This document shows positions 1 through 39,787 of a stretch of 39,787 nucleotides of DNA, piece by piece. Position 1 is the stretch's first letter; every line of letters starts with the position of its first letter. The position numbers were made by a program, and so were the translations under genes. The notes under the pieces are model-generated. The model was given only the letters and a program-made list of their open reading frames with translations. It did not search any database and had not been told where the DNA came from. The DNA is from Candidatus Woesearchaeota archaeon. GTDB taxonomy: Archaea > Nanobdellota > Nanobdellia > SCGC-AAA011-G17 > GW2011-AR18. The stretch is taken from positions 7,803 to 47,589 of the forward strand of contig JAGWAD010000031.1 of assembly GCA_018302105.1 (NCBI GenBank). Reading direction: 5' to 3'.

Positions 1-169
1 GCCGTCATCGCCTAATCCGGTATGGCACTAGAATAATAAAATTATGGTGTACCTGGAAACTACTGGATTGAAAGCTAGACCCGCAAGGGTATCCCGGTTC
101 AAAATGAATCTTTTTAGAAAAAAGCTTCGACAAAAAACTAAAGAGATAATGAAAGTCCGGGTGACGGCG
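1..169 (+). tRNA. tRNA-Ser, probably anticodon TGA, with two intron-like insertions
   Basis: The acceptor arms GCCGTCA (1-7) and TGACGGC (162-168) pair perfectly over 7 bp, followed by discriminator G at 169, as expected for archaeal tRNA-Ser. The D stem is GCC/GGC (10-12, 24-26). A class II variable arm, ACCC-GCAA-GGGT, lies at 79-90. The 3' half of the anticodon arm reads U33 (68), TGA (69-71), AA, then GCTAG (74-78); its partner CTAG is at 28-31, so about 35 bases between them must be intron. The T stem is CCCGG (93-97)/CCGGG (157-161), but its loop is 59 bases instead of 7, implying a second intron of about 52 bases that forms an internal CTTTTTAG/CTAAAGAG helix. Exact splice points of the anticodon-arm intron could not be fixed, so the anticodon is less certain than the amino acid class. 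It is directly followed by integrase remnants. Confidence 0.82.
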
Positions 170-260
170 TAAGAATCAACGGGTAAAATGCCGGATTTTA
201 TATGTCTGCTTTTTGCCCGTATTCTACATCATATAAACAGCTAATTCTAAAAAACAAAAT

Positions 261-773
261 ATGGATAGAAGAGAAATATATGGTAATGGAAAAATAAATG
301 CTAGGGTTAAGGAAGAAAAGTTATTAGAGAATATAGATATAAGCTCTAAAAATAGGGAATTAATTAGGAATTTTATTTCCTACTTAGCTTCTACTGGATC
401 TGGAGAATTAAGAACAACCAAATTATCTTCACAATTGAGAAGAATAGTATTAATAATAAATAAAGATTTAGACAACACAAACAAATTAGATCTACAAAAT
501 TGTATCAATAAAATTAACTCTGAAAAAGAACTTTCAGATGCTACAAAATCAGATTATAGGCGTTGTTTAAAACAGTTTTATAAGTGGTTTAAAGATGAAG
601 ATAAAAGAATTTATTCTAATCTAGAAGAAGAAAGAAATAGTTCAATTAAATTTTATAAATATATAGAAAGAGAAGTTTCTTCTTCATATAAAAGAAAACA
701 AATAGATCCAAATTCTATAATAACAGAAGATTCTCTTCAAACAACGGCTGATGATGTAGAAAATATTTTTTAA
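261..773 (+). pseudogene. Tyrosine recombinase (integrase), N-terminal fragment
   Basis: This 170-residue frame looks like the DNA-grasping core-binding (SAM-like) domain of an archaeal tyrosine recombinase. It has a helical segment starting at LRTTKLSSQLRRI (about 51), a middle SDATKSDYRRCLKQFYKWF stretch (about 92-110) typical of such domains, and a basic stretch ending in ITEDS, the point where a catalytic domain usually begins. No catalytic R...HxxR...Y residues follow, because the frame stops at 771-773. It begins about 90 bases after the tRNA-Ser end, the usual place for an integrase that used the tRNA as its attachment site. What follows 8 bases later is the truncated middle of an unrelated TrmB-like gene, so the catalytic half appears deleted. 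Family assignment is by pattern recognition only. Confidence 0.6.
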
Positions 774-780
774 CAAAAAT

Positions 781-1314
781 ATATCGAAGAGCCAGACCAT
801 GAAAATAACATCGTAAAAATCTATCAACCGAAGATTAAAGAGAATCGACAAATAACAAACCACGGAAAAGAAATACGAAAAAGAAAAATACAAAACAACA
901 ACTGAAGTATATGAAGGAATAAAGGGATTCAAATCATTCTACGACTGGACATTAAAAGAATTAAAAAAAGGAGATATAATAGAAGTAATGGGAGTACCAA
1001 AAATAGCAAACGAAAAGTTTGAAGCATACCTCATAGAATGGAACAAAAAAAGAATAAAACAAGGAATAAACATGAAAATAGTATACAACAACGAATCAAG
1101 AAAATATGGTATAAAAAGAGAAAAAATGAAGTTAACAGAAGTAAGATATATGAAAAAAGAACAAGAAACACCAGTATGGATAGACATATTCAAAGATTAT
1201 GTAATAACAATAAATGTACAAGAAGAACCGATATGCTTCCTAATAAAAAATAAGGAAACAGCAGAAACATATAGAAAATACTTCCAGATAATATGGAAAA
1301 TATCAGAAAAATAG
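781..1314 (+). pseudogene. TrmB-like transcriptional regulator, 5'-truncated and frameshifted
   Basis: The 3' part (open from about 880) encodes the effector-side domain of a TrmB-type regulator: TEVYEGIKGFKSFYDWTL, then FEAYLIEWNKKRIKQG, then a C-terminus FQIIWKISEK. The same order occurs in the intact TrmB regulator at 31581-32303 (KGIKELLMELL, WWVNYHKKRAQKG, FFEMMWKSAKT). The stretch 781-850 in another frame encodes KYIEEPDHENN and QPKIKENRQI, which resembles the helical linker after a TrmB winged helix. The DNA-binding domain is missing and at least one frameshift lies between about 850 and 885. An isolated reading could start at ATG 988 (108 aa), but the homology extends upstream of it. 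It is most likely a dead gene left by the deletion that also cut the integrase. Confidence 0.6.
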
Positions 1315-1321
1315 AATAATC

Positions 1322-1343
1322 TACTTCTTAGCAGCTCGTTGAT
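1322..1343 (+). repeat. Direct repeat, left copy, before hicBA
   Basis: TACTTCTTAGCAGC (1322-1335), two bases, then GTTGAT (1338-1343). The same 14-mer and hexamer recur at 1924-1946 with three bases between them. The two copies bracket the toxin-antitoxin pair. Confidence 0.65.
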
Positions 1344-1466
1344 CTTAACTTGAGCCCATTAATCTAATTATGAAGAATATTATCCAAAAATTATATATAA
1401 GTTTAGTTAGTAATTTTTGAAATTTTTATAGTTAAGTATTTAAACTTCTTTGTCCATAATAGTTTT

Positions 1467-1685
1467 ATGAAGACTAAGAGAACTTTTAATGTTTTAATAG
1501 AAAAAGATGAAGACGGATGGTTAGTATCAAGTGTTATTGAACTTCCAGGATGTCATACACAAGGTAAAACATTAGACCAGTTAATGGATAGAACAAGAGA
1601 AGCAATTCTATTATATTTAGAATGTACAGAAAAAGAAACTGAAGAAGAATATGTTGGAGTTCAGCAATTAAAAATAGAGGTTTAA
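1467..1685 (+). CDS. hicB: HicB-family antitoxin
   Basis: The 72-residue protein has the HicB pseudo-RNase H fold signature: an N-terminal beta strand (FNVLIEKDEDGWLVSSV), the IELPGCHTQGKTLDQLMDRTREAI segment in which the family's conserved P-G-C-x-T/S-x-G-x-T/S occurs, and a C-terminal tail. There is no appended DNA-binding domain, so it is the short form. HicB binds and blocks HicA. A TATA-like GTATTTAAAC (about 1436-1446) sits about 26 bases before the ATG, so the message is probably leaderless. The stop is five bases before the next ATG; antitoxin-first order is one of the two usual arrangements. The pair sits between two direct repeats beside a tRNA and an integrase scar, suggesting arrival on a mobile element. 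Confidence 0.88.
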   Translation: MKTKRTFNVLIEKDEDGWLVSSVIELPGCHTQGKTLDQLMDRTREAILLYLECTEKETEEEYVGVQQLKIEV

Positions 1686-1690
1686 ATTCT

Positions 1691-1918
1691 ATGAACAAAA
1701 TTCCCAGGCTAACTGCCAAAGAAATTATTAAAGCAGTAAATAAATTAGGATTTAAATTTGAAAGACAAAGAGGAAGTCATATGTTCTTTAGACATGAAGA
1801 TGAAAGAACAACAACTATACCAAACCATCCAGGAGAAGAAATAGGCTCTGGTCTACTAAATAAAATAATAAAAGAAGAACTAAAAATAACAAGAGAAGAA
1901 TTCATAAAATATTTATAA
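1691..1918 (+). CDS. hicA: HicA-family mRNA interferase toxin
   Basis: The 75-residue protein shows the HicA dsRNA-binding-like fold: TAKEIIKAVNKLGFKFERQRGSHMFFRHED, then TTTIPNHPGEEIGSGLLNKIIKE, then a last helix. His30 in RGSHMFF is the catalytic position in this family, which cleaves mRNA and tmRNA independently of the ribosome; in archaea only mRNA is relevant. Length and motif order match the family, so the toxin looks intact. It is cotranscribed with the upstream hicB (five-base gap). No additional regulator was seen. The gene ends just before the right copy of the flanking direct repeat. Confidence 0.9.
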   Translation: MNKIPRLTAKEIIKAVNKLGFKFERQRGSHMFFRHEDERTTTIPNHPGEEIGSGLLNKIIKEELKITREEFIKYL

Positions 1919-1923
1919 TCTGT

Positions 1924-1946
1924 TACTTCTTAGCAGCATAGTTGAT
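1924..1946 (+). repeat. Direct repeat, right copy, after hicBA
   Basis: TACTTCTTAGCAGC (1924-1937), three bases, then GTTGAT (1941-1946), matching 1322-1343. It starts six bases after the hicA stop. A duplicated site on each side of the cassette is compatible with cassette insertion or with duplicated 3' ends; the sequence alone does not decide. Confidence 0.65.
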
Positions 1947-2057
1947 TTAATATATTACTTGATACAATTAAGAAGTATAAAAAAATCTTGTCATATAAAG
2001 GGACATCAGCAACATGCTAGACATTGGGTGATAAATTTTTATATTTCTAAAATTTAG

Positions 2058-3179
2058 TTAAAGAAAATCAATTTCAATTTCAAATAAGTCACAGGTAGCA
2101 AGCTCTTCAACAACTGCAGGATATAAATTAATAGATTTTAAATATTTTTTATTTTTTTCTACAAATTTTTTAGATGCAAATAATCTAAATTTTTTCTTAT
2201 CAATACCTATGTCTATAATTCCAAATTTTTCTGTTAATTTATTTTTTAAATTTTCTAAATCGTTAACTATTTTTGTTTCTTCAATCTGTTTTACATGTTC
2301 TAAATAATTGAATGAGGGCTTGTCTATGTAAATGGCTCCTCTAATCAATGACCCATTTTTTGTAACAATATCATAATTTTTCTTAATATTTTCTGCTCTT
2401 AGTTTAATTCTGTTTCCTAATTGTTGATTATTTTTTAGTCTTGAAGTGCAGAAATGTATATTTATATTTTTATCTTTATAATGGTTTAAAATCTCAAGTG
2501 CTAATTCTTCAGATCCTTTAATACCATAAGATAATTCATTTTTAGATTTATATCCTTTATCAAAAACTAAATTCCTTTTAGAATCTGCAGCTTCAAGTTC
2601 ATTAAGATTAAAGAAATCCACTTTATCTTTAAAAAATTCTATAATTTCATAAGTTTCTTTTTTTAAATCTGGAATGCATGGAATTTCTATTCCGATTTTC
2701 CAATTAAATTTCTTTGCAATATAAATATTATTCCATTTATTTTTGTTATAAAAATCAGCATGGAACCTTATCTCGTCCAAACCCGCATCAAACAATTCTT
2801 TTAAATTATTCTCATTTACTAAATCAAAAGATGTATAGAGATGAATATGAAATTCTTTTCCAAACTTAATTTTTAAAGATTTAATATACTCTAAGCATCT
2901 ATTTAATCTTGTTAATGGGTCTCCACCTGTTATTCCTGCACCACTTGCATTGCATAAAATTGCCTCATTAATAGCATCACTTACAGAAATTATTTTTTCT
3001 TCATTTGCATAGATTACATCATTTTGGAATTTTTCATCTGCAACAGGGCAATACCAACATTTTCTTGGACAGGCTCCAGTAATAAATAATACTAATTTCT
3101 TTCCTAAAACACAGTGCTTGCAGCCTTCAGATAGTTCTCCAATTTTAAATGAGCTGAATTCAGTAATTGTTACTTCCAT
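2058..3179 (-). CDS. Radical SAM protein, COG2108-like (PFL-activase-related)
   Basis: The 373-residue protein carries the radical SAM CxxxCxxC cluster motif (Cys37, Cys41, Cys44 in ACPRKCWYCP), preceded by a conserved Cys20-x2-Cys23 pair and followed by a glycine-rich GAGITGGDP segment that contacts SAM. This arrangement matches the archaeal family related to pyruvate formate-lyase activating enzymes (COG2108), which is broadly present in archaea and has no established substrate. The C-terminal third (ENLKNKLTEKFGIIDIGI onward) is an extra domain. The gene lies 30 bases downstream of nth on the same strand, and an AT-rich TATA-like stretch lies at the nth 3' end, so it may have its own promoter as well as readthrough. 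Substrate and pathway are unknown. Confidence 0.82.
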   Translation of the reverse strand: MEVTITEFSSFKIGELSEGCKHCVLGKKLVLFITGACPRKCWYCPVADEKFQNDVIYANEEKIISVSDAINEAILCNASGAGITGGDPLTRLNRCLEYIKSLKIKFGKEFHIHLYTSFDLVNENNLKELFDAGLDEIRFHADFYNKNKWNNIYIAKKFNWKIGIEIPCIPDLKKETYEIIEFFKDKVDFFNLNELEAADSKRNLVFDKGYKSKNELSYGIKGSEELALEILNHYKDKNINIHFCTSRLKNNQQLGNRIKLRAENIKKNYDIVTKNGSLIRGAIYIDKPSFNYLEHVKQIEETKIVNDLENLKNKLTEKFGIIDIGIDKKKFRLFASKKFVEKNKKYLKSINLYPAVVEELATCDLFEIEIDFL

Positions 3180-3209
3180 ATTTTTTAATTATAGTTATGA
3201 AATATAAAT

Positions 3210-3863
3210 CTATCTTGAGTATTTTACATTAACTTTCTTGCAATATTTATTTATTTTACATTTGCTGCAATAAGGGGAAACAGGAACACAAATATTTTGT
3301 CCATAATTAACCAATAAATCATTTAAATCATGCCAGTATTTTTTAGGTATTATTTTTGTTAATGCTATTTCTGTTTCATTTGGTGTTTTTGTTTTTACCC
3401 ATCCAATTCTATTAGAAATTTCATGTACATGGCTGTCAACAGGAATATGGTCATTCTTACCAAAGGCATAACACATTACTATTCCCATGGTTTTTCTACC
3501 AACGCCTTTTAATTTTAATAAATCCTGTTCATTATCCGGAACTTTTCCATTATGTATTTCAATTAAATCTTTGCATATTACTTTTAATCTTTTAGCTTTT
3601 GTTTTATAAAATCCAACTGGATAAATTAATTTTTCAATACTTTGAATATCTAAATTTAATAATTTTTCTGGAGAATCTGCTTTTTCAAATAGCCTTTTAG
3701 ATGCTAATGTTGTAACTGCATCTTTTGTTCTTAAACTTAGCAGACAGGATATTAATACTTTGAATGGACTTTGAGTTAAATCTGCTATTTCTGTAACTAT
3801 TGGATTTTTATATTTTTTACATTCTTCTTTTAATAGTTTTATTGTTATATCTAAATTTTCCAT
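3210..3863 (-). CDS. nth: Endonuclease III (DNA glycosylase/AP lyase)
   Basis: The 217-residue protein is a full-length HhH-GPD glycosylase. The helix-hairpin-helix is LKGVGRKT (118-125) with catalytic Lys124; the catalytic Asp is Asp143 in PVDSHV. The C-terminal [4Fe-4S] loop C-x6-C-x2-C-x5-C is complete (Cys192, 199, 202, 208). It removes oxidised pyrimidines and cuts the resulting abasic site in base excision repair. The radical SAM gene follows on the same strand and an unknown gene diverges upstream (50-base gap). An endonuclease IV-like gene lies 1 kb away, so two base-excision functions are close together, though on separate transcripts. Confidence 0.95.
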   Translation of the reverse strand: MENLDITIKLLKEECKKYKNPIVTEIADLTQSPFKVLISCLLSLRTKDAVTTLASKRLFEKADSPEKLLNLDIQSIEKLIYPVGFYKTKAKRLKVICKDLIEIHNGKVPDNEQDLLKLKGVGRKTMGIVMCYAFGKNDHIPVDSHVHEISNRIGWVKTKTPNETEIALTKIIPKKYWHDLNDLLVNYGQNICVPVSPYCSKCKINKYCKKVNVKYSR

Positions 3864-3913
3864 GAAATTATAAATTTAATAAGGCTTAATAATTTTATGT
3901 TCATTTTATTCTT

Positions 3914-4219
3914 ATGTCTTTAGAAGTTAATGTTTGTACTTTGCATCCAAAATTAAATGGAAATGGTTTTTGGTATTGTATTATTTCATCTGACTGGAAT
4001 AGAGATATTGGTATTTTTAAAAATGTGATAAGTATGGCTAATTATATTGCAAATGATAAAAATATTAAATTTGTAAGTTTAATTCCTCCAATAGAAGGTT
4101 TATGTGAGGATGACTTAATTTCAGATTCAAATGATTATTCTAGATTAAATGATAATCAAATAAATATTTTTTTAAAATATCTTGATGCATTATTAATGAA
4201 AAATAATTTAGATTCATGA
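3914..4219 (+). CDS. Hypothetical protein, 101 aa
   Basis: I do not recognise this protein. It is 101 residues, soluble in appearance, with a mixed N-terminal half (VCTLHPKLNGNGFWYCIISSDW) and an acidic, asparagine-rich C-terminal half that should be helical (DNQINIFLKYLDALLMKNN). It diverges from nth with 50 bases between the two starts, a gap too small for two well-separated promoters. A weak AT-rich element about 25 bases before the ATG would suit a leaderless transcript. Codon choice looks like that of its neighbours. No cysteine motif or membrane segment was seen. Confidence 0.6.
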   Translation: MSLEVNVCTLHPKLNGNGFWYCIISSDWNRDIGIFKNVISMANYIANDKNIKFVSLIPPIEGLCEDDLISDSNDYSRLNDNQINIFLKYLDALLMKNNLDS

Positions 4220-4332
4220 TTAATTGAGTTTTATAAAAACTGATTTAGATTCTTTACAAAATTAAATTAAGAATAATAAAAGTATTCTAAAATAGAATGT
4301 TTTATATAATGAAAATTGTTCTAAATTTTGTC

Positions 4333-4487
4333 GGGGCTGTAGTTTAACCTGGCTAGAATATTAATAAATATATGGCCGAAATTGACGGCTCCAGTTTGGA
4401 GCGATGAGCTGAAAAAGCTATGATTAAAAAATGGTATATCGCTGATGAAGATACCGTTAGATCAGGGTTCAAATCCCTGCAGCCCCA
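4333..4487 (+). tRNA. tRNA-Trp (CCA) with D-loop and anticodon-loop introns
   Basis: The acceptor stem GGGGCTG (4333-4339)/CAGCCCC (4480-4486) pairs perfectly and is followed by A73. The T arm is normal (CAGGG-TTCAAAT-CCCTG). The anticodon arm is GACGG (4384-4388)/CCGTT (4454-4458) with CT-CCA-G (CCA at 4391-4393), giving Trp and an intron of about 58 bases at the canonical position after base 37 (about 4395-4452). Archaeal tRNA-Trp commonly has a long intron here. The D stem GTTT (4342-4345)/AAAT (4379-4382) encloses 33 bases instead of about 10; removing about 23 bases (near 4354-4376, bordered by GGC repeats) restores a normal D loop. That insert contains an AATATT/AATATA hairpin. Confidence 0.85.
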
Positions 4488-4490
4488 TTC

Positions 4491-4853
4491 TTAAATTTTA
4501 TAATTGCTTTTTGCTTTTGCAATCAATGCTTCTAATAAATTGGGATCAGAAATTTTGTTGCCTTTTGGATTAAGTAATACGCGCAATCCAAAATAAGTTT
4601 TACTTTTAATATGATTATTAGCAAGACAATATAAATCACGCAATAAATAATTTGTTTCTTTAAATATTTTTTCAGATAAACCTGAATATTTAGGCTGAAA
4701 AGTTTTTTGATAAAAATCAATAATTAACTGCCCACTTTCTATAAGTCTATTGTGATCTTCTTAAACACTAGCTGGAATTGTTTCTTTAGTTAAATTATTG
4801 TAATCCTTATTTAGTTTTTCTAAATTTTCTATTAAGTCATTCAATTGCTCCAT
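4491..4853 (-). pseudogene. Unknown small gene with one in-frame stop
   Basis: On the minus strand one frame runs from ATG 4853 (or ATG 4865) to TAA 4493-4491. It is broken only by a TAA at 4763-4761, about codon 31 from ATG 4853. A TATA-like ATTTAAAT centred near 4878 lies about 25 bases before ATG 4853, which supports that start as a leaderless message. Before the stop the product reads MEQLNDLIENLEKLNKDYNN; after it, EDHNRLIESGQLIIDFYQ, then FKETNYLLRDLYCLA and PNLLEALIAKAKSN. The composition is protein-like on both sides. I do not recognise the family. The frame ends 4 bases from the tRNA-Trp 3' end. The stop may be real decay, a sequence error, or the end of a short protein followed by remnants. 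Confidence 0.5.
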
Positions 4854-4878
4854 ATATTGATACATACTGAAAAATTAT

Positions 4879-5712
4879 TTAAATCTTGCCTTCATAATTC
4901 TTCTTTAACAATAAAGCATCTTCTTCTAAATTTGGAGATTCGCAAGTAACTATGCCTTTAATTTTGAATTCCTTCCATATTTTAATTAAATCTTTGTAAT
5001 TAAGATTACATTCATTAAGATTGACATGTTTTTTTTCTCCACTTTTATTAAATTCTATTCCTTCAGTATGAATATGCATATTATCTAAACATTTTCTTCC
5101 AAGTTTTTTTTCTAATTCTTCTAAAATATTTTTAAAATCTTCATAAGTATTTACTTTTCCCAATGATCTTGAATAATGATGTGCAAAATCAATGCATGGA
5201 AGAACATTTTCACATGCAAGACTTAATTCAATTAATTCATTTAATTCTCCCCATTGAGTAATCCTACCACCGGTTTCAGGCCTTAACCATAAATTTATTC
5301 CTTCGTCTTCTAATTTTTTAACAATTTCTTTTACTGCACCAATAACTCGCTCACTTACATGCGACTTTTCGTCTTTCCCATAATAAGCCATATGATAACA
5401 GATACTCCATGAACCTGCTAAATTTGCGATACGACAGGCATCTAAAATATGTTTTTTGCTTGCTTCAAATTTAGCTAAATCCAAAGAATTTAAGTTAACA
5501 TAATACTGGCCATGTGTTGTTAATACTATGCCGTTTTCTTTAGCAGTTTTATTTGCTTCTAAAGCAGTTTTTGGATTTAAATTTACAGAATGTACAAATT
5601 CTAATTCCATTGAATCTAAATTTAATTTTCTTACTTGTTTTATTCCTTTTATAGTATTTCTAGGTTTAGTACTCCATGGAATTCCAGCAGTACCAAATAA
5701 TAGTTTATTCAT
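4879..5712 (-). CDS. Endonuclease IV-like TIM-barrel protein (AP endonuclease family 2)
   Basis: The 277-residue protein starts at ATG 5712 (MNKLLFGTAGIPWSTK). A TATA-like TTTATATAAAG near 5735-5745 places the start site at this codon, so an in-frame ATG further upstream (5745) is unlikely. The fold is the xylose isomerase-like barrel, and the metal ligands of endonuclease IV are recognisable in order: TTHGQYY, CYHMAYYG, RPETGG, CIDFAHHYSR, MHIHTEG and CESPN. Endonuclease IV cleaves abasic sites through a trinuclear zinc centre. Because the ligand set is present, an AP-endonuclease role is likely, but sugar-isomerase relatives share the fold. The promoter region is shared with the divergent broken gene at 5791. 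Confidence 0.82.
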   Translation of the reverse strand: MNKLLFGTAGIPWSTKPRNTIKGIKQVRKLNLDSMELEFVHSVNLNPKTALEANKTAKENGIVLTTHGQYYVNLNSLDLAKFEASKKHILDACRIANLAGSWSICYHMAYYGKDEKSHVSERVIGAVKEIVKKLEDEGINLWLRPETGGRITQWGELNELIELSLACENVLPCIDFAHHYSRSLGKVNTYEDFKNILEELEKKLGRKCLDNMHIHTEGIEFNKSGEKKHVNLNECNLNYKDLIKIWKEFKIKGIVTCESPNLEEDALLLKKNYEGKI

Positions 5713-5790
5713 TAAAATATTAATTATTTTCTTTATATAAAACACTATGCTTAACAGAAGCTTTTTATATCTTTTCTAATTTTTAATATA

Positions 5791-6171
5791 ATGATAAAAA
5801 GTGAAGAATTGAATATTGCAAGAACAATTTTGCTTGACAATTGGTGATACAAATTAAAACCAGAATTAATAATTATAGAACAATTTGATTATTTTATAAA
5901 AAAAGATATTCCTATTATTCAATCAGCTGTCCTTGCTTCTTGTGTAAATTTTAATTATGCTGAAAATCTTATATCAGATGTTGAAAGAAGAAGAGAAGAA
6001 TTATTACAATTATATGAAAAAATAAGAGCAACAAGTTTGGATAGTCCGCTTGAAGCAGTTTATACAACTAAAAATTGGATTGACAACAAAGAAACTGTAT
6101 TAAGTTTTTATGCTTTTCTTGAAATGTCTGCAAGAGCATGTAGAGATTTAGAAGAAAAATTAGATAATTAA
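5791..6171 (+). pseudogene. Unknown small gene with in-frame TGA
   Basis: A frame from ATG 5791 to TAA 6169-6171 (127 codons) is open except for a TGA at 5845-5847, codon 19. A BRE/TATA element, AAGCTTTTTATATC (about 5758-5770), lies about 25 bases before the ATG and supports the start, so the promoter and the reading frame agree and the stop is the only defect. The part after the stop is strongly helical and charged (NLISDVERRREELLQLYEKI, then FYAFLEMSARACRDLEEKL). The family is not recognised. No internal start with a promoter was seen after the stop. Read-through as selenocysteine is possible in principle but no insertion element is visible. Confidence 0.5.
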
Positions 6172-6312
6172 TAACTATATATTTCTTATATTAAGCATTT
6201 TTAAAGTAGAATATAATATTATGTAAGTCCTGTAGAGTTTTTATTTTATATAACAACTGTAGAGTGGTTAAATTAGAAAAATTTATAAATAAGTTCGTAT
6301 AACCAATTGAAA

Positions 6313-8259
6313 ATGAAAAAATTAATCTTATTTTTACTGATGATTATATTGATGACATTTAATGTATTTGCATTAGGTGCTGAAATATTACCATCAAACC
6401 CAAGAGATAGTGATGATTTATTATGCAGAAGTACATTACCAACAAATACACAAACAGATTTTAATTTTAGATGGTTTAGAAATGGACAAGAAATTAACAG
6501 ACAAATTTCTGTAGATAATACAGGAAGTCATTTTCCAGCAACATTAACTTCTCCAGGAGACCAAATAAATTGTATTGTATCTTTTTTAACTAATGTTATT
6601 GGTATAGATTCAGTAACAATTGCAGGCGGACCGAATACAAATAATCCGCCTAAAGCAGAAGCTGGTCCTGATTTAAATGGTGAAACAGATGAAGTTTTAA
6701 GATTTGATGGCACTGCAAGCTCTGATATTGATGGAAATGTAGTTGCTTATGTATGGAACTTTGGAGATGGAACAACTGCAGATGGAAAAATAGTAAATCA
6801 TTCTTATGAAAGTCCAGGAACATATACAGTTGCATTAACAGTATTGGATAATTTTGGAGCAACTGGAGAAGATACTGCGATAGTAGTTATTGCAATGTCC
6901 CAAACCCGAATTATAGAAATCAAAAATTTAAGATCTTTTAAAGACAAATTTGAAACAGGAGCTGATACTTTCTTTAGAGGAAGTCCTATGTTTACATCAT
7001 TTTTGTTAACAGATAAAGACGGAAATCCAATTAATGGTGCAACAAGAGATTTAAAAGTTGCATTAAGAAATACTGCAACAGCATCAGTAACAAATTTTAT
7101 TCCATTTAATGGACCATTGCCTGGTTCTTCTTTTGGATTAGTTAGAATAAGAAATGGAGAATCCTGCATTGCAAATCCTTTTGGATGTATTAGAATTAAC
7201 AGCGGCACTTATTATTTTGCTACTGATACACCTTTAACTGATAATTTTTTAGGATTAGGAAGCATAAATGTCCAAATTGAAGAAGCAGGAAAAACTTCAA
7301 TAGTTAATATTTTAAATAATCTTCCTATTGCTGAAGCAGGCGGAGATAGAATAGTAAATACAAATGAAGCTGTAATATTTGGCGGAATTGCAAGCAGTGA
7401 TTTAGAAGATCCAGACCAAAATTTAAAATTTTTATGGGATTTTGGAGATGGAAATCAAGATGTTGGGATTGGAACAACTCATGTATACACAAATTTAGGC
7501 ACTTATTTAGTAAGATTAAAAGTTACTGATACAGAAGGGGATTTTTTATTTGATGAAATTAAAGTTACAGTTTCACAAACACCACAAAGAATTCCACCTG
7601 TTGCAAGATTTGCTACAAGTAACGAATATGTGTTTGACTTTACATTATTTGATGCTACAAGAAGCACAGATGAAGATGGAAGAATACTAAGTTATGAATG
7701 GGATTTTGGAGATGGAAATCAAGGTGCTGGTGTACAAACCAGATATAGATATGAAATGCCTGGAAGATATTTAGTTACATTAATAGTTACTGACAATGAT
7801 GGACTTGCTGGTACTGAAAGTGCATTAATAGAAGTAAAATATGATTATAGGATTAATCAAGAAGACAGACCTGGAATGCCTATTGATGGTGGAGTAGACC
7901 ATGATAAACCTGGCGCTGATGCAGATACAACTGTTGCAAATATGCATGAATTTGTAATCTCTGGAATTGTTCCTATAAATTACAAACAAACTTACAGACC
8001 TGGAGATAAATTTGATTTACTTGTTAAAGTAAGAAATACTGGCAACTTGTATGAAAATCTGAATATGATAACAAGTTCACCTAATTTGTTTGACAACCAA
8101 GTTTCATCTTTGAGAATAAGCTCTGGATCAACTTTATTGCATCCTGTTTCAGTTTATATTCCGAATAATGCTAAAAGTGGGCATTATTTACTAAAAATAG
8201 AGGTAGATAATAGAATAGGAGAAAGAAAGGAAACTTACTGGCAATTTACTGTTGCGTAG
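6313..8259 (+). CDS. Secreted PKD-domain surface protein
   Basis: The 648-residue protein begins at ATG 6313 with a signal peptide (MKKLILFLLMIILMTFNVFA). A TATA element AAATTTATAAATAA (about 6278-6291) sits about 28 bases upstream, favouring this ATG over a TTG two codons earlier. Three PKD domains follow, each with the hallmark W/F-x-FGDG core: VWNFGDGT (about residue 150), LWDFGDGN (about 376) and EWDFGDGN (about 465). Non-PKD beta modules lie around residues 200-330 and at the C-terminal end (about 540-648), the latter resembling CARDB-type adhesion domains. There is no C-terminal membrane helix, so it is released or bound non-covalently. PKD proteins mediate surface adhesion. It heads a run of four envelope genes. 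Confidence 0.88.
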   Translation: MKKLILFLLMIILMTFNVFALGAEILPSNPRDSDDLLCRSTLPTNTQTDFNFRWFRNGQEINRQISVDNTGSHFPATLTSPGDQINCIVSFLTNVIGIDSVTIAGGPNTNNPPKAEAGPDLNGETDEVLRFDGTASSDIDGNVVAYVWNFGDGTTADGKIVNHSYESPGTYTVALTVLDNFGATGEDTAIVVIAMSQTRIIEIKNLRSFKDKFETGADTFFRGSPMFTSFLLTDKDGNPINGATRDLKVALRNTATASVTNFIPFNGPLPGSSFGLVRIRNGESCIANPFGCIRINSGTYYFATDTPLTDNFLGLGSINVQIEEAGKTSIVNILNNLPIAEAGGDRIVNTNEAVIFGGIASSDLEDPDQNLKFLWDFGDGNQDVGIGTTHVYTNLGTYLVRLKVTDTEGDFLFDEIKVTVSQTPQRIPPVARFATSNEYVFDFTLFDATRSTDEDGRILSYEWDFGDGNQGAGVQTRYRYEMPGRYLVTLIVTDNDGLAGTESALIEVKYDYRINQEDRPGMPIDGGVDHDKPGADADTTVANMHEFVISGIVPINYKQTYRPGDKFDLLVKVRNTGNLYENLNMITSSPNLFDNQVSSLRISSGSTLLHPVSVYIPNNAKSGHYLLKIEVDNRIGERKETYWQFTVA

Positions 8260-8268
8260 TGTCACAAA

Positions 8269-8288
8269 CCGAAAGATATATAAATAAG
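8269..8288 (+). promoter_or_regulatory. BRE/TATA promoter of the surface-protein gene
   Basis: CCGAAAGAT followed by ATATAAATAAG. The predicted start of transcription is near 8310-8315, leaving a leader of about 25 bases that carries a strong Shine-Dalgarno GGAGG at 8328-8332, six bases before ATG 8339. This decides the start over an in-frame upstream ATG at 8312. Confidence 0.65.
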
Positions 8289-8338
8289 TGATAGCTACAA
8301 AATAGTAACACTTGACAGTGGTATCATGGAGGAATCAA

Positions 8339-9620
8339 ATGAAAACATTGAAATTTTTAATAGTATTTGTATTGATGTTAGTATTTTTAAATACAGCATT
8401 TGCATTAAGTCCCGTAAGAGATTTAAGGTTTAATGTTGGGAATTTAGATAATTTAGCTAATGCAGTTCAACCAAGAGATGATTTTAGAATTGACTCAGTT
8501 GAAGTTAATGATATTAGTGCAACAAGCACAAGAATAATCTACGTTGAGAGAGGGACAACTGTTCCTGTTGAAGTAGAATATACAGGCACAAATAAAGTTG
8601 CTTATGATACAAGATTAAGAGCATTCATAGGTGGATATGAATATGGAGATGTAGAAACATCAAGCGATATTTTCCAAGTATTGCCTGGTGTAACTGATAG
8701 CCAAGAATTGCTATTAAAAATACCATATGATTTAGAAGCAAGTGATGAATACACTTTAACTGTTGAAATGTATGATGATGACAACAGTGTAAGAAGAACT
8801 TTCAAATTGAGAGTTGAAGAAACAAGACACAGTGTAAATGTATTTGATGTGATTTTCAATCCAACAAATAATGTCCAAGCTGGTACACCTTTATTTGCTA
8901 CAGTAAGAGTAGAAAATTTAGGAGATAATATTGAAAATACAGTTAAGGTAACATTAAGCGTTCCTGCTTTGAATTTACAAACAAGTCAAATTGTTGACAG
9001 ATTAGTAACTGACCAAGAATTGAATGAAAGAGATTCAAGTTCAAGAAGAACTGCTGCAACAACAAATGATATGGTATTATTTATACCAGAAAACACTCCA
9101 GTAGGAGATTACAATGTAGAAGTAAAAGTTGAATACAACAGATTACATAATGTGCAAACAAGAACATACTTAATGCATGTTAATGCTATCCAGGTTCAAC
9201 AACCTACACAACCAACTGGTGGCTTGACTATAAATGTAGACACAGCAGCTCAAAAAGTATCAGAAGGCCAAGGTGCTCAATATAAGTTTTCAGTTTCAAA
9301 CTTAGGCCAAACACCTGCAACATTAAGCTTTGAAGTATTGGGTGTAACAGACTGGGGAACATATCTTTGTAGCACCATTTGATAGTGTTGAGGGTGCTAA
9401 AAGCTTCAATGTAAGAGTAAAACAAGGCAACAATGTTGTAGCTGAAAAAACTCTAAGTGTTGAAGTTGCTAAAGTGACATCTGACAGCGATACACTTAAA
9501 AAGGTGTTGGTTATCGGGTTCGTAGTATTACTAGCAATTTTAGTAATATTGGGTATAGCTTTGGTTATAAAAAAACTTACTCAAGACGAAAAGCCTGTTG
9601 AAGGCCAAACCTATTATTAA
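8339..9620 (+). pseudogene. Membrane-anchored surface protein, frameshifted near 9365
   Basis: The protein starts at ATG 8339 with a signal peptide (MKTLKFLIVFVLMLVFLNTA) behind GGAGG. It continues with beta-rich Ig/CARDB-like modules (for example PVEVEYTGTNKVAYDTRLRA and FATVRVENLGDNIENTVKVT). The frame stops at 9380-9382, but the +1 frame continues the same module from about 9365 (VAPFDSVEGAKSFNVRVK). It then encodes a transmembrane helix (KKVLVIGFVVLLAILVILG), a short basic/acidic tail (KKLTQDEKPVEG) and a stop at 9618-9620. One extra base around 9361-9368 explains everything. Without the shift the product would be a secreted 347-residue protein lacking its anchor. It could be an indel in the strain, a sequencing error or a programmed +1 shift. 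Confidence 0.75.
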
Positions 9621-9651
9621 ATTTTTTATTAAGATTTATGGGGTGTTAAAT

Positions 9652-11625
9652 TTGAATGGAATAAAAATAATATTAATCATTTTCAATATTTTATTGATTC
9701 TTTCTACAGTGTTTGCTCACGGTTTTGCATTCACTGCTTCACAAACAAGTTCTCCTTTATGTCCAAGAGAATCTGGATTATTCAAAGATATTATTAAAAA
9801 TACAGATACAACTTCTAAACAATTTTCTGTAAGCTTATCTGGCGGAGCAGCACAATTTAGCACAGTATTTCCCAATAGTTTTATATTGGCTGCTGGAGAA
9901 GAAAAGGAAATTTATTCTTATGTAACCCCAAGAACAGAAACCCAGCCAGGAACTTATGAATTATCTATAAATTTTGCTTCAGGTTCTGATACTCATTCAA
10001 TAAATCATCCTGTTATTGTGAAAGACTGTTATGGTGTTGGATTAACTACTGACCAAACAACTGCAACAGTATGTCCAAGTGAAATTTCAAGATTTGAATT
10101 AACTGTTAGAAATAATGGTGAATATTCAGAAACATATTCTTTATCAGCTGAAGGTCAAATAATGGACAGAATAAGCTTGAGTGATAATCAAGTGATATTA
10201 AACAAAGGAGAATCAAAAAAAGTAATTGCTTTTGTTAATACTCCCTCAGAATCCGGCAAATTTGGATTTTCAGTTAATTTAGATACTGCAAGCAAAAAAT
10301 CAAGAGCATCATTACCTTTATTCTTAGATGTTAAACCATGTTTTGATTTTAATTTTAAAGTACAGAGTGATAAAACTTCTTATGAAGTGTGCGATAGAAC
10401 TGCAACACCTGTACAATTAAGAGTAGAAAATCTTGGAACAACAAGAAATGAATTTGATATTGTAGTTGAAGGACCTGAATGGGTCAGGCTTACCAGAAAT
10501 TCTATAGGATTATCACCTAATGAAGTTCGATTTATTGATTTATTTTTGGTTCCTGATTTTGGAGTTGAAGGAGATTACAAAATTAAAATAAATTTAATTC
10601 CTAAAAAGGGAATTCTAAAAGCAACAAGTCAGTTAGATGTTAAAGTTAAAAAATGCAGCGGCATTGATTTACAAATATTAAATAAAAAAGTAAATGCTTG
10701 CAAAGGAATAACAAATGACTTCCAAGTAAAAGCTGTAAATACAGGACAATTAGAAAAATCATTCCAGGCAAGTTTAACTGGTCCAGAATGGGTTACATTT
10801 AATAGTGTTCCTCAATTTAGTGCTAAACCTGGAGTTGAAAAAACTTTGGTTATCAGAGCAAGCCCTCCAGATGATGCATCAGAAGAAGGACATAAAATTA
10901 AAGTAAGTATAAAGGCTTCAGATGAAAGCAGTGTTATAGCAAATGATGAACAAGAATTAGAAATTGAAGTTGTTGGTATTAATAACTGCTATAAACCTTC
11001 TGTAGTTTCAAAATATACAGATGCGATTATTTATTATGACTCAAATATACCAATTCCTGTAACAATAACAAATAATGGAAACAGGAGAGCAGATTATAAT
11101 TTATTTTTAACTGGAAATGCTGCTAATTTCGCAAGATTAAGCCCAACATCATTAAGTCTGGATGCTGGGAAATCTGAAACAGTACTTGTATATGTAGCTC
11201 CTGATGTAAATGTTGAATTAGGAAATTATAATGTAATCTTGACTGTTAATTTATTAAATGGTCCAGTTTTGGAAAGTAAAGAATTTAATTTTGAGATAAC
11301 TGGCACAAGAGAAAAAGCAACACAAGTTGAAGGTACAAATAATTTAGGGAATAATACAGAAGAAACAAAAAAATTACCTATATCAAAAATAAAAGACTTT
11401 GTATTTGCAAACAAATTCCCAATTGTTGTTGCTGGAATTATAATTATATTATTGATTCTTGTATTCTCAATGGGCTGGCATAAATCTTTTATAAAATTCT
11501 TTGAAGATGAAGAATCTGAAGAAGTTAAGGAAGAAGTAAAAGACAAACCAGAAGAAAAAAAGCCTTCAAGAAAAAAGAAAAAGCCTTCAGAGGAAGATAC
11601 AGGTGAATATAAAAGCGAAGAATGA
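9652..11625 (+). CDS. Repeat-containing cell-surface protein with C-terminal membrane anchor
   Basis: I start it at TTG 9652 (NGIKIILIIFNILLILSTVFA signal peptide), preceded by GGTG at 9642-9645; GTG 9643 and TTG 9598 are possible but give a longer polar lead. The ectodomain of about 590 residues contains about five repeats of roughly 110 residues, each an Ig-like NEW3/CARDB-type module with cysteine pairs near module borders (DCYGVG...TVCPSE, PCFDFN...YEVCDR, KCSGID...NACKG). A transmembrane helix (FPIVVAGIIIILLILVFSMG) and a lysine/glutamate-rich cytoplasmic tail (KPEEKKPSRKKKKPSEED) end the protein. It probably forms part of the cell envelope with the two genes before it. The stop overlaps the next ATG by four bases. 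Confidence 0.82.
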   Translation: MNGIKIILIIFNILLILSTVFAHGFAFTASQTSSPLCPRESGLFKDIIKNTDTTSKQFSVSLSGGAAQFSTVFPNSFILAAGEEKEIYSYVTPRTETQPGTYELSINFASGSDTHSINHPVIVKDCYGVGLTTDQTTATVCPSEISRFELTVRNNGEYSETYSLSAEGQIMDRISLSDNQVILNKGESKKVIAFVNTPSESGKFGFSVNLDTASKKSRASLPLFLDVKPCFDFNFKVQSDKTSYEVCDRTATPVQLRVENLGTTRNEFDIVVEGPEWVRLTRNSIGLSPNEVRFIDLFLVPDFGVEGDYKIKINLIPKKGILKATSQLDVKVKKCSGIDLQILNKKVNACKGITNDFQVKAVNTGQLEKSFQASLTGPEWVTFNSVPQFSAKPGVEKTLVIRASPPDDASEEGHKIKVSIKASDESSVIANDEQELEIEVVGINNCYKPSVVSKYTDAIIYYDSNIPIPVTITNNGNRRADYNLFLTGNAANFARLSPTSLSLDAGKSETVLVYVAPDVNVELGNYNVILTVNLLNGPVLESKEFNFEITGTREKATQVEGTNNLGNNTEETKKLPISKIKDFVFANKFPIVVAGIIIILLILVFSMGWHKSFIKFFEDEESEEVKEEVKDKPEEKKPSRKKKKPSEEDTGEYKSEE

Positions 11626-12014
11626 AATTAATAAATAAAATAATTGCTGACGTTATTGGAATTGCAGCTATTGTTGGCAGCGTCGTTGCATATAAAAATA
11701 ATGGCTATTACTTTGAATCAATCAGTGGAAGAGATATTTTAGATAGTGAACTTTGTCAAGCATCATTACAACTCTATAGATTTTCACCAGATGTATTAAA
11801 ATTAAATTGTTCTATAAGCTACGATAAACGTGATTGGGCATGGATAAATTATACAGATCTCGGATTAGATGGCTCAGTTGATGAAAAGTTAATAGAAAAT
11901 CAAACTGGTAAAAGTGTTACATTAGATCAAAATTACATAGAGCGTTTGCGAGACTCAAAAAATTTTGCTTCTCTTTTACTGGTATTATATGATAAGTCCT
12001 GCAAATATAATTAG
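11622..12014 (+). CDS. Small membrane-linked protein, 130 aa, unknown
   Basis: Its ATG overlaps the stop of the preceding surface gene (ATGA), so the two are translationally coupled. The N-terminus has one hydrophobic segment (IIADVIGIAAIVGSVVAY, residues 7-24) that may be an uncleaved anchor or signal. The remaining roughly 105 residues are polar with two cysteines near the middle (ELCQASLQ and KLNCSIS) and one near the end (DKSCKYN). I do not recognise the family. Its position as the last gene of the envelope run suggests a role at the membrane with the repeat protein. It converges with smc, whose stop is 42 bases away. Confidence 0.7.
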   Translation: MKLINKIIADVIGIAAIVGSVVAYKNNGYYFESISGRDILDSELCQASLQLYRFSPDVLKLNCSISYDKRDWAWINYTDLGLDGSVDEKLIENQTGKSVTLDQNYIERLRDSKNFASLLLVLYDKSCKYN

Positions 12015-12056
12015 GATTCTAAGCTTTGTGATGTATTGAGGGCAGTAAAATATTAA

Positions 12057-15000
12057 CTAAACTTTTAAAGAAACAACTTTTGTAATTCCATTCTGCATTG
12101 AAACACCATAAAGATATTCTGCTTCGCCCATTACATGATCATTATGACTTATTACAATATATTGCGCTTTTGATGAATATTTTTGTATTAATTTAGAAAG
12201 CATTTCAGAATTTTTCTTGTCTAAAGCAGCATCAACTTCGTCTAATAAATAAAACGGAGATGGTGCATGTTCCTGTATTGAAAATATTAAAGCCAAAGCT
12301 GCTAAAGTTTTTTCTCCACCAGATAAACTTTTCATATCCAATTGTTTATTTGATGCAATTTTGATCTGGATTTCAATTCCGCCTTGTAATGGCATTTCTT
12401 TATTTTCCAGTTCCATAAAAGCTTCACCTTTAGTTGTCAACTGGCTGAAAATTTCACTGAATTTACTTGAAATTACATTATAAGTCTTCATAAAAATATC
12501 ATTTTTACTTGTTTCAATTTCATTCATCATATTAAGCACATCTTCTTTTTCAATTTTTAATTTGCTGACCTTATCAACTATTGTTCCATATTCTTTTTCT
12601 ATTGATTCATAAACTTCTAATGCTCTTAAATTTACATTTCCTATTTTGATTAATTCTTTTTCATTTTCATTTATTCTTAATTTTAATTCTTCAAGATTTA
12701 TTCCTCTTCTTATTTTTATTTCTCCTAACTGACTTATTTCTTTATTTAAACCTTCAATTTCTGCTATAAATTTTGCTCTGTCAATTGAGAGGTTATTCAG
12801 TCTTTGTTCATGGCCTTTTGTTTTTTCTTCTTCCCTTACAATTGTTGTTTCAATTTTTTGGATTTTTTCTCCAGTTTTATTTCTTTTTTCTATTAAATCC
12901 TTGAAATTTGTATAAAATTTCTTTTCTTCATTTTCTTTAATTTTTAATTCCTGTATCCTATTTTTATAAATTTCTTCTATATTCTTTAATTCCTTTAAAA
13001 ATTCCTCATTTTCTTTTTCATGCTGCTTAATAATTTTGTCAGTTTTTTCAATTTCAGGCATTAACATTGTAGAAACCTGAACATCAATATTTTTAATTGA
13101 AGACTGGACGGTCAGATATTGTTCTTTTAATTTTAATTTATCTTCTTCTAATTTTTCAAGATCCTTAGAAATTTCAGGATTGCTTAATTGTTCCTTAGCT
13201 TTTTCCCTTTTTACTTTTAATTGTTCAAGTATTTTATTTACTTCTTTTATTTTATTTTCATAATTTAATATTGTGCTATCAAAATTTTTTATTTCTGATG
13301 ATAGATTTTTCTTTTCATCCAATATTTTATTTACATCAATACCTTCTATATTTAATGTCTTTTCAACTTTTAAAATTTCAGATTCCAAATGTGCTTTTTC
13401 ATCCCTTAAATTAGAAATAGATATCTCAGTTTCAGTTTTTTTATTTTCTAAGTGATCAATAAGCTTTCTTGTATTTTTCATTCCATCTTCAAGTTTTACA
13501 ACATTTTCATCAACTTCCTTTTCCATAAAACCAAATCCAAGTTTCTGCCTATAACCTCCAACCATTGCTCCTGAAGGTTCCAACAAATCTCCTTCTAAAG
13601 TAACCATCCTTGCATTTCCGATCCCTATCCTTCTTCCAATATCTACATTATCAATAATTACAGTTGGACCTAACACATATCCAAATATATCCGAATACTT
13701 ATTGTCAAACTTTACAATGTCTGTTGCCAAGCCATGAACTCCTTCTTTTTTAAGGATTTCGTTGATATTTTGCTGCAGTACTCTTGATTTTATTTTATTT
13801 AAAGGAAGAAATGTTGCTGTTCCTAATTTATGTTCTTTTAAATGTTCTATACATTTTTGTGCAATTATATCTGTTTCTACAACTATGCTTTTTATTCTTG
13901 CTCCTGCAGCAACTTCCAATGCTAATGAGTATTTTGAATCAACATTTCCTAATTCTGATACAGTTCCATGAATTCCTTTTAAGGTTTTTTTCAGTTCTAA
14001 AATTTTTCTTATAGCTAAATCTCCTAATGAAACTTCCTGTATTCCTATCTGCCTTGCTTTCATTTTGGCTAAATCTTCAGAAATCTGGTTGTAATCTATT
14101 CTTGATTTATTTAATTGTGGTATAATTGCAGACTGCTCATTCATTAGTTTATTTAATTGTTCTATCAATTCCCTGAATTTCTTTTTATTATCTTTAAGCT
14201 TGTTTACTTCTTCAGAAGAACCTTTTAAATTATTTAATTTCTCATCTATAGAATTTAATTTAAAAATCAACTGGTCTTTCTTCCTTAGTAAATTCTGTTT
14301 TTCTTCATTTGTTTTGGAAATTTCAGAAAGTGATTTTTCAATATCTTTATCCAATTCTTCAAATGTGCTTCCTATGTCATTATTTATCCCATGCTTTTCT
14401 TTTATCTGAATTAATTTAGAATTTATTACTTTTTCATTATCATCAATTTCTTTAAGTTTTATTTCGTGTTTTTGCTTTTCTGATTTTAGTTGTTTTATCT
14501 TATCATTTAAGTCTTTTATATTATTATTTAACTGTTCTTTTCTTATTTTTATTTTTTCAATTTCATTTCTGCATATTTCTATTCTTGAATTTGCTTTTAC
14601 AATATTCGTCTTTAATTCTTCTATTTCTTTTCTTAAAACTAATTGTTCTTTTTCTCCTTTTACTTCTATCTCATTATTTATTTTTTTAGTTTCTTCTTTA
14701 AAGTTTAATATCTGGTTTTTAAGATTTTCAATTTCCTTAACTGCCTTACTAATGTTTTCTTCAGCTTCTTTTTTCTTTTTTTCTATTTCTTCTAATTTTG
14801 TTTCCTTATCTTTAATATGTAGATGCAGATATGTTCCTTTATCATCTTTTAATGATTCCTGCAATTCTTTATATCTTATTGCCTGATCTCTTTCTTTTTT
14901 TAGTTCTCTTAAATTTGCAGCTCTTTCTGTCAATATAATCTCTGTTTCGTTTAGTCTTGAATCAACTTTTTCAAGTTCATTTAAACATTTATGTTTTTTA

Positions 15001-17093
15001 TCATCATAGATTGATATTCCTGATATTTCTTCAATTACTTTTCTTCTTTCTTCAGGTTTCATTTCAGTAAAACCAATAATATCTCCCTGTAAAACTATAT
15101 TATGTCCATCTGGATCTATTCTTGCAGTATTTAAAAAATCTATAACCTGCTGTCTTGTCCTTATATCCTCATTTATTTTATATACACTAGTTCCATTTCT
15201 TTTTACTATTCTTGTTATAGCTGCTTCTTCCTTATCTGTTGAAAAAACTTTTGTAGAATTATCAAAAACAATTGTTACTTCTGCTTCTTTTGCAGCACCA
15301 TCTTTTTTATTTCCATGATAAATTAAATTAGCTGATTTTTCAGCTCTCATTTCTTTTGCAGAACTTTTTCCAAGCACAAAACACAAAGAATCCATTATAT
15401 TGCTATTATGCACAAAAATTCCATTTGCTATAAAGTTATGATTATCTTCAACTTCAAGATCATAAACAAATTTTTCTTCCTTTAATTTTTCTATTTTTAC
15501 TATTTGATCCCAGAATATATCCGAACTTGCAAGTCTGTTTAATAAAGTTAACATTTTTAATGAATAATCTAACTTTTCTAATAACAATTCTTTTTCAAAC
15601 TGATATAATTTTTGTACATTTTCAGTTCTCGGATTAAATAATCCTTTTTTCCAATTTATATTTATTGTATTAGTAGATAAATTTAAAACTGAAGCAGTTT
15701 CTCTCCCTGATATATTAATCTTAGTTAAATTAGCAACTAAATTAACAGCATTTCTATCTAAAGTTTGATAAATTTGATATAAATCAAACCATCTATCTGT
15801 AAATAAATCTAAGATTTCATTTAATTTATACCTTGTTGGACAACACCTATTTTCAACATATGCAGATAATGCTGGATATTCTTTTCTTAGATTTTTTACT
15901 TTAAGTCCAAGTTTGTTAATAATTTCTTTTATATAAATATTTACTTCTCTGGGCAAGAAATCTATATTTGTGTTTTGCTGAATATTTTTTTTAATTAAAC
16001 TAAATAAATTTTTAGATTTATATAAACATTTTAGCTCAATATTTTCATAAAATCTTTTGAGATTTTCATAACCATGAATATATAAGTAATAATATTGTCT
16101 TTTTATTTTTTTTTCAGTATTTGTAGCATGTTGAGTTCTTATTTTTATCTTTGATATTATTCCAAATCTAAGCAATAATCTTTGTACTTGGTTTGTTAAT
16201 TCTTTATTCTTTGAACAAAATTCTATAATGCCAATGTCTCTTCTAACATAACCATCAGTATCATAAATTCCACCAAGTAATTGCGATATTGTTTCATTAT
16301 CCGTGCTTAACAATAAATCTGGAATTTTTTTTATTGCGCTAGTTATTGGGTGGTTAAAATTCTTATAAAACAATTCACGAATATCTTTAACAATATCTTT
16401 ATTGTTTATACATATTGTTTTAGTTCGTCCTTTATAACTATATTCTCTAAATTTTGATCCTTTGTAGATTAAATTAACTAATTTTTTAAAATCTTCTAAT
16501 ATTTCAGTATCTTGATTTGTTAAGTCTATTCTAGATTTGCCCACATATCCATCTCCAATAATATAGCCTAATAATCTCGCTTTATTTTTATCAAAATTGT
16601 TTTTTGGATTTATTTTTATTATTCTTGGAGACACTATATAATCATTTTCTTTAAGTTGATTTATTAAAACACTTTTTAACATACCGTTACTAAATATCAT
16701 TACAGGATGACATCCAGTTGCCTTTATTTCTTTTCCAGTTCTTGTTTTTATAAGATAAACCTCTTCACCATCTCTTTTTATAAATTTTGCAACTTCCTTT
16801 TTTTCTGATTTCATAGTTATTGGATTTATAGAAATGATATATGTGCCTTTTTCATTGCAGTAAATACCATCCTTTAAAGTTTTTAAATTTTTTTCAGACT
16901 GTAATTTCTCTTCTACCAATTTTCCAATTTCTATTTCTTCACCATTTGCCAAAAGCACCTTAGAATCATAAGACAGGCTTTTTCCAGACCCATTTGGACC
17001 TATCACACAATTAAATCCATTTCCGAAAACCAGTTCTGTTTTATAAGCAAATGATTTGAAGCCTTTTGCTACAAGCTTTTTTATAACCACCAT
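12057..17093 (-). CDS. smc: SMC chromosome-segregation ATPase with an intein in Walker A
   Basis: The 1678-residue precursor contains a canonical SMC interrupted by an intein. The N-terminal ATPase half reads VIGPNGSGK at residues 30-38, then the intein (39-563), then SNIMDSLCFVLG. Removing it leaves 1153 residues, normal for an archaeal SMC. The mature protein has two long coiled coils on either side of a hinge (GIHGTVSELGNVDSKYSLALEVAAGARIKSI region). Its C-terminal head has signature motif LSGGEKT and Walker B FYLLDEVDAALD. SMC dimers compact and segregate the chromosome through ATP-driven loop formation with kleisin partners. No scpA or scpB neighbour is present here. It starts at ATG 17093 and converges with the envelope genes. 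Confidence 0.96.
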   Translation of the reverse strand: MVVIKKLVAKGFKSFAYKTELVFGNGFNCVIGPNGSGKSLSYDSKVLLANGEEIEIGKLVEEKLQSEKNLKTLKDGIYCNEKGTYIISINPITMKSEKKEVAKFIKRDGEEVYLIKTRTGKEIKATGCHPVMIFSNGMLKSVLINQLKENDYIVSPRIIKINPKNNFDKNKARLLGYIIGDGYVGKSRIDLTNQDTEILEDFKKLVNLIYKGSKFREYSYKGRTKTICINNKDIVKDIRELFYKNFNHPITSAIKKIPDLLLSTDNETISQLLGGIYDTDGYVRRDIGIIEFCSKNKELTNQVQRLLLRFGIISKIKIRTQHATNTEKKIKRQYYYLYIHGYENLKRFYENIELKCLYKSKNLFSLIKKNIQQNTNIDFLPREVNIYIKEIINKLGLKVKNLRKEYPALSAYVENRCCPTRYKLNEILDLFTDRWFDLYQIYQTLDRNAVNLVANLTKINISGRETASVLNLSTNTININWKKGLFNPRTENVQKLYQFEKELLLEKLDYSLKMLTLLNRLASSDIFWDQIVKIEKLKEEKFVYDLEVEDNHNFIANGIFVHNSNIMDSLCFVLGKSSAKEMRAEKSANLIYHGNKKDGAAKEAEVTIVFDNSTKVFSTDKEEAAITRIVKRNGTSVYKINEDIRTRQQVIDFLNTARIDPDGHNIVLQGDIIGFTEMKPEERRKVIEEISGISIYDDKKHKCLNELEKVDSRLNETEIILTERAANLRELKKERDQAIRYKELQESLKDDKGTYLHLHIKDKETKLEEIEKKKKEAEENISKAVKEIENLKNQILNFKEETKKINNEIEVKGEKEQLVLRKEIEELKTNIVKANSRIEICRNEIEKIKIRKEQLNNNIKDLNDKIKQLKSEKQKHEIKLKEIDDNEKVINSKLIQIKEKHGINNDIGSTFEELDKDIEKSLSEISKTNEEKQNLLRKKDQLIFKLNSIDEKLNNLKGSSEEVNKLKDNKKKFRELIEQLNKLMNEQSAIIPQLNKSRIDYNQISEDLAKMKARQIGIQEVSLGDLAIRKILELKKTLKGIHGTVSELGNVDSKYSLALEVAAGARIKSIVVETDIIAQKCIEHLKEHKLGTATFLPLNKIKSRVLQQNINEILKKEGVHGLATDIVKFDNKYSDIFGYVLGPTVIIDNVDIGRRIGIGNARMVTLEGDLLEPSGAMVGGYRQKLGFGFMEKEVDENVVKLEDGMKNTRKLIDHLENKKTETEISISNLRDEKAHLESEILKVEKTLNIEGIDVNKILDEKKNLSSEIKNFDSTILNYENKIKEVNKILEQLKVKREKAKEQLSNPEISKDLEKLEEDKLKLKEQYLTVQSSIKNIDVQVSTMLMPEIEKTDKIIKQHEKENEEFLKELKNIEEIYKNRIQELKIKENEEKKFYTNFKDLIEKRNKTGEKIQKIETTIVREEEKTKGHEQRLNNLSIDRAKFIAEIEGLNKEISQLGEIKIRRGINLEELKLRINENEKELIKIGNVNLRALEVYESIEKEYGTIVDKVSKLKIEKEDVLNMMNEIETSKNDIFMKTYNVISSKFSEIFSQLTTKGEAFMELENKEMPLQGGIEIQIKIASNKQLDMKSLSGGEKTLAALALIFSIQEHAPSPFYLLDEVDAALDKKNSEMLSKLIQKYSSKAQYIVISHNDHVMGEAEYLYGVSMQNGITKVVSLKV
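15405..16979 (-). mobile_element. SMC intein with LAGLIDADG homing endonuclease
   Basis: This 525-residue element starts with Ser (SLSYDSKVLLANG, block A) and ends FIANGIFVHN, with Ser as the +1 extein residue (SNIMD). Block B is ATGCHPV with the T-x-x-H pattern. Block F is FVYDLEVEDNHNF. Two LAGLIDADG motifs, RLLGYIIGDGYV and LLGGIYDTDGYV, keep their acidic residues, so the endonuclease may be active. A helical DNA-binding-looking region lies between the endonuclease and the C-terminal splicing blocks. It sits between Lys and Ser of the Walker A motif, so splicing is required for ATP binding. Confidence 0.93.
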
Positions 17094-17227
17094 CTTTGTA
17101 GAATCACTCTAATATTAATTTATAAGGATTTCGCAAGAATACTTACTCTTTAGGTTAATTCATAAGCTTTTTTATATAATATATAAATATTTGCTAAAAA
17201 TATGTTACCATTTTCAAGTAAACACAC

Positions 17228-17243
17228 CCGAAAGATTTAAATA
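17228..17243 (+). promoter_or_regulatory. Strong rRNA-like BRE/TATA promoter
   Basis: CCGAAAGATTTAAATA. The core AAAGATTTAAATA is identical to that before the rRNA operon (33041-33053). The predicted start of transcription is around 17265-17270, leaving a leader of about 55 bases before ATG 17325 that holds a stem-loop. Confidence 0.6.
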
Positions 17244-17277
17244 CTAGTAATTCTATACATTATTATCACCTCTTTTT

Positions 17278-17313
17278 CCCAGGGAGAGGGTTCTTCGGAA
17301 TCTGATCCTTGGG
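17278..17313 (+). ncRNA. Structured 5' leader (candidate RNA element)
   Basis: Inside the predicted leader an outer stem CCCAGG (17278-17283) faces CCTTGGG (17307-17313), an internal loop GAGA/TGAT follows, and an inner stem GGTTC/GAATC is closed by a TTCG tetraloop (loop 17294-17297). The GAGA/TGAT loop could form tandem sheared G-A pairs as in a kink-turn, the motif bound by L7Ae in archaea. This is inferred from pairing only. It may be a regulatory leader for the three following genes or a stable small RNA. No similar hairpin was found before other genes in the window. Confidence 0.4.
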
Positions 17314-17324
17314 TTTATAGTCAA

Positions 17325-17582
17325 ATGGAACAAAATTATCTATTTAAAAATTTTAGATCTGCTAAAATTGCAAGTTATTCTTTAGAATGTTTAAGTATTC
17401 TATATTTAAGTTATTTTATAGATAAAAATGTTGATTTCTTCTCTCTTAGAGGCTGGGGTATTGCAGGTCTTGGAGTTAGTCTTTATATATTAGGAAGAAC
17501 CGGTAATGATTTAACAGATTTAATATGTCAATCGAAGATTCATAAAGAATTGAGTGATAAAGTAACAAGAGCTGATGAATAA
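17325..17582 (+). CDS. Small membrane protein, 85 aa, paralogue of next gene
   Basis: The protein has two hydrophobic segments (SLECLSILYLSYFI at about 19-32 and GIAGLGVSLYILG at about 45-57) between charged ends, with a basic/acidic C-terminal tail (HKELSDKVTRADE). It resembles the next protein: both have a short N-terminus, then FxNFRSAKIASYS versus FGSYKKDKIVAYS, then a helix and a D-rich turn. That suggests tandem duplication. It is the first gene after a strong promoter and a structured leader, and its stop overlaps the next start (TAATG). I do not recognise the family. No enzymatic motif was seen. Confidence 0.65.
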   Translation: MEQNYLFKNFRSAKIASYSLECLSILYLSYFIDKNVDFFSLRGWGIAGLGVSLYILGRTGNDLTDLICQSKIHKELSDKVTRADE

Positions 17583-17839
17583 TGACTGAAGATTATGTAT
17601 TTGGAAGCTATAAAAAAGATAAAATTGTAGCTTATTCTATGGGAATTCTTTCTGCTTTAAACTTAATAGACTTAAGATATGCAGATACTGACCCTTTTGT
17701 GACTTTATTTTTAGCAAATACCCAATTTGTAGCTATTTCTTTAGGAGCGTTGTTTTATGATAAAACTGAAAATAAAAGGCGATTATCGAACAATAGAATT
17801 ATTTCTAATGAAGGGCTTGAATCAAGAGTGGAGGATTAA
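17582..17839 (+). CDS. Small membrane protein, 85 aa, paralogue of previous gene
   Basis: Start overlaps the previous stop by one base (TAATG), a sign of translational coupling. It has two hydrophobic stretches (IVAYSMGILSALNLIDL at about 14-30 and VTLFLANTQFVAISLGALF at about 39-57), then a charged tail (NKRRLSNNRIISNEGLESRVED). Length and layout match the preceding gene, and the N-terminal boxes (YVFGSYKKDKIVAYS versus YLFKNFRSAKIASYS) are similar, so the pair is probably an old duplication. No known family recognised. A heterodimer in the membrane is a plausible but untested idea. Confidence 0.65.
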   Translation: MTEDYVFGSYKKDKIVAYSMGILSALNLIDLRYADTDPFVTLFLANTQFVAISLGALFYDKTENKRRLSNNRIISNEGLESRVED

Positions 17840-17840
17840 A

Positions 17841-18191
17841 ATGGAACAAAATAAAAAATTAGAAGAATTAACTGATTTAAATATTGATAAAATAAGGGAA
17901 CTAGCATTAAAATACAGGGATTTTGTGACTAAAGTTTGGCCTACAATATCGCAGTATATGTGCAATGTTACAGCAGCACACTATATATCTAAATATGATC
18001 CCGAAACTCAAAAATCTGTTGGTGAAAATAATGGGCCGTTTGCTAATTTGTATTTGGAATGGATAAAACAAAGAAATTCAGATAAGATTACTGATAAATA
18101 TCGTTTCCATAGAGAATTTATAGAATACTTACCAAAAGAACTGATAATTGACGTAGCTGTTAATGAAGGTGTTATGGGTCTTGGTTCTTAA
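17841..18191 (+). CDS. Hypothetical protein, 116 aa
   Basis: I start it at ATG 17841, one base after the previous stop, with GGAGG at about 17829-17833 as ribosome-binding site; an open frame further upstream would overlap the previous gene deeply. The protein begins MEQNKKLEELTDLNIDKIRELALKYRDF and is mostly helical, with conserved-looking aromatic positions (TKVWPTISQYMC, ANLYLEWIKQR, YRFHREFIEYLP) and a hydrophobic end (ELIIDVAVNEGVMGLGS). It has no membrane helix. No family recognised. It is the third gene of the leader-controlled cluster. Confidence 0.65.
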   Translation: MEQNKKLEELTDLNIDKIRELALKYRDFVTKVWPTISQYMCNVTAAHYISKYDPETQKSVGENNGPFANLYLEWIKQRNSDKITDKYRFHREFIEYLPKELIIDVAVNEGVMGLGS

Positions 18192-18268
18192 GAAAGGGGC
18201 TATTAATTGCTCCAGTTTTTAAATTTTATATTCCTATAACATTCTATTAATAATTATAAAAAATAAAA

Positions 18269-18451
18269 CTATTTCTTCATGAATTCAGTATAACCGCAAG
18301 TTCCGCAATGCAATCTATCTTTATGCACACCTAAAAATACTCCGACACCACATTTAGGGCATGTTTTTGCTCTTTCCAGGTTTTTTCCAGTTGTTTTATA
18401 CTTCTTCCATTTTTCAGAAGGCTTCTTGTTTTTCTTTTTTTTCTTTGCCAC
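18269..18451 (-). CDS. rps27ae: Ribosomal protein eS31 (S27ae)
   Basis: The 60-residue protein has a lysine-rich N-terminus ([20 protein letters not shown]) and a C4 zinc ribbon: Cys31-x2-Cys34 (CPKCG) and Cys49-x2-Cys52 (CGTCGY). This matches the archaeal S27ae protein, which lacks the ubiquitin fusion of eukaryotes and sits on the small-subunit beak. It is the last gene of the rpo7-spt4-eS24-eS31 run, the arrangement common across archaea. The gap from eS24 is 27 bases. Confidence 0.95.
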
Positions 18452-18478
18452 GATAATTGTATAACCGCAATTACGTTA

Positions 18479-18775
18479 TTACGCCTTTGCCGGTTGTGCT
18501 GCCTCCTTTTTAACTTTTTTTCCTTTAGGAGTTTCCAAGAATTTTAAATTTTTTTCATCTTCGTATATATTTGCAATTATCTGTGATTTTTGCATCCCAA
18601 AATTAGTATAAACATTTCTTATAGAAACTAAATTTGGTTCAACATTTAAATTTTTAGCTACCTGCTCCTGCAAGACTTTTTTAGAAGGGGTTGCCTGTTT
18701 TAAATGTTCTATTTCATAAGTTATACTTTTCCTTTGTAATAAAGGATATTCATGCGTTTTGAGTTTCTTTAACAT
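18479..18775 (-). CDS. rps24e: Ribosomal protein eS24
   Basis: I start it at ATG 18775 (MLKKLKTHEYPLLQRKSITYEI), preceded by AAAGGAG as ribosome-binding site. A start ten codons upstream exists but would lie inside the preceding gene. The 98-residue product has the eS24 core: RKSITYEIEHLKQATPSK, a helix KVLQEQVAKNLNV, the NLVSIRNVYTNFGMQKSQIIANIYED strand pair, and a lysine/alanine-rich tail. It is a small-subunit protein. Its start overlaps the 3' end of the small membrane protein gene by 26 bases, so the two are translated in coupled fashion. Confidence 0.93.
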   Translation of the reverse strand: MLKKLKTHEYPLLQRKSITYEIEHLKQATPSKKVLQEQVAKNLNVEPNLVSIRNVYTNFGMQKSQIIANIYEDEKNLKFLETPKGKKVKKEAAQPAKA

Positions 18776-18932
18776 TTTCTTCTCCTTTGAATGCGAATAA
18801 AGCAATTATTATAGTAGACATTACAGTTATAAAGAATGCTATGGAAGCTATTTTAATATTTAAGTATAAATTAAGTAAAAATAGTATATAAGAAGCTACA
18901 GGAATAATTAAAGAAAATTTTAGTTTGTTCAT
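18750..18932 (-). CDS. Small two-helix membrane protein, 60 aa
   Basis: The ATG at 18932 overlaps the spt4 stop (ATGA), and the stop lies within the first codons of eS24, so both ends fit a coupled operon gene. The product is almost entirely hydrophobic: FSLIIPVASYILFLLNLYL and IASIAFFITVMSTIIIALFAF, then a short charged tail (KGEENVKETQNA). I do not recognise it. In many archaea this slot between spt4 and rps24e holds a different gene (DUF359, dephospho-CoA kinase), which is absent here. The overlaps at both ends argue against a chance frame. Confidence 0.7.
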   Translation of the reverse strand: MNKLKFSLIIPVASYILFLLNLYLNIKIASIAFFITVMSTIIIALFAFKGEENVKETQNA

Positions 18933-19117
18933 CTTGTCTTTATAGCATATTCTCCTTTTACTTTTATATCTAATTTTTTAGCAATTTCAGATTTATCTAT
19001 ATCAAATACAATTATTCTTCCTTTCCATGATGTTGTTAAATCTGCAGATCCGCATATTGGACATTGAGTTCCTTTTACAAATATCTTACACTTTTTGCAT
19101 GCTTTTTTCTTTGTCAC
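18929..19117 (-). CDS. spt4: Transcription elongation factor Spt4 (RpoE'')
   Basis: The 62-residue protein has the Spt4 zinc finger: Cys7-x2-Cys10 (KACKKCK) and Cys19-x2-Cys22 (TQCPICGS). After it come the strand segment LTTSWKGRIIVFD, then KSEIAKKLDI and the typical end KGEYAIKTR. Spt4 pairs with Spt5 to close the RNA polymerase clamp and keep elongation processive. It follows rpo7 by 33 bases on the same strand, the arrangement usual in archaea. Confidence 0.95.
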   Translation of the reverse strand: MTKKKACKKCKIFVKGTQCPICGSADLTTSWKGRIIVFDIDKSEIAKKLDIKVKGEYAIKTR

Positions 19118-19150
19118 TTTAAACGTTCTTCTCGCATTTCTTTATTGCGA

Positions 19151-19726
19151 TTACTTTTCTTTCTCCTTTTTAACTTTTTTATCTCCCTTTTTTGCTAAAT
19201 CCTCTTCTATCCATTTTAAATTTCCTAATCCTACTTGCCTCATTGTTAATCCTATTTTTGGATTTTCTGCATCTTTATAGCTTACTGCAATTATTCTTGC
19301 TCTACAAGAATCTCCAACTTTTAAACTTTTCTTTGATTCTTTTCCAACCAATACTTTTGTTTTACTAAAACTTATGAAATCATCCATTGTTTGTGAAACA
19401 TGTATCATTCCATCAACTGGACCTATATTTATGAAAGCTCCAAAATTTGTTATATCTGATATTTTTCCTAATGCAACTTCCTGCATTTCAGGGATAAAAG
19501 TAATCATTTTAAATTCTGTGTAATAATAAGGTGCACCATCTCCAGCAACAATTATTCCCTCGCCTATTTTTAATACTTCACTTACAAAAACTACAAAACC
19601 AACGTCCTGACTTATATGTCCTTCAAAAGTTTCATTTAATCTTTTAAGAACAGCTTCTTCTATATTATCTTTTAATAGATTTGGAGGTACTCTCACATGG
19701 GATTTTGCTTTTATTTCATAGAACAT
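19151..19726 (-). CDS. rpo7: DNA-directed RNA polymerase subunit Rpo7 (RpoE')
   Basis: The 191-residue protein has the N-terminal tip domain (MFYEIKAKSHVRVPPNLLKDNIEEAVLKRL...FEGHISQDVGFVV) and a C-terminal S1 RNA-binding domain (ALGKISDITNFGAFINIGPVDGMIHVSQ). It ends in a lysine-rich tail (KKGDKKVKKEKEK). With Rpo4 it forms the polymerase stalk that aids initiation and binds nascent RNA. A TATA-like element (GACTTTTTAAATG read on the plus strand, about 19749-19761) lies about 25 bases before the ATG, so the gene has its own leaderless promoter even though an opposite-strand gene now separates it from the PIN gene. Confidence 0.96.
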   Translation of the reverse strand: MFYEIKAKSHVRVPPNLLKDNIEEAVLKRLNETFEGHISQDVGFVVFVSEVLKIGEGIIVAGDGAPYYYTEFKMITFIPEMQEVALGKISDITNFGAFINIGPVDGMIHVSQTMDDFISFSKTKVLVGKESKKSLKVGDSCRARIIAVSYKDAENPKIGLTMRQVGLGNLKWIEEDLAKKGDKKVKKEKEK

Positions 19727-19854
19727 TTTTTAAATGGAACAATATTGACTTTTTAAATGTTTTGGTATAAAGATAGTTTATAAAGAAAATGTATTATAAT
19801 TTATTAGTAGTAACAAATGTAAAGATTTATAAATGTCCTGACTTTCAAATTATC

Positions 19855-20979
19855 ATGGTAATGGATTTTTTTAGAAGACCGAGTACAGAGGATTTAGAAA
19901 AAGAAGTATTAGAAGCTGATAGACTAATTTCTGAAGCAGAAGAAACAGAATCTTTATCTACTGCTATTCCATATTTGCAATCATATTTGAGATTAGTAAG
20001 AAGATCAAAACAAAAAGATATTTACGAACCTGAAGATATTCAAACAATTTTAGGAGATAAATTAGCAGGTAATATAATTAAACAATATAAAGATTTATTT
20101 TTCTTAAATTTAGTTCCAGGAACTTTCAGAATAGAAGTTCCAAGAGAGATTTCTTTAGATGCAATAATTGATGAAGAAATAAGAATACATGAAGAAGTTG
20201 CCAATGGTTTAATGAATAAGGATGAAGTAAAAAAACAAGCACATAGAATTGTTTTGAAAAAAAGACAGGAATTAAAATCAAATTATGAACAGATTTTTTT
20301 AGAAATAATAAATACTGCAGAAGCAAATATATTAAATAATAATTATCCTATGGCCAGGCTTATTGATGATTATGAATCAAATTTATTAGCTTATACAAAA
20401 ATTGGCGGAATTGGGACGCCTGTTGTTGAAAAAGAGGGGGGAAAAATTTCACTTTCCAAAATTTTATATGAAGCAGCTATTACTAATTCCCGTTTTAAGA
20501 TAGAACAATTAATTAAAACAACTGAATTTGAGGAAGAATTTGGACTTACAGAAAGCAAATTAAATGTAACTTCAAATCAATTTAGTAATATGATTGATCA
20601 AATATCTACTTATGCTGAAAAAGCTAAAATAAGTACTGATGAACAATCTAAGTTAGATATCATGTTGGGGAATTATAGAAACAGCAGACAAAGTTTGATT
20701 GGAAAAAACAGAGAAGCAATTGAAGCATTGCATGATAATTTATATAATAAAGTAAATGAAGAAGTTACAATAGATAGCAAAGTGGATGCATTTAGAAGAC
20801 TAATGGAGCTAACTTTTTTACACAGGGAAGTATTAGAAATAGAAGATCCAAAACCATTAATTGATTATAGTCTTAAATTATTTAAAGAAGCTGGATATAA
20901 ATTTATAAAAAGTAAAAATGAACTTATTTTAATTGCACCAGATGAAAAAACATATGAAACCGGGCTTTCAGTAAATTAA
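19855..20979 (+). CDS. Hypothetical helical protein, 374 aa
   Basis: I start it at ATG 19855 (MVMDFFRRPSTEDLEKE). A TATA element AAAGATTTATAAAT (19821-19834) is centred about 25 bases before it, so in-frame codons upstream of 19855 are not translated. The protein is almost wholly helical and charged, rich in Glu, Lys and Ile, with segments such as EVLEADRLISEAEE, ILGDKLAGNIIKQYKDLF, RIHEEVANGLMNKDEVKKQAHRI, and a hydrophobic last strand (KSKNELILIAP). No known family recognised; no membrane segment. It lies on the opposite strand, wedged between the PIN gene and rpo7, and ends exactly at the base before the PIN stop. Confidence 0.7.
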   Translation: MVMDFFRRPSTEDLEKEVLEADRLISEAEETESLSTAIPYLQSYLRLVRRSKQKDIYEPEDIQTILGDKLAGNIIKQYKDLFFLNLVPGTFRIEVPREISLDAIIDEEIRIHEEVANGLMNKDEVKKQAHRIVLKKRQELKSNYEQIFLEIINTAEANILNNNYPMARLIDDYESNLLAYTKIGGIGTPVVEKEGGKISLSKILYEAAITNSRFKIEQLIKTTEFEEEFGLTESKLNVTSNQFSNMIDQISTYAEKAKISTDEQSKLDIMLGNYRNSRQSLIGKNREAIEALHDNLYNKVNEEVTIDSKVDAFRRLMELTFLHREVLEIEDPKPLIDYSLKLFKEAGYKFIKSKNELILIAPDEKTYETGLSVN

Positions 20980-21324
20980 TTATTTTAATTCCAGATATTT
21001 CTTTTTTCTTATAATTATAACATTTGAAGATAATTTATCTTTAACGCCTTTATCCTGAGTAGCAATAATATCACCTAATGAAGACAAACGAGATAGTTCA
21101 TCATCAACATATGATAATCCAGAATTTATAATTTCCATTTTCTCAATATATCTTTTTATTAATACTAAATTTTTAGGCTTGACTTTTTCAAGTTCTTTAA
21201 TAGTTAAGTCTAGAACATACAATTTGTAAGGAAAGTCGCATATTCTTTCAATTTCAGTAAATAAATCAATTTTATAACTGGCACAATATATTAAAAAATT
21301 TGTATCTAAGATTATTCTTTTCAT
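20980..21324 (-). CDS. PIN-domain protein, FCF1/COG1412-like
   Basis: The 114-residue protein begins with the PIN strand KRIILDTNFLIYCA, where Asp7 is the first metal ligand. After the KIDLFTEIERICDFPYKLYVLDLTIKELEK segment with its acidic residue, it has GDIIATQDKGVKDKL, whose acidic pair completes a metal-binding pocket. The wording resembles the archaeal COG1412 family, related to the rRNA-processing nuclease Fcf1/Utp24. In many archaea this gene sits just upstream of rpo7, and the same strand order is kept here, so it is probably the conserved neighbour rather than a VapC toxin. There is no antitoxin gene next to it. Confidence 0.8.
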   Translation of the reverse strand: MKRIILDTNFLIYCASYKIDLFTEIERICDFPYKLYVLDLTIKELEKVKPKNLVLIKRYIEKMEIINSGLSYVDDELSRLSSLGDIIATQDKGVKDKLSSNVIIIRKKKYLELK

Positions 21325-21532
21325 TTTATTTTTAACTATTAACTCTAACTTAAAACTTGCTATATTAGAAACTAAAATTATTAACCTTAAAACAGCCTAA
21401 AAACACATTTAAATGCACTTTTAAGCCTATGATTTATCTAACAAATTTTGCCTTTATAAGGCTCATAAACCCAATAAAATACACTTATAGACCAAGAAAG
21501 TATTATAAAGATAATAAACATCTCAATTATAG

Positions 21533-25042
<3,510 letters not shown>

Positions 25043-25045
25043 AAA

Positions 25046-25552
25046 ATGGTATTATCAAAATTAGAAAAAACATTATTTGGAATCGCATGCTCATTGCCTT
25101 TAGTAGAGTTATTATTTTATAGAATTTCAGTACCACTTCGCACACCAGATGAAAGGGCTATTGGTGTGAGTGGAGAACCATTAATATATAATGAAAATTT
25201 AACACCTTATATAGGAAATTTTCCTGAAAGTTTCTGGCTTCCTTTAGCATCAGGAATGATTGGGGATACAATAGCAGCTAAAGGGATATCAACACAGAAT
25301 AATTTTTTAGTCAAAGTAGGAAAATATTTTCCAGAAATTACAACAACAGCAGTTAGAACATATTTCACTTTAGGAGAAACTTTATTACCAAATATATTAC
25401 CAGGAACACCTGACGTAAAGGATGTGCCGGCAGTTTTATTTAGTGCATTGGCAGGCTATGTTATTGCAAAAATTGGTAGGAAATCTGGTTTTAATAATAG
25501 AGTCTATGATTCAATAAGAAGTTTAGAGCTTGTAGCTGAGGGAACTTCTTAA
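25046..25552 (+). CDS. Hypothetical membrane-associated protein, 168 aa
   Basis: The ATG lies three bases after the gyrB stop. The N-terminus is hydrophobic (KTLFGIACSLPLVELLFYRI). Later segments FWLPLASGMIGDTIAAKG and VPAVLFSALAGYVIAKIG are also apolar, giving perhaps two or three membrane passes. In between are polar loops with conserved-looking prolines and tyrosines (VPLRTPDERAIGVSGEPLIY). I do not recognise the family. It is part of the gyrB-gyrA operon, but nothing in the sequence links its function to gyrase. Confidence 0.65.
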   Translation: MVLSKLEKTLFGIACSLPLVELLFYRISVPLRTPDERAIGVSGEPLIYNENLTPYIGNFPESFWLPLASGMIGDTIAAKGISTQNNFLVKVGKYFPEITTTAVRTYFTLGETLLPNILPGTPDVKDVPAVLFSALAGYVIAKIGRKSGFNNRVYDSIRSLELVAEGTS

Positions 25553-25553
25553 A

Positions 25554-26204
25554 ATGGCAGAAATGAAAAATATCGCATTTTGGGAAGAATTGTTAAAAAA
25601 TACACCAGATTCATATAGAGAATGGTTTATGCAAGAAAAGAATTATTTAAGAAATATTATAAACAAAAACTCTAAAGTTTTGGATATTGGTTGTGGCAAT
25701 GGCAGAACTTTAAACGATATTTCTGATATTACTCAAAATATATTTGGGATAGATAATGAGAATAAATCAGTGGAAGATGCTAAAAAGAATCTAAAATTAA
25801 TAACAAATGCACAAATTTTATTAGCAAACGCAAGAAATTTACCTTTTGAAAATAATTTTTTTGATTTTGTTTTATGTATGGGAACATTCGCTAATTTTGG
25901 GAATTATAAGTTTAAGATATTAACAGAAATGAAAAGAGTTTTAAAAAATGATGGATTTATAATTTTAAGTGTTTTTTCAGAAAATGCTTTTGATGAAAGA
26001 ATGAAAGTGTATAAAAATCTTAATGCACCTATAAAAAAAGTTAATGGAACGACTGTCTTCTTTGATTTTGAACCTGAAGGAGAAAATATTTCAGAACAAT
26101 TTAGCCAAAAAGATTTAGAGTTAATTGTAATGAAATCAGACTTAAAAATTTTAGATATTAAAAAAGTAGGTATTGCATATTTATGCAAGTTAGGAAAAAA
26201 ATAA
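25554..26204 (+). CDS. Class I SAM-dependent methyltransferase
   Basis: The 216-residue protein has motif [16 protein letters not shown] (the G-x-G-x-G SAM loop), an acidic motif II end in [14 protein letters not shown], and motif IV-like [17 protein letters not shown]. The layout is that of small Rossmann methyltransferases of the UbiE/COQ5-like type. The substrate cannot be read from the sequence. It starts one base after the preceding stop and ends one base before the gyrA ATG, so all four genes are one tightly packed transcription unit. Confidence 0.87.
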
Positions 26205-26205
26205 A

Positions 26206-28824
26206 ATGACTGAAAAATTAATTCCAACATTGATTGAAAAGGAAATGAAGGATTCTTATCTAGATTATTCTATGTCAGTTATAGTTGGTAGAGCTCTCCC
26301 AGATGTTAGAGACGGATTAAAACCAGTTCATAGAAGAATTTTATTTATTATGGATGAGATGGGTTTACAGTTTAGTAAATCTTTTAAAAAATGTGCCAGA
26401 GTTGTCGGAGATACTATGGGTAAGGTTCATCCTCATGGTGATTCTGCTATTTATGATGCTCTAGTCAGGATGGCTCAGGATTTTAATTTAAGATATCCTT
26501 TAATTAAGGGTCAGGGTAATTTTGGAGCAACAGATTTTCCAGCAGCTGCAAGCAGATATACAGAATGTAAATTAAATAAGATTGCAGAGCAGGTTTTAGT
26601 AGATATAGAAAAAGACACAGTTGATTTTATTCCTAATTTCGATGGTAGTTTAAAAGAACCTGTAGTATTGCCTTCAAAAATTCCTAATCTTTTAATTAAT
26701 GGTTCTTCAGGTATTGCTGTTGGTATGGCAACAAATATTCCACCTCATAATATTAAAGAAGTTTGTAATGCAATAATCTCTTTGATAGATAATAAGGATA
26801 TTTCAGATATTGAACTTTTTTCTTTAGTTAAAGGTCCAGATTTCCCTACAGGGGCACAGATTCTAGGAACAAATGGTATAAGACAAGCATACAAGACAGG
26901 TAAAGGCAAGATAACAATAAGATCAAAATGTGATATAGAAGACAATAATATTATAGTTAGAGAAATTCCATATCAAGTTAGTAAATCATTATTGATAGAA
27001 CAGATAGCAGATCTAGTAAAAGATAAATTGATAGAAGGAATTTCAGATATTAGAGATGAATCTGATAAAGAAGGTTTAAGAATTGTTATTGAAAATAAGA
27101 AAAATTCAAATAATGAACTAATATTAAACCAATTATATAAAAATTCTCAATTACAAATTACATTCAGTATAATTAACCTTGCTTTAGTAAATGGAGAGCC
27201 CAGAGTACTAAGTTTAAGAGATATGTGTCTTGAATTTATTATTCATAGAAAAAAGGTTATTACTAGAAGAACTAAATTTGATTTAAGAAAGGCAGAAGAG
27301 AGAGATCATATTTTACAAGGATTATTAATTGCTCTTAAATCTATAGATGAAGTAATAAAATTAATAAAAGAAAGTGAAAATGTCGAAAGTGCAAGAAATA
27401 AATTAATATTAAATTACACACTGACTGAAATTCAGTCTAGTGCAATTCTTGATATGAAATTAAGCAGATTAGCAGCTTTAGAACAGCAGAAAATTTTAGA
27501 TGAGCATAATGAATTATTAAACTTTATTCAGGAAATGAAAGATATATTATCATCTGAAGAGAGAATTAAATCAATAATAAAAGATGAATTAATAGGAATT
27601 AAGAATGAATTTGGTGATGATAGAAGAACAGAAGTCATAGAAAATAATGAAGAAATAGAAAATGAAGACTTAATAGAAAAAGAACAGGTTGTAGTAACAG
27701 CAACGCATTCAGGATATATTAAAAGACAACCATTAGATGTATACAAATCTCAAAATAGGGGTGGTAAGGGTATTATTGGTACAGAAACTAAAGATGATAC
27801 TGATTTTGTTGAACATTTATTTATTGCAAGTTCACATAGTTATATTTTATTATTCACAGATAAGGGGATGGTTCACTGGTTAAAAGCATATCAAGTTCCA
27901 GAATCAGGAAGATATGCTAAAGGAACTGCTATTGTTAATTTAGTAAAATTAGATAAAGATGAAAAAATTGCAGCAATGGTTTCAGTAGATAATTTCGATA
28001 ATGGGTTTTTATTAATGGCTACTAAAAAAGGAATTATTAAAAAAACAAAATTATCAGAATATTCAAATCCCAGACAAGGCGGAATAATAGCAATAAATCT
28101 TAGGGATGATGATAAATTAATTGGTGTTGATATTACAGATGGAAACAAACAAATTGTATTAGCAACTAAAGATGGGCGAGCTGTAAGATTCAAAGAATCT
28201 GATGTAAGAGATGTTGGAAGAAATAGCATTGGTGTAAGGGGAATTAATGTTAAGGTATCGGATGTTATAGGTATGCAAATTGTGAACGCCCCTTATTTAT
28301 TAACAATAACTGAAAATGGATTTGGAAAAAGAACTCCAGTTGAAGACTATAGGTTAATCTCAAGAGGCGGTTCTGGTGTTACAAATATAAAAATTACAGA
28401 AAAAAATGGGAAAGTTGTTACAATAAATGTTGTCAATGATAATGATGAACTTATGTTGATTAGCAAAAATGGGGTTATAATTCGTACACCAGTTAATGGA
28501 ATCTCAGTTATAGGAAGAAATACCCAGGGTGTTAGGATAATGAAACTTGAAACAGAAGATAAACTTGCGACAGTTGCAAGAATCATAAATGAAGAAATTG
28601 ATTTGGAAAAAAAGGAAGATTACAAGCCAAGCGATGCAAATGGAAATAACATTGATAATCCGAGTTTTGACGAGAACGAAGGAGAAGATGAAGATAAAAT
28701 AACTAATGAAAATCCAGACAGTGTTGATGAAAATGAAATAAATGAATTCTTAGAAAAAAATAATCTAGAAGAAAAACCAATTAAAAAAGATTTTACTATT
28801 GAAGGATATGAAGATAAAATTTAA
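26206..28824 (+). CDS. gyrA: DNA gyrase subunit A
   Basis: The 872-residue protein opens with the winged-helix breakage domain ([29 protein letters not shown]). The catalytic tyrosine is Tyr118 in AAASRYTE, which attacks DNA. The fluoroquinolone-relevant [10 protein letters not shown] has Ser80 and Asp84, as in sensitive bacterial GyrA. The C-terminal beta-pinwheel carries the GyrA box QNRGGKG, which distinguishes gyrase from topoisomerase IV and wraps DNA. After the last blade there is an acidic tail of about 70 residues ([21 protein letters not shown]). Archaeal gyrase is of bacterial descent. It closes the gyrB operon. Confidence 0.97.
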
Positions 28825-28836
28825 AAGGGTTACATT

Positions 28837-28974
28837 ATGCATAATAATATGAATATCAAATCTTCCGATGAAATTAATAAACATAATATAAAAGCAGATA
28901 GCTTAACGTTTGGTAAATGGTGCGATTTAACAAAGGATTATTTTTCTAATAAAAAAATTAAAATTTATATATAG
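28837..28974 (+). CDS. Possible 45-aa small protein
   Basis: An ATG 12 bases after the gyrA stop opens a 45-codon frame ending at TAG 28972-28974 (MHNNMNIKSSDEINKHNIKA, then FGKWCDLTKDYF). It overlaps the 3' end of the convergent permease gene by 17 bases. A short GGG motif is the only ribosome-binding hint. Composition is asparagine/lysine-rich, which is also what AT-rich non-coding DNA gives, so it may be spurious or a small operon gene. Confidence 0.3.
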   Translation: MHNNMNIKSSDEINKHNIKADSLTFGKWCDLTKDYFSNKKIKIYI

Positions 28975-30274
28975 ATAATAAAAATCCTATTATTAAAAGT
29001 ATTGTTGATATTATCATGTAAGGGTTTATTTCTTTGAACTTCTTTGTAATAATTAATCCTAATATGAATATGACAAATCCAAATAATAATGCTCTATCAA
29101 TTGAAAATGTCCACATAACTCCTAAAATCATTATTGCTATTGTAATGATGTCTAGTTTTGTGTAATTTTTTAGTTCATCTTTTGTAGGGAATAAACATAT
29201 TCCTACCCAAAACAGTACTCCTGTTGTTGCTATAACTGGAACCAGATTTACTAATGGTGTTAAGACTAAAAATAGTAACATTAGTATTGCGCATGTTATT
29301 GCTGTAAATCCTGTTCTGCCTCCTTCAGCTATTCCTACTCCGCTTTCAACATAAGCAACCATGCTTGTTGTTCCAAGAGTTGCTCCTGCCATTGTTCCTA
29401 AGCCGTCGATTGATAATGCTTCTTTCATTTGAGGCATTGTTCCGTCTTTGTTAACTATGCTTGTGTTTCTTGTTAATCCTATGAATTTTGCCACACTTCC
29501 ATAAAAATCAACTATGAATAATACTAGGATAACACTTAACATTTTAGGATTAAGTATTACACTAAAATCTAGTTTGAATATTGCACTGAACATTTCTTTT
29601 GAGAATGTGACTGGTGCTTCTGTGTTAGTGATTCCTAAAAAGTAAGCCAGTATTGAAGATATTACTATTGTGATTAGTGCTGCTGCAGGAACCTTCAACT
29701 TTCTTAATAATAAAATTAAAGCCAGTCCGAAATAAAACACATAAGCTGCAGGTGAAAACAATATTCCTAAACTCTTGATTGATACACCTTCATAGACTAA
29801 TATTCCTACAAGTCTTAAAGCTATAAGCATTAAAAATACTCCAACACATAAAGATAACCCAGACTTCATTTTATCTGGAATAGCTTGAATTATTTTTGTT
29901 CTAATGTTTGTAACTGTTAATATCATAAATATTATTCCAGACCAGAAAACAGCACCTAAAGCTTGCTGCCATGTAAATCCTAAAGCCAAGATAACAAAAA
30001 ATGCAACATATGCGTTCATCTCCATTCCTGGAGCAACAGCAAAAGGTTTTTTCGCCCATAATCCCATGAAAAATGTTGCTAGAAAAGAAGTTACAATTGT
30101 AGCAAATAATACTGCACTTTTGTTGAATCCTCCTTCACTTAATATTGAAGGATTTACCACAAAAATATAAGATAAAGTAAGAAATGTTGAAAGCCCTGCA
30201 ATTATTTCTATTCTGAAATTTGTTTTATGTCTAGCAAACTCAAAATATTCAGCTATCTTTCGTAGGAGTTTCAT
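28958..30274 (-). CDS. NCS2-type purine permease (AzgA/PbuG-like)
   Basis: The 438-residue protein has about 12-14 hydrophobic helices. It begins with the AzgA-type entry FRIEIIAGLSTFLTLSYIFVVNPSIL, then KPFAVAPGMEMNAYVAFF and GVGIAEGGRTGFTAI, the two conserved half-helix motifs of this proton-coupled adenine/guanine/hypoxanthine transporter family. Length is normal. It is the last gene of a three-gene unit with a methyltransferase and a receiver-like protein, four bases downstream of the latter. That association is unusual, and it suggests a control or signalling link to purine uptake that has not been shown. Confidence 0.9.
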   Translation of the reverse strand: MKLLRKIAEYFEFARHKTNFRIEIIAGLSTFLTLSYIFVVNPSILSEGGFNKSAVLFATIVTSFLATFFMGLWAKKPFAVAPGMEMNAYVAFFVILALGFTWQQALGAVFWSGIIFMILTVTNIRTKIIQAIPDKMKSGLSLCVGVFLMLIALRLVGILVYEGVSIKSLGILFSPAAYVFYFGLALILLLRKLKVPAAALITIVISSILAYFLGITNTEAPVTFSKEMFSAIFKLDFSVILNPKMLSVILVLFIVDFYGSVAKFIGLTRNTSIVNKDGTMPQMKEALSIDGLGTMAGATLGTTSMVAYVESGVGIAEGGRTGFTAITCAILMLLFLVLTPLVNLVPVIATTGVLFWVGICLFPTKDELKNYTKLDIITIAIMILGVMWTFSIDRALLFGFVIFILGLIITKKFKEINPYMIISTILLIIGFLLSIYKF

Positions 30275-30278
30275 TCTT

Positions 30279-30779
30279 TCACCTGTTCTCCATGTAAAAT
30301 TGGCTTATCTTTTTTCCAAGCAATTCAAACTTATCCAGTATGAATATCTCTTCTAATCCTGGAGCTGCAAGAATTTGAACTCTTCTTCCTAAATCATTCA
30401 ACAAATCAAGGTCTCTTGAAGAAGTGCAAAGTGCTAGAGTATTTTTCCCTTGGAGATTATTAATAACATTAATTCCTCCCCTATCACCACCGAAGTTTCC
30501 ATATTCTAAGTCTGTTACAACTAAGTCATATGGGCTTTGTTCTGCTTCTCTGATTAACTCATCTGCAGATTTAACTGTTCTTACATGAATCTTTGCAGCA
30601 TAGGGAACAATATTTCTTCCAACGTAAATGTCATCTTTAAGTTCTGTTCTGATTGGAAATGCTTCTTTATAGTTTGCTACTTCAGCCATAGCAACGAACA
30701 TGTTGTCAACTGCTGAACTTGCCCTATCTGTTTTTTCTGCAAAACTATCGTCGCCTATGAGTATGCTTAGTGTAATCAT
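30279..30779 (-). CDS. Receiver-like protein, degenerate response regulator, 166 aa
   Basis: The protein has receiver features: an early acidic pair in ILIGDDSF, a phospho-acceptor-like Asp in YDLVVTDLEYG, and a Thr/Ser after the next strand (LALCTSSRDLDLL). The usual Lys before the last helix is not obvious (QILAAPGLEEIF). There is an insertion of about 40 residues (TELKDDIYVGRNIVPYAAKIHV) between the first acids and the next helix. No output domain is present and no histidine kinase is nearby. Its start is about four bases after the methyltransferase stop, and the permease follows four bases later. It could sense or relay a signal, or be a receiver fold used for something else. Confidence 0.6.
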   Translation of the reverse strand: MITLSILIGDDSFAEKTDRASSAVDNMFVAMAEVANYKEAFPIRTELKDDIYVGRNIVPYAAKIHVRTVKSADELIREAEQSPYDLVVTDLEYGNFGGDRGGINVINNLQGKNTLALCTSSRDLDLLNDLGRRVQILAAPGLEEIFILDKFELLGKKISQFYMENR

Positions 30780-30782
30780 TTT

Positions 30783-31457
30783 TCATTTTCTCCTTAGTTT
30801 AAAAATTATGAAATCTCTTATTTTATTCCCACTTAATTCATATTCTGGTGTGAATATTTCTTCTACTATAACAAGTCCTGCATCATTGAATACTTGTTTG
30901 TACCATTCAATTGGTCTATGAAGTTCTGTTATTTCATAACCCCCTTCCTTCTTTATTTTTCTATAAGAATGGTTATCTTCGTAGGAATACCCCGCAGAAT
31001 ACCTTAAGTCTAATCTTGACTCTGGCAAGTTGAATATTCTTGGGTTGCAGAAGCCGATATAAGCTGTCCCATTTTTGTTTAACAATTTTCTTATATTGCT
31101 CGAGATGTTTTTTATTTCATATTCAGGTACTATGCATAAGACTAGATTACAAATTATATTGTCAAATTCTTCTTTAGGTATTGCTTCTATGTTACTAAAG
31201 ACATTTTCTTGACCAATTTTTTGAGAGCATAACTCTAGCATATCCTTGGATATATCAAAAGTTTTTACATTAGCTCCTAGCTTACTTAATGCTAAAGCCA
31301 ATACTCCTGGTCCACAACCATAATCTAAGATTTTTCTGTTTTTTAGATTTCCAAGTGAAGGGATTAAAGTATTATCATAAGATGCTAATTTTAGGTTTTC
31401 CGCTTCTAATTCATTAGCTACGATGTTCCATTTTTGTTGGTCAAAAACGCCTTTCAT
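30783..31457 (-). CDS. Class I SAM-dependent methyltransferase
   Basis: The 224-residue protein has motif I KILDYGCGPGVLALAL, motif II VKTFDISKDML, and motif IV-like DNIICNLVLCIVPEYEIK, followed by the strand GTAYIGFCNPRIFNL. This is the UbiE/Methyltransf_11 type, substrate unknown. The start ATG 31457 has a strong AGGAGG upstream. It leads a three-gene operon with a receiver-like protein and a purine permease, and diverges from a TrmB regulator across a 123-base gap with a palindrome. Confidence 0.85.
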   Translation of the reverse strand: MKGVFDQQKWNIVANELEAENLKLASYDNTLIPSLGNLKNRKILDYGCGPGVLALALSKLGANVKTFDISKDMLELCSQKIGQENVFSNIEAIPKEEFDNIICNLVLCIVPEYEIKNISSNIRKLLNKNGTAYIGFCNPRIFNLPESRLDLRYSAGYSYEDNHSYRKIKKEGGYEITELHRPIEWYKQVFNDAGLVIVEEIFTPEYELSGNKIRDFIIFKLRRK

Positions 31458-31510
31458 TTTTTCCTCCTAATTATTAATTATCTATTAGTAATAACAATTA
31501 GAAGCTTTGA

Positions 31511-31559
31511 TATAAATATAAGTTCTCCAAATTTGGAGGATAAAAATAAAGCTTATATA
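31511..31559. promoter_or_regulatory. Divergent TATA boxes of the trmB and methyltransferase genes
   Basis: Plus strand: GCTTATATA (31551-31559) lies about 25 bases before the trmB-like ATG 31581, so its message is leaderless. Minus strand: TATATTTATA (31520-31511) drives the methyltransferase operon, giving a short leader that contains AGGAGG. The two boxes flank the 14-bp palindrome. Confidence 0.6.
31525..31538. promoter_or_regulatory. 14-bp perfect palindrome, likely operator
   Basis: CTCCAAATTTGGAG at 31525-31538. It lies immediately upstream of the minus-strand TATA box (BRE position) and about 13 bases before the plus-strand TATA box, where a bound regulator could act on both directions. 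The TrmB-like protein encoded next to it is the obvious candidate binder. Confidence 0.55.
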
Positions 31560-31580
31560 GAACCTTAATGACTAATAATT

Positions 31581-32303
31581 ATGGACACTCAAATACTCGA
31601 AGACATAGGACTAACTAATGCAGAAATAAAAATATACTTAGCATTATTGGAACTTGGCACGGCAACAGCAGGACCAATTTTAGACAAGACAGGATTACAA
31701 AATTCAGTAGTTCATATGACATTAAACAAACTCGTTGAAAAAGGACTAGTATCTTCAATAAGAGAAGGAAAAAGGAATCACTACCAACCTTCAAATCCTA
31801 AACATATTGTAGAATATATTAATGAGAAAAGAGAACGTTTCGAACAAATACTGCCAGAATTACTTAACAAACAACAGATCAGCAAAGAAAAACCAGAGAT
31901 AATATCATTCAAAGGAATAAAAGGAATAAAAGAATTATTAATGGAATTATTGGAAGCAGGGGGAAAAGAACATCATACATTCGGTTCAACAAAAGAATCA
32001 TTAATGTTAGGAGACGTATGGTGGGTAAACTATCACAAAAAAAGAGCACAAAAAGGAATAACAGCCAACTTAATGTTTAACGAATCACTAAAGTCATGGA
32101 AAGCAGAATTTAAATATCCAAAATCAGAAGTAAAATACACGAAAGCAGGATTTGAACCATTAACAGAAACAATAATTAGAAATAATAAGATGGGTATAAT
32201 AATATGGATAGAGAAACCATTAGGAATACTAATTAATAATAAAATAGCAGCAGAATCATATGACAAATTCTTTGAAATGATGTGGAAATCAGCCAAGACA
32301 TAG
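31581..32303 (+). CDS. TrmB-family transcriptional regulator
   Basis: The 240-residue protein starts with the TrmB winged helix (LEDIGLTNAEIKIYLALLELGTATAGPILDKTGLQNSVVHMTLNKLVEKGLVSS), followed by a helical linker and an effector domain (IISFKGIKGIKELLMELLEAGG, WWVNYHKKRAQKGITANLMF, IIIWIEKPLGILINNK). TrmB proteins often bind sugars or other small molecules and repress or activate neighbouring genes. Here the neighbours are a methyltransferase, a receiver-like protein and a purine permease. Start ATG 31581 fits a TATA box about 25 bases before it. The ending FFEMMWKSAKT is close to that of the truncated relative at 781-1314. Confidence 0.87.
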   Translation: MDTQILEDIGLTNAEIKIYLALLELGTATAGPILDKTGLQNSVVHMTLNKLVEKGLVSSIREGKRNHYQPSNPKHIVEYINEKRERFEQILPELLNKQQISKEKPEIISFKGIKGIKELLMELLEAGGKEHHTFGSTKESLMLGDVWWVNYHKKRAQKGITANLMFNESLKSWKAEFKYPKSEVKYTKAGFEPLTETIIRNNKMGIIIWIEKPLGILINNKIAAESYDKFFEMMWKSAKT

Positions 32304-32408
32304 AAAAATGCAAAAACGTAGTTTGTGCCTAAAATCTTCTGTATAAATTTTAAAAAAATAAGATTTCAAAATAAATTCTCCTCAATAAAAATTAAGTTAG
32401 AAAAATTA

Positions 32409-32777
32409 TTATTTATAAAAAGTAGATTTATCAACAACATTAATAAATTTATATAATTTTTTACTAAGCTTATCTATTTCTTCAAATAATAATTTAAACT
32501 CTTCTTGAGTAATATAATTTAAATCTCTACACAACAATAATAAAACTTCAACTTCTCTAGATGATCCATAAGAATAATTTAGAAATTGTAGATAGGCTCT
32601 TTTTGTAAATCTTGTAGATCCTTCTGCTATATTCAAGGGTATTGAAATTGCAGCCCTCTTAATTTGAGAAGTTATATTATTTGTTTCTTCTTTAGGAAAT
32701 TTTTCAGTTATTTTATAAATTTTTAATACCAGAGCATAACTAATATTCCAAATTTCCAGATTATAAAAATTTCGCAT
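32409..32777 (-). CDS. Four-helix-bundle protein (S23/IVP family)
   Basis: The 122-residue protein is the four-helix-bundle family once called S23 ribosomal protein: LEIWNISYALVLKIYKITEKFPKEE, then the diagnostic SQIKRAAISIPLNIAEGS, then YLQFLNYSYGSSREVEVLLLLCRD and a last helix EIDKLSKKLYKFI. Members are often found inside 23S intervening sequences in bacteria, but their function is unresolved. Here it lies just before eL41 and the rRNA operon, though on the opposite strand. Confidence 0.88.
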   Translation of the reverse strand: MRNFYNLEIWNISYALVLKIYKITEKFPKEETNNITSQIKRAAISIPLNIAEGSTRFTKRAYLQFLNYSYGSSREVEVLLLLCRDLNYITQEEFKLLFEEIDKLSKKLYKFINVVDKSTFYK

Positions 32778-32902
32778 ATCTATACAGATAATTAAAAATT
32801 AAAAAAGATTTGTTATTATAAAAAGAATTATCTGCATTGATTTAAAATTGATTTCTAAAAATCCAAAAGCTTTTTAAAGTTCGAGTAAATTTATTGTTTT
32901 TA

Positions 32903-33010
32903 ATGAAAAGATCCTCTCGAAGATGGAAAAAGAAAGGCCAAATGCGTTGGAAATGGCAGCGTAAAAGGTTAAGAAAGGAAAAAAGAAGAAGGAAAGCTGC
33001 AGCAAGGTAA
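32903..33010 (+). CDS. rpl41e: Ribosomal protein eL41
   Basis: This very short, arginine/lysine-rich frame reads MRWKWQRKRLRKEKRRRKAA from ATG 32942, which is the eL41 pattern (one basic helix of about 25 residues). The frame opens 13 codons earlier at ATG 32903 (MKRSSRRWKKKGQ). A BRE/TATA element, AAAAGCTTTTTAAAG (about 32865-32879), lies about 25 bases before ATG 32903, supporting that longer 35-residue form as leaderless; the 22-residue form is an alternative. eL41 lies at the subunit interface. It is missed easily because of its size. The stop is about 30 bases before the rRNA promoter. Confidence 0.82.
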   Translation: MKRSSRRWKKKGQMRWKWQRKRLRKEKRRRKAAAR

Positions 33011-33040
33011 ATTTTCTTGAATAAATTTCAAAATATATAA

Positions 33041-33055
33041 AAAGATTTAAATATA
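33041..33055 (+). promoter_or_regulatory. rRNA operon BRE/TATA promoter
   Basis: AAAGATTTAAATATA. Transcription would begin near 33080, about 120 bases before the 16S rRNA. The same core occurs before the cluster at 17325. Confidence 0.65.
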
Positions 33056-33084
33056 ACTTAATGTTTCTGGCTTATACTCTATGC

Positions 33085-33145
33085 GGAAAATATGACAAAT
33101 ATTTTCCAATTTCTGAATGTGTATACTTAAAGAGTCTTTAAGTAT
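33085..33145 (+). repeat. Two hairpins in the 5' external spacer of the rRNA operon
   Basis: GGAAAATAT (33085-33093) pairs with ATATTTTCC (33099-33107) around GACAA. ATACTTAAAGA (33123-33133) pairs with TCTTTAAGTAT (33135-33145) with only one base between, so the DNA is a near-perfect 23-bp palindrome. Both lie between the promoter and the 16S processing stem. Confidence 0.6.
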
Positions 33146-33151
33146 GAAAGA

Positions 33152-33167
33152 GTAGAATTGGTAGAAG
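33152..33167 (+). other. 16S processing stem, 5' strand
   Basis: ATTGGTAGAAG (33157-33167) pairs perfectly with CTTCTACCAAT (34593-34603) after the 16S. Outside it GAGT pairs with ACTC, leaving a three-base AGA bulge on the 5' strand. This resembles the bulge-helix-bulge that archaeal splicing endonuclease uses to excise pre-16S rRNA. Confidence 0.7.
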
Positions 33168-33203
33168 TAGTGAACTTTTGCTAAAATAAACAATCTTGCG
33201 ACA

Positions 33204-34569
33204 ATTCCCATTGATCCTGTGGGAGGTCGCTGCTATTGGGATTCGAATTAGCCATGCAAGTCAGGGTATTCGTAAGAGTAACCGGCATAAGGCTCAGTAA
33301 CACGTCGATAATTTGCCCTTAGGTCTGGAATAGCCTCGAGAAATTGAGGGTAACACCAGATAGAAGAAGGATACTGGAATGTTCCATCTTTTAAAGGCAA
33401 CGCCTAAGGATAAGTCGGCGACTGATTAGGTTGTTGGTGAGGTAACGGCTCACCAAGCCTTGGATCAGTAGGGGGGATGAAAGTCCTAGCCCCGAGAAGG
33501 GCACTGAGATACTGGCCCTAGCCCTAAGGGGTGCAGCAGGCGCGAAAACTTTACAATGCACGAAAGTGTGATAAGGGAATGGCGATCACGTTTATTGGGT
33601 CTAAAGCGTTCGTAGCCGGTTTAGTAAGTTCTTTGTGAAATTGTTGGGCTTAACTTAACAACGTGCAAAGAATACTGCTAAACTAGAGACTGGGAGGGGA
33701 CAATGGTATTCCAGGGGGAGCGGTAAAATGTTAGAATCCTTGGAGGACCACCAGTGGCGTAGGCGATTGTCTAGAACAGGTCTGACGGTGAGGAACGAAG
33801 GCTAGGGGATCAAAACGGATTAGATACCCGAGTAGTCCTAGCAGTAAACTCTGTGAGCTGTGTGTTGCATAACCTTAGAGGTTGTGCAGTGCCTAAGTGA
33901 AGACGTTAAGCTCACCACCTGGGAATTACGATCGCAAGATTGAAACTTAAAGGAATTGGCGGGGGCTCACTACAAGGGGTGAAGAGTGCGGTTCAATTGG
34001 ATTCCACGCCGGAAATCTCACCAGGGGCGATGGCAGGATGAAGGTCAGATTAAAGGTTTTACCTGACACGCCAAGAGGTGGTGCATGGCCGACGCCAGCT
34101 CGTGCCGTGAGGTGTCACGTTAAGTCGTGCAACGAGCAAGACCCACATTTACTTTTACCAGCAGGTCTTACGAGACGACTGGGTACAATGTAAAGACTGC
34201 CTTCGTAAGGAGGAGGAAGGTGTGGGCAACGTTAGGTCCGTATGCCCCGAATCTCCTGGGCTACACGCGCTCTGCAATGGTAGAGACAATAGGAAGCAAC
34301 TCCGAAAGGAAAAGCAAATCCATTAAACTCTATCTTAGTTTGAATTGAGGGTTGTAATTCACCCTCATGAAACCGGAATCCCTAGTAATCGGGTCTCATT
34401 ACGGCCCGGTGAATACTGTCCCTGAGCCTTGCACACACTGCCCGTCAAACCAACCGAGCAGGGCTTAGATGAGGTGTAGTTCTTTGATTATTCCGAATCT
34501 AAGTTCAGTAAGGTGGGTTAAGTCGTCACAAGGTAACCGTAGGGGAACCTGCGGTTGGATCACCTCCTT
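33204..34569 (+). rRNA. 16S rRNA, lacking helices 16-18
   Basis: An archaeal small-subunit rRNA, from ATTCCCATTGATCCTG (start, about 33204) to GGATCACCTCC (end, anti-Shine-Dalgarno, about 34567). Conserved blocks are present in order: GCAGCAGGCGCGAAAAC (about 33535), ATTGGGTCTAAAGCG (33594), ATTAGATACCCGAGTAGTCC (33819), AACTTAAAGGAATTGGCGGG (33945), GCAACGAGC (34128), and CACTGCCCGTC (about 34437). Length is about 1366 bases, roughly 115-130 short. The shortfall is at one place: after GATAAGGGAA (33571-33580) the sequence passes straight to TGGCGATCACGTTTATTGGG, so the region that should hold helices 16, 17 and 18, with the universal 530-loop sequence, is missing. Everything else reads normally. 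Boundaries are approximate. Confidence 0.93.
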
Positions 34570-34592
34570 ATTATAATTATTAAAATCTAACT

Positions 34593-34607
34593 CTTCTACC
34601 AATACTC
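34593..34607 (+). other. 16S processing stem, 3' strand
   Basis: CTTCTACCAAT (34593-34603) then ACTC (34604-34607), partner of 33152-33167. It lies between the 16S end and the tRNA-Ala. Confidence 0.7.
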
Positions 34608-34616
34608 AATTCAGGT

Positions 34617-34766
34617 GGGCCCGTAGCTCAGCCCGGTAGAGCATCGCCCTTGCATTTTGTTATGCATAGGTAAATTGCTTTACTAAGCTTACACAAGTAA
34701 GGCGGGGGCCTCGGGTTCGAAAATTAAATAAGTAACTTATTTTATCGAAGAGTCCCGACGGGTCCA
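34617..34766 (+). tRNA. tRNA-Ala (TGC) with anticodon-loop and T-loop introns
   Basis: It lies in the 16S-23S spacer, the usual place for archaeal tRNA-Ala. The acceptor stem GGGCCCG/CGGGTCC (34617-34623, 34759-34765) includes the G3-U70 pair that identifies tRNA-Ala. D arm GCTC/GAGC. The anticodon arm is TCGCC/GGCGG with TGC at 34651-34653; an intron of about 45 bases follows A37 (34655 to about 34699). The T stem TCGGG (34711-34715)/CCCGA (34754-34758) encloses 38 bases instead of 7, implying a second intron of about 31 bases with a 7-bp hairpin AAATAAG-TAA-CTTATTT (34726-34742). No CCA is encoded. Confidence 0.9.
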
Positions 34767-34841
34767 TCCAATTCAGACATAGAGAAAATGAGGCTCCTAA
34801 ACATATGTTGGGGGGTTGAAGGTTGATATTTATTTATTAAC

Positions 34842-34858
34842 CGTGCATAGGTTGTTAG
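34842..34858 (+). other. 23S processing stem, 5' strand
   Basis: CGTGCATAGGTTGTTAG (17 bases) is the exact reverse complement of 37781-37797 and encloses the 23S, so it forms the long helix from which mature 23S is released. Confidence 0.75.
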
Positions 34859-37780
<2,922 letters not shown>

Positions 37781-37797
37781 CTAACAACCTATGCACG
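37781..37797 (+). other. 23S processing stem, 3' strand
   Basis: CTAACAACCTATGCACG, exact complement of 34842-34858. A T-rich tract follows (next entry). Confidence 0.75.
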
Positions 37798-37813
37798 TTT
37801 CTTTTATTATAGA
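37797..37813 (+). terminator. T-rich tract, probable rRNA operon terminator
   Basis: GTTTCTTTTATTATAG directly after the 23S processing stem. Archaeal termination occurs at T-rich stretches, so this is a reasonable end for the rRNA transcript, but no experimental marker is visible. Confidence 0.35.
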
Positions 37814-37872
37814 GACTAAGTTAGTTTGGTTAAATTTTAATCCTATAGAATTATGTTATTTTTAAAAATAAA

Positions 37873-37881
37873 TTATTTTAT
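37873..37881 (+). repeat. IS target-site duplication, left
   Basis: TTATTTTAT, immediately before the IS terminal repeat; identical to 38768-38776. Confidence 0.85.
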
Positions 37882-37899
37882 GGCTCTGTTGAAAGTCTC

Positions 37900-38694
37900 T
37901 TATCTCGTGAGGGATAAGTTGTGGGCTATAGCCCTACAATATATTTCCGCTCGTTGAGTTACCAGAGACTTGGACAGAACCGAGCTTCCATACTTCCTTT
38001 TAATACTACTGAATCCAGATTCAATCAAGCTTCTTTGATGATATTCCTTTTCTGAATAGTTCTTCATTTGTTTTTTTCTGTATCTTCCTCGTTTTACATT
38101 CCTTTTTGGTTTAATCATTGTTTGAATACCTCTATGAAAACAAGATGCATGGATGAATTCAGCGTCGTACGCTGAATCACCAAACAAGGTTTTTATGTTC
38201 TTAGATCGTTTGAGGAGATAGGTTACATCTTTAACATCATGTCTGGGCCTTGCTCTCACACGAAGAGCAATAAATTTTCTGTTTTTGATACTGTATAATG
38301 CAGAAAGTTTTACAAATCTCTTCACTGGTTTTTTTTGATCTATCCGTTGCACATAATAACTGCTCGGGTTATGTAAACTATATCCTGTGCCATCGATAGC
38401 AACCTGTCCATTATTGTTTCCGATGGTAAGCTCGAGTAAAGAATTCCATATCCACAAGGGAATTCTTTTCCTTATTTTGCACAAGGCAGAATAAGAAGGA
38501 ACAGTGAATCCTAATAGTTCTAGAATGTTAGAAACTCTTCTGAAAGAAAGCCTTAGCACTTCTTTCAACAGCAACGCTAAGGCGTGCTGTTGGAGTTGAT
38601 ATGTTTTAGGTCCAAAATGGTGTAACCATCTTGGCGCGCCAATCATTTCTAAAGAATGATTAAGTTTTTTAATTAATTTCACTTCTTTTTTCAT
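37900..38694 (-). CDS. IS transposase, DDE type
   Basis: The 264-residue protein has the DDE triad in order: Asp101 in AIDGTGYS, Asp173 in LFGDSAYD and Glu225 in SLIESGFSSIKRKYG. The Y-R/K-rich C-terminal spacing after the Glu is the Y(2)R(3)E(6)K-like arrangement of IS5 relatives. The N-terminus (QLQQHALALLLKEVLRLSFRRVSNILELLG) is a helical DNA-binding region. It is unbroken and fills most of the element. GC-richer wording than its neighbours suggests recent entry. Confidence 0.93.
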   Translation of the reverse strand: MKKEVKLIKKLNHSLEMIGAPRWLHHFGPKTYQLQQHALALLLKEVLRLSFRRVSNILELLGFTVPSYSALCKIRKRIPLWIWNSLLELTIGNNNGQVAIDGTGYSLHNPSSYYVQRIDQKKPVKRFVKLSALYSIKNRKFIALRVRARPRHDVKDVTYLLKRSKNIKTLFGDSAYDAEFIHASCFHRGIQTMIKPKRNVKRGRYRKKQMKNYSEKEYHQRSLIESGFSSIKRKYGSSVLSKSLVTQRAEIYCRAIAHNLSLTR

Positions 38695-38725
38695 GTTTAT
38701 GTTTCACAAACGATAAACATTGTTG

Positions 38726-38748
38726 CTAGGCTAAAGTTTTTAGCCTAG
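38726..38748 (-). repeat. Hairpin between the transposase start and the IS end
   Basis: CTAGGCTAA (38726-38734) pairs perfectly with TTAGCCTAG (38740-38748) around AGTTT. It lies just upstream of the transposase start inside the element. In other IS elements such a stem-loop blocks translation from read-through transcripts that enter from outside; that role here is inferred. Confidence 0.6.
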
Positions 38749-38767
38749 TGACTCTTTCAACAGAGCC

Positions 38768-38776
38768 TTATTTTAT
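38768..38776 (+). repeat. IS target-site duplication, right
   Basis: TTATTTTAT directly after the right terminal repeat, identical to 37873-37881. Confidence 0.85.
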
Positions 38777-38932
38777 GTAAGATATAAATATAATATGATA
38801 TAGTAGACCACATAAGTTTTTAGGTATTGTTTGGTTTACTAACATTCGACAACAAACATGAAAAACGTTTAATTACTTTGTTGGTCAACTATTATCAAAA
38901 AACCAAATTACCCTGCTGTTGACTATAATCAC

Positions 38933-39529
38933 TTATTTGTTTTTTAAAACTTTTTTATAAGAAAAAAGCATGAGCACTATTGTTAAATGTGAGAATAATG
39001 TTAGTAAAATTGCAGTGTAAGTCAAGATAATATCACCAAATTGTGAAGCAACTAAAAGTCCCAAAACCAGTATTAGACCCCTATCTGACCTTGACATGAA
39101 TTTGAATACTTTTTCATTTGTAACTTGCAATGCAGCATTAGAAATTACACTTATTATTATTGATCCGAAAGTACCTAAAATTGCCCAAACATATCCCGAT
39201 AAGATAAAAGGAGGCATTATAAAAGCGAGTGATAGCCCGATAAAACCTTCAACATATTTATCCATTGCAACATCATATATCTTTCCAAATTTTGTTTCCT
39301 GTTTTGTAGCTCTTGCTAACCAACCATCAAACATATCACAGAATGTACTTAGAATTATAAATATGACTGAAATAATAAAAAATCTTTTGTATATAAAAAA
39401 AGCTGCTAAAATACCAAACAACAAACCAAAAGTTGTTAATTGATTTGGTTTTATTTTTAATTTATTCAGGATGTCTATTATTTTTTTTAAACTAGTATTG
39501 TATAATCTGCTTTTTAGAAGATCTATCAT
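38933..39529 (-). CDS. CDP-alcohol phosphatidyltransferase
   Basis: The 198-residue membrane protein has the complete CAP motif D-x2-D-G-x2-A-R-x8-G-x3-D-x3-D: Asp65, Asp68, Gly69, Ala72, Arg73, Gly82, Asp86 and Asp90 (in DMFDGWLARATKQETKFGKI). The acidic residues bind the metal and CDP-lipid donor. About six hydrophobic helices surround it (FFIISVIFIILSTFC, LILVLGLLVASQFGDIIL). In archaea this family makes archaetidyl-inositol-phosphate, archaetidylserine or archaetidylglycerol-phosphate from CDP-archaeol; the head group cannot be told from the motif alone. ATG 39529 is the only good start. Confidence 0.9.
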   Translation of the reverse strand: MIDLLKSRLYNTSLKKIIDILNKLKIKPNQLTTFGLLFGILAAFFIYKRFFIISVIFIILSTFCDMFDGWLARATKQETKFGKIYDVAMDKYVEGFIGLSLAFIMPPFILSGYVWAILGTFGSIIISVISNAALQVTNEKVFKFMSRSDRGLILVLGLLVASQFGDIILTYTAILLTLFSHLTIVLMLFSYKKVLKNK

Positions 39530-39700
39530 TGAAATTTCTATTTTAATTTTATTAATATATCTTTTGGTTATTGATTATTATATAAGAAACTATAAATCTA
39601 AAAAATTATTATTTTTTGGAACTTTCATTTATTATTAAATTTTACAAATTTCCTGATTAAGAACCAAGTTTCTTAATAATCTCCTTATAGGCTCTGTCCT

Positions 39701-39787
39701 GAGTCTCTAAAATTGTAACCAAATAAGTTATGGGTTAGCAATCTTCCCATAACTTCGGCTCGTATTGTTTTACAATTTTTAGAGCTC
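39701..39787. repeat. Large imperfect palindrome at the window edge
   Basis: The inner arms AAGTTATGGG (39725-39734) and CCCATAACTT (39746-39755) are perfect complements. The outer arms CTCTAAAATTGTAA (39705-39718) and TTTTACAATTTTTAGAG (39768-39784) are near-perfect complements, and the ends GAG/CTC extend the symmetry. The arms are about 34 bases each with an asymmetric internal loop. The structure may continue beyond the window. It could be a mobile-element end, a structured RNA or a terminator; no gene was identified here. Confidence 0.6.

Follow-up and report, generated by a model that had tools for sequence, protein, structure and literature searches.

Short-read assemblers break or merge 16S rRNA genes at their conserved segments, across which De Bruijn assemblers carry no strain information (PMC11443906). 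Local assembly errors are a recognised problem of MAGs, and assemblies made by IDBA-UD are suspected to suffer from them most (PMC7111523). Separate from such errors, archaeal 16S rRNA genes are known to bear introns at loci that include 374, 548 and 781 (PMC4496867), and the fragmented mitochondrial rRNAs of Plasmodium and others consist of segments encoded at separate places (PMC3382252). Here we describe an archaeal 16S rRNA gene that, as deposited, lacks helices 16–18 together with the 530 loop. We read this hole as most likely a local assembly error; in all probability, the 16S rRNA gene of the organism itself is normal.

The window (the whole stretch of 39,787 nucleotides that was analysed) makes up the end of contig C26 (47.6 kb), which belongs to a draft genome of 1.15 Mb in 42 contigs that is 98% complete. 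An earlier note, made from the letters of the window, had claimed that helices 16–18 and the universal 530 loop are missing from its 16S rRNA gene, and both the match to Rfam model RF01959 and alignments bear this out: the match has a single internal hole, consisting of 9 plus 101 unfilled model positions at 33576/33577. Alignment with E. coli rrsB and with relatives identifies the missing stretch and shows it to be somewhat wider than helices 16–18, taking in half of the helix 4 3' strand and the start of the helix 3 3' strand as well; it amounts to ~109 nt. Where the gene is intact in other genomes of the order, 180–183 nt separate the fixed flanks GCAGCAGGCGCG and TTATTGGGNNTAAAG; in our sequence there are 74 nt. 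In the deposited sequence, GATAAGGGAA ends at 33580 and is directly joined to TGGCGATCACG, starting at 33581, with no Ns at the join; the alignments support the split proposed before, GATAAGGGAA/TGGCGATC, and the T at 33581 can be assigned to either side, giving an overlap of 1 nt. The missing piece would be expected to have flanks like GATAAGGGAATCCC and AGTGGCGATCAC. Outside the hole, the gene aligns nearly without indels to that of archaeon GW2011_AR18 (~90% identity), shows no further decay and otherwise fits the RF01959 model.

Table 1. Features of the rRNA locus and its surroundings (positions in the window).
Feature	Position	Strand	Details and basis
16S rRNA gene with internal hole	33204..34568	+	Rfam RF01959, 1275 bits, model 1-1478; sole SSU of the genome
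Helix 4 5' strand TTGGGATTC, kept	33236..33244	+	Partner GAATCCCAA half present (GAAT, 33578-33581); RF01959 structure line
Helix 15 hairpin CAATGCACGAAAGTGTG, kept	33554..33575	+	RF01959 structure and alignments; absent from GW2011_AR18
Junction GATAAGGGAA/TGGCGATCAC	33571..33590	+	Gap of ~109 nt at 33580/33581, equivalent to E. coli 398-548; from alignments to E. coli and intact relatives
Spacer tRNA-Ala(UGC), two apparent introns	34617..34765	+	Read from the sequence
23S rRNA, complete	34856..37783	+	Rfam; sole LSU of the genome
DDE_Tnp_1 transposase of the insertion sequence	37900-38694	minus	

The 23S rRNA gene of the locus is intact over its full length, as the earlier note had it. ARAGORN misses the spacer tRNA-Ala(UGC) on account of two interruptions, a 45-nt intron at 34655-34699 in the anticodon loop and an insertion of ~30 nt in the T loop; the tRNA-Ala of GW2011_AR18 (L002 ~2990-3018) has the T-loop insertion and no anticodon intron. 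About 100 bases after the 23S rRNA gene lies an insertion sequence (37880-38770) with inverted ends GGCTCTGTTGAAAG and CTTTCAACAGAGCC. The last bases of the contig (39690-39787) begin with GGCTCTGTCCTGAGTCTC and resemble the start of an insertion-sequence end, which may be the reason that the contig stops there.

The position of the join relative to secondary structure is informative. On the 3' strand of helix 4, GAAT is retained, CCCAA is gone, and the next base is E. coli 549; all nine helix 4 pairs are broken in the RF01959 structure line. The 5' strand, TTGGGATTC, is nevertheless kept, and is the exact partner of the intact GAATCCCAA of relatives G005 and G010. Helix 4 covaries among intact relatives (TTGGGATCC/GGATCCCAA in G009, TTGGAATTC/GAATTCCAA in G039). 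With helix 4 severed in mid-strand and its partner strand kept, the join makes no structural or functional sense. Moreover, whereas the breaks of a fragmented rRNA are expected in loops or expansion segments, the left break lies inside the helix 4 3' strand and the right one inside the helix 3 3' strand. In a fragmented rRNA that functions, one would not expect a helix strand to be cut in this way.

The ribosomal proteins of the region are unaltered. The uS4 protein, whose rRNA binding site is the junction of helices 3, 4, 16, 17 and 18, is complete and ordinary; it was found by an alignment of relatives, Pfam model PF00163 being too insensitive in this group. The uS12 protein, which touches the 530 loop, is likewise intact and ordinary, keeping the PNSA motif within QPNSAMRKC. 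Together with the conserved helix 4 5' strand, these two proteins provide indirect evidence that the ribosome still expects the missing piece. In every ribosome known so far, the 530 loop belongs to the decoding centre. It is exceedingly improbable that this ribosome truly functions without helices 16–18 and the 530 loop: the assembled sequence is the sole evidence for such a ribosome, and it is opposed by the universality of the loop, by an unchanged uS4 and by the retention of the helix 4 5' strand.

We searched for the missing piece, and for other rRNA copies, in five ways. A 19-mer of the 530 loop is absent from the whole draft genome at up to three mismatches; the window, too, holds no copy of the pattern at this tolerance, as had been claimed for it. 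The 14-mer GCCGCGGTAAYMCC is absent from the draft genome at up to one mismatch, and blastn with the corresponding segment of G009 (E up to 10) returned from it the retained helix 15 and noise only. We also used 13 intact relatives to build a covariance model of the segment, which had no match in this genome at E up to 10. This search, which scored 150 first-look candidates per genome and is therefore strong rather than exhaustive, found the segment in eight of eight intact control genomes at E<1e-30, and even recovered the leftover helix 18 of GW2011_AR18 at 2e-7. Finally, RF01959 revealed neither a second SSU locus nor a separate piece in the draft genome; as assembled, this contains a single SSU locus and a single LSU locus. 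The genome-wide search proposed beforehand, for the 530 loop and for a second 16S rRNA gene, has thus been run on a 98%-complete draft and found neither: no segment encoded elsewhere by any of the five search types in this ~98%-complete assembly, no intact copy alongside the shortened one among its single SSU and LSU loci, into which further copies might have been collapsed, and, relative to GW2011_AR18, nearly no other indels of the kind that a decaying pseudogene would have gathered.

Comparison with relatives places the hole in context. The full segment is present in 20 other genomes of the order, the frequency being taken from the covariance model, and these include G001, G005 and G009 of the same family. 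By contrast, the 16S rRNA gene of archaeon GW2011_AR18 (G006; JWKX01000012.1), also of this family, is likewise shortened between helices 15 and 19. Five members of the family can be read in this region, and two of them are thus affected. The two holes differ: GW2011_AR18 (L002 1831-1914) lacks ~E. coli 368-508, that is, helix 15, the helix 4 3' strand, helix 16 and helix 17, and keeps the 530 loop. Their overlap spans helices 4, 16 and 17 with the variable region V3, and neither boundary of one coincides with a boundary of the other; the stretch missing from GW2011_AR18 was not found elsewhere in that genome either. Because its hole is different and its 530 loop is kept, both genomes cannot share one fragmented-rRNA design, and the hole of GW2011_AR18 is probably a separate assembly error in the public record. 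A third case comes from Methanoregula, a distant, unrelated archaeon: in the draft fen_63 (L041 5768-5772), 'NN' stands in place of helices 15–17 of the 16S rRNA gene. A similar stretch is absent there, and the 'NN', which begins one base from the left end of the GW2011_AR18 hole, openly marks a scaffold gap whose length is wrong. Close relatives are therefore either normal or different in no systematic manner.

Two other approaches to the relatives were set aside. That GW2011_AR18 aligns to our sequence in one piece had suggested a deletion shared across the family, which was dropped since its hole differs. Exact-pattern surveys for shortened 16S rRNA genes using GCGCGNAAA miss the common GCGCGAAACC and yield no usable frequency; the intact pattern of these surveys was found in just 1 of 103 genomes. 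Among the species genomes searched, none other contains an exact match to the join, GATAAGGGAATGGCGATCACG.

Putative introns vary among the 16S rRNA genes of this family. G009 (L022) and G001 (L012) have inserts of 107–111 nt after E. coli 792 and of 56–58 nt near 1079, both absent from the genome studied here (G000) and from GW2011_AR18. The 792 insert lies in the 790 loop, near the listed archaeal loci 781 and 803 and coinciding with neither. Our locus resembles the described archaeal introns (PMC4496867) in that the right end of the hole coincides with locus 548, and differs in that G001 and G009 carry insertions at ~792 and ~1079, whereas our gene lacks sequence instead and contains no intron. 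Because of this coincidence with locus 548, an intron at that site that failed to assemble would be a reasonable trigger of the break, judging from the position of the hole.

How, then, might the hole have arisen? In an assembly error, the sequence would have broken in the V3/530-loop region and its two sides would have been joined without the ~109 bases between them, by the assembler or by a scaffolding or gap-closing step, the responsible step being one that we infer. The break could have been triggered by strain variation in V3, by the conserved 530 segment or by an unassembled intron in the true gene. In favour of an assembly error we count the cut through helix 4, the different hole of GW2011_AR18, the 'NN' of Methanoregula, the 20 intact relatives and the intact uS4 and uS12; different holes in one stretch that is hard to assemble, one of them marked by Ns, are consistent with errors of assembly or scaffolding. 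The likeness to the local errors and scaffold misjoins described for MAGs (PMC7111523) lies in a join within a contig, in a hard-to-assemble region where other genomes show other holes or Ns; the difference is that the present join was judged from the assembled sequence. Against an assembly error stand the absence of Ns at the join and the overlap of 1 nt, which is too small for a simple collapse at a shared k-mer and rules this out as the cause. Two hits among five family members also exceed random expectation, although V3 is common to both holes; they may be accounted for by strain diversity that both genomes share in V3, or by introns that vary.

Of the three options that the earlier note had offered, dropped bases are thus the best supported, an extra copy is disfavoured because the assembly has a single SSU and LSU locus and the remaining gene is undecayed, and a separately encoded piece is contradicted because the piece was not found in a 98%-complete genome and the join cuts a helix. 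It is unlikely that the deletion is real but confined to one rRNA operon or to part of the population, with an intact 16S rRNA gene left unassembled and the present copy a pseudogene or polymorphism. The near-zero overlap is what end-joining would leave, the right end matches E. coli 548/549 exactly, where archaeal 16S genes are known to have an intron locus (PMC4496867) and a homing endonuclease could cut, and G001 and G009 bear putative 16S introns at other sites; yet the draft has one locus of each rRNA, the gene is otherwise sound, and an intron at 548 was seen in no relative examined. Still less credible is a fragmented 16S rRNA whose helices 16–18 are encoded elsewhere and either function as an RNA of their own or become joined in trans. 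The intact uS4 and uS12 imply that the ribosome should still hold the five-way junction and the 530 loop, and splicing machinery is presumably present, since the tRNA-Ala gene suggests that tRNA introns are spliced; these points must be set against the failure of every search, the split in mid-helix 4 and the incompatible hole of GW2011_AR18, whose own missing piece is nowhere else. Fragmented mitochondrial rRNAs such as those of Plasmodium (PMC3382252) are similar in having segments encoded apart, and differ in that no separate piece was found in this draft genome. It is likewise very improbable that the unassembled 2% of the genome hides a separate gene for helices 16–18, in a family in which this stretch of the 16S rRNA gene is disrupted repeatedly.

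If the deletion were real, the ribosome of this archaeon would either do without a universal element of the decoding centre or be supplied with it in trans. Read as an artefact, the hole is a warning: two drafts of one archaeal family are holed in the same part of the 16S rRNA gene, and a third, unrelated draft is N-gapped there. 16S sequences extracted from such drafts would be missing V3, the site of primer 515F or both, so that checks of primers and trees built from them could go astray.
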